From Saprospiraceae bacterium (GTDB taxonomy: Bacteria; Bacteroidota; Bacteroidia; Chitinophagales; Saprospiraceae), in contig JAHDFQ010000024.1 of assembly GCA_020628085.1 (NCBI GenBank), positions 1-39,357 on the forward strand: DNA of 39,357 nt, written 5' to 3'. Every line of letters begins with the position of its first letter. Positions within the stretch are counted from its first letter, which is position 1. A program made the position numbers and the translations under genes. A model generated the notes under the pieces. It did no database searches. It was not told where the DNA came from and saw nothing but the letters and a program-made list of their open reading frames with translations. Of this stretch, positions 1-39,357 are shown piece after piece.

Positions 1-27
1 GTGGTGGTGACGTTTGATGTGTAGAAC

Positions 28-59
28 GTGTTCGTGTGCGAGTGTGTTCAAGTTTTTTG
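28..59. repeat. 16-bp-period repeat, locus 1 (truncated by window edge)
   Basis: Two consecutive 16-nt units lie at 28-43 (GTGTTCGTGTGCGAGT) and 44-59 (GTGTTCAAG followed by T-rich sequence). They match the unit seen at 1626-1673 and 22416-22516, consensus GTGTTCnnGTGCGCAC. The locus sits directly upstream of the first gene, as the other two sit upstream of fabI and lptB. The element may extend left of the window. Confidence 0.6.
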
Positions 60-98
60 GAAATGTGTCTGTTTCATGTTATATATAATCAAAATACT

Positions 99-923
99 AT
101 GCAGTACTTTTTATTTATTTCAGGAATAGTATTTTGGGGAATATTGATAGTAGTTATCTCTGTAAAAATGCTATTTGGAGAAGATTGGCTTAAAAAATTT
201 GGGATTCACTTTTTTTCATTAAAAGAGTTGAATAATTCTGTTGAACAACTAATCAGAGAAGCTCCAAATAATATAAAGGACACAACTGTTGCCAGAATAT
301 CAGCAGCATTATTTTGGAGAATAACAAGGATTGGCTTGTTAACCGTTATTGTAACAATGTTTCCAATTATATTACTTTTTAGGCAAAATCAACTTATATC
401 ATCTCAGAATAAACTATTTGAATTGCAAAATGAAAAAGTAGAGCAACAAACTAAGCTTTTTAATAGCCAGAATAAATTATTTGCAAAACAAACAAGACCG
501 TATATTATAATAGAGCAACCGACCGAATTAGCTCGTACAATTGTTAGAAATTATAATGCTCCTGCATATGTAGATTCTTTAGTAATATCTTATTATTTGA
601 AGGATTTTGGTGATAATCCATTTGTATTAATTGATAAACAAATAGATAAGAATTTCAAACTATATGGAGGCATTAATGAAAATTCAGGAATGTCAATCAA
701 ATCTAATATGCTGTCATCTTCGTTTATAAAAAGTACAGTAAAGAAAAATCAACGACTGAAAAGAGTTACTAAAGTCTATTATACTAATCTATCAGATGAA
801 TTGAATGATGATATTAAGACATCTTACTACTTCGAAAGAATTGATTTTCTGAGTAAGATTAACGAAAAATGGTATATGAGAACTGAATCTGAAAATGACG
901 AAAATGAGAATAAATATTATTAG
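99..923 (+). CDS. Hypothetical two-TM membrane protein with coiled coil
   Basis: I do not recognise a family. From the ATG at 99 the protein has 274 residues. A first hydrophobic segment lies at about residues 4-22 and a second (VTMFPIILLF) at about 90-110. Next comes a Gln/Asn/Lys-rich stretch in which QNKLF recurs (SSQNKLFELQ, NSQNKLFAKQ), which looks like a short coiled coil. The remaining ~140 residues form a soluble, charged domain beginning TRPYIIIE. In-frame starts also exist at 63 (ATG) and 36 (GTG), but the GTG lies inside the 16-bp repeat, so I chose 99, where the first membrane segment begins. The architecture suggests a membrane-anchored protein with a cytoplasmic or periplasmic C-terminal domain. 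No function can be assigned. Confidence 0.6.
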   Translation: MQYFLFISGIVFWGILIVVISVKMLFGEDWLKKFGIHFFSLKELNNSVEQLIREAPNNIKDTTVARISAALFWRITRIGLLTVIVTMFPIILLFRQNQLISSQNKLFELQNEKVEQQTKLFNSQNKLFAKQTRPYIIIEQPTELARTIVRNYNAPAYVDSLVISYYLKDFGDNPFVLIDKQIDKNFKLYGGINENSGMSIKSNMLSSSFIKSTVKKNQRLKRVTKVYYTNLSDELNDDIKTSYYFERIDFLSKINEKWYMRTESENDENENKYY

Positions 924-1034
924 ATGTCAGAAAATCCTCCTTTTAGTCATAATTTTCGATATAATTTATGTTACTAATAAAAACAAATCATCGCCATCCT
1001 AAAAATCCCCTATTTTTAAATAAAACTCAACGCC

Positions 1035-1622
1035 ATGAAAGCCTACAAACTTCCTAAATTATCAGTAGAAGATTATCTCAAACAAGAGAGGGAATCGGGT
1101 ATAAAGTATGAATATCATAATGGCGAAATATTTGCATTGGCAGGAGGTTCTGTTAATCATGGCTTGTTGTGTGGAAATATTTATTCAGAAATCAGAAATG
1201 GTTTAAAAGAAAAAGGCCGCAACTGTAAACCTGTTACAAGTGAGCTAAAGTTATTTATTGAAGCGAGCAACAGCTATGTATATCCAGATGCAATGGTTTT
1301 ATGTGACGAGTTAGAAGAATCGAAAGAGGAAAAACACGCTTTAGTAAATCCTATATTGATAGTTGAAGTATTATCCAAGTCCACTTCTGACTATGATCGA
1401 GGCGATAAATTTTATATGTATCGACAAATACCATCACTTCAAGAATATGTAATGATTGAACAAGACAAAGCAACGGTTGAAGTGTATTATAAAAAAACAA
1501 CAAGCGATTTGTGGAAAATCACTCGGTTTATAGGCTTAGAAAGCGTGATTGAGTTGCAGTCCATTGATTTAAAGATTAAAATGGCAGATTTATATTTTGA
1601 TGTAATAGGACTGGAGGCGTAA
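1035..1622 (+). CDS. Uma2 family (DUF820) PD-(D/E)XK-type endonuclease
   Basis: This 195-residue protein has the Uma2 pattern: an N-terminal LSVEDYLK..ES..KYEYHNGEIFAL segment, then YVYPDAMVLCD around residues 76-86 (catalytic Asp), then ILIVEVLSKSTSDYDRGDKF around 107-126 (catalytic Glu with the following SKST), and IPSLQEYVMI. The family adopts a restriction-endonuclease-like fold. It is abundant in cyanobacteria and Bacteroidota, often in many copies, and its biological role is poorly known. The length is typical. The ATG at 1035 is the only start that keeps the N-terminal motif. The gene ends four bases before a 16-bp repeat array that separates it from fabI, so the two genes need not form an operon. 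Confidence 0.85.
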   Translation: MKAYKLPKLSVEDYLKQERESGIKYEYHNGEIFALAGGSVNHGLLCGNIYSEIRNGLKEKGRNCKPVTSELKLFIEASNSYVYPDAMVLCDELEESKEEKHALVNPILIVEVLSKSTSDYDRGDKFYMYRQIPSLQEYVMIEQDKATVEVYYKKTTSDLWKITRFIGLESVIELQSIDLKIKMADLYFDVIGLEA

Positions 1623-1625
1623 AAT

Positions 1626-1673
1626 GATTGCACAAGAACACCTGCGCACGTGAATACCTGCGTACTCGAACAT
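1626..1673. repeat. 16-bp-period repeat, locus 2 (three tandem units)
   Basis: Three contiguous 16-nt units read on the plus strand: 1626-1641 (GATTGCACAAGAACAC), 1642-1657 (CTGCGCACGTGAATAC) and 1658-1673 (CTGCGTACTCGAACAT). On the minus strand each matches GTGTTCnnGTGCGCAC with changes. A fourth partial unit (ATGAGCACGTTTC) may follow to about 1686. The array begins four bases after the Uma2 stop and lies about 75 bases before the fabI start. It is open in one frame, so it reads as a false N-terminal extension of FabI. Confidence 0.75.
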
Positions 1674-1748
1674 ATGAGCACGTTTCAAAAAAATCCTTAC
1701 CTTTACGCCCACATACTAAAAACGGAATACAAACTCAATATAACAATC

Positions 1749-2564
1749 ATGGCACATAATTTATTAGCTGGAAAAAAAGGAATCATATTTGGAGCGTTGG
1801 ACGATCAGTCTATCGCTTGGAAAGTTGCAGAACGATGTGTGGAGGAAGGCGCAAAAATCACCTTGACCAATGCACCTGTAGCACTCCGAATGGGTGCGAT
1901 CAATGCCTTGGGTGAAAAACTGAACGCAGAAATTATACCCGCAGATGCGACAAACATGGAAGATATGGAAAATCTGTTTTCAAAGTCAATGGAGATTTTG
2001 GGAGGAAAAGTAGATTTCGTGTTGCACTCGATTGGTATGTCTTTGAATGTTCGTAAAAAACGAGAATATACCAACATCAAGTACGAATGGATGCAGAAAA
2101 CCTTCGATATTTCGGCAATGTCGTTTCACCGAATGATGCAAACGATGTGGAAACTAGATGCGATCAATGATTGGGGTTCAGTACTTGGATTGACCTATAT
2201 TGCTGCACAACGTGTCTTCCCAGATTATAACGAAATGGCAGAATCCAAGGCATTACTAGAAAGTTATGCACGTAGTTTTGGCTATCATTTTGGAACGGAG
2301 AAAAATGTACGGGTCAATACCATTTCACAATCACCAACTTGGACAACCGCAGGAAGTGGTGTGAAAGGATTTGATAAATTCTTTGGATACGCAGACAAAA
2401 TGTCGCCGCTCGGAAACGCATCAGCAGATGCTTGTGCGGATTATTGTATTAGCTTATTTTCGGATTATACGAAGATGGTCACGATGCAAAACTTATATCA
2501 CGACGGTGGTTTCTCTCAAATGGGAATGAATCCTGCGATTTTAGAAAATGACGATGAAGTGTAA
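1749..2564 (+). CDS. fabI: Enoyl-[acyl-carrier-protein] reductase (NADH) FabI
   Basis: FabI catalyses the last reduction of each fatty-acid elongation cycle, converting trans-2-enoyl-ACP to acyl-ACP with NADH in the cytoplasm. The 271-residue product has a Rossmann start with GALDDQSIAWK (residues 15-25), where the SIAW of FabI proteins follows the nucleotide-binding loop. It also has LHSIGMS (92-98) and the catalytic set Tyr150, Tyr160 and Lys167 in LTYIAAQRVFPDYNEMAESK, with Y-x6-K spacing. These are offset by four from Y146/Y156/K163 of E. coli FabI. A longer in-frame reading begins at 1650, but its first residues come from the 16-bp repeat, so MAHNLLAGKKG at 1749 is the natural start. A strong hairpin follows at 2583-2618. 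Confidence 0.95.
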   Translation: MAHNLLAGKKGIIFGALDDQSIAWKVAERCVEEGAKITLTNAPVALRMGAINALGEKLNAEIIPADATNMEDMENLFSKSMEILGGKVDFVLHSIGMSLNVRKKREYTNIKYEWMQKTFDISAMSFHRMMQTMWKLDAINDWGSVLGLTYIAAQRVFPDYNEMAESKALLESYARSFGYHFGTEKNVRVNTISQSPTWTTAGSGVKGFDKFFGYADKMSPLGNASADACADYCISLFSDYTKMVTMQNLYHDGGFSQMGMNPAILENDDEV

Positions 2565-2582
2565 ATCTCATCAGCAATAATT

Positions 2583-2618
2583 AAAATGGTGTATTCAATG
2601 CGTTGAGTACACCATTTT
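2583..2618 (+). terminator. Rho-independent-type terminator after fabI
   Basis: The arms AAAATGGTGTA and TACACCATTTT are perfectly complementary over 11 bp. They continue inward through a T.G pair and TCAA/TTGA to a TGCG tetraloop, giving a ~16-bp stem. The downstream sequence is only moderately T-rich. The hairpin begins 19 bases after the fabI stop. Confidence 0.8.
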
Positions 2619-2664
2619 CCGTTTCTATTACAACCCTTACCTTCACAAGTAATACCTTTAATCA

Positions 2665-2672
2665 TATATTTG
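2665..2672 (+). promoter_or_regulatory. Putative Bacteroidota -7 box for the porin gene
   Basis: TATATTTG fits the Bacteroidota -7 consensus TAnnTTTG and lies 35 bases before the porin ATG, just after the fabI terminator. No clear TTTG -33 box is visible at the usual distance. Confidence 0.45.
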
Positions 2673-2706
2673 TGTCAAAAGCAGAAAAATAGCTTTAGTT
2701 TTCAAT

Positions 2707-4731
2707 ATGAATTGGTTTATCCGTACCATTTTTTTCTTTACATGTATCTTATCTACAACCTTATTGCTAGCGCAAGGACGTGGTGGAGTAGGTGGTGGCG
2801 GAAATCCATTTGGAAATAGTAGTCAGTATGGTAACTCAGGTGGTACTTTAGCATCGAGAGATTCATCGTCGTTTGAACGGGTGCCAGATACTGTTCGAAT
2901 CACTTATGTTTTAGCTGAAAATCCAGGACAAGAATACATATTTTCAGATACTTTATTGAATCAACAATTTCAGCAGTATGATCCTGCTCGAAAACGATTG
3001 TTGCCTTACGCTAATTTGGGAAATCCAGGCTCTGCGGCTCGTCCAATTGTCTTTGAAATGCAAAATAGACGAGGCTTTGATGTCGGTTTTCACCAATATG
3101 ATATTTATAATAATACGCCAGAAGACATTGCTTTTTATACGTTAAAACCAGCTTATACAAAAGCAGAATATTCACAAGGAAATGATCAAAATGATTCGAG
3201 GATAGATGCGGTCTTCGGACGAAAATTTGCAGGTGGCTTGAGTATGAGCATTTTATACAATCGCCTGATTCATTCTTTAGAAAATAGTGCTTTGACATTA
3301 AATCAGAACATTTTTTATCCATATCAATCGGCCCGTCATACGAATATAGGGCTAGGACTTCGGTTTCAGAGTAAAAACAAGCGATATGATGCTTTTTTAA
3401 GATATAATTATAATCAAAATCGAGCTATAGATCATGGAGGTATTATTGCAAGTGCTGTAACGGACAGTTTGTTGATGAATGGAGATACTCTAGAAGGAGC
3501 CTCACTTCCTGTTTATCAACCTGCAGAAACATCTGTCACTAATTATACGCAGCAAGTCATTTCTTACACGCATTATTATGATTTAGGAAGGGTAGATAGC
3601 TTAGGAAATGTGAAAAGAAGTTATCAACTCTCACACGAATTTCAACTAACATCTAGCCGATATAAGTTTTCAGAAACCAGCCCAGATACTGCTTTTTATA
3701 GTGCTTTTTTGATAACGGATAATCGAGGATTACGACAATATACGGAACTCAATGCTATTGAAAATCATTTTACAATCAGCACTTCTCGTTCTAAAGAAAA
3801 TAATAAGGCTGTCAAAAAACAGAGTGATTTACTGAAAGTTGGATTGCTACAACGTCAAAATAAAGTTCAATTAGAACCAATAGACACCACTATTCAAAAT
3901 CTATTTTTGACAGGTCAATTTAACTTTGCGCCCAATGATCGCTTAAATATTCAGACCTATACCCATTTAGGATTATGGAATCAGGCGGGTGATTATCAAA
4001 TAAAAGGAGATTTCTTTTTAGATTTAAAACAGTTGGGTCAACTAAAATTATATGCCAATCAACAACTCTTTGAACCCAGTCTCATTCAAACGAGAAATTA
4101 TATTACGGAGACTTTACTCTGGGATAATGATTTTAGGAAAACATTAGAAACTCAAATTGGAGGAACATGGTCTCGTCCAGCATGGAAATTCAGCGTAACT
4201 GCTAATTATTTTTTATTGAATAATTACATTTATTTTGATGCTACTTTTCAGCCTCAACAGTTCACTTCTGCCTTCAGTATTGGACAATTAATTATTCAAA
4301 AAGATATTCAATTTGGTAGATTTCATTTGGATAATATCGTAACCTTACAACAAAATTCTACCTCAGCATTACTCCGTTTGCCCACCTTGATGACCCAAAA
4401 TAGTCTTTATTTTGAGGGGTATATTTTTAAGAAAAAGATGTTCACCCGAATTGGACTAGACTTATTGCTTCAATCCGATTATTTTGCCGATTCTTATCAG
4501 CCGGCTATCGGTCAATTTTATGTACAGAACACTCGTGAGGTGGAGTTATATCCTGCCGTTGATGCCTTTTTTAACCTCAAAGTAGATCGTTTTCGAGCCT
4601 TTTTTAAAATGGAAAATCTCACTTCATTACTAACCACTGATATTTACTATCAAACGCCTAATTTTCCGCAAAAAGAAATGTACTTCCGTTTTGGTATCGT
4701 TTGGATGTTTTTGGATGCTAATACGAAATAG
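2707..4731 (+). CDS. Putative outer-membrane porin (Porin_10-like)
   Basis: The 674-residue protein begins with a signal peptide (NWFIRTIFFFTCILSTTLLLAQ) and a short Gly/Asn-rich linker (about residues 23-45). The region around FERVPDTVRITYVL..NPG, RPIVFEMQNRRGFDVGFHQYDIYN and ..SRIDAVFGRKFAGGLSMSILYNR is typical of the Bacteroidota 'putative porin' family. The rest alternates short hydrophobic/polar stretches rich in aromatic residues, as expected for a beta-barrel, and ends in a strand-like YFRFGIVWMFLD. The family is predicted to form an outer-membrane channel of unknown substrate. The gene stands alone between the fabI terminator and a repeat-rich gap. The ATG is supported by the signal peptide directly behind it. 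Confidence 0.85.
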   Translation: MNWFIRTIFFFTCILSTTLLLAQGRGGVGGGGNPFGNSSQYGNSGGTLASRDSSSFERVPDTVRITYVLAENPGQEYIFSDTLLNQQFQQYDPARKRLLPYANLGNPGSAARPIVFEMQNRRGFDVGFHQYDIYNNTPEDIAFYTLKPAYTKAEYSQGNDQNDSRIDAVFGRKFAGGLSMSILYNRLIHSLENSALTLNQNIFYPYQSARHTNIGLGLRFQSKNKRYDAFLRYNYNQNRAIDHGGIIASAVTDSLLMNGDTLEGASLPVYQPAETSVTNYTQQVISYTHYYDLGRVDSLGNVKRSYQLSHEFQLTSSRYKFSETSPDTAFYSAFLITDNRGLRQYTELNAIENHFTISTSRSKENNKAVKKQSDLLKVGLLQRQNKVQLEPIDTTIQNLFLTGQFNFAPNDRLNIQTYTHLGLWNQAGDYQIKGDFFLDLKQLGQLKLYANQQLFEPSLIQTRNYITETLLWDNDFRKTLETQIGGTWSRPAWKFSVTANYFLLNNYIYFDATFQPQQFTSAFSIGQLIIQKDIQFGRFHLDNIVTLQQNSTSALLRLPTLMTQNSLYFEGYIFKKKMFTRIGLDLLLQSDYFADSYQPAIGQFYVQNTREVELYPAVDAFFNLKVDRFRAFFKMENLTSLLTTDIYYQTPNFPQKEMYFRFGIVWMFLDANTK

Positions 4732-4749
4732 ATCACTCCGATGTTAGAG

Positions 4750-4865
4750 ATGAGAGCGTTTCCGATAAATCGGAACTTTGAGAAATGAGACTCCAAGATC
4801 GACTTTCTTAGAGCGTCTAGATTGGAGTCTCATTTCTCAAAACAAGCGTAGCGTCGTACTCTCAT
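4750..4865. repeat. Long imperfect palindrome between porin and pcm genes
   Basis: A perfect 20-bp inverted repeat has arms at 4777-4796 (TTTGAGAAATGAGACTCCAA) and 4822-4841, with a 25-nt centre. Outside it, ATGAGAG (4750-4756) faces CTCTCAT (4859-4865), extending the symmetry. The left flank holds the small palindrome TCCGATAAATCGGA (4761-4774), and the right flank is AGCGTAGCG-like instead. The right arm is also partly repeated in tandem (CTCATTTCTCAAA versus CTCATTTTTCAAA, to about 4873). It could act as the porin terminator, but its size and nested structure look more like a REP- or MITE-type element. Confidence 0.7.
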
Positions 4866-4920
4866 TTTTCAAAGCGAAGCAATTCTCCCAAAAACAAAAA
4901 AAACCGTACATTGAGCAGTG

Positions 4921-5568
4921 ATGATAGATAGCTACAAACATAAAGGCATGCGGCGGCAGTTAATACAAACATTGCAAGCAAAAGGTATAACAGATGAGCG
5001 AGTATTAAGGGTTATGAATCGACTTCCACGGCATTTATTCTTGGATAACGCTTTTCAGGAATGGGCTTATCAAGACAAGGCGTTTCCGATTGGGAATGAG
5101 CAGACTATTTCACAACCCTACACGGTGGCTTACCAAACTGCTTTGTTAGACATTCAGAAACGACAATCCGTCATGGAAATTGGAACGGGATCAGGCTATC
5201 AAGCGGCTATTTTAGCGATGTTGGGCGGGCGTGTATACACCTTAGAACGTCAAGAAGTTTTACACAAAGAAGCTACCAAGCGTTTAGAACGATTGGGTTT
5301 AGGACAAATTAGAACCTATCTTCGAGATGGTTATAAAGGCTTACCTGAGTTTGCGCCCTTTGATCGAATATTGGTAACAGCGGGCGCACCTACCATTCCC
5401 CAACAACTTTGCAATCAACTTAAAATTGGTGGTATTCTTGTTGTTCCTGTTGGACACACAACCCAAACCATGTATAAAATTACGAGAGTTGGAAAAACGA
5501 ATTTTTTAGAAGAAGCATTAGACAGTTTTCAGTTTGTTCCGTTTTTGAAAGGTTTGAATCGGAAGTAG
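4921..5568 (+). CDS. pcm: Protein-L-isoaspartate O-methyltransferase
   Basis: The enzyme uses S-adenosylmethionine to methylate L-isoaspartyl residues that form in ageing proteins, starting their repair in the cytoplasm. In the 215-residue product the substrate-loop motif TISQPYTVAYQT (about residues 61-72) is followed by the SAM-binding motif I MEIGTGSGYQAA (84-95), then the acidic-loop region VYTLER and the later FDRILVTAGAP, all hallmarks of the PCMT family. The length is normal. A GTG lies directly before the ATG (4918), but the ATG at 4921 is preferred. The gene is followed 21 bases later by a strong bidirectional terminator. Confidence 0.93.
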   Translation: MIDSYKHKGMRRQLIQTLQAKGITDERVLRVMNRLPRHLFLDNAFQEWAYQDKAFPIGNEQTISQPYTVAYQTALLDIQKRQSVMEIGTGSGYQAAILAMLGGRVYTLERQEVLHKEATKRLERLGLGQIRTYLRDGYKGLPEFAPFDRILVTAGAPTIPQQLCNQLKIGGILVVPVGHTTQTMYKITRVGKTNFLEEALDSFQFVPFLKGLNRK

Positions 5569-5589
5569 GAATGTATTTGAGCTTATAGA

Positions 5590-5629
5590 AAAAGGCTATT
5601 GATAAATAATTGATTATCAATAGCCTTTT
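5590..5629. terminator. Bidirectional terminator between pcm and the tRNA cluster
   Basis: The arms AAAAGGCTATTGATAA (5590-5605) and TTATCAATAGCCTTTT (5614-5629) are perfectly complementary over 16 bp around an 8-nt loop. A run of T follows on the plus strand (CATGTTTTTTG) and the left arm begins with A's, so it can stop transcription from pcm and, on the other strand, from the tRNA genes. Confidence 0.85.
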
Positions 5630-5640
5630 CATGTTTTTTG

Positions 5641-5714
5641 TCGGGAAGACAGGATTTGAACCTGCGACCTCACGCCCCCCAGGCGCACGCGCTACCGGAC
5701 TGCGCTACATCCCG
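5641..5714 (-). tRNA. tRNA-Pro (anticodon GGG)
   Basis: The minus strand reads CGGGATGTAGCGCAG..., with D-arm GCGC/GCGC, anticodon loop CTGGGGG (anticodon GGG), and T-arm GCAGG-TTCAAAT-CCTGT. The acceptor pairs CGGGATG with CTTCCCG with one U-U mismatch at the sixth pair. The discriminator is A and CCA is not encoded. It is 74 nt and the last gene of the minus-strand tRNA cluster. Confidence 0.92.
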
Positions 5715-5730
5715 AATTATATTTTAGTTG

Positions 5731-5760
5731 TGGTCGTTACTGGATTCGAACCAGTGACCT
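5731..5760 (-). pseudogene. tRNA-Val 3'-half fragment
   Basis: The 30 nt 5731-5760 are identical to 6043-6072, i.e. the T-arm, 3' acceptor strand and the AGGTC variable region of the intact tRNA-Val. The identity stops exactly where the anticodon stem would begin. There an 18-nt hairpin (5761-5778) takes its place, and beyond that lies the 3' end of the GIY-YIG gene. It cannot fold into a tRNA. Confidence 0.85.
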
Positions 5761-5778
5761 TCCCGACTTTAGTCGGGA
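5761..5778. repeat. GC-rich hairpin replacing the tRNA-Val anticodon arm (3' half)
   Basis: TCCCGAC-TTTA-GTCGGGA is a perfect 7-bp stem with a 4-nt loop. On the minus strand it carries the TAA stop of the GIY-YIG gene. It is closely related to 6167-6184. Confidence 0.8.
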
Positions 5779-6038
5779 CGCTTAGATTCTTTATTGATAT
5801 GTTCAACCCACTGTATCACACGATGTTTATTTTTCCAACTTTTGAGTTTTTGCTCCTGTTGATATGCTTCGGAGCGAGTATCATATTGTTTATAGAAAAA
5901 AATAATCCAAGGACGTTTATATCTAGTACTTTTAACTCTACCATTATTATGATAATCCAATCGCTGTTGAATATTTTGTGTTTGTCCAATGTAGAACTGC
6001 CCGTTTTTCTGAGATTCTAGAATATAAACGTAATACAT
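5769..6038 (-). CDS. Small GIY-YIG family endonuclease embedded in the tRNA cluster
   Basis: The 89-residue protein has the full GIY-YIG core: YVYIL at residues 3-7, FYIGQT at 15-20 (YIG 16-18), the conserved Arg26 in QQRLDYHN, and the metal-binding Glu62 in EAYQQEQKLKSW. It resembles the short UvrC/YhbQ-type stand-alone nucleases common in Bacteroidota. Its ATG lies only four bases after the 3' end of the intact tRNA-Val on the same strand, leaving no room for its own promoter. Its TAA stop lies inside the hairpin that abuts a tRNA-Val 3' half. If the stop were skipped, the same frame would continue SREGHWFESSNDH through the tRNA fragment. The layout suggests a homing- or mobile-type nuclease linked to tRNA-Val. 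Activity is not shown by sequence alone. Confidence 0.85.
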   Translation of the reverse strand: MYYVYILESQKNGQFYIGQTQNIQQRLDYHNNGRVKSTRYKRPWIIFFYKQYDTRSEAYQQEQKLKSWKNKHRVIQWVEHINKESKRPD

Positions 6039-6042
6039 ATTG

Positions 6043-6117
6043 TGGTCGTTACTGGATTCGAACCAGTGACCTCTGCCCTGTCAAGGCAGCGCTCTAAACC
6101 AACTGAGCTAAACGACC
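6043..6117 (-). tRNA. tRNA-Val (anticodon GAC)
   Basis: The minus strand reads GGTCGTTTAGCTCAGTTGG..., with anticodon stem CTGCC/GGCAG, loop TTGACAG (anticodon GAC), T-arm ACTGG-TTCGAAT-CCAGT, acceptor GGTCGTT/AACGACC and discriminator A. It is 75 nt with no encoded CCA. It is intact, unlike the two half copies at 5731-5760 and 6187-6212. Confidence 0.93.
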
Positions 6118-6166
6118 AATTTGTAAAAAAGTTAATACAACTAATTCTAAAATATCATAAAGACCT

Positions 6167-6184
6167 TCCCGATGGAAATCGGGA
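6167..6184. repeat. GC-rich hairpin replacing the tRNA-Val anticodon arm (5' half)
   Basis: TCCCGAT-GGAA-ATCGGGA is a perfect 7-bp stem with a 4-nt loop. It is preceded by GACCT, as in the intact tRNA, and followed by CACTCT where the intact gene has CGCTCT. It is a sister of 5761-5778. Confidence 0.8.
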
Positions 6185-6186
6185 CA

Positions 6187-6212
6187 CTCTAAACCAACTG
6201 AGCTAAACGACC
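6187..6212 (-). pseudogene. tRNA-Val 5'-half fragment
   Basis: The 26 nt 6187-6212 are identical to 6092-6117, the 5' acceptor strand, D-arm and first variable bases of tRNA-Val. The anticodon arm is replaced by the hairpin at 6167-6184. After GACCT (6162-6166) the T-arm side is absent. It lies upstream of the intact tRNA-Val on the same strand. Confidence 0.85.
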
Positions 6213-6268
6213 TGAATATATTAGTAACAATTATGTATACTGCGAATACTTTTGTCCAGCAGCGAAAA

Positions 6269-6276
6269 CAAAAGTA
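6269..6276 (-). promoter_or_regulatory. Putative -7 box for the tRNA cluster (inverted pair)
   Basis: CAAAAGTA on the plus strand is TACTTTTG on the minus strand, a match to TAnnTTTG, upstream of the tRNA-Val fragment and gene. An exact mirror, TACTTTTG, lies at 6247-6254 on the plus strand, so the two boxes form an 8-bp inverted repeat 14 nt apart. No plus-strand gene follows. Confidence 0.4.
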
Positions 6277-6367
6277 AAAAGTTTTTTATAAAAAAGTAGT
6301 GTCAGAGTAGATAATATTTTGAATATATTTTAGGCGTAGAATGATATGTATTGGAAAATAAGGAAGA

Positions 6368-6748
6368 TCAAACGATTGCTTCCAGAGAAACTAGGAGTTC
6401 TTCAAAAAGAGGTTTGGAAATATAATGATGAACTAGTGGATGTCCCTCCGCTTTTTTAATATCACTTGGGCTCATTGAGGTAGAAAGGATAATAATGTGA
6501 CAATGTGGGAGTTGATGTTCTTTGAATTTTTCTAAAAACTCCCAACCATCTACTTTTGGCATATTGAGGTCTAAGAAAATAATATCGGGATACTTCTCAG
6601 GGTTTTGCGTATTGATACGATTTAAATATTCAATGGCTTCAAGAGCATCTTGAAAAAAAGTATATTCCTTCGCCTTTCCATATTCCTCTAATATGATTTT
6701 GTGGAAAAAATTAGTCGAATGATCGTCGTCAATAAGTAATACTTTCAT
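6368..6748 (-). CDS. Single-domain response regulator (receiver, CheY/Rcp1-like)
   Basis: The 126-residue protein is a receiver domain only. The acidic pocket IDDDH is at residues 6-10, the phosphoacceptor is Asp60 in IIFLDLNMPKVDGWEF, the switch residue Ser/Thr is in ILSTS (88-92), and the conserved Lys112 is in YISKP. There is no output domain, so it should act by protein contact or as a phosphorelay carrier. It lies 218 bases downstream of the propeller histidine kinase on the same strand, so the two probably form one system. It resembles the Rcp1-type receivers (IDDDH..N, LNMP.VDGWEFLEKF) that are frequent in Bacteroidota. The 218-base gap between the genes holds no other gene that I can see. 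Confidence 0.92.
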   Translation of the reverse strand: MKVLLIDDDHSTNFFHKIILEEYGKAKEYTFFQDALEAIEYLNRINTQNPEKYPDIIFLDLNMPKVDGWEFLEKFKEHQLPHCHIIILSTSMSPSDIKKAEGHPLVHHYISKPLFEELLVSLEAIV

Positions 6749-6966
6749 GTATTGCTATTCGTTTGCTTACTAAACTCATGGTATTGTTATTAAAAAGCAA
6801 TAGTAGAAAAGTTACGATACAGGAATTATATGTTGATGCATAACACTTTCTCATATTGAACGCAATATATCTAGTTGCAACAAGAGTATTACACGCTTTT
6901 TAGGGTTTGTGTGACGTTTATAATAATTGTATGATGATTTATTTGAATAAGAGGCTTTGTCTGAAA

Positions 6967-9900
6967 TCAGATCGAAGCATATCTTCTCTGATTATTTGTG
7001 TGTTGGTGTAAATTTTCTGTGATAGTATCTTGTTTTTTTGCCTTTATATCAAATGTAAAAGTCGTTCCTTGATTCGGTATAGAATTGATCCAAATACTAC
7101 CTCCATGACGGTTAATAATTTTTTGACAAACGGCTAAACCGATTCCCGTTCCCTCGTAATCTTGTCGCGTATGAAGGCGTCTAAATACTTCAAAAATCTT
7201 ATGCTGGAACTTAGAATCAATGCCAATTCCGTTATCCTTAACAGAAAATTGCCAATATTGATGATCCTCCATATACTCAGCACTTACTTCCACCATAGGC
7301 TGCGTACTTTTATTGAACTTAATTGCATTATTGATTAAATTATAGAAGACCATAGCAATTTGGTTTCGTTCACATTCAACGGTCGGAAGTGGGTGGATCA
7401 CTATATTAGCGTTACGCTCTTTTATAAATTGAGAAAGATCAAGTAGCTTTTCCTCTAAAACGCGATTTAAATCTATATTTTCAATGATTAATTCGTGTCG
7501 TCCGACCCTAGAATACGTCAATAAACTTTTAATCAAACCTGACATGCGATCTGATGCGTCTAAAGCAAAATTGATGTATTCAATAGCAGCATGATCCAAA
7601 TCAGATTTATACTGTCGAGACAATAAACCAAGAAAACTACTAATAATTCGCAAGGGTTCTTGTAAATCATGAGAGGCGATGTACGCAAATTGTTCTAAAT
7701 CTTTATTGGAGCGTTGGAGATCCTGATTAAATTCTTGAAGTTTTTCTGTTCTTTTGGCTACAATGTGTTCTAACTCTTCATTTCGCCCTTTTATTTTTTC
7801 GAGTAGGTTTTTAACCTCATTGTTTTTGATTTCTAGTTCTGCTGTTCTTTGTTGTACCAAAAATTCCATATACTGTTCACGTTGATGTAGCGCTCGCTCT
7901 ACTCGTTTTCGTTCCTTAATTTCATGATTTAGGTTTTCATTGTATTGTTTAAGAACTCGATTGTGATGCTTAATTCCATTGGTATAATATCTGACCGATA
8001 GCCATACTATTCCTGCGAGTAAAAATACCATAGCAATTTTGAAATATAGAGTTTCCCAAATAGCAGCTCTAACTGTAATATTCAATTCATTTCCTTCTTC
8101 ATTCCAAATGCCATCGTTGTTTGCTGCTTTTATTTTAAATGTATAATTACCAGGATTCAAGTTCGTATAGACAACAGGATTAAGTTTTTTAGTATATATC
8201 CAATCCGCATCAAAACCTTCCAATTGATAAGCGTATTGATTTTTTTCAGGTTTATGATAGTTTAAACTAGCAAACTCTATAGATAGAGCATAAACATCAT
8301 GTTCGATACTTATTTTAGGTATGTATATGCCTTCTTTCAGTCGTTCTCCCGATGGACTAACTGTTTTAATATCTGTAAAATATACAGGTGGAGGAGTCGC
8401 ATTTTTAATAGCTAATTTGGGATGTAATCGAGTAAACCCATTCTTATTTCCGAAATAAATATAACCATCTCGATCTATACTACTGACTCCGTTTCGAAAA
8501 GAAAGATCACCAATACCATCACTTTCTTTGAAAATATTTATTGATTGATTTTTCGTATCAATGTATAAAATTCCTTCCGTTGTACTTGCCCAGATATTAC
8601 CATCCAATGCGTGTTCAATACTTTGAATGTATCGTTTGTGAGTATTATCATTATAACTTTCAAAAATATTTTTTTGAGTATCATAAGCATACACACCCGA
8701 AGTTGTCCCTATGTAAAGTTTATTATCCAAATAGGAAAGACAAGTCAAACGATTAAATGGAAGGCTGTTCGGATAGTTAATATTACTTTGAAATCTTTTA
8801 ATAGAAACATTGGACGTACTAAAATATTTTAATCTGTTTAGACCATTAAATGTAGACACCCACAAATAACCATTATTATCTTCAACAATATCTGTGATGG
8901 AATTGTCACTAATTGTATTTTTTATATTCGGGTCATTAAGAAACGGTGTATAAATGTTAGTACTTGGATCAAAATGGATTAGCCCAGATTCTGTTCCTAA
9001 CCACACATTATTTTTACTATCTACAAATATTTTTTTTATATAAAATGAAGGGTGTGCTAATCGAATTTCTTCAGAAATAGGATAATTGGTTAAGGTTGAT
9101 GTATTCATATTTAGAATAGAAATACCCGCTGATTTTCCTAAATATAATTGGGAATGATCTACACAGTGCAAAGCCGTAACATAATCGTCAATGAGTGGTT
9201 GACCTTGACGATTGAGCACTTCTCTGAAATCATTTTTCTCTACATTGTATTGATATAATCCTTTGTTTATAGTTCCAAACCAAGCTGTTTTGTTTGGACA
9301 GATATACATCTCATTGATGTTAGGTGACCTACCATTTTTCAAAGTAAAATCAAAAACATTAAACTGACTGTTATACCAATTAAATTTGCTGATACCGCCA
9401 AATGTTCCAAACCACATAATTCCTTGCTTATCCTCATGAATCGCATTGACTTCATTGTGTTTCAGTGAGTATTCATCTCCTAAGTCGTAGTATTTCTTAT
9501 TAAAAATTAAGGTAGGCTTATCTATAGTAATTTGGTTGTAAATACTTGGTGCAGGGAGGTTACTAGGCTCAATATAATTTAATCCGTCGATGCTAGCAAT
9601 CCATAATTTGCCATTATTATCTTGATAAATATCTTTAACTTGATTATAGCTTATAGAATTAGGATGATCGGTGTTTTCGTTATATTGATAGTAAAAATGA
9701 AAATAGGGATTCCAACATGAATCAGATGCTTTGTTAGAGGCATTTTCAGGTAATTGCATTAAAACTAAACCCTTGTGATGCGATCCAATCCAGTATCTTT
9801 TTTGTTTGTCTTGATATATTTTCCAAACATGATTGGGTTCCGTATTTTCAGTAGTTTTAAATTGTTTAAAAGTACTTTTACTAATATCACCATTTTCGGA

Positions 9901-10545
9901 TGGCTGTAATAAAGACAATCCACCAGCCCAAGTTCCAATCCAAATCCATCCTTTATTGTCTTCCATGATAGAGATAATCGCTTTCCCTTGTAGCGAATTT
10001 GGATTGGTTTGATCTACTTTAAATGAAGTAAAATTCTTCTTTATTGGGTCAAATAAATTGAGTCCATCTTCTGTTCCAAACCATAAACGCCCATATTGAT
10101 CCTCCAAAATGCACAATACTTCATTGTTGCTAATAGAAGTTGGATCATTTTTATCATGTAAGTATGTTGTCCATGTTCCTGTAGGTTGGTGTAAACAGGA
10201 TAGACCACCTAGACGAGTTCCGACCCATAAATTTTGATTTTTGTCTTCATGTATAGTATAAATATTACTAGATCGTAAGCCATTTTTAATAGAAGTATCA
10301 TTTCCACGAAAGATTTTGAATTTTTCAGCACCATCATATCTACACAAACCATCGTTTGTTGCAATCCAAATAAATCCTAATTGGTCACTTATAATATCAT
10401 TGATATAATTACTAGGTAAACCATCGGAACCATCTACATTGGTAAATTTTATATTATTGACATCTTGTCCTAATATTAATATACTATTCATAAAAAAGAA
10501 TAGTATAAATGTACATATAGCAATATAGCATGATGGTTTTCTCAT
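6967..10545 (-). CDS. Reg_prop beta-propeller sensor histidine kinase
   Basis: The 1192-residue membrane kinase starts with a signal-like hydrophobic segment (about 7-26). A periplasmic double beta-propeller follows, made of many Reg_prop blades (for example DQLGFIWIATNDGLCRYD, EDKNQNLWVGTRLGGLS, EDQYGRLWFGTEDGLN). Next come a Y_Y_Y domain (YQLEGFDADWIY...NLNPGNYTFKIKAANNDGIWNEEG), one transmembrane helix (FKIAMVFLLAGIVWL) and a long coiled coil. The kinase core has phosphoacceptor His959 in YIASHDLQEPLR, the N box around Asn1073 in NLINNAIKFN, DNGIGI at 1104, and GTGIGLA. Propeller sensors of this type often sense glycans. Unlike full hybrid HTCS proteins it lacks a receiver and AraC domain, so it must signal through a partner, probably the adjacent receiver. 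Confidence 0.93.
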   Translation of the reverse strand: MRKPSCYIAICTFILFFFMNSILILGQDVNNIKFTNVDGSDGLPSNYINDIISDQLGFIWIATNDGLCRYDGAEKFKIFRGNDTSIKNGLRSSNIYTIHEDKNQNLWVGTRLGGLSCLHQPTGTWTTYLHDKNDPTSISNNEVLCILEDQYGRLWFGTEDGLNLFDPIKKNFTSFKVDQTNPNSLQGKAIISIMEDNKGWIWIGTWAGGLSLLQPSENGDISKSTFKQFKTTENTEPNHVWKIYQDKQKRYWIGSHHKGLVLMQLPENASNKASDSCWNPYFHFYYQYNENTDHPNSISYNQVKDIYQDNNGKLWIASIDGLNYIEPSNLPAPSIYNQITIDKPTLIFNKKYYDLGDEYSLKHNEVNAIHEDKQGIMWFGTFGGISKFNWYNSQFNVFDFTLKNGRSPNINEMYICPNKTAWFGTINKGLYQYNVEKNDFREVLNRQGQPLIDDYVTALHCVDHSQLYLGKSAGISILNMNTSTLTNYPISEEIRLAHPSFYIKKIFVDSKNNVWLGTESGLIHFDPSTNIYTPFLNDPNIKNTISDNSITDIVEDNNGYLWVSTFNGLNRLKYFSTSNVSIKRFQSNINYPNSLPFNRLTCLSYLDNKLYIGTTSGVYAYDTQKNIFESYNDNTHKRYIQSIEHALDGNIWASTTEGILYIDTKNQSINIFKESDGIGDLSFRNGVSSIDRDGYIYFGNKNGFTRLHPKLAIKNATPPPVYFTDIKTVSPSGERLKEGIYIPKISIEHDVYALSIEFASLNYHKPEKNQYAYQLEGFDADWIYTKKLNPVVYTNLNPGNYTFKIKAANNDGIWNEEGNELNITVRAAIWETLYFKIAMVFLLAGIVWLSVRYYTNGIKHHNRVLKQYNENLNHEIKERKRVERALHQREQYMEFLVQQRTAELEIKNNEVKNLLEKIKGRNEELEHIVAKRTEKLQEFNQDLQRSNKDLEQFAYIASHDLQEPLRIISSFLGLLSRQYKSDLDHAAIEYINFALDASDRMSGLIKSLLTYSRVGRHELIIENIDLNRVLEEKLLDLSQFIKERNANIVIHPLPTVECERNQIAMVFYNLINNAIKFNKSTQPMVEVSAEYMEDHQYWQFSVKDNGIGIDSKFQHKIFEVFRRLHTRQDYEGTGIGLAVCQKIINRHGGSIWINSIPNQGTTFTFDIKAKKQDTITENLHQHTNNQRRYASI

Positions 10546-10729
10546 GTTTAAATAATAAACTTAAGTACTATCTGTATAATAGTGATTTGAAAAAAGAGGG
10601 ATGTGGTTGATAAGGATGCCTGTTGATTTTATAACAATTAAATTGCAAATTTTATGCCTAATCAAATCATATACGAACGAGGAGTAATGTATATCAAGAA
10701 GTATGAAAGGGTGTGACTTTGAAAACAGC

Positions 10730-11620
10730 CTATTTACGAGATAAATAGACCCCGATTAAGATTAATGCCATTCCAATAAAGTGATAAAAACTAATCAATT
10801 CACCGTCTAAAGCTCCCCAACCTAAAGCGACAATCGGAATAACATAGGCAATCATAGAAGCAAATAATGCATTGCTAATACGAACTAATTGAAAAAAAAT
10901 AATGGTAGAAAGTACGGTTCCCAAAATAGCCAATACCGTAACGTAACCTAGTGATTGCCAACCATGTTCGTCAGTTAGAACGGTACTTGGAATATCAGAA
11001 CAACATATAATGTAAATTAAAGCAGGAATGCCAACCATTAGAAAAGAAGTTGCACTTGTAGTAATAGGTTTTAAATGTTTTAAATACGTACCAACTGTAT
11101 TGACACTAATAGCATAACAAACCGTAGCCAAAATAGCAAAAAGACTAAACCAGCTGACTGGGTCATTACCAACACTCGAACCAAAAAGAATCAATAAAGC
11201 AGCACCTGCTAATCCAATTAATACACCACCTACTTTCGACCATTTAAAACTATTTCCAAAAAATAAAATACCCAAAATTAAAGTAAATAGTGGCGTCAGT
11301 GAATTAAGTAGACCTGCCACCGAACTACTGATTTGGGTTTGAGCCAACGGAAATAAAAAGGAAGGAATACCACTTCCTGCTAATCCTACAATGATCAAAA
11401 ATTTTAAATCTTTTGATGTGATTTTTTTGAAAGAAGAGATAGCTATAGGTAAGAATGCTAAAGCTGAAATACCGATACGTAACAACCCGACTTCATTAGA
11501 AGAAAAAGCTATCAAACTCTTTTTGATTAAAATAAATGAGCTACCCCAGACTAATCCTAGCACGAGCATGATGCCGAAACCAATCCATTTATTTTGTTGC
11601 TTGTCTTTTTCTATTGACAC
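10730..11620 (-). CDS. DMT-superfamily transporter (EamA family)
   Basis: The 296-residue inner-membrane protein shows about ten hydrophobic helices in two EamA halves. The first starts with GLVWGSSFILIKKSL (about residues 21-35) and includes the signature-like SSSVAGLLNSLTPLFTLILGILFFG (about 98-122). The second half runs from FSLFAILATVCYAISV to the C-terminal GMALILIGVYLSRK. EamA proteins export small metabolites such as amino acids or drugs; the substrate here cannot be told. A terminator hairpin separates the gene from the PKD-protein gene upstream, so it probably has its own promoter. Confidence 0.9.
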   Translation of the reverse strand: MSIEKDKQQNKWIGFGIMLVLGLVWGSSFILIKKSLIAFSSNEVGLLRIGISALAFLPIAISSFKKITSKDLKFLIIVGLAGSGIPSFLFPLAQTQISSSVAGLLNSLTPLFTLILGILFFGNSFKWSKVGGVLIGLAGAALLILFGSSVGNDPVSWFSLFAILATVCYAISVNTVGTYLKHLKPITTSATSFLMVGIPALIYIICCSDIPSTVLTDEHGWQSLGYVTVLAILGTVLSTIIFFQLVRISNALFASMIAYVIPIVALGWGALDGELISFYHFIGMALILIGVYLSRK

Positions 11621-11656
11621 AAAAGGGTATTTATATTTGATAGAGATTCCCTTAAA

Positions 11657-11697
11657 CGAACAAGATTACAGCAGTATTGTTGCTGTAATCTTGTTCG
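11657..11697 (-). terminator. Terminator after the PKD-protein gene
   Basis: The arms CGAACAAGATTACAGCA (11657-11673) and TGCTGTAATCTTGTTCG (11681-11697) pair perfectly over 17 bp around a 7-nt loop. It lies 58 bases past the stop of the minus-strand PKD gene and before the EamA start. A short T run follows on the minus strand. Confidence 0.8.
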
Positions 11698-11754
11698 ATC
11701 ATTTGATAACACAAATATAAGAAAATATTAAGAGGGCTTTAGCTAAAAAGTAAA

Positions 11755-14700
11755 TTAGCGTTCGACAACAATGCGTCTGGCCGTAACTGCTTCTGAACCT
11801 CGTATTTGTAGTAAATAGGTTCCTTTTGCTAAATTATCGTAGCTCAAAGAATGATTTAAGGTTGTACCCATTTTCTGAATGTAACTCGTTGATATGTGTT
11901 GACCAACAATATTATATAAACTAAACTGAATGGTTTCTCTTTTTTCAGAATCTACAATAACGGTAAATTGTCCATCATTTGGATTAGGAAATAACGTGAT
12001 AGAATTGTCAAAAGCAGCATCAACTATACTATTAGGTTGAATATTAATCGTCTCTGAATAGCTATCTGTTCCACAATCGTTTGTGATGGTAACCGAAACA
12101 TCATATGTTCCAATATCTGAATAAACATGACTTGGATTTTCTTCATCACTTGAAGTTCCATCACCAAAATTCCAAATCCATGAGGTTGCACCCTGTGCAG
12201 CTTGACTAAAGGCGACAGAATCTCCGAAAATAGTATGTTCAAATGTTGCGTCAGGCATTCCGTAAACTTCAATTAAATTGCTTAAAGTCAAGACATCATT
12301 TCCTGCACCATTGGATACCGAGAGTGTTACCTCATAAGAACCTGCTTCCGCATAAGTGACCGTAGGATTTTCTTCGTTTGACATAGACGGCTCTCCACCA
12401 GGAAATAACCAAGACCAGCTTGTTGGACTTAAACTAGATTGATCGTCGAACTGAACAGTCAATGGCATACATCCTGAATTAATATCGAAAGCAAAAGCTG
12501 CTTGCGGTGCATTTGATCCTACAATATTAACGGTTTCTGTGAAGGTTGTCGAACCACATAAATTCGTAACAACTAGATGAACATCATATGTTCCATCTTG
12601 TGTGTAATCATGTGTTGGACTGGCTTCTTCACTGGTTGTACCATCACCAAAATCCCAAATATAGGTTGCATTTGCAGAACTCAAGTTATTGAAAATAACA
12701 GAATTGTTCGATATAATTGTTGAAAACTCAGCTACTGGGTTGTCCAATACTTCAATCATTGTCATCTGAGCAGCGATATCTGAACCAATATCATTAGAAA
12801 CGGATAAAGTCACCTCGTAAACACCTGCTTCCGTATAGCTTACTGATGGATTTTGTTCGGTAGAGGTCGCTGGTGTTCCACCTTCAAAAATCCATAACCA
12901 ACTATCAGGGTTAGAGACGGATTCATCTGTAAATTGTACTTCTAAAGGCGCACAGCCTGTATTCACATCAAAAGAAAAGACCGCTTGTGGCGCAGCTGCA
13001 CCTGTAATAGTCACCTCTCTAGTAGAACTTGCTACACCGCACATGTTTTCAACAACCAATGTGACGGGATACGTTCCGTTTTCGGTATAAATATGAATAG
13101 GAAATTGTTCATTACTGCTTGCCCCATCTCCAAAATCCCAAGAATAGGTCGCATTTTCATTACTAAAATTATTAAAAGAAACTTCTCCATTCTGAATAAA
13201 TGAGGCAAATATGGAATACGGTTCTTCCTGTACTTCAATGAGTGATGTTTGCTCAATCACATCATTTCCAATGGCATTAGATACGAACAATGTTACTTTA
13301 TAAGAGCCTGCTTCCGTATAACTCACTATCGGATTTTGCTCGGTCGAAGTAGCTGGTGTTCCACCCTCAAATAACCATGACCAACTGGTGGGCTGTGATA
13401 AAGAAGCGTCTGAAAATTGTACTTCTAAAGGCGCACATCCTGTATTCACATCAGCGGTAAAGTTCGCCTGTGGTGCGCTCGCAATCATAACCTCAATTTC
13501 TTGAGTTTCAATAGAAGTTGCACAATCATTTTCAGAAGTTAACATGATAGTATATGTTCCACCACTGGTGTAGGTATGATTAGGATTTTCTTCGGTTGAT
13601 GTTGTACCATCCCCAAAATCCCATAAATAATCTGTTGTATTAGTAGAATTATTAGAAATTAATACAGATGCACCATCCAAATCTACGGTGAAACTAGCAG
13701 TTGGAGGATTGAATACCTCAATTTGTTGTTCTTGAATTAAAATATCCGTTCCTGCACTATTCGATGCTTGTAAAATAACGGTGTATGTACCTGCCGTTTC
13801 AAAAGTTATAGTTGGGTTTTGTTCTGTGGTAATAGAAGGTGATGCTCCTGATACGATCCACTGCCAATTGTTTGGATTATTAGTAGAAGCATCGGTAAAT
13901 TGCACTTCTAAAGGTGCACAGCCAGAGACAGCACTACTGCTAAAGGCAGCAACTGGCGTAAAAATACTTTGAATTTCCACAACTTCAGACACTTCAATTG
14001 AACCACAACTACTAGAAGACACTAGGGTTACAGTATACGTTCCATCCTCTGCGTAGGTGTGTGTAGGGCTAAATTCATTAGAAGTCGTTCCATCTCCAAA
14101 GTCCCATAAATAGGATGAGGTGTTAGTAGAAGTATTCGTTAGTGACAACTCTAATAAATTACTAGAAGCTGTAAAATTTGCCGTTGGACTATTTAGTACT
14201 TCAATAGTAGCTACTTGTGTAATAGAAGCATTTTCTGTACCATTTCCAATGACTAAGGCAACATCATAAATACCTGGGTTTTGGTAAACTACCTGTGGAT
14301 TTTGAGCAGTTGAAGTAGCAGGAGTTCCGCCAGGAAATGACCATTCCCAAGACGTTACATTCGGAATAGAGGCATCTGAAAAACTCACCGTTAATGGCCC
14401 ACAACCTGAATCCACATTTGTAGAAAAACCTGCGGTCAATGGTACTAAACTAACTTCGTTTTCTGTCAAAAATATAGGTCTAGCCGTTAATTGTATATTT
14501 TGCGCATCAATAGTTGTCGAAACACCTGTTTGTGCATAATCCCAAACTTTTCGCTCTAGAGAAGGAACATTCCAAGTAGGTGGAAAAGAATACATTTCGC
14601 TGACATCTTCTGAACGATCTTCTTTTGCTTTTGCCCACAAAACATAAGTGTAGGTACCGTCTTCATTACGAAAAGCACCACCATCAATATCATTCCCCAT

Positions 14701-16044
14701 TAGCATAGCTGCAGACCTAGTTCTATCGTAGCGAGTTCCGAATAAAATATCTGATCCTGTTTTATAAGCAATCCCTTCTGGGTTGATTTCCAAACTAGAG
14801 TAGGGGGCTTGACCATCGATGTTTTTGTATAATCCCATCAAGTCATATTCATAATCAGCATTTTCTTCGGTATCAATATCAATCAAATTGTACACGTGCA
14901 TCTGGCGAATATCATTCTCCATTGCCTTGACTAATGTTTTTAGAATATAATTGAGTTGCGCCTCTTGGTTACCCATAGAATTAGGGTTGAAGGCTTTTCG
15001 TGGAACGTTTATTTCGGTAATTATCCATTCCTTTTTCGGATAAGTACTACCGTCGTAACCATATTTATCGAGTACACCTTGATAGGTATCTTTTCTAGTT
15101 TTGATGCCTGACACCGCAGCATCTGAATGCCGAGTATATACAAAATCAAAAATTTCATTACTCCAATAACGGACACTTCCATCAATGTCTGGGTAGGAAT
15201 GAAAACCCATCACATCAAAATAAGCACCTCCCGCATGTGGAAACTCTGGCGATACTTTTCCACCGTCAATATTATCTGTATTTCTTAAAACAGCATCTAA
15301 AAAGGCAGGAAAACCAACACCTGCAACCACAACATAAGCATCTGGATCAAGCGTTTTTATAATTTCCCAGCTAATACGTAAGGTTCGGATGTAATATTGA
15401 ATCGGTGCTCTTAATTTATAATCACAAGGGTCAGGGTCGTTATCCCACCAGTTACCTGGCGCACCTGGCGGAAGCCAGCCTTTAGCACCTGTATAATCTA
15501 AACCTGGTTCATTCCAAATTTCCCAAAATTTAATATGGTCTTTATAATTAGAAACCACTTCGTACAAATAAGCAGCGTAATAATTTTCATCGTTATAAGG
15601 TGTTCCGTTTTCACCATTATCCCAAATGTCTGTATAAATATTAGCAAACATTTCAGATTCGATACCATTATCGCAATAGGACCAGTGTTCTCTATGCCAT
15701 TCGGCAGGAAAGCCAACAATACAGGTCATATCTTTCATACCCAAATTGACGAAATGTTCGTAAGTAGAAACCCTAGAATCAATACCCCAAACAGCGGTAA
15801 AGCTATCGTATAAACCAGGGCGCATCACTTTCACTCCAGCACCAGGAATACCCAAAGCAGGATTTCCAGCGGCAATGTTCGCTAAGTCATTATCACCGTA
15901 AGGTGGAAAATAACCCATGTTCACACCAGGTCGAAAATAGTCGGTGTAGGGTGTGATGGTATCTTTTGCGGTATAATTGACGAGTTGAGCATCCGCTAAT
16001 ACAAAACAAAAACAAATAGTTAGAATAGTAAGTAAATATCTCAT
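11755..16044 (-). CDS. Secreted glycosidase-like protein with ten PKD domains and T9SS sorting domain
   Basis: The 1429-residue protein starts with a signal peptide (MRYLLTILTICFCFVLADAQ); the start at 16044 is chosen for this, eight residues inside the longer reading frame. The N-terminal ~530 residues look like a clan GH-A (beta/alpha)8 enzyme. FWEIWNEPG has the candidate acid/base Glu179, MGFHSYPD follows, and WIITEIN has the candidate nucleophile Glu344. Ten PKD domains then run from about residue 537 to 1340 in five pairs. One type has GCAPLEVQF..W.W..GGTPATSTEQNP, the other W.FGDGTTS.E..P.H.Y...GTY. The last ~80 residues (ITLFPNPNDGQFTVIV ... LAKGTYLLQI) are a type A T9SS sorting domain, so the protein should be exported and surface-bound. 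The polysaccharide substrate is unknown. Confidence 0.88.
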   Translation of the reverse strand: MRYLLTILTICFCFVLADAQLVNYTAKDTITPYTDYFRPGVNMGYFPPYGDNDLANIAAGNPALGIPGAGVKVMRPGLYDSFTAVWGIDSRVSTYEHFVNLGMKDMTCIVGFPAEWHREHWSYCDNGIESEMFANIYTDIWDNGENGTPYNDENYYAAYLYEVVSNYKDHIKFWEIWNEPGLDYTGAKGWLPPGAPGNWWDNDPDPCDYKLRAPIQYYIRTLRISWEIIKTLDPDAYVVVAGVGFPAFLDAVLRNTDNIDGGKVSPEFPHAGGAYFDVMGFHSYPDIDGSVRYWSNEIFDFVYTRHSDAAVSGIKTRKDTYQGVLDKYGYDGSTYPKKEWIITEINVPRKAFNPNSMGNQEAQLNYILKTLVKAMENDIRQMHVYNLIDIDTEENADYEYDLMGLYKNIDGQAPYSSLEINPEGIAYKTGSDILFGTRYDRTRSAAMLMGNDIDGGAFRNEDGTYTYVLWAKAKEDRSEDVSEMYSFPPTWNVPSLERKVWDYAQTGVSTTIDAQNIQLTARPIFLTENEVSLVPLTAGFSTNVDSGCGPLTVSFSDASIPNVTSWEWSFPGGTPATSTAQNPQVVYQNPGIYDVALVIGNGTENASITQVATIEVLNSPTANFTASSNLLELSLTNTSTNTSSYLWDFGDGTTSNEFSPTHTYAEDGTYTVTLVSSSSCGSIEVSEVVEIQSIFTPVAAFSSSAVSGCAPLEVQFTDASTNNPNNWQWIVSGASPSITTEQNPTITFETAGTYTVILQASNSAGTDILIQEQQIEVFNPPTASFTVDLDGASVLISNNSTNTTDYLWDFGDGTTSTEENPNHTYTSGGTYTIMLTSENDCATSIETQEIEVMIASAPQANFTADVNTGCAPLEVQFSDASLSQPTSWSWLFEGGTPATSTEQNPIVSYTEAGSYKVTLFVSNAIGNDVIEQTSLIEVQEEPYSIFASFIQNGEVSFNNFSNENATYSWDFGDGASSNEQFPIHIYTENGTYPVTLVVENMCGVASSTREVTITGAAAPQAVFSFDVNTGCAPLEVQFTDESVSNPDSWLWIFEGGTPATSTEQNPSVSYTEAGVYEVTLSVSNDIGSDIAAQMTMIEVLDNPVAEFSTIISNNSVIFNNLSSANATYIWDFGDGTTSEEASPTHDYTQDGTYDVHLVVTNLCGSTTFTETVNIVGSNAPQAAFAFDINSGCMPLTVQFDDQSSLSPTSWSWLFPGGEPSMSNEENPTVTYAEAGSYEVTLSVSNGAGNDVLTLSNLIEVYGMPDATFEHTIFGDSVAFSQAAQGATSWIWNFGDGTSSDEENPSHVYSDIGTYDVSVTITNDCGTDSYSETINIQPNSIVDAAFDNSITLFPNPNDGQFTVIVDSEKRETIQFSLYNIVGQHISTSYIQKMGTTLNHSLSYDNLAKGTYLLQIRGSEAVTARRIVVER
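12030..14435 (-). repeat. Intragenic tandem repeat encoding five PKD-domain pairs
   Basis: The PKD pairs recur every ~161 residues (~483 bp), visible as repeated GCAPLEVQF and FGDGTTS codons. Some neighbouring copies are very close at the protein level (for example EGGTPATSTEQNP twice), which suggests recent unit duplication or conversion. The whole array stays in frame. Confidence 0.8.
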
Positions 16045-16090
16045 GATGGATGATTCAGTTAGAAACAATGAATATCTTTTTAATACAAAA

Positions 16091-16098
16091 CAAAATTA
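16091..16098 (-). promoter_or_regulatory. Putative -7 box for the PKD-protein gene
   Basis: CAAAATTA on the plus strand is TAATTTTG on the minus strand, matching TAnnTTTG, 46 bases upstream of the chosen start. No certain -33 box is visible. Confidence 0.4.
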
Positions 16099-16128
16099 AG
16101 GTCATATGTAGTTTGTCAGCAAAACCCA

Positions 16129-16168
16129 CCTGCCGTCGGGCAGGATTCGTAACCCCGAGCACTCGGGG
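16129..16168. repeat. Two adjacent GC-rich palindromes
   Basis: CCTGCC-GTCG-GGCAGG (16129-16144) and CCCCGAG-CA-CTCGGGG (16153-16168) are perfect short hairpins in an otherwise AT-rich gap. Such GC-rich intergenic palindromes are common in Bacteroidota genomes. They lie just upstream of the putative PKD-gene promoter. Confidence 0.7.
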
Positions 16169-16210
16169 TCAATTACTTATTCTTTTTATGACGGCAGATT
16201 TTTTTGCACA

Positions 16211-16425
16211 AGTAATTTTGACTGACTACTTATGTGACTAACTAAACGACTCTCCTGATTTTAGAGTAGACGATATAGTTTAGCTTAAAACATATTATAA
16301 TATGTAATCGGACTGGTAAAAAAGGGATGGGAAGGGTTTAATACTTTGAAGTATTGTACAAAAATAAGTATAAATAACATCTAATGCCACAAACCGAATA
16401 CATTTAAGTAGTTTTGACTGACTAC
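16211..16425. repeat. Pair of 19-bp direct repeats in the PKD/TerC gap
   Basis: AGTAaTTTTGACTGACTAC (16211-16229) and AGTAgTTTTGACTGACTAC (16407-16425) match at 18 of 19 bases, 196 bp apart. The DNA between them has no gene I can support. The rest of the 16045-16560 gap holds only the palindromes, the PKD promoter and the terC terminator. Confidence 0.55.
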
Positions 16426-16493
16426 AATATCGTTTGTGACGAAATTTCGATATAAAAGTAATGAAATGAAGGCAGAATTGTTTACTAAAAATC

Positions 16494-16535
16494 AAAAACG
16501 TCATCTCAATTGCAAAGAATTAAAATGACGTTTCT
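16494..16535 (-). terminator. Terminator after the TerC-family gene
   Basis: AAAACGTCAT (to 16504) pairs with ATGACGTTT (16525-16533), with AATT/AATT further in. It lies just past the stop of the minus-strand TerC gene. On the minus strand the stem is followed by T's (CGTTTTTGATTTTT). Confidence 0.6.
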
Positions 16536-16560
16536 AGTAAAATTCAAGATAAAATAAATT

Positions 16561-17412
16561 TTACTCCAATATTCCTTCATTTTGAGCAGCCTTAGCTGCG
16601 CCTTTCAATTGAACAGGCTTACTATTTTTACGCATTTGCATATTTAAGAACTCTACTAATAGAGAGAATGCAATAGCAAAATATAAATATCCTTTAGGGA
16701 CAGCACCTACTTCGTTTCCAGCAAATGAGAAATGCGCTAAATGCGCCCCCTCAATAATTAACATAAAGCCAATTAATATCAAAAATGCCATTCCAAGCAT
16801 TTGAATCGAAGGATGTTTATTGACAAATCGACCGACGGGTGCAGCAAATGCCATCATAATGCCCACAGATAAAACAACCGCAATAATCATAATAATCAAT
16901 GCACCAACCAAACCGTTGGTCATACCAACAGCGGTGAGAATCGAATCAAACGAAAAGACGATATTGATAAGTGTAATTTGGAAGATAACGCTGCTAAAAG
17001 AAACCGTTTTTTTCTTATTCACCAGATCATCCTCGGAGTCATCACCATCTAATTTGTGATGTATTTCAGATGTACTTTTATACAATAGAAACAATCCTCC
17101 AAGAATTAGAATAATACTTTGTCCAGAAAAACCACCTTTCATCAGGGCGTTGTCAATCACAATCCAAGGCGCAGACATACTAATCAACCAAGAAATACCA
17201 AAAAGTAATGCTATTCTAAGAATCATAGCCAATGCCAAACCAATATTGGTCGCTTTTCCTTGTTCTTCTTTGGGTAATTTCCCCGCAGCAATCGCAATAA
17301 AAATAATATTATCGACTCCTAGAACGATTTCTAAGAAGGTTAAGGTCAAAAGACTCATCCATACTTCGGGACTACCAAAATCGGGCATGGTCATTAAAGT
17401 TAATATTTCCAT
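16561..17412 (-). CDS. TerC family integral membrane protein
   Basis: The 283-residue protein has about seven membrane helices and the TerC hallmark residues. LTFLEIVLGVDNIIFIAIAAGKLP (about 23-46) carries the acidic Glu and Asp of the first conserved motif, and INIVFSFDSILTAVGM (about 149-164) carries the second FDS motif. An acidic loop (DGDDSEDD) separates the halves. TerC/Alx/YoaE proteins are linked to tellurite resistance and Mn2+ export; the last is the likelier role here. No ter-operon neighbours are present, so the gene stands alone. A terminator follows and the next gene is divergent. Confidence 0.9.
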   Translation of the reverse strand: MEILTLMTMPDFGSPEVWMSLLTLTFLEIVLGVDNIIFIAIAAGKLPKEEQGKATNIGLALAMILRIALLFGISWLISMSAPWIVIDNALMKGGFSGQSIILILGGLFLLYKSTSEIHHKLDGDDSEDDLVNKKKTVSFSSVIFQITLINIVFSFDSILTAVGMTNGLVGALIIMIIAVVLSVGIMMAFAAPVGRFVNKHPSIQMLGMAFLILIGFMLIIEGAHLAHFSFAGNEVGAVPKGYLYFAIAFSLLVEFLNMQMRKNSKPVQLKGAAKAAQNEGILE

Positions 17413-17499
17413 TGTTTGTTTTATTTAAGTTGTATGGTGAAACCAACGCAATTTTACGAAAAACCTAGCAAAAAGGTGTTAGTCCCATTGAATTTCAGC

Positions 17500-17507
17500 T
17501 ATTTTTG
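17500..17507 (+). promoter_or_regulatory. Putative -7 box for the 17571 gene cluster
   Basis: TATTTTTG matches TAnnTTTG and lies 63 bases before the ATG at 17571, in the divergent gap with terC. It could drive the run of four small plus-strand genes that follows. Confidence 0.45.
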
Positions 17508-17570
17508 TGTTGTTAACTCATATTTCAAATTATTTTCCTCTGATAGAGTTCATTTAATAGGCATCAAATT

Positions 17571-18053
17571 ATGAAATATCGCAGACTTAGAATAGAAGAA
17601 TTAACCGAATTAGAATCGTCCTTTACTCGTTTTTTAGCATCCAATACTGTTACAGCAGATGATTGGGTAAAACTCAAAGCAACAGACGTTGTTAAAGCAG
17701 AAAAACTAATTGAATTATTCAGCGATATTGTTTTCGATTCTACACTCAAAAAATTGGAGTATTTGGAGTTCAAAACGATCAACGATATGAAGTTGTTCAA
17801 ATGTGGAAAAGACAAAATTGAAATGGTCGGTTTAATGATAGATGGGAACACCACTATTGATTTTACAAAACCACAACAACCCGTCGAAATGATTAACGCG
17901 CTTAAAAATACGGATGCACAAGTAAAATTGTACAGCGCAGAAAAAACATACGCCAAAGAACGAGAACAAGAGTTGTTTGATATGATGGAAAGCGGCTGCT
18001 TAATTTCAGATGGAACGTTGTTTAATACGGTGAAGGAATTACAACCAAAATAA
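17571..18053 (+). CDS. DUF6495-like conserved protein
   Basis: This 160-residue soluble protein begins MKYRRLRIEELTELESSF.RFLASN.VTADDWVKLK. It continues with FSDIVFDSTLKKLEYLEFKT and ends with a region around DMMESGCLISDGTLFNTV. This pattern fits the Bacteroidota-specific family annotated as DUF6495, whose function is unknown. I name it from memory of the family pattern. The gene opens a tightly spaced cluster (8, 4 and 3 bases between stops and starts) with VOC, SemiSWEET and CBU_0592-like genes, so cotranscription is likely. Confidence 0.7.
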   Translation: MKYRRLRIEELTELESSFTRFLASNTVTADDWVKLKATDVVKAEKLIELFSDIVFDSTLKKLEYLEFKTINDMKLFKCGKDKIEMVGLMIDGNTTIDFTKPQQPVEMINALKNTDAQVKLYSAEKTYAKEREQELFDMMESGCLISDGTLFNTVKELQPK

Positions 18054-18060
18054 AGATATT

Positions 18061-18429
18061 ATGTCTAATCCAACATCCATTCGTGCTTTCATAGGGGCAG
18101 AAGACTTCATCGTGTCTAGGCAGTTTTACCTCCAATTAGGGTTTGAAGAAGTTCAACTTGGTGACAAAATGAGTTATTTTAAAATTAATGCATCTTTAGG
18201 CTTTTATCTTCAGGATTATTATGTCAAAGATTGGGTGGAAAATACGATGTTATTTGTGGAAATAGAAGATGTAGAAAACTACCGACAATCTATTATCAAC
18301 AAAAGAATAGTAGAGGTGCATAGTAAAGTACGGATTACTGAAATCATAGAACAAGAATGGGGCAGTGAATTTCATTTGTTTGATCCATCGGGTATTCTTT
18401 GGCATTTTGGAAAATTCAATAATCTATAA
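18061..18429 (+). CDS. VOC-superfamily (glyoxalase/bleomycin-resistance-like) protein
   Basis: The 122-residue product has one VOC pattern: IRAFIGAEDFIVSRQFYLQLGFEEV at the N-terminus (beta-alpha unit), FKINASLGFYLQDYY in the middle, MLFVEIEDVENYRQ at the third strand, and the closing ..EFHLFDPSGILWHFGKF, where the family's metal-binding acidic residue is often placed. The family includes metal-dependent isomerases, dioxygenases and antibiotic-binding proteins; the substrate cannot be predicted. It sits 8 bases after the DUF6495-like gene and 4 bases before SemiSWEET. Confidence 0.85.
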   Translation: MSNPTSIRAFIGAEDFIVSRQFYLQLGFEEVQLGDKMSYFKINASLGFYLQDYYVKDWVENTMLFVEIEDVENYRQSIINKRIVEVHSKVRITEIIEQEWGSEFHLFDPSGILWHFGKFNNL

Positions 18430-18432
18430 ATT

Positions 18433-18702
18433 ATGATATCAGATTACATAGGTTTCGTTGGTGCTATTTTGACTACAGCAGCTTTTTTACCACAAGTGTA
18501 TAAAACCATCAAAACGCAACAAACAGATGATTTGAGTGCCACAACCTTTATGATGATTCTTGTTGGAACTATTTGCTGGAGCATTCATGGGTTCAATATC
18601 AATGACAAACCACTTATTTTTGCGAATATCATTACTGGTTCATTATCACTCATTATTTTGATGTTGAAGTTTAAAATTATCAATTTAAATAAAGAAAAAT
18701 AG
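18433..18702 (+). CDS. SemiSWEET sugar transporter
   Basis: The 89-residue protein is a single triple-helix bundle, the length of bacterial SemiSWEETs, which dimerise to carry mono- or disaccharides across the inner membrane. It shows IGFVGAILTTAAFLPQVYKTIKTQQTDDLS with the PQ motif at about residues 20-21, then FMMILVGTICWSIHGF with the substrate-site Trp and Asn-containing region (NINDKPLIFANI), and a final hydrophobic helix. It is followed after two bases by another small membrane protein gene. Confidence 0.93.
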   Translation: MISDYIGFVGAILTTAAFLPQVYKTIKTQQTDDLSATTFMMILVGTICWSIHGFNINDKPLIFANIITGSLSLIILMLKFKIINLNKEK

Positions 18703-18704
18703 AG

Positions 18705-18956
18705 ATGGATTTATTATTTCAAATATTTGGTTGGCTAGGAGCTGCTGGATTATTGACCGCCTTTTTCCTAAACTCTCGAAATATACTGACGGTTAACCAT
18801 CAAGCCTATCATTGGCTTAATTTTATATGCGCCTTAATGCTGATTGCAAACGCCTATGATATCAATTCCTATCCGTTTATTGTGATTAATGCTTTTTGGG
18901 CTGTAGTAGCCTTAGTTTCAATTATAAAACCTCGGAGAAAAATAGAGTTGAAATAA
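18705..18956 (+). CDS. CBU_0592-like small membrane protein
   Basis: The 83-residue protein has three predicted helices: IFGWLGAAGLLTAFFLNSR, YHWLNFICALMLIANAYD and FIVINAFWAVVALVSII. The pattern (GW.GA...L.A, N..C...L..NA, ..N.FW..VAL) matches the small CBU_0592-type family, which is of unknown function. It is similar in size and helix number to SemiSWEET, which it follows by two bases, and the pair may function together. A positively charged tail (KPRRKIELK) ends the protein. Confidence 0.7.
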   Translation: MDLLFQIFGWLGAAGLLTAFFLNSRNILTVNHQAYHWLNFICALMLIANAYDINSYPFIVINAFWAVVALVSIIKPRRKIELK

Positions 18957-19068
18957 TACGAGCAAATTGATACGAAGGTGTGTTTTACCATAGAAGTGTT
19001 ACAAAAATTGGGCTACACAATAAGCAAATATGGTTTCCGTTTTGAATAAAAACAAAACACCACAACTT

Positions 19069-20259
19069 ATGCTCAGAACGAATCTAATCGCTGCTCTATC
19101 TTTTTGTATTTTTAACTTTATTTCTGCACAGCAACGACCTTTGATCGAGTACGATGTATTGAGCAAAACATACGATACGCTGTCTGTCATCGAGTTTGAT
19201 ACGAGCGAAGTAGCTGCACAAACAGACTTTTTTATTGGGAATTTTGATGAGAATATTGCGGATTTAGAGCAAACCACTCCGACTGAAAATATTTTTGAAA
19301 ACAGTAGCTTCACTAAAAAACAATTAGCAAGAGATTTTTATAACCTAACAGATTATCCTATTCGGACAAGCGTCAAATTATTTCATATAGAGAATGATAC
19401 TTTAAAGGACTGGTGTTCTGGAAGTATGGTGAGTAATCAACATGTACTCACCGCCACGCACTGTTTTATTGATCTCATGACTGATGAAATCATGGACTCT
19501 ATTTTAGTTTGCCCCGTCTACGATGATGGTTTGCCAAATGGTAATTTTGAATGTGTTGATGTAAATCAGTATTACTTCTTTGAGGATTGGAGTCCAAGTG
19601 GTACAGACATGGGTTTATTGAAATTAAGTCAACCTATCGGATTAGAAACAGGTTGGATAAGCATTGGATATGACGAAAAACTTGAAGAAAGTCAAGATGA
19701 AATTTTTTACAAATTTTCTTATCCCAATAAAACTATTCTAGCCATAGACTCAATGGAGTATGATGGACATGATTTATATTTCAATTATGGCAGTAGCATA
19801 AAAATTTTGGGAGATAATTTGTTTGGAATCAATGGTTCAGTAAATAGTATTCCAGGCGAAAGTGGTAGTTCTCTTATTAAAGTTCAAAATGACGTTGTTT
19901 ACACAACTTATGGTACACATGTGTTTTCATCAATGATACATAATAAAATTACTGACTGGAAATACTACGCTTTCGCCAGTATACTGCAAGACAATTTAAC
20001 CTCTACAACCTCCACAATTGAAAGTGAAGGTATCGTGCTTTATCCCAATCCTGCTACCGATAGAATTTTTCTGAAAAATATAGATGAAAAAGAAATCGAA
20101 CAAATCTCGATCTATGACGCCATGGGACGATTTATAAAATATATAGATGGAGACCTAGAAGTAGGTATGGATATTTCAGCATTATCAGATGGTACATATT
20201 TCTTAAAAGTACAGCAAAAAAATACGTTAAAAACACTTCGGTTTATAAAGATCAAGTAA
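19069..20259 (+). CDS. Secreted trypsin-like serine protease with T9SS sorting domain
   Basis: From the ATG at 19069 the 396-residue protein starts with a signal peptide (MLRTNLIAALSFCIFNFISAQ); an upstream in-frame ATG at 19030 adds 13 residues and is less likely. The S1-type triad is visible: His131 in VLTATHCF, Asp180 in SGTDMGLLKL, and Ser265 in PGESGSS. Cysteines near WCSGSM and THC may form the usual disulfide around the His. The last ~75 residues (GIVLYPNPATDRIFLKN ... LSDGTYFLKVQ ... IKIK) are a type A T9SS sorting domain. It should be cleaved and displayed or released outside the cell. The gene converges with the next one, with 7 bases between the stops. Confidence 0.92.
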   Translation: MLRTNLIAALSFCIFNFISAQQRPLIEYDVLSKTYDTLSVIEFDTSEVAAQTDFFIGNFDENIADLEQTTPTENIFENSSFTKKQLARDFYNLTDYPIRTSVKLFHIENDTLKDWCSGSMVSNQHVLTATHCFIDLMTDEIMDSILVCPVYDDGLPNGNFECVDVNQYYFFEDWSPSGTDMGLLKLSQPIGLETGWISIGYDEKLEESQDEIFYKFSYPNKTILAIDSMEYDGHDLYFNYGSSIKILGDNLFGINGSVNSIPGESGSSLIKVQNDVVYTTYGTHVFSSMIHNKITDWKYYAFASILQDNLTSTTSTIESEGIVLYPNPATDRIFLKNIDEKEIEQISIYDAMGRFIKYIDGDLEVGMDISALSDGTYFLKVQQKNTLKTLRFIKIK

Positions 20260-20266
20260 CATTGTA

Positions 20267-20638
20267 CTAACTAAAAATATACTTCCACGGTATAACAAAT
20301 GGTAAAAGGACGACCCAAATTAAAAAACAAACTGCCATGCCTTTTGGATAAATATTGCCATTTAACACGGCAGGTAACGCCACTACCAATAACCATGATC
20401 CTTTGTAAATCAATTGAAATAATAAAACAACACTCATTTTTTGTGGAAAAAATAGTCCTAAAATGGAGAGTAGAAAAATGGCTCCCCACAAGGCTCCAAC
20501 CAAACGAATGGCTTCCGAATACTCAAACGCATTTTCAAATACCGTGAATTGCGCCCTTTTTGGGAAAAATAGACTCGAAATACTAATCCAGCCTGCCAAG
20601 AGTATATTTGCTACATACATTAATTTTATAGGAATCAT
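20267..20638 (-). CDS. Hypothetical four-helix membrane protein
   Basis: I do not recognise a family. The 123-residue product has four hydrophobic segments: IKLMYVANILLAGWISISSLF, EAIRLVGALWGAIFLLSILGLFF, MSVVLLFQLIYKGSWLLVVALPAVL and MAVCFLIWVVLLPFVIPW. This layout is shared by several small DoxX-like or DUF-type membrane families. It is convergent with the serine protease gene, and its start is close to the upstream promoter region of the lipoprotein gene at 20798, which is divergent. Confidence 0.75.
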   Translation of the reverse strand: MIPIKLMYVANILLAGWISISSLFFPKRAQFTVFENAFEYSEAIRLVGALWGAIFLLSILGLFFPQKMSVVLLFQLIYKGSWLLVVALPAVLNGNIYPKGMAVCFLIWVVLLPFVIPWKYIFS

Positions 20639-20735
20639 GTTTCAATGTTTATTCAATAAAGTAAATATGAAACATAAATGTTGATCAGAATTAAAAGTAT
20701 TTTCAGAATTAAAGGGATTTGTCCAAACGACCTTC

Positions 20736-20743
20736 TATTTTTG
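20736..20743 (+). promoter_or_regulatory. Putative -7 box for the Ig-like lipoprotein / lptB pair
   Basis: TATTTTTG matches TAnnTTTG, 54 bases before the ATG at 20798. A TTTG at 20718-20721 is closer than the usual -33 spacing. Confidence 0.45.
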
Positions 20744-20797
20744 CCCAAGGTTTAAACAACACAACGTTTCAAGTAAATAAAGGCTCTTTGTTTTTAT

Positions 20798-22414
20798 ATG
20801 GTATCGAACAAACATATTCTTTCTGTTATTTGGCTAGCCATCTTTTTTCTTGCTTGTGCTACGCCTCAACGCCCCGAAGGTGGACCTAAAGATGAGATGC
20901 CACCACAGATTGATTCGCTTAAAACAACCGCAAATTATCAAACCAATTTTGAACAGCGTAGTATTGAAATTACTTTTGATGAATGGGTCAAACTAGGTGA
21001 TGTATTCAACCAAGTGGTTGTTTCTCCTCCACTAGAAAAAGAACCGAGTATTACTCTAAAAAAGAAAACCGTTTTATTTGAATTTGACGAAGAGGAAGTA
21101 TTACGAGAAGATGCTACCTATACGATCAATTTCGGTGATGCAGTAAAGGACATAACAGAGGGAAATCCTGCGACAGATCTTAGATATGTTTTTTCAACAG
21201 GTAATGAAATTGATTCGCTTGAAATGAGCGGAACGGTTGTAGATGCGGTGACGCAAGAACCGATGGAAGACGTTTTAGTGTTATTGTATGATAATTTACA
21301 GGACAGTGTGGTGCGAACAGAACGTCCTTTTTATTTTGCGAAAAGTGATGATGGTGGATATTTTAAAATTAAAAATATAAAAGCAGGTGTTTTTAAAGTA
21401 TTTGGATTGAAAGATGCCAATCTGAATTATAAATTTGATGTGGAAACGGAAGCCATTGGTTTTTTAGATTCTTTTATTACGATTACAGATACCGTTTCGA
21501 CGACGATTCGAGTAGAAATGTTTGAGGAAGAAACGCAATTGCGACTTATAGACGATGAAGTATTTGATTATGGATTGGTGAATTTAACATTTAATCGTAA
21601 TCCTTACGACGTCAATATTCGTTACAATATTGAAGATATTCCGTACACAGAAACAATTGGGGATACGCTAAAAATATGGTATAATACAGTCGATTCTTTT
21701 CAAATATTTGTACAAGCGGACACCAGTTTGAACGATACGATTTTAGTTCCTGTAGCAACAAAAAAGAATGAGTTTTTAGAAAAAAATCGGTTCTATCAAC
21801 TTAATTCAAGTGCAAGTGGTAAACCTAAGTCCAAAAACCCGACAGTTGATTTAGGTATAGAAATGAATCATCCGATTGCTCGTTTTGAACTCGATTCTAT
21901 TCAACTTTTAGAAGATACGACACGAATCCGAGTCATTCCAGAAGTTCGAATAGATTCTTTGGATCAGCGTTTGTTAAAAATTAAATACCCATGGAAAGAG
22001 TCAATAACCTACTATGTTGAAATTCCGCCAAACGGATTGCAATCTATTTGGGGAATGCCAAATGATACAATTGAACAAGGGTATAAAATTCTATCCAAAG
22101 ATGATTTTGGTAGTTTGAATGTGGTGGTGGATTCATTAGAAGCAGACCAAGATTATATTATAAAATTAATGACCGTCAAAAAAGATATTGTTCAAGAAGA
22201 TGTTGTAAGTGGGCAAACGTCATTTGAGCAATCTTACACTTCGATTAATGCTGGTGAATACATGGTTCAAATTATAGAAGATCGAAATAAAAATGGACGT
22301 TGGGATACTGGAAATTATGATGATAAACGTAAACCTGAACGTATCTTTGAAAAGAAACTTGAATCACTGCGTGCTAATTGGACAGTGGATGCAGTTGTTA
22401 TATTAAATTTTTAA
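20798..22414 (+). CDS. Ig-like (Big_5) domain lipoprotein
   Basis: The 538-residue protein starts with a lipoprotein signal (ILSVIWLAIFFLAC, Cys20). It then has the typical Bacteroidota segment CATPQRPEGGPKDEMPPQIDS and a Big_5/SbsA-type Ig domain (ITFDEWVKL...VSPPLEKEP...YTINFGDAVKDITEGNPATDLRYVFSTG, about residues 55-140). A carboxypeptidase-regulatory-like fold follows (MSGTVVDAVTQEPMEDVLVLLYD...GYFKIKNIKAGVFKVFGLKDAN.NYKFD). A second copy of that signature lies near the end (YMVQIIEDRNKNGRWDTGNYDDKRKPE). It is predicted to be a periplasmic or outer-membrane-bound lipoprotein of unknown role. Only a ~100-bp palindromic repeat separates it from lptB, so a link to envelope assembly is possible but unproven. 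Confidence 0.85.
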   Translation: MVSNKHILSVIWLAIFFLACATPQRPEGGPKDEMPPQIDSLKTTANYQTNFEQRSIEITFDEWVKLGDVFNQVVVSPPLEKEPSITLKKKTVLFEFDEEEVLREDATYTINFGDAVKDITEGNPATDLRYVFSTGNEIDSLEMSGTVVDAVTQEPMEDVLVLLYDNLQDSVVRTERPFYFAKSDDGGYFKIKNIKAGVFKVFGLKDANLNYKFDVETEAIGFLDSFITITDTVSTTIRVEMFEEETQLRLIDDEVFDYGLVNLTFNRNPYDVNIRYNIEDIPYTETIGDTLKIWYNTVDSFQIFVQADTSLNDTILVPVATKKNEFLEKNRFYQLNSSASGKPKSKNPTVDLGIEMNHPIARFELDSIQLLEDTTRIRVIPEVRIDSLDQRLLKIKYPWKESITYYVEIPPNGLQSIWGMPNDTIEQGYKILSKDDFGSLNVVVDSLEADQDYIIKLMTVKKDIVQEDVVSGQTSFEQSYTSINAGEYMVQIIEDRNKNGRWDTGNYDDKRKPERIFEKKLESLRANWTVDAVVILNF

Positions 22415-22415
22415 C

Positions 22416-22516
22416 GTGTTCAAGTGCGCACGTGTTCATGTGTTATCGTTCAAAGAGCGATTTATATGAACATGTGCGCACACGAACACGTGAACACACG
22501 AATACGTGCGCACATG
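22416..22516. repeat. 16-bp-period repeat, locus 3, as a large imperfect palindrome
   Basis: Forward units lie at 22416-22431 (GTGTTCAAGTGCGCAC) and 22432-22447. Inverted units lie at 22474-22489 (GTGCGCACACGAACAC), 22490-22505 (GTGAACACACGAATAC) and from 22506. The arms 22414-22439 and 22466-22491 are complementary at 23 of 26 positions, and the centre holds a second small hairpin (ATCGTTC-AAA-GAGCGAT). The element begins right at the stop of the lipoprotein gene and runs into the lptB start codon (22514). Confidence 0.85.
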
Positions 22517-23266
22517 ATATTAAAATCAGATAAATTGGTGAAAATATACGGAAAGCGAAAAGTTGTCAAGAGCGTTTCGATAGAAGTCAATCAAGGTGAA
22601 ATTGTGGGACTTTTAGGTCCAAACGGTGCAGGAAAAACGACTACATTTTATATGACCGTCGGTTTTATTAAACCAAATGAAGGACGAGTTTACTTGGACG
22701 GGGAAGATATTACGTTCTTGCCTATGTATCAACGTGCAAAAAAAGGAATTGGATATTTACCACAAGAACCGTCCGTCTTTCGGAAATTGAGTGTTGAAGA
22801 CAATCTCAAGGCAGTTTTAGAAATGACCACGCTATCAAGATCAGAGCAAAAAGACAAACTAGAAGAGTTGGTAGACGAATTTCGGTTACATAAAGTGCGT
22901 AAAAGTAACGGTGATACCCTTTCGGGTGGTGAACGTCGCCGAACGGAGATTGCTCGTGCTTTAGCTACCAGTCCAAAATTTATTTTATTGGATGAACCCT
23001 TTGCGGGAATTGATCCGATTGCCGTTGAAGATATCCAATACATTGTTGCCAAATTAAAAACCAAAAATATAGGTATTTTAATTACCGATCACAATGTCCA
23101 AGAAACTTTGTCTATTACAGACCGTGCCTATCTAATGTTTGAAGGAAATATACTAAAAGCTGGAACAGCCGAAGAACTGGCTGCCGATGAAATGGTGCGT
23201 AAAGTCTATTTAGGACAACATTTTGAACTACGCCGAAAAGTAATTGATATAGATAATCGAGAATAA
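22514..23266 (+). CDS. lptB: LPS export ABC transporter ATP-binding protein LptB
   Basis: LptB is the cytoplasmic ATPase that, with LptF and LptG, drives lipopolysaccharide from the inner membrane to the outer membrane. The 250-residue product has Walker A GPNGAGKT at 35-42, the Q-loop in [19 protein letters not shown] (Gln84), which is LptB-like, the signature [15 protein letters not shown] (136-150), Walker [20 protein letters not shown] (catalytic Glu161), and the H-loop His193 in ITDHNV. The C-terminal extension ([12 protein letters not shown]) is also typical. An in-frame reading from 22424 adds 30 residues encoded by the 16-bp repeat; I reject it, since [13 protein letters not shown] is the family start. 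A bidirectional terminator follows. Confidence 0.94.
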
Positions 23267-23293
23267 ATTCAAAAAGAGTTTTAAATAATAAAA

Positions 23294-23327
23294 GAATGGG
23301 TGACTTACCGTTGTAAATCACCCATTC
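23294..23327. terminator. Bidirectional terminator between lptB and the 23382 gene
   Basis: GAATGGGTGA (23294-23303) pairs perfectly with TCACCCATTC (23318-23327), with TTAC/GTAA continuing inside to a CGTT loop. It lies between convergent genes, 27 bases past the lptB stop. Confidence 0.8.
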
Positions 23328-23381
23328 GTATATTCAACGCTAGTAAAGTTTAATTACTTTCTAGCTTATTCCATACATGTT

Positions 23382-26300
23382 TTATTGGTTTCCACCAGCA
23401 CCAGTATCGGAACCACCTTGACAACCATCAATAAAGGCATCAAACTCAACACCTAACTTTACTTCAAAACCTGGTAATAGATCTATGTCTATTGCAGCAT
23501 CATAATCTACACCAATAGTAGGTGTTGTCATACCAATGATTTGGTCTGAATCAATACCTTGATCGGTTTCATAATCAGCATTCATATCTAACATTCCTGT
23601 TAACTGATTTCCACCACCTGTTTCGTAACCATCTATACAAGGATTAGCAGCACAACCGTCTGCTACTGTTGCCATAGCCGTAGCTGTACAACCCGAGCTG
23701 GTTTCTGTAACGACTACGGTGTATGTATTGGCAACTAAACCAGTTGCAGTAGCAGTAGTTTGTGCTCCACCGTCATCCCATAAGTAAGTATATGTTCCAT
23801 CACCACCGGTCACAGTAACGGTAGCTGTTCCATCCATTCCTGCACAAGTCATATCTGTAGCAGTAGCAGTTGCTGCTAAAGTGGATGTTGCACATGGATC
23901 AGGAGTTTCTTCTAAACAGAAATTAGCAGTTCCTGTATCATCATTTAAGAAATCAAATACTCTCAAAATTGCTGAACCTGGTGTTAGACCTGTTAAGGTT
24001 TCACTTCCAGTACCAAAGTTAACTATACAACCATCTTCAACTAAAGTACCACAGCTTCCAGTATATACAGTAGCTGCGAAAGAAGACCATGCGCCAGAGT
24101 CATAAATAATAACTAATTCTCCATTTGCTGGTACAGTTATAGAATACCAAGTATCACCACCACTGTAAGATCCGCAACTAGGGACAGGAAGTTCACCAGA
24201 ATCCGTTGCTTGATCGTTAGTAGTTATAATAGGTGCAGCACAACCTGTACCAGATGGATTAACCGTTGCAGGAATAGCATTTCCGCATAAATCATTAGCA
24301 GGAGGACAAGCTGTGGGAATATCGATGTTCTGTGTGAATACACAAGCTGGATCACCAGAGTCAATAGTTACAGTAACTGTACCACTTGCTGATGTTAGAC
24401 CTGTCAAAGTGTACATTCCTGCACCTACTGCTGTTTCAGTAGAAGCACCAGCATCAGAAGTAGTAATATCAACAGTAGCGCCACCAGTACCAACAGATGT
24501 CAAGTTGACATCAATTGAGTAATTATTGTTTGCACAATCACTACCATCAACTGTTAACGTTGCTGTTGGTGGGGCACAAGTACATGTAATATCCAAAGCT
24601 GTAAATGAACCAGCAGCAGCAGCATGCCCATGGACTAGAATGTAATAGCTTGTACCTGATACTGTGGTAAAAGTTACAGTTTCATCTATTGGAGCAGTTC
24701 CTCCGTCATCATCACCTGCAACACAAGTGAAAGCTGTTCCTGTACAAGTAAATACATCTAACTCTCCATCATAATCAGCAGTTAAGTCCACTGTTATAAC
24801 TTGTCCTGTTCCAATAAATTCGTACCAAATACCAGGAGCCGTTGAAGGGTCTGTTGCTGCACAACCGGCTATTCCTGTATTTGTAACACCATTAATACTT
24901 GTGTCATCAGCAACAGAACTACCACACACTAACGTAGCTGATGTCGTAGGCGCACAAGTAGTTGGACATGCTACAGGTGTCGTAAACACACTTGTAGTAG
25001 AGCAGCTTGCATCATTAGCATCTTCAACCGTAACAGTTACTGTTGTTCCTGCTAGAAACGGACCAATGTTGTAAGGGGTTGCAGAGCCATCAACTCCATT
25101 TACAGCAACTACACCTGCGTCATTTAGTATATTAATTGTAGTTGCACCGTTTAAGTTAGTAATATCTACATCAATGAAAAATTCCTGAGTAGGACAGCTA
25201 TTACCACCGTCTGATAATGTAAACGCAGGAGGGGTTGGACATACACACGTAAACGAAATATCATAATCTACTGCAGGGTCACCGTTGATCCAGTTTCCTA
25301 CTGAAATGTAGTATGTTGTTCCAGCAGTTGTAATTATAGAAGCTTGGACAGGGTTTCCACCACTACCAGCAGAGCCCGTTGCACAAGCTATTGTAGCACA
25401 AGTACCATCTGTACTTTCATAAATATCAACTTGACCCTCTTCTGTGGATGCATTCAAATCTATAATCCAGTTGTCACCTGTACCTACAAATGTATACCAG
25501 ATATTATCACCTTGTGAACCTACACAAGATGTACCTGATCCTCCTGTAGCTCCAGCCGTACTTTCTCCTGTTATTGTTGTTCCACAAGATACGACCGTTG
25601 CATTATTACATAAATCGTTTGTTGGTGGACATGAAAAACCAAAGTTACCAAGCGCAATATCACACTGTGTATCAGATCCATGTTCTAAAATCAGTGTTAT
25701 TGAAGAACCACTTGCATATGGACCAACAGTTATAACACCAGTTGTTGTTACTGGAGTAGTAGTTGTTCCATCATTAATTGCGGGAGTTCCATCTCCTAAG
25801 TTAGTTACGTTGACATCGATAGAAAATTGATTATTGGCACAATCAGTCACAATAGTAGCCGTAGCAGCAGGTTGAACACAAGCTAAAACTTGATTTGCTG
25901 CAAAGTTATCTATATAAAAATAATAATCACCACTAGTCCACGTATTAGCTATTCGCAATTTTACATCTGATCCAGTAGGTAAACTTGCACTTGGAATAAT
26001 AGCCATCATATTAGCACAAGTATTTGCGACAATATGATTATTATCATCTATTGTAAGAATAGTAGTCCAGTTCGTTCCATCATCAGTAGAGTATTGTAGA
26101 TCTGCAGATCCCCATCCTGCTGATGTTGCCACTGTTGCAGCAGACCAGTCCACTACTTTATAATCAAAGCTAACTGTCAAATCTGTTCCATTAGATGCTC
26201 CTATATAGTTTGGAGAAGTTAAATCACCTGTTGTGCTACTAGAGTATAGATTATCTCGTTCAGAGTTACCTGCACAAGTTTGTGTGCTAGTATTACTATA

Positions 26301-26429
26301 ACTATCTGTCCAGCCCGCAGGAGTACCTGCATCAAAATCTTCATTGACCAATACTTGAGCACTCAGCCCAAAAACACTTAATGAAAGACACAGCAGAAAT
26401 AGATAGCGTATAAATTTTATTTTTTGCAT
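23382..26429 (-). CDS. Large secreted multi-domain protein with C-terminal 3-coathanger-stack module
   Basis: The 1015-residue protein has a signal peptide (MQKIKFIRYLFLLCLSLSVFGLSAQ). A jelly-roll-like N-terminal region follows (VNEDFDAGTPAGWTD...VSFDYKVVDW...YFYIDNFAANQ). Next are at least three repeats of a Cys-rich, PPC-like module (DLCNNATVV..GTT...DNIWYTFVGTGDNWIIDL...TTYYISVG; ...GIWYEFIGTGQVITVDL...SYYILVHG; DLCGNA...DTWYSITVP). These alternate with short beta modules containing NQFSIDVNVTNLG-type motifs. One SprB-like repeat (GTATVTVTGGDGTYTYLWDDGGAQTTATATGL) precedes the end. The last ~70 residues (ADYETDQGIDSDQIIG...VDYDAAIDIDLLPGFEVKLGVEFDAFIDGC) match the 3-coathanger stack family. 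No T9SS type A or B domain is seen after it. The composition is strongly Thr/Gly/Asp-rich. It is probably an adhesin or surface structural protein. Confidence 0.82.
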   Translation of the reverse strand: MQKIKFIRYLFLLCLSLSVFGLSAQVLVNEDFDAGTPAGWTDSYSNTSTQTCAGNSERDNLYSSSTTGDLTSPNYIGASNGTDLTVSFDYKVVDWSAATVATSAGWGSADLQYSTDDGTNWTTILTIDDNNHIVANTCANMMAIIPSASLPTGSDVKLRIANTWTSGDYYFYIDNFAANQVLACVQPAATATIVTDCANNQFSIDVNVTNLGDGTPAINDGTTTTPVTTTGVITVGPYASGSSITLILEHGSDTQCDIALGNFGFSCPPTNDLCNNATVVSCGTTITGESTAGATGGSGTSCVGSQGDNIWYTFVGTGDNWIIDLNASTEEGQVDIYESTDGTCATIACATGSAGSGGNPVQASIITTAGTTYYISVGNWINGDPAVDYDISFTCVCPTPPAFTLSDGGNSCPTQEFFIDVDITNLNGATTINILNDAGVVAVNGVDGSATPYNIGPFLAGTTVTVTVEDANDASCSTTSVFTTPVACPTTCAPTTSATLVCGSSVADDTSINGVTNTGIAGCAATDPSTAPGIWYEFIGTGQVITVDLTADYDGELDVFTCTGTAFTCVAGDDDGGTAPIDETVTFTTVSGTSYYILVHGHAAAAGSFTALDITCTCAPPTATLTVDGSDCANNNYSIDVNLTSVGTGGATVDITTSDAGASTETAVGAGMYTLTGLTSASGTVTVTIDSGDPACVFTQNIDIPTACPPANDLCGNAIPATVNPSGTGCAAPIITTNDQATDSGELPVPSCGSYSGGDTWYSITVPANGELVIIYDSGAWSSFAATVYTGSCGTLVEDGCIVNFGTGSETLTGLTPGSAILRVFDFLNDDTGTANFCLEETPDPCATSTLAATATATDMTCAGMDGTATVTVTGGDGTYTYLWDDGGAQTTATATGLVANTYTVVVTETSSGCTATAMATVADGCAANPCIDGYETGGGNQLTGMLDMNADYETDQGIDSDQIIGMTTPTIGVDYDAAIDIDLLPGFEVKLGVEFDAFIDGCQGGSDTGAGGNQ

Positions 26430-26926
26430 AAGAATTATTTATGTTTTAGTAAATAAATAATCATGTTAGAAACATAGTTGTTTCCAACATAAGAGTAACT
26501 AGATACAATCTGTACCAAGCACTTTATATTCTTCCCAGAAGTATCATCCATCAATTATGTGCATAGAACTGATGGGTAATGCTTCGGTAAGAAAGATTAC
26601 AAAAGTAGTTATGTAATTGTGTTTAAATGCTCAAAAAATCAAACTGAAAGTAACAAAGACAGGATATTGTTCAAGAATAAAAAATTCTTAATACAGTTTA
26701 AAGAGTTCTTTGGTTAATTATAGTGGTGTTTGACTTTGATAAAAAAAGTGAAGATTCTAGTTTCCTCATCAAATATCATTAGTGAAGATATATAAAATCT
26801 TTTAATAAAAAAAAAGAGATAAAGATTTTTATCATCTATATCTCTTTTTTAACAACATTACAAACCAATAATTCGGTTTAAAACAAAATTATAGTAAAGT
26901 GTATTCTTAGAAGTCAAAATATAAAA
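26430..26926 (-). other. Intergenic gap with leader hairpin and -7-like box
   Basis: No gene is evident here. On the minus strand, TACTTTTG (plus-strand CAAAAGTA, 26600-26607) fits TAnnTTTG and could promote the 23382-26429 gene with a ~170-nt leader. In that leader ATGTTAGAAACA (26463-26474) pairs with TGTTTCCAACAT (26479-26490) with one mismatch, around a 4-nt loop. The right part of the gap holds the terminator of the next gene. Confidence 0.4.
26810..26850 (-). terminator. Terminator after the 26927-28609 gene
   Basis: AAAAAAGAGATA (26810-26821) pairs with TATCTCTTTTTT (26839-26850), with GAT/ATC pairs inside. On the minus strand the stem ends in a run of T's, the classic rho-independent layout, 77 bases past the stop. 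Confidence 0.8.
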
Positions 26927-28609
26927 TTATTCTTTTTTCTTTTCTTTATTTACCAATATCGTAGCCTTATTTTCATCAACCTTTAGTGCTGACGTATTAT
27001 CTTCTGTTTCTCCCAATGGATTTAAAACGCCTCCCATTCCATTACAACCATCTATAAAGGCACAGAATGTTGCTCCTAACTGAACTTCAAAACCTGCTGA
27101 TCCTGCAATTCCTAGGGTAATATCTGTTCCTGCGTCATAATCAATGGTTGTCCCAGCTGCAATCGTTTGTATAGATAAAATATTTCCATCTGTCTCATAA
27201 TCTGTTTGATCTGGAGCTGTTCCTGCAATACCATTATAATTAGCTGGACAAACCACAGGCGTACAATTTTCTAATAACAATTCGTCTATGTATATGCGAG
27301 TTGGTGTTGTACCATTTTCTACCAGCTCGAAAACTAGGGAATGCGACGTATTGTCGGCATAAGCTGAAAGATCAATGGTGATTTCCCGCCATTTGTTTTC
27401 ACCACACAAAGATGATGTGCCAGTAAGGGTATATTCTACATTTCCATCTACAGTAACTGTAAAAATATCTCCTGACGAGCATACATCAGCTAACATCCAA
27501 AAATACAAGTTAAATGTACTTCCACTGGCCAAGAAAACGCTTCGTGATAGTGTAGAAGTATAAGGCCCACCCGTACTGACATTAGTACCACCATAACCAC
27601 CAAAACCAGCTGCATTCATACCTGCCAATGGTGATTCGTTTCTAATAATATCATTTGCCATTACATTGATATTATTTCCATCAACTGCACTTCGAACCCA
27701 GCTATTAGTGGTTTCAAAGTCACCGTTACTAATGACAGAGGTACAGTTATTTCCTAATGTGCGACAGGCACCGTATACATAAGAAACTTGAGAAGTACAT
27801 CCAGCACCATCACTAAAAATTACATTATAGGTTTGATCTGGAGCAAATGTACCAAAAGGAGGATATGACCCTGTTGAGTTGACAGGAACGCTAGTTCCCA
27901 TTCCATCTATGCTTGCGCTATAAGTTCCATCTCCAATGTCTGATACATTTAGCGTAATCTCATCAGCTGTACAATCATAGCTAGCCGTTGCCGTAGGAGG
28001 ATCACACGATTCAATTTGAAATATAGTATTGGCTACGAAAGACGTTGTTAAGGTAGCTGTTGGTGGCGAGCTAGGGTTTGGGTTTGTAGAATCACTTCTA
28101 TAATGTATGCCTCTAGTTGTTCCCATATTGGTACAATAAAAATCATCACCAACTGAATCATAACCATTAGAATTTTCTTCAAAAGCAACAATTAAATTAT
28201 CTATACCATTGTAAACAAATGGTGCATTGAGTGTTAATGTAACCCAACCTACACCTCCTGAAACATTCATTCCACCAGCATAAACCTGCGTAAGGTTGTT
28301 AATTGATTCCCAGTCTGAACTATTAGTAAATGATGTTTTACTAGAATGACCTAGATATATCACAAGATCTTGACTATTAGGGAGTGTACTAGTTCCACTG
28401 AAATAGTAGGATAAGGATGTTATTGAACCTGCCGTATTGATTTCTGAAGCAAGATAAATATTTTGAGCGTAAGTATATGAATAGTAAGGCTCAAAAGGAT
28501 ACGCTTGTGATTCATTTGTACCCGTTCCTACTGTAACTTGAGCCATAATTTGAGCATAACAAGCCAAACATCCAAATAGAATCAAATATGATTTGTAAAG
28601 AAATCGCAT
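26927..28609 (-). CDS. Secreted protein with C-terminal 3-coathanger-stack module
   Basis: The 560-residue product has a signal peptide (MRFLYKSYLILFGCLACYAQIMAQ). The N-terminal domain (VGTGTNESQAYPFEPYYSYTYAQNIYLASEI..AGSITSLSYYFSG...VIYLGHSSKTSF) matches a pattern common in gliding/biofilm-type Bacteroidota proteins. Later comes a carbohydrate-binding-like domain (ISNGDFETTNSWVRSAVDGNNIN...SLVFELVENGTTPTRIYIDELLLE). The C-terminal module (TDYETDGNILSIQTIAAGTTIDYDAGTDITLGI...GFEVQLGATFCAFIDGC) is the same 3-coathanger stack as in the upstream neighbour. A 35-residue charged tail ending EKKKE follows, with no T9SS sorting domain. A terminator lies behind it. Confidence 0.82.
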   Translation of the reverse strand: MRFLYKSYLILFGCLACYAQIMAQVTVGTGTNESQAYPFEPYYSYTYAQNIYLASEINTAGSITSLSYYFSGTSTLPNSQDLVIYLGHSSKTSFTNSSDWESINNLTQVYAGGMNVSGGVGWVTLTLNAPFVYNGIDNLIVAFEENSNGYDSVGDDFYCTNMGTTRGIHYRSDSTNPNPSSPPTATLTTSFVANTIFQIESCDPPTATASYDCTADEITLNVSDIGDGTYSASIDGMGTSVPVNSTGSYPPFGTFAPDQTYNVIFSDGAGCTSQVSYVYGACRTLGNNCTSVISNGDFETTNSWVRSAVDGNNINVMANDIIRNESPLAGMNAAGFGGYGGTNVSTGGPYTSTLSRSVFLASGSTFNLYFWMLADVCSSGDIFTVTVDGNVEYTLTGTSSLCGENKWREITIDLSAYADNTSHSLVFELVENGTTPTRIYIDELLLENCTPVVCPANYNGIAGTAPDQTDYETDGNILSIQTIAAGTTIDYDAGTDITLGIAGSAGFEVQLGATFCAFIDGCNGMGGVLNPLGETEDNTSALKVDENKATILVNKEKKKE

Positions 28610-28828
28610 AATTTCAGTTATTGTTAAGATTTTAAAATTTTATTAAATCGGTCGGAAACAGCTTTTCAATTTAATAGTGGTTGGTAGTTGTATCTTGAAA
28701 CTACAATCAATACGGGTGTAGGGTAGGTAATATCTCTTTTTTAGTAATAACCATGTTGTACAAAGAGATTTGTATTTACACAGAAGATCATAGCCAATGT
28801 AAATTTAATTTTTTTTACAAAAAAAAAG

Positions 28829-28859
28829 AAACCAAAAGTGGCATAATCACTTTTGGTTT
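28829..28859 (-). terminator. Terminator after the DUF1501 gene
   Basis: AAACCAAAAGTG (28829-28840) and CACTTTTGGTTT (28848-28859) form a perfect 12-bp stem with a 7-nt loop. A run of A's to the left becomes a T tract on the minus strand. The stem lies ~65 bases past the stop. The rest of the 28610-28922 gap holds nothing else I can support. Confidence 0.88.
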
Positions 28860-28922
28860 ACATTTTTAACAATATATGATTTGGTATTTATATCACAATA
28901 CCATTTTTAGTTATAGCTTTTT

Positions 28923-30539
28923 TCACAATCCAACACGTATTTTACCGCTAAACGCCTGTCCATTGGCTTCTATCCTGTAAACATAGGTTGCAGCAACATA
29001 TTTACTCCTAGGTTGAAAAACGACCTGATGAGTACCTGCCATTTGTCGCCCTTTATGTAAGGTCGCCATAGGTTGACCCAAAATATCAAATACCTCTACT
29101 TTTGTGAACATCGTATTTTCTAAAGTATAAAAAATCACAACATCACCATTTGGTGCATAACGAGCCTCGTGTTGCATGCTGTAGCCAGGTAAACTGGTGT
29201 TCGACAGTGGACTACACTCTACACCTAAATCAACCCGTTCAAAAGATTGACCCATAACATTATCTACCAAATTAGCATCTATACATAACCAATTTTCAAG
29301 AATAGAGGCATAAATACTTCTAAAATCAGTGCTGAATTGTAGGTTTCCATTGGCATCTAAGTCATTTAAGTTGGGCTGTTCACCCAAGAATCCATTTCCA
29401 TTGAGTCCTTTTCCGAAAAGCATCAACGGTGCAGCCGTTCCATGATCTGTTCCTTGTGAAGCATTTTGATTGACTCGACGACCAAATTCTGAGAACGTCA
29501 TACATAATACTTCTTTATCTAATGTTGAACCTAAATCTTGATAAAATTTATTGATCGAATCGGATAATTGAGTTAACAAATTAGCGTGTTTATCCAACTG
29601 TCCAGCATGTGTATCAAATCCGTCCAAAGTAACCATATATACCTTTGTGCCCAAACCACCCTTTATCAATCGAGCTACCAGACTCATTTGACCATTGGCA
29701 TTCATATAATCAACATCTGTGGTTGAATTATCGTAGGCTTCTTTGATGACTTCGGCATATCTAAAAGTAGTATTGGTGACTAATCGCATATACTCTAATT
29801 GTTCACCGAAATAGCAATCAGGCAGGTTTTCCAAAGGATATAATTGTCCCGATTGAGCTATTTCATACAAATCGTCTGGACTGGTAACGGAAACAGCATA
29901 ATTGGTGTTATTCATATCTGATCCATTGAACACAATGTTACCTGATGATCCGATCTGAATAGCTGGCGGTTTTGGTGGCGCATCCGTCAAAAAATCGGGA
30001 AACTCGTTTTCAAGAAAACGACCCATCCATCCTGAACTATCTATCTCTAAAGCATCACTTGCTGATGCCCAAATATCAGTTGACCGAAAATGAGATAAAT
30101 TGTGATTGGGATATCCAACGCTATTCAACACCTTCATGCCGTTTTGCTGCCATAAGCTCTCTAATGGACTCATAGCTGGGTGCATTCCAAAATCATCTAA
30201 ACCAATTAAACTATTTTCAGGTAAGGCGATTTCTGGACGATTGGCAAGATAGGTTTCGTAGTCATACATAGGAACAAAAGTATTCAATCCATCATTTCCA
30301 CCTTTCAGGCGAATAATCACCAATACTCGATCCTCTATAGCATTGTTTAACAAATAACTAAATGGTGAAGCCGACATCGCACTAACGGCAGTTCCTCCCA
30401 ATAAAACACTTGCTCCACTCGTTAGGCCTAAGCCTCTTAGAAAACTCCTTCTACTCCAATTTTGGTGATCTTGCTGATGTGCTTTTCCATGTTCTTTAGC
30501 TGCACCAAACCGCATATTATTTTTATTCTTATTTTTCAT
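28923..30539 (-). CDS. DUF1501 protein with Tat signal and T9SS-like sorting domain
   Basis: The 538-residue protein has a Tat-type leader (SRRSFLRGL, twin Arg at 30-31, followed by a hydrophobic GLTSGASVLLGGTAVSA). It then has the DUF1501 core (VLVIIRLKGGNDGLNTFVPMYD, residues ~70-92; ALPENSLIGLDDFGMHPAMSPL; VTLDGFDTHAGQ; MTFSEFGRRVNQNASQGTDHGTAAPLMLFG). The core is sulfatase/alkaline-phosphatase-like but of unknown activity. The final ~75 residues (NGDVVIFYTLENTMFTKVEVFDILGQPMATL...GKIRVGL) look like a T9SS type A domain. It lies 118 bases downstream of the DUF1800 gene, its usual partner, and is probably cotranscribed with it. A strong terminator follows. Confidence 0.88.
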   Translation of the reverse strand: MKNKNKNNMRFGAAKEHGKAHQQDHQNWSRRSFLRGLGLTSGASVLLGGTAVSAMSASPFSYLLNNAIEDRVLVIIRLKGGNDGLNTFVPMYDYETYLANRPEIALPENSLIGLDDFGMHPAMSPLESLWQQNGMKVLNSVGYPNHNLSHFRSTDIWASASDALEIDSSGWMGRFLENEFPDFLTDAPPKPPAIQIGSSGNIVFNGSDMNNTNYAVSVTSPDDLYEIAQSGQLYPLENLPDCYFGEQLEYMRLVTNTTFRYAEVIKEAYDNSTTDVDYMNANGQMSLVARLIKGGLGTKVYMVTLDGFDTHAGQLDKHANLLTQLSDSINKFYQDLGSTLDKEVLCMTFSEFGRRVNQNASQGTDHGTAAPLMLFGKGLNGNGFLGEQPNLNDLDANGNLQFSTDFRSIYASILENWLCIDANLVDNVMGQSFERVDLGVECSPLSNTSLPGYSMQHEARYAPNGDVVIFYTLENTMFTKVEVFDILGQPMATLHKGRQMAGTHQVVFQPRSKYVAATYVYRIEANGQAFSGKIRVGL

Positions 30540-30657
30540 GATAATCTATATTTATTAAGGGGTACTAAAAAAATGGGGTAAAAATTTTGATCTCTTTCGA
30601 GAAAATTTTCTAGCCATTCTTTTTCCTAGAACTACTTAATCAGGGTTGGTACACCCA

Positions 30658-32154
30658 TTAAACAAATTGAAATTCTGGAATTTTACTAATATGTATAATC
30701 AATAAAGCGACTTGTGCAGCCACCACATCTTCATTATAATCTAATGTCCAAGTACCATCTTCAAAGTAATTGGCAGGAACATAATCACTTTTAAAAATAT
30801 TAGTGGCTCGCTCATAATCTGCTGGCGTTTGTAAGCCAACAGGAACAAAATGATCGACAATAAGCTGGGTGATAAATGCTGGATCGTTAGAGTTGCCCGA
30901 TATTTGTTTGGCAAAATCTATGTAGAGATATTTATAGTTTTCATAGATATAGAAAACCAAATTTTGCATCGTTTCCCAACGACCAATAAGCGTACTACTA
31001 TTCACCCAATTTCGGTTGCCTTGCCAACCAGCCACATCAACGGGATTCATCAATTCTTGTCCAAGCGTGGCTCCTTCAAAGTAAATTCTAAGGAAAAATT
31101 GATTGTAATTAAGATTCGTATCAAAAAATGACTCGTAAGGGTATTCAAATTCCTTAACGTAATTTAACATCATTTCTATGGGACTTTTTATCTGAACATC
31201 CATGTTGGCTTCATCAAAAAAGTGTTCACTTTTAAATAATTGTCGATAAACGGGAGCAAGTTCAAAGTTGTTTGCCAGAAACGTAGCAGCCAATTCATCA
31301 ATAATAGTCTGATCTATTTCTGGATTAACAAAACGTTTATACAATTTTGTACAAATATGCTGAGCAATTTCATTCGCTCGTTGCTCAAATAAAATAGTGT
31401 GTACGTCGTCATAATTCCAGTTGCCTGTTTGACCAAAAATAGTTTTCACCCCAGGATCATGTGCAATAGGCAAATATCCAATGGGTGCACAACCTTCTGT
31501 AAAGCCATTCCAGCCTGTCAGGGCTCTAGCTGTTTCTGTAATATCTGTTTGTGTGTAACCATTATCAACCCCCAATGTGAATAACTCGTATAGTTCTCTG
31601 GCATAATTTTCATTAGGATTAGTTCTCGTATTTTGTACTCCATTTAAATAGATGAGCATAGCAGGGGTTGTACCTATTTCGGTAGTCAAGGTTTTGAAAT
31701 TGCCCAATACATTTTTTTGAATAATCGTATGGTATTGATACATGTACGAAGGACAGTTGTAATCATCTAGTCGAGTAACAAAATGATTGTGCCAAAACAT
31801 TTCTAGTTTTTCTCTAAAATTATTTTCGGAAACCATTTCTTCCATCCAATCAAAAATCCACTCATATATTTGTTGAATAACTTCACTCTGAATGGTATCT
31901 GACCCATAATTACTTAAAGACCAATTACTCCATTCGGGTTCGGGCGGTAGTGGCTTGTTAATAGCATTATCAATAATTAAATCCACTAGTTGTGTTGGAC
32001 TTAGATTACTATCCAATATTTCATCAATACGTTGTGGATTTAGACCGAAGCCCATTCGTCTGGCAAGGTGTGCAATTCGTCGCCGAGTCCAAGGCATCGT
32101 TGCGGAAGGTACATAAGGAGCGATTGTTCCCGTAGCACAATTTGTTACTATCAT
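30658..32154 (-). CDS. DUF1800 domain protein
   Basis: The DUF1800 family is defined by features seen here: an N-terminal LARRMGFG and the EEMVSENNFREKLEMFWHNHFVT segment (about residues 102-124). It is followed by YLNGVQNTRTNPNENYARELYELFTLGVDNGYTQTDITETARALTGWNG, where ARELMELF..G is the family signature, and a C-terminal GWQGNRNWVNSSTLIGRWE. From MIVTNCATG at 32154 it has 498 residues; a longer in-frame start at 32196 is less likely. No clear Sec or Tat signal is visible at the N-terminus. DUF1800 and DUF1501 genes form a conserved pair in many bacteria, with no established function. Confidence 0.9.
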   Translation of the reverse strand: MIVTNCATGTIAPYVPSATMPWTRRRIAHLARRMGFGLNPQRIDEILDSNLSPTQLVDLIIDNAINKPLPPEPEWSNWSLSNYGSDTIQSEVIQQIYEWIFDWMEEMVSENNFREKLEMFWHNHFVTRLDDYNCPSYMYQYHTIIQKNVLGNFKTLTTEIGTTPAMLIYLNGVQNTRTNPNENYARELYELFTLGVDNGYTQTDITETARALTGWNGFTEGCAPIGYLPIAHDPGVKTIFGQTGNWNYDDVHTILFEQRANEIAQHICTKLYKRFVNPEIDQTIIDELAATFLANNFELAPVYRQLFKSEHFFDEANMDVQIKSPIEMMLNYVKEFEYPYESFFDTNLNYNQFFLRIYFEGATLGQELMNPVDVAGWQGNRNWVNSSTLIGRWETMQNLVFYIYENYKYLYIDFAKQISGNSNDPAFITQLIVDHFVPVGLQTPADYERATNIFKSDYVPANYFEDGTWTLDYNEDVVAAQVALLIIHISKIPEFQFV

Positions 32155-32403
32155 AATAGGTAGATTTTTAAATTTGATCGTCTTTTGGACTTTCAAAATA
32201 AGGAATCGTTTAATACGGTGCTTGTTTTTTGTAGGATTTATCTAAAAATTAACAGAAACAGGCACATATCTGACCCTTTTCTTAATATCCAATAAATTAA
32301 AATATGTGTTTGGCAATATTTACTTCAAAACACATTTATAACACCCGTAACTTGCAGACAGAACCAACACACATATTTTACAACCAATAAAAAATACAAC
32401 CTT

Positions 32404-33042
32404 ATGAAAAAGATAACTTACATCTGCTTTGTACTTTGCTTAATATTAAGTGCTTGTGGTAAAAACGAAGTACGACCAACCACCATAAGCGGTCAAGCAC
32501 TTCAATATGGAACACTAGAACCCATTGAAGGAGCAAATGTATATCTAATTGCTTCGGGAGGAGGAGACGGGAATATTCTGACCAATGATCTAAGTTGGAC
32601 AACACTAGATTCTATGTTAACGGACGCCGAAGGACGCTATGCGTTTGAGCGAATCATTAGCGGAGCACCTTATATTGTCACTGACCTTGACGATACTCGA
32701 TATGCTCCTCAAAGAGATATTATTCCTGTTCAAAAAGAAGGTGATAATCCAATTGACCTAATTTTCAAACCTTACGCTTGGTTTAAGATACATCTAAAAA
32801 ATGTGAATCCGCATAATACCAGAGATGAGATTTTCCTTGGCGGTTTTGGTTTGGGAGGAGGCAGTGATCAAAATAGATTTATCGGTTCTTCAATTGATAC
32901 AACGATAATAGGAGAAGTTGAAGCTAATAAAAATATCAATCTAAAATGGATTATATACAAAGAGAATAATGATGATATGGAAGAAAACGACTCATTCTAT
33001 ATATCAGCCTTCGACACCATTGACTATGAAATTTTATATTAG
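32404..33042 (+). CDS. Lipoprotein with carboxypeptidase-regulatory-like domain
   Basis: The 212-residue protein has a lipoprotein signal (MKKITYICFVLCLILSAC, Cys18). The following ~90 residues (TTISGQALQYGTLEPIEGANVYLIASGGG...TLDSMLTDAEGRYAFERI..GAPYIVTDL) fit the carboxypeptidase-regulatory/CnaB-like beta-sandwich. The C-terminal ~100 residues (YAWFKIHLKNVNPHN...NINLKWIIYKE) form a second beta-rich region. It is probably anchored to the outer membrane, with unknown function. It is divergent from the DUF1800 gene; no clear -7 box is visible in the 32155-32403 gap. A separate gene follows after ~140 bases. Confidence 0.8.
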   Translation: MKKITYICFVLCLILSACGKNEVRPTTISGQALQYGTLEPIEGANVYLIASGGGDGNILTNDLSWTTLDSMLTDAEGRYAFERIISGAPYIVTDLDDTRYAPQRDIIPVQKEGDNPIDLIFKPYAWFKIHLKNVNPHNTRDEIFLGGFGLGGGSDQNRFIGSSIDTTIIGEVEANKNINLKWIIYKENNDDMEENDSFYISAFDTIDYEILY

Positions 33043-33182
33043 TTTCAAAAACTAGTCAAATAATAAGATCTGGTGTGTTATGAATCGTGTTAAAAAACAC
33101 CTTGTTATCAAATTTTGAACGGAATCGTAAGACGTCTTGTACTTTTCGCTTATTTTTACAAAATACTAAATGTAATATATTA

Positions 33183-35801
33183 ATGAAGTATTTGTCAATT
33201 ATAAGTATTTTAATGTTTATTGGACTCCAAGCCCTCGGTCAAAAAAAAGACCTTAGCTACTATTTACCTGATATTGAATACGATACTTCTATTCCGACGC
33301 CAGAGGACTATTTAGGTTATCAAATTGGAGAATGGCATATTAGTCACGATCAGTTGGTGGGTTATATGAAGGAAGTGGCTCGCCTTTCACCAAGAGTAAC
33401 GATTGAAGAATATGCACGCAGTTATGAACATCGTCCGTTGGTCTTATTAACGATTACCTCCGAAAAAAATCAAACCCAAATTGATGATATAGCGGCGCAA
33501 CATCGCCAATTGTGTGATCCACAAAATTCCAAAAAAGTAAACATCAATAACTTGCCTTCGGTAGCGTATCAGGGGTATACAGTACATGGAAATGAATCAA
33601 GCGGAGCAAATGCAACACCTTTGGTATTGTATTATTTAGCCGCAGGAAAGAGCAGAGAGGTTCAAGACATTTTAGACAATGTAGTAGTGCTACTTGACCC
33701 GTGTTTTAATCCTGACGGAATGGATCGCTTTGCAAGTTGGGTAAACCGACACAAAAATAAAAACTTGACCAGCGACCCCAATGATCGAGAATATCGAGAG
33801 GTCTGGCCAGGTGGACGAACGAACCATTATTGGTTTGATTTGAATCGGGATTGGCTGTTGGTACAACACCCCGAAAGTCAAGGTCGTATCCGTAATTTCC
33901 ATAAATGGAAACCCAATATTTTGACCGATCATCATGAAATGGGAACGAATTCAACCTTCTTTTTTCAACCAGGCATACCTTCTCGAACCAATCCGATTAC
34001 ACCAGCCAAAAATCAAGAACTCACAGGTGAAATAGCAAAATATCACGCTGCTGAATTAGATAAAATTGGTTCACTATATTATAACAAAGAGTCTTTTGAT
34101 GATTTTTATTACGGTAAAGGATCAACTTATCCAGATGTAAATGGGTCAATTGGGATTTTATTTGAACAAGCCAGCTCTAGAGGACATTTGCAAGAAAGCG
34201 ATAACGGATTATTGGATTTTCCGTTTACCATTCGGAATCAACTGACAACTTCTTTGTCTACACAAAAAGCAGCTTTAGGTATGCGAAAAGAACTCTTAGC
34301 ATATCAGAGAGATTTTTATAATAATGCGTCGAAAGAAGCGAGTACGGATACAAGAAAGAGTTTTGTATTTAGTGATGCAAAAGACGCTTCTAAGATAGCA
34401 GATTTTATTCGTTTGCTTTTACAACATAAAATTGAAGTATACGAATTGGGTAAAGATGTTCAGGAATCTGGCGTTAATTTTAAAAAAGAAAATAGTTATA
34501 GTGTTCCTTTAAATCAGCCTCAGTATCGCCTGGTGAAAGCTATGTTTGAAACGAATACTACGTTTAAGGACAGTTTGTTTTATGATGTATCAGCATGGAC
34601 TTTGCCTTTGGCATATAATCTAGAATATGCAGCCAGTTCTACTTTTTCAAAAGGAAAACAAGTGACGGATGTACCTACTGTGATGGGCTCTGTTATTGGA
34701 GGTAAAAGCTCGTATGCTTATGCGTTAGAATGGGATGATTATTTTGCACCCAAGGCTTTGTTTGCCATACAGAATGAAGGTTTGATTACAAAAGTAGCCA
34801 CCCGTTCTTTTACAGCAAATACACCCGATGGTCAACGAGATTTCAATCATGGAACAGTGTTGATTAGTGTTCAACATCAGCAAGACCACACTCAACAAGA
34901 AGTTTATAATATTATACAACAAGCGGCACAGCAATCTGGTGTTTCTTTCCATAACCTCTCTTCAGGTTTGACACCAACAGGTATAGATTTGGGAAGTCCG
35001 AGTGTCAAACGATTGGTAAAACCAGAAATTTTGATGGTGGTCGGAGACGGTGTTCGTGCCTATGAAGCAGGTGAAGTTTGGCATTTGCTGGATCAACGAT
35101 ACGATATTCCTGTAACCAAATGCGATGCAACCCGATTTAATCGTTTAAACTTAGAACGTTACACGACTATTGTTTTGGTAAAGGGAAATTATAGTTCGTT
35201 GGATAGTGAAAAATTGAGGAATTGGCTTAAAAACGGAGGTGTCTTGATTACTTTTCAAGAAACAGCCACTTGGGCGAGTGCACAAGGATTAGCAGGTGTG
35301 AAAACCCGATCCAATGCTAAAGTTAAGTTGGAAAAACGTCGCCCTTATTTAAAATCAAATCCAGATAATGGACGCAATTATATTGGTGGGGCTATTTTTG
35401 AAATGGAACTCGATTTGACGCACCCGATTGCTTATGGTTATCATAGATCAAAGATGCCAACTTTCCGAAAAGGAACAACCCATTTTGAGCCAACGAGAAA
35501 CGCTTATGCTACACCAAGTCTATACACAAATGAGCCTTTATTGAGTGGTTATTCTACTCAGGAAAATATTAATGATATTGCCAGTACTGGAAATATAATT
35601 GTGACGGGTGTAGGTCGTGGACGAACGATTTCTTTTGCTGATAACACCAACTTTAGAGGGTTTTGGTGGGGAACCAATAAATTGTTTGCCAATGCCATTT
35701 TTTTTGGTTCTATTATCGAAAATAGTACCACCGAATCGGCAACGGCTGTTCCGAACAAAAAAGATGACGCCGAAGCTCTGGAACATGGGCATCAGCATTA
35801 A
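33183..35801 (+). CDS. M14 family zinc carboxypeptidase with GATase-like C-terminal domain
   Basis: The start at 33183 (MKYLSIISILMFIGLQALGQ) gives a signal peptide; a longer frame from 33087 does not. The 872-residue protein carries the M14 zinc site: His135 and Glu138 in YTVHGNESSG, and His250/His251 in LTDHHEMGTN. The catalytic Glu328 is in GILFEQASSRG. The next ~300 residues are a spacer, and the C-terminal region (EILMVVGDGVRAYEAGEVWHLLDQRYDIPVTK...LVKGNYSSLDSEKLRNWLKNGGVLITFQ) resembles a class I glutamine-amidotransferase-like fold. It should hydrolyse C-terminal residues of peptides outside the cytoplasm. No T9SS sorting domain is present. Two small lipoprotein genes follow on the same strand. 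Confidence 0.92.
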   Translation: MKYLSIISILMFIGLQALGQKKDLSYYLPDIEYDTSIPTPEDYLGYQIGEWHISHDQLVGYMKEVARLSPRVTIEEYARSYEHRPLVLLTITSEKNQTQIDDIAAQHRQLCDPQNSKKVNINNLPSVAYQGYTVHGNESSGANATPLVLYYLAAGKSREVQDILDNVVVLLDPCFNPDGMDRFASWVNRHKNKNLTSDPNDREYREVWPGGRTNHYWFDLNRDWLLVQHPESQGRIRNFHKWKPNILTDHHEMGTNSTFFFQPGIPSRTNPITPAKNQELTGEIAKYHAAELDKIGSLYYNKESFDDFYYGKGSTYPDVNGSIGILFEQASSRGHLQESDNGLLDFPFTIRNQLTTSLSTQKAALGMRKELLAYQRDFYNNASKEASTDTRKSFVFSDAKDASKIADFIRLLLQHKIEVYELGKDVQESGVNFKKENSYSVPLNQPQYRLVKAMFETNTTFKDSLFYDVSAWTLPLAYNLEYAASSTFSKGKQVTDVPTVMGSVIGGKSSYAYALEWDDYFAPKALFAIQNEGLITKVATRSFTANTPDGQRDFNHGTVLISVQHQQDHTQQEVYNIIQQAAQQSGVSFHNLSSGLTPTGIDLGSPSVKRLVKPEILMVVGDGVRAYEAGEVWHLLDQRYDIPVTKCDATRFNRLNLERYTTIVLVKGNYSSLDSEKLRNWLKNGGVLITFQETATWASAQGLAGVKTRSNAKVKLEKRRPYLKSNPDNGRNYIGGAIFEMELDLTHPIAYGYHRSKMPTFRKGTTHFEPTRNAYATPSLYTNEPLLSGYSTQENINDIASTGNIIVTGVGRGRTISFADNTNFRGFWWGTNKLFANAIFFGSIIENSTTESATAVPNKKDDAEALEHGHQH

Positions 35802-35824
35802 TCACTTGAAATAGCATTAATTTT

Positions 35825-36079
35825 ATGATTAAACCTGTTTTTTATACTTTTTGCGTAACTGCTGTTATGTGCTTTGGAGCATGTGTACCCGAGTCACAAC
35901 CTCGGTTGAATAAGGCATTGCGCACGCAAGTAGATACGTTGTACAAGGCGCAAGTTGTCGCTTTACGAGAAGAACTGGATTCAATTTGTGTGGTAGAAAC
36001 AGATAAAATCATTGCATCTGCTGTGGATTCTATTATTACACTTAGAAAGCAGGAACGACTGGAAAAATTGGGATATTAA
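35825..36079 (+). CDS. Small lipoprotein, member 1 of a pair
   Basis: The 84-residue product has a lipoprotein signal (FYTFCVTAVMCFGAC, Cys20) and a short, charged, mostly helical mature part (RLNKALRTQVDTLYKAQVVALREELDSICVVETDKIIASAVDSIITLRKQERLEKLGY). No family is recognised. It lies 23 bases after the M14 peptidase stop. Its TAA overlaps the ATG of the next gene in TAATG, which implies translational coupling. The ending RLEKLG and the DSI motif recur in the neighbour. Confidence 0.75.
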   Translation: MIKPVFYTFCVTAVMCFGACVPESQPRLNKALRTQVDTLYKAQVVALREELDSICVVETDKIIASAVDSIITLRKQERLEKLGY

Positions 36080-36423
36080 TGATACGTTTAACAATATATT
36101 TATTACAATTGGGTTGCCTTTTTTTGATATGTTCGGTTTGTTTTTCATGTCAAAAAGCACCAACAGAACCCATTCTGACCAAAGAACAATTGGTGGAAAA
36201 TGAACTCAATAAACGCATCAAAATATTCAAATCTCAACGTATAGAAAAATGTCGAAAAGATGCCTACCTACAAGCCTCTAAAATGGCAGATTCAATCCTA
36301 ATCGCCCGTGCGAAAGCCGAACGCATAAAACTAGGTGATCGTCCCGATAAGCCACCAAAACCCATCTTACCAGACACTTTATCTACTAAAGATAGCATTG
36401 AATTGAAACCGTTGATAGAGTAA
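36079..36423 (+). CDS. Small lipoprotein, member 2 of a pair
   Basis: The 114-residue product has a lipoprotein signal (LLQLGCLFLICSVCFSC). Its mature part has a helical Lys/Arg-rich section (NELNKRIKIFKSQRIEKCRKDAYLQASKMADSILIARAKAERIKLGD) and a Pro-rich end (RPDKPPKPILPDTLST). ..ADSILIARAKAERIKLG resembles VDSIITLRKQERLEKLG of the upstream protein, so the two may be paralogues. It starts one base inside the preceding stop and converges with rfaD three bases after its own stop. Confidence 0.75.
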   Translation: MIRLTIYLLQLGCLFLICSVCFSCQKAPTEPILTKEQLVENELNKRIKIFKSQRIEKCRKDAYLQASKMADSILIARAKAERIKLGDRPDKPPKPILPDTLSTKDSIELKPLIE

Positions 36424-36426
36424 TCC

Positions 36427-37389
36427 TTACCAAATTTTATACCCGATTAGATAATTCTGAACATAATCCTTTATACCATGCTCCAACGAATAAAACGGTT
36501 CTTTATAACCTGCTTTTTTGAGTTTGGTCATTTTAGCCTGTGTATAATATTGATACTTATCTCGAATATCTTTGGGAGTGTCGATAAACGAAATATTGGG
36601 TTCTAAACCCATCGCCTTAAAGGTGTTACTTGCCAAATCATAGAAGGTACGAGCTTTACCTGTCCCGACATTGTATAAGCCATTTTTAGGTTGGTTTTCT
36701 AGCAAAAAAGCGATAATATTAACAACATCTTTGACATAAATAAAATCTCGCTGTTGTTCGCCGTCTTTAAAATCAGAATGGTGCGATTTGAAGAGTTTCA
36801 TTCCTCCTGTAGCCTTGATTTGTTTAACGGTATGATAGATCACAGAAGCCATTCTACCTTTATGGTATTCATTCGGGCCATAGACGTTAAAAAACTTTAA
36901 TCCTGCCCAGAATGGTGGCGTTTCCTTTTGTTCTAATACCCATTTGTCAAAGTCATTTTTAGAAACACCATACGGGTTTAACGGAGCTAAGTCCTTGACA
37001 ATCTTATGTGTATCTGTAAAACCTTGTTCGCCTAGTCCATAGGTTGCAGCACTAGAAGCGTAAATGAGTGGTTTATTGAATTTGACACAAAAATCCCAGA
37101 TACTTTTAGAGTAATTGACATTCAATTCATCAAAAATGGTCGTATTCATTTCTGCTGTATCCGTACGTGCACCTAGATGAATAATCGCATCAATTCGAGA
37201 ATGAATTCGGGGCATCCAACTCAAAAAAATAGAGCGATGAATCCATTCTCGGACATTTTTATTGGCTAGATTAGGTTCTTTTTTATCCTTATAAAAATCA
37301 TCGACAGCTAAAACCTCTAAACCCATTTCATTGAGTTTTTTGACCATACAACTACCTATAAATCCGAGTGCTCCTGTTACGACGATCAT
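36427..37389 (-). CDS. rfaD: ADP-L-glycero-D-manno-heptose 6-epimerase
   Basis: The enzyme (RfaD/HldD) makes ADP-L-glycero-beta-D-manno-heptose, the inner-core LPS sugar donor, by epimerising C6 with bound NADP(H). The 320-residue short-chain dehydrogenase has GALGFIG (6-12), HLGARTDTAE (71-80, the substrate-site ..A.SDT.E of the family), SSAATYG with the catalytic Ser region (112-118), and Tyr140/Lys144 in NPYGVSK. It also has KFFNVYGPNEYHKGRMASVIYH, typical of the family, and RDFIYVKDV. It begins 21 bases past the restriction-gene terminator, so its own promoter must be very short or overlap that terminator. Confidence 0.94.
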   Translation of the reverse strand: MIVVTGALGFIGSCMVKKLNEMGLEVLAVDDFYKDKKEPNLANKNVREWIHRSIFLSWMPRIHSRIDAIIHLGARTDTAEMNTTIFDELNVNYSKSIWDFCVKFNKPLIYASSAATYGLGEQGFTDTHKIVKDLAPLNPYGVSKNDFDKWVLEQKETPPFWAGLKFFNVYGPNEYHKGRMASVIYHTVKQIKATGGMKLFKSHHSDFKDGEQQRDFIYVKDVVNIIAFLLENQPKNGLYNVGTGKARTFYDLASNTFKAMGLEPNISFIDTPKDIRDKYQYYTQAKMTKLKKAGYKEPFYSLEHGIKDYVQNYLIGYKIW

Positions 37390-37409
37390 ATAATATATAT
37401 TTATTGAAG

Positions 37410-37437
37410 TGAAGAGGTGACTGCAGTCACCTCTTCA
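37410..37437 (-). terminator. Terminator after the Eco47II-type gene
   Basis: TGAAGAGGTGACTG and CAGTCACCTCTTCA form a perfect 28-nt palindrome nine bases past the restriction-gene stop. A few T's and A's follow on the minus strand. Confidence 0.75.
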
Positions 37438-37445
37438 TTCGAAGT

Positions 37446-38246
37446 TTAATCAAAAAGTCTCAAATCAATGGGTTCACGACCTTCATTGAGTTTGTCAAAA
37501 CCATTATAATAAGAATAGTTTTCAAACGTGATTTCGTCCATGATATTTCGCTCGCTTTTAGTCGCGCTTTTGACGATTTCCTCTAGTGCAGAATTACTGC
37601 GTTTACCTTCGGTAGATTGTGTTTTTAAAAAGTCATCAATAACCGTTGGTAGGACTTCATACAATTCAAACAACGCATTTGCTCTACCTGTTAGTAAGGC
37701 ATAGAATTGATCGCCTGATATTTTATACACTCGACTATGACTATATTCTTTGCCATTAATTTCGGCAAACCAAGATTCGTTGAAACTGCTTTTAGCCAAG
37801 ATCTGAACCCAATAACATGTCGCTTTTTTATAAGTATCAGCATAGTTGGCGAGTTTTTGAAACAGGCTTTCTGCCGAACTACTATTCATGGTATTGTGCT
37901 TATTTTTAATATCCGCAAATAGTGTGTCGTCGGTTGCTTTGATATCAAAACCACTCAAATTTCCCATTTCGTAGCCTTCGATTCCACCCAATATCTGTTC
38001 GTGAAACGTTCCGATTGAATTATTAATGGATTTATCTACCTGACGATTGATTTCAGTTTTAATCAGGGTTTCCTCGTCTAAGCCATTAAACTTAGCATCA
38101 AAAGTTAGCTTAATGGTATCAATCTTATTTTTATAAAACTTTTTTTTACTAATATCTGCCTTCGCCTTTTGATAAGAATCGTGTAGACATTTGACACATT
38201 TGAATAAATGTGCGTCTGAGATATAAGAAAGATAATGATGTGCCAT
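37446..38246 (-). CDS. Type II restriction endonuclease, Eco47II family
   Basis: The 266-residue protein fits the Eco47II/Sau96I family: LSYISDAHLFKCVKC at the N-terminus, FHEQILGGIEGYE (81-93), and a PD-(D/E)XK-like core FDIKATDDTLFADIKNKHNTMNSSS, with Asp101 and Asp112-x-Lys114 as candidate catalytic residues. Family members cut GGNCC or similar sites; the specificity here is inferred and could differ. No cytosine methyltransferase lies within the window on either side, which is unusual for a type II system. The neighbours are rfaD and a Pro-rich conserved protein, neither part of a restriction system. Hairpins lie on both sides of the gene. Confidence 0.85.
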   Translation of the reverse strand: MAHHYLSYISDAHLFKCVKCLHDSYQKAKADISKKKFYKNKIDTIKLTFDAKFNGLDEETLIKTEINRQVDKSINNSIGTFHEQILGGIEGYEMGNLSGFDIKATDDTLFADIKNKHNTMNSSSAESLFQKLANYADTYKKATCYWVQILAKSSFNESWFAEINGKEYSHSRVYKISGDQFYALLTGRANALFELYEVLPTVIDDFLKTQSTEGKRSNSALEEIVKSATKSERNIMDEITFENYSYYNGFDKLNEGREPIDLRLFD

Positions 38247-38268
38247 TCAAGTTTATTATTCTACATTG

Positions 38269-38298
38269 TTAAGGAGTTAAATCAAGTCAACTCCTTAA
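38269..38298 (-). terminator. Terminator between the Pro-rich gene and the restriction gene
   Basis: TTAAGGAGTT (38269-38278) and AACTCCTTAA (38289-38298) form a perfect 10-bp stem with a 10-nt loop, only 22 bases before the restriction-gene start. It should reduce transcription from the Pro-rich gene into the restriction gene. Confidence 0.65.
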
Positions 38299-38369
38299 TA
38301 AAATGATCTTCAACACCTAAAGTAGTAAACAAATTTACCAATCAGCAATATACCAAAATGGCGCAGCAA

Positions 38370-39101
38370 TTAATTATATCGTCGTCGAACCAGCTTAATG
38401 AAAATCTGTGCTTTTTTGATTTTAGCATCACTTGACCAATCGTATTTTTTAGCTAGATGTTCAGACATGTATGCCTTTGCTTCTTTAAAGTCCTTTAAGT
38501 CGTTTAATTCTGCTAATGCTGCATCAAATGCCTTGTGATCTCCACCAAATAATTCATTGATCGTCAATATTTTTTCGTTTAAACCCATCGCTTTTTTTAG
38601 GTTTTTAATGGGTGTGCCACTCAAACGATCCGATAGTTCTTTTACCTCGTGATTTTGACCAAATAGCTCTGTATGTTCTGCCTGAATCTCTGGTTTCGGT
38701 GGCTCAGGAGTTGGTTCTGGAGTCGGAATTGGTGCAGGTGGAGGCGTTACTGCAACGGGTGCAGGCGATGTGGGTGCAGGTTGTGCTGGTGGCGGCACTG
38801 CATATTCTTTGATCGAATCAGGAACTTGTATAATAACAGGTTTCTTTCTTGGTGGCGGTGGTGGCACAACTTCTTTTTGGTAAACGGGTTCAGTCACTGG
38901 CGGTGGTGCAGCCGTCTTAACTCTTGGAGTAGAAGGTGTTGCTTTGTTAGCAGTACTTTCATCCAAGAAGGTTTCGTATAAATTACGGATATAAGACAGC
39001 ATCAAATCTCGTTCAATAGCCGATACGTTGTCATCTACACCTATATTTTTATACAGTGAATTTATTTTATCTAAAATACGTTGGGTTTTGTTCAAATCCA
39101 T
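38370..39101 (-). CDS. Conserved Bacteroidota protein with Pro-rich linker
   Basis: From MDLNKTQRILDK at 39101 (inside a longer frame to 39158) the protein has 243 residues. The N-terminal ~45 residues are helical (ILDKINSLYKNI..DDNVSAIERDLMLSYIRNLYETFL). A long Pro-rich linker follows (PPPV..., PPPPPRKKP, PTPEPTPEPPKP). The C-terminal ~75 residues are a conserved domain (GLNEKILTINELFGGDHKAFDAALAELNDLKDFKEAKAYMSEHLAKKYDWSSDA...FIKLVRRRY). I recall this C-terminal pattern from uncharacterised Bacteroidota proteins but know no function. No signal peptide is seen, so it is probably cytoplasmic. The 39102-39357 stretch to the window edge holds no gene I can support. Confidence 0.75.
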   Translation of the reverse strand: MDLNKTQRILDKINSLYKNIGVDDNVSAIERDLMLSYIRNLYETFLDESTANKATPSTPRVKTAAPPPVTEPVYQKEVVPPPPPRKKPVIIQVPDSIKEYAVPPPAQPAPTSPAPVAVTPPPAPIPTPEPTPEPPKPEIQAEHTELFGQNHEVKELSDRLSGTPIKNLKKAMGLNEKILTINELFGGDHKAFDAALAELNDLKDFKEAKAYMSEHLAKKYDWSSDAKIKKAQIFIKLVRRRYN

Positions 39102-39357
39102 TTTGAGTCTCTTTTGTAATATTTGAATTTGTATCTTTGTTTTGTTTGAAATTAACAAAATACAGGGATACCACCTGATTGAATAATTTTATGTGTACAG
39201 GACAAGAATGAGTCCATGATTGAACCGAAGTCCGAATTTACACAAAAGACTTCTTTTCTACGGAATTGTTGTGCAAAATATTTCATCTTTGTAAGAGTTT
39301 TTTAGAAGTATTGGATAAATTTGAAAGATAATTCTACCAATAACTAACCCAAGTTGC

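Follow-up and report, generated by a model that had tools for sequence, protein, structure and literature searches.

The window (the whole 39,357-nucleotide stretch of Saprospiraceae DNA analysed here) probably holds one copy of a compact, self-restoring mobile element that lives at tRNA genes and encodes an Slx1-like nuclease matched to its own hairpin. Comparison across related loci shows that the architecture recurs, that hairpin family and nuclease clade are paired, and that the unit has spread over tRNA isotypes; the nuclease would cleave its cognate hairpin or the target tRNA and the element would move between cells, as we infer from these patterns. That an intact tRNA, hairpins and a GIY-YIG gene form a discrete unit at tRNA genes had already been proposed from the letters of the window, and such a unit does recur widely.

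In outline, the element would have two components, a small gene for an Slx1-like GIY-YIG nuclease and an incomplete host tRNA gene copy, with a hairpin of the nuclease's own lineage replacing or interrupting one arm of the copy; the tRNA-homologous stretches would serve as landing arms. The process would begin with a cut by the enzyme, placed at its own hairpin or close by, or else in the target tRNA; host recombination would then join element and resident gene through tRNA homology, inserting the nuclease gene and leaving both an intact, functional tRNA (composed of a resident and an element-borne part) and a broken, hairpin-bearing copy. Depending on the side of the hairpin at which the crossover falls, the order would be hairpin copy, GIY gene, intact tRNA or else intact tRNA, GIY gene, hairpin copy, and repeated rounds would give tandem arrays and two-sided loci like that of the window.

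Whether such elements constitute a new class, in which a minimal Slx1-like nuclease reads its own hairpin as a DNA structure, the hairpin rides in a tRNA-gene copy where an arm would be, and the adjoining tRNA sequence offers near-universal homology for landing in distant bacteria, the essential tRNA always being rebuilt, is in our judgement evenly balanced; the class would be represented in the majority of the phylum's sampled genomes and also on contigs from several further phyla. No account of bacterial GIY-YIG genes with hairpin-bearing tRNA copies was found among the openly licensed papers listed, and since an occupied allele keeps its target (if this is the tRNA alone) and the enzyme is neither a RAYT nor an integrase, the element is not filed here under a known family, although it would work much as fungal mitochondrial endonuclease ORFs do. 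Few DNA sequences are as strongly conserved as tRNA genes, so that landing through tRNA homology with rebuilding of the gene could carry such an element across wide taxonomic distances at little cost to the host.

The tRNA-Val locus and its nuclease

All features of the locus lie on the minus strand. A 26-nt tRNA-Val 5' piece (6212-6187), identical to the intact tRNA in a BLAST match, is followed by the left hairpin TCCCGATTTCCATCGGGA (6184-6167), which occupies the position of the anticodon arm in this 5' partial copy, and directly thereafter by AGGTC, the tRNA variable loop (6166-6162). A 44-nt spacer without a GIY gene (6161-6118) separates the 5' partial copy from the intact tRNA-Val(GAC) at 6117-6042, called by ARAGORN, scoring 71.7 bits as an Rfam tRNA and identical at 76/76 positions to that of the same-genus genome G001. 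The ATG of the 89-aa GIY-YIG ORF (6038-5769; Pfam PF01541, E 1e-18) is the fourth base past the end of this tRNA, and its TAA stop sits in the loop of the right hairpin TCCCGACTAAAGTCGGGA (5778-5761), itself in place of the anticodon arm of a 3' partial copy. The 3' piece that follows (5760-5728, again a BLAST match) is identical to tRNA-Val over 33 nt, 31 of them inside the tRNA plus the next two bases, and beyond it lies a host neighbour, tRNA-Pro(GGG) (5714-5640; ARAGORN). The sequence-only reading had named these parts apart from AGGTC, and the 26-nt 5' piece, intact tRNA-Val, nuclease gene, hairpins and tRNA-Pro are confirmed; the 3' piece had rightly been called identical to tRNA-Val, at a length of 30 nt that is corrected here.

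The exact 26-nt and 33-nt matches to tRNA-Val are far beyond chance, and the first 18 nt of either piece occur elsewhere in the window solely in the intact tRNA-Val. That same reading had taken the two pieces for halves of one tRNA-Val gene, opened at its anticodon arm in a single event, with similar hairpins at the two ends of the inserted unit. The hairpins are present in both pieces, but rather than simply marking a cut in the anticodon arm, each substitutes for the 17-nt arm in its own broken copy, so that AGGTC continues the left piece beyond its hairpin and AAGCG (GAGCG in the tRNA) precedes the hairpin of the right piece. The pieces are two overlapping partial copies, not a single gene cut in two. 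Relatives bear on the same point: in G001, tRNA-Val lies 6 nt ahead of tRNA-Pro, both the GIY gene and the 3' piece being absent, and is preceded by an upstream 5' piece with another hairpin at another place; G002 likewise carries an upstream 5' piece with a different hairpin. Given the overlapping halves, and relatives with the 5' piece alone, one insertion opening a single gene at its anticodon arm was rejected as the sole reading. As G001 and G002 keep the 5' piece, the locus of the window would stem from two insertions, or else from a single two-sided one that has since lost its downstream half in the relatives.

No integrase or long cargo was found between the tRNA copies of the window, the content being the GIY ORF, spacer and hairpins. 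Rfam at gathering scores returned two tRNAs from the window and nothing else, with no group I intron; the locus differs from a group I intron with a homing ORF in that the window has no intron RNA and the intact tRNA-Val is uninterrupted, with no structured intron RNA within it.

Pfam PF01541 was found in 33/33 family members, and Y5, Y16, R26, H30 and E62 are invariant in the alignment of 33 relatives. A search of the 89-aa window protein for any further domain found none, and no added DNA-binding domain. By sequence, the nearest solved structures are the UPF0213 entry 1zg2 (E 5.8e-15) and SLX1 (E 2.5e-7), with I-TevI at just E 0.0038, and a fold search with the predicted model (pLDDT 94.8) agrees in placing UPF0213 and SLX1 ahead of I-TevI. 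The protein is a minimal GIY-YIG enzyme of the Slx1/UPF0213-like lineage, not an I-TevI-like homing enzyme and, being GIY-YIG, no Y1 tyrosine (HUH) transposase. SLX1 is a nuclease acting on branched DNA, in agreement with the titles of its structure entries, and this activity fits an enzyme that reads a hairpin. At several loci, L066, L059 and L014 among them, the GIY reading frame runs into the partial tRNA copy, which supplies the C-terminus of the protein (for example NSSVGSEHPD in L066); what annotation gives as the end of such a protein is thus translated tRNA. SOS regulation was considered and set aside, the GIY protein named in the accessible text of PMC8565304 being a different protein.

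Linkage to tRNA genes and distribution

A search with the window protein finds five GIY genes in the window's own genome. Besides that of the window, two stand in tandem ahead of a tRNA-Arg, each preceded by a partial 5' copy and a hairpin (an N run between them makes an assembly effect possible), one lies between a hairpin-bearing tRNA-Ala 5' piece and an intact tRNA-Ala, and one reaches the contig end inside another tRNA-Ala piece; all five are thus tRNA-linked. The same protein matches 58/100 relatives at E 1e-3, leaving 42/100 without a match, and an alignment of 33 proteins (A1) matches 256/392 sampled genomes of the phylum at E 1e-6, leaving 136/392 without. If the proposed reading is true, this is a common mobile element, often present in several copies per genome, that annotation shows merely as short GIY-YIG proteins, some with tRNA-derived C-termini.

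An intact same-strand tRNA lies within 300 nt at 65/94 loci from the own genome and relatives (window protein alone; relatives' loci taken at E 7.3e-7 or stronger) and at 84/90 phylum-sample loci, the latter figure being conditional on the choice of A1, which was made from tRNA-adjacent genes. Locus counts of this kind are not all independent, because some loci overlap (for example L002/L003, L006/L035 and L013/L038) and L190, L192 and L197 repeat loci of the first set. A scan of named-species genomes with a narrower alignment (A2) gave 204 loci, and among the best 80 of these 61 had an intact same-strand tRNA within 300 nt: 45 from Bacteroidota, 3 each from Cloacimonadota, Ignavibacteriota and Fidelibacterota, 2 from Nitrospirota, 1 each from Armatimonadota, Levyibacteriota, Falkowiibacteriota and Chloroflexota, and 1 without a phylum label. 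Several contigs from outside Bacteroidota have the identical layout, including the TCCCG hairpin, among them an NC10 contig with partial copies only, and the Chloroflexota contig L335 has the two-sided order of the window; single contigs from other phyla come from metagenome bins and may be mis-binned. In all three locus sets, the nearest tRNA within 600 nt is never on the opposite strand.

For controlled counts, identical proteins were removed, which left 289 distinct ones from 328 genes; the tree set excludes genes of less than 180 nt aligned length or with stops. An intact same-strand tRNA lies within 600 nt of 227 of these genes, 29 more have a partial copy alone and 33 have neither, so that 256/289 are tRNA-linked in total. 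Homologues with no tRNA association had been named beforehand as evidence against a tRNA-targeting unit; the 33 that exist include the whole of a separate clade (ten genes, marked by W(S/T/N)R motifs), which we take to be UPF0213-like, and several of the others are near contig ends or still have the family hairpin. Partial tRNA copies (at least 20 nt at 90% identity to any intact tRNA of the set, with intact tRNAs masked) adjoin 178/289 genes as against 1/391 control windows of similar length placed 1.1 kb or more away. Beyond the GIY gene, as seen from the tRNA, a partial copy of that tRNA lies in 169/187 tRNA-GIY pairs, compared with 10/169 control regions, and this holds in either order (GIY first 47/49, tRNA first 122/138, one further pair lying at a contig edge). 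Calls of "Stop" or "???", which are hairpin-bearing copies accepted by ARAGORN, are included in the 300-nt linkage, 289-gene control and 135-gene isotype counts, and excluded from the far-side-copy, hairpin-position, flank and two-sided counts. The insertion site was also sought from the ends of the partial copies, which fall at varied points.

The two-sided layout described for the window recurs at 53/141 comparable tRNA-first loci, which have an additional partial copy at most 200 nt upstream, a few of these copies being neighbouring real tRNAs, and five tRNAs are flanked by GIY genes on both sides. Near-identical tandem arrays of five units occur at L213 (G389) and L215 (G331), both in single-contig genomes, where GIY gene and hairpin-bearing tRNA piece repeat behind one intact tRNA; array periods put the unit at about 0.3-0.5 kb. 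At L303, L315 and L094, upstream units of about 90 nt (flank, 5' piece, hairpin) stand in tandem without a GIY gene and resemble a non-autonomous form.

Strict same-strand linkage, together with the branched-DNA activity of SLX1 (in line with entry titles), would suit a domesticated host function, in which an Slx1-like nuclease at tRNA genes resolves hairpins or conflicts and the hairpin copy is a regulatory site. We regard this as highly improbable in view of the patchy presence of the gene, at the limits used, among relatives and across the phylum, the tandem arrays, the switching between isotypes and the same-genus sites without a GIY gene. Phages and plasmids were rejected as vehicles: the single query protein used had no match in plasmid and phage collections, one scan of viral contigs gave just L137 (a 42% identical relative, with no tRNA in the 10 kb examined), and a second viral-contig scan found no relative. 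An association of tRNA-less GIY genes with rRNA was likewise dropped, ten loci (eight of them, by eye, without an intact tRNA) giving no Rfam match.

Hairpin families and nuclease clades

Three hairpin families recur at these loci, each with characteristic positions in the tRNA copy. Among TCCCG hairpins, 137/149 have at least one flank matching a tRNA and 81 have both; at these 81 sites the hairpin exactly replaces the anticodon arm in 42 and a fixed T-arm stretch in 20. TCCGCC hairpins share one common position in 8/10 cases, and CCYGYC hairpins are pure insertions at a single D-arm site in 4/12. In TCCCG hairpins the second inner pair of the stem is complementary in 120/142 as against 33% expected from base composition (T-A 54, C-G 36, A-T 27), a figure to be taken as an indication and not as a probability, since homologous loci are not independent.

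On a FastTree tree of the 289 nuclease proteins, built from few columns, the three families (167 genes, the 122/289 without a single hairpin family being excluded from hairpin counts) require 7 changes, compared with a shuffled mean of 40.7. For the same 135 genes, hairpin family takes 7 changes (shuffled 35.9), tRNA isotype 38 (93.5) and gene order 20 (32.0); isotype is therefore tied to the nuclease too, and hairpin family more tightly. Another count of isotype on the tree gave 40 changes against a shuffled 53.6. Eight genomes hold two or three hairpin families (28 genes), and here labels can be shuffled within each genome: the mean is then 18.2 and the minimum 12 as against the real 7, with 0/200 shuffles as low, and for those 28 genes alone the mean is 11.7 and the minimum 7 as against 3. 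Because hairpin family follows nuclease clade even within genomes, the hairpin belongs with the nuclease lineage and not with the genome. If the proposed reading holds, this pairing would make a DNA-structure recognition code directly testable, with occupied and empty alleles as substrates already to hand.

Some of the palindromes are dispersed. In the window's genome, 9/12 TCCCGA palindromes lie away from tRNA pieces, and CCTGCC palindromes have sites away from tRNAs in 8/12 genomes (9 in G000, 18 in G079, 11 in G093), with a few at GIY loci and none for a reversed-pattern control. At L169 and L177, some CCTGCC..GGCAGG palindromes sit cleanly inside short tandem repeats (gacacaa), in the manner of a REP-like dispersed repeat. 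Such sites lend something to the view that the hairpins are independent, REP-like palindromes that enter dispensable DNA and have no connection with the GIY gene; this appears improbable, given that hairpin family follows nuclease clade inside one genome, that the position in the tRNA copy recurs for each family, and that TCCCG hairpins stand by GIY genes in other phyla. A simple dispersed repeat was accordingly rejected as the origin of the hairpins: dispersed copies do exist, but they leave the clade pairing unexplained.

Occupied sites, empty sites and known systems

The clearest comparison of sites comes from genus g62, in which tRNA-Val(TAC) is identical (77/77) across the genomes G063, G095 and G083. 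In G063 there is no GIY gene, and the tRNA is followed by the terminator aagtcatctcttttgagatgactt. In G095 the tRNA is followed by a foreign terminator, a GIY gene and a broken, hairpin-bearing 3' copy, behind which stands the terminator aagtcatctcttttgaggtgactt, as in G063; the gene beyond the displaced terminator differs from that of G063. In G083 the element is followed, by eye, by the downstream gene of G063, and both terminators are of the foreign type. Comparison of the three indicates an insertion in which the tRNA was rebuilt with a foreign terminator and the apparently native one displaced behind the broken copy. The restoration of the tRNA on insertion, anticipated in the sequence-only reading, is to this extent borne out in one genus trio, itself imperfect in the downstream gene of G095 and the terminators of G083. 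All three genomes keep an upstream 5' piece without a GIY gene.

Alleles without the element thus exist in G063 (against G095 and G083) and, for the downstream part, in G001 (against the window). G001 partly provides the empty-site relative that had been asked for, in lacking both the GIY gene and the 3' piece; like G063, it still keeps the upstream 5' piece. In occupied alleles the intact tRNA matches its counterpart in the empty allele at every position (77/77 and 76/76), which would leave it unprotected if the enzyme cuts plain tRNA genes. A further route to empty sites, synteny with the downstream gene pcm (matched in 58/60 genomes, own genome included), showed a tRNA in 0/29 relatives' loci examined.

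Differing alleles of the two tRNA copies were found at two loci alone, other copies being identical or, by their look, decayed or hairpin-broken. At L006 in G054, the intact tRNA-Ala has the T-arm GCAGG/CCTGT and the partial copy AGGGG/CCCCT, and in the same-genus G487 a displaced tRNA-Ala 3' part has the T-arm AGGGG/CCCCT, equal to the partial copy of G054; the pattern is as expected if the intact tRNA-Ala of G054 is a hybrid gene. A second compensated T-stem difference between copies occurs at L236. The tRNA-Ala 3' part of G487 (L384; C32 75205-75252) adjoins a gene read backwards, presumably recombinase-like, and may be the distal end of an island responsible for its displacement.

The flank that follows the intact tRNA could be compared with the one behind the partial copy for 66/138 pairs with the intact tRNA first and 12/50 in the other order, pairs without an exactly matching copy end, flank or contig being dropped. 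With classes set by an alignment-score cut-off, flanks in the tRNA-first order are unrelated in 25/66, alike in 36/66 and intermediate in 5/66, and in the GIY-first order 7 are the same, 3 different and 2 intermediate out of 12. The loci with alike flanks, and the near-identical tandem arrays, would also follow if nothing moved, that is, if tRNA genes were duplicated locally, spare copies decayed and small GIY genes rode along through co-expression with tRNAs. This is decidedly improbable: the unrelated flanks and the foreign terminator of G095 already disfavour it, hairpin positions recur, and the unit is seen across many isotypes and in contigs from outside the phylum.

A more serious alternative, though still an unlikely one, is free-standing homing, in which the nuclease would cut the plain tRNA gene of an empty allele, double-strand-break repair would copy the element in, and the hairpin copy would be an uncuttable remnant. 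The layout of resident part, inserted part, endonuclease ORF and displaced native end matches hybrid genes of Glomus and Allomyces as presented in the accessible text of PMC3630166, the terminator displaced at G095 fits the same scheme, and nuclease clades are strongly tied to isotype in both counts given above. Against homing, the occupied locus retains an intact tRNA identical to the empty allele, the tie of hairpin to clade is tighter than that of isotype, which a mere remnant would not explain, and the proteins have no added DNA-binding domain and are closer to SLX1 than to I-TevI. Empty alleles exist as they do for homing genes, whereas the intact tRNA of the occupied allele is unlike homing if the target is the tRNA gene by itself.

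Other known systems share single features with the proposed element. REP palindromes pair with RAYT, a Y1 tyrosine transposase; common to both is a family of short palindromes proper to one nuclease lineage, with copies of some palindromes dispersed, but here the enzyme is GIY-YIG rather than a Y1 tyrosine transposase and the palindromes lie inside tRNA copies. Genomic islands integrate at tRNA 3' ends with the gene reconstituted, and thus share both target and reconstitution, whereas the unit described here has no integrase, measures about 0.3-0.5 kb and can displace 5' as well as 3' tRNA parts. In the accessible text of PMC13096335, SegB of phages T4/T6 is a free-standing GIY-YIG gene beside a tRNA gene, with recombination and segmental amplification around it, and SegB of T-even phages is the closest tRNA-linked GIY-YIG enzyme that we met; it differs in belonging to phage genomes, with no hairpin-bearing partial tRNA copies described in that text, whereas the genes here are chromosomal and at many isotypes. 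The accessible text of the GIY-YIG superfamily survey PMC1564403 yielded no tRNA link.

By analogy, the closest described mechanism is that of fungal mitochondrial endonuclease ORFs, as set out in the accessible text of PMC3630166, where mobile ORFs in Allomyces atp6 and in Glomus atp6, atp9, cox2 and nad3 bring a replacement gene end; the Glomus ORFs are LAGLIDADG except for GIY-YIG in atp9. There the inserted part restores the gene, an endonuclease ORF comes next and the native end is displaced downstream (PMC3630166, same text), as would be the case at the loci described here. The present loci differ in being on bacterial chromosomes and at tRNA rather than protein genes, in that either the 5' or the 3' part is displaced, and in having a cognate hairpin in the displaced copy and a minimal, Slx1-like enzyme. 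A GIY gene of another branch, at L228 (G389 C1 near 2617851), has no tRNA beside it and is bordered by the inverted repeats ACCCCGTCAAATA and TATTTGACGGGGT; it seems to lie within another reading frame and to split it, and might be a kindred element that targets a protein gene.
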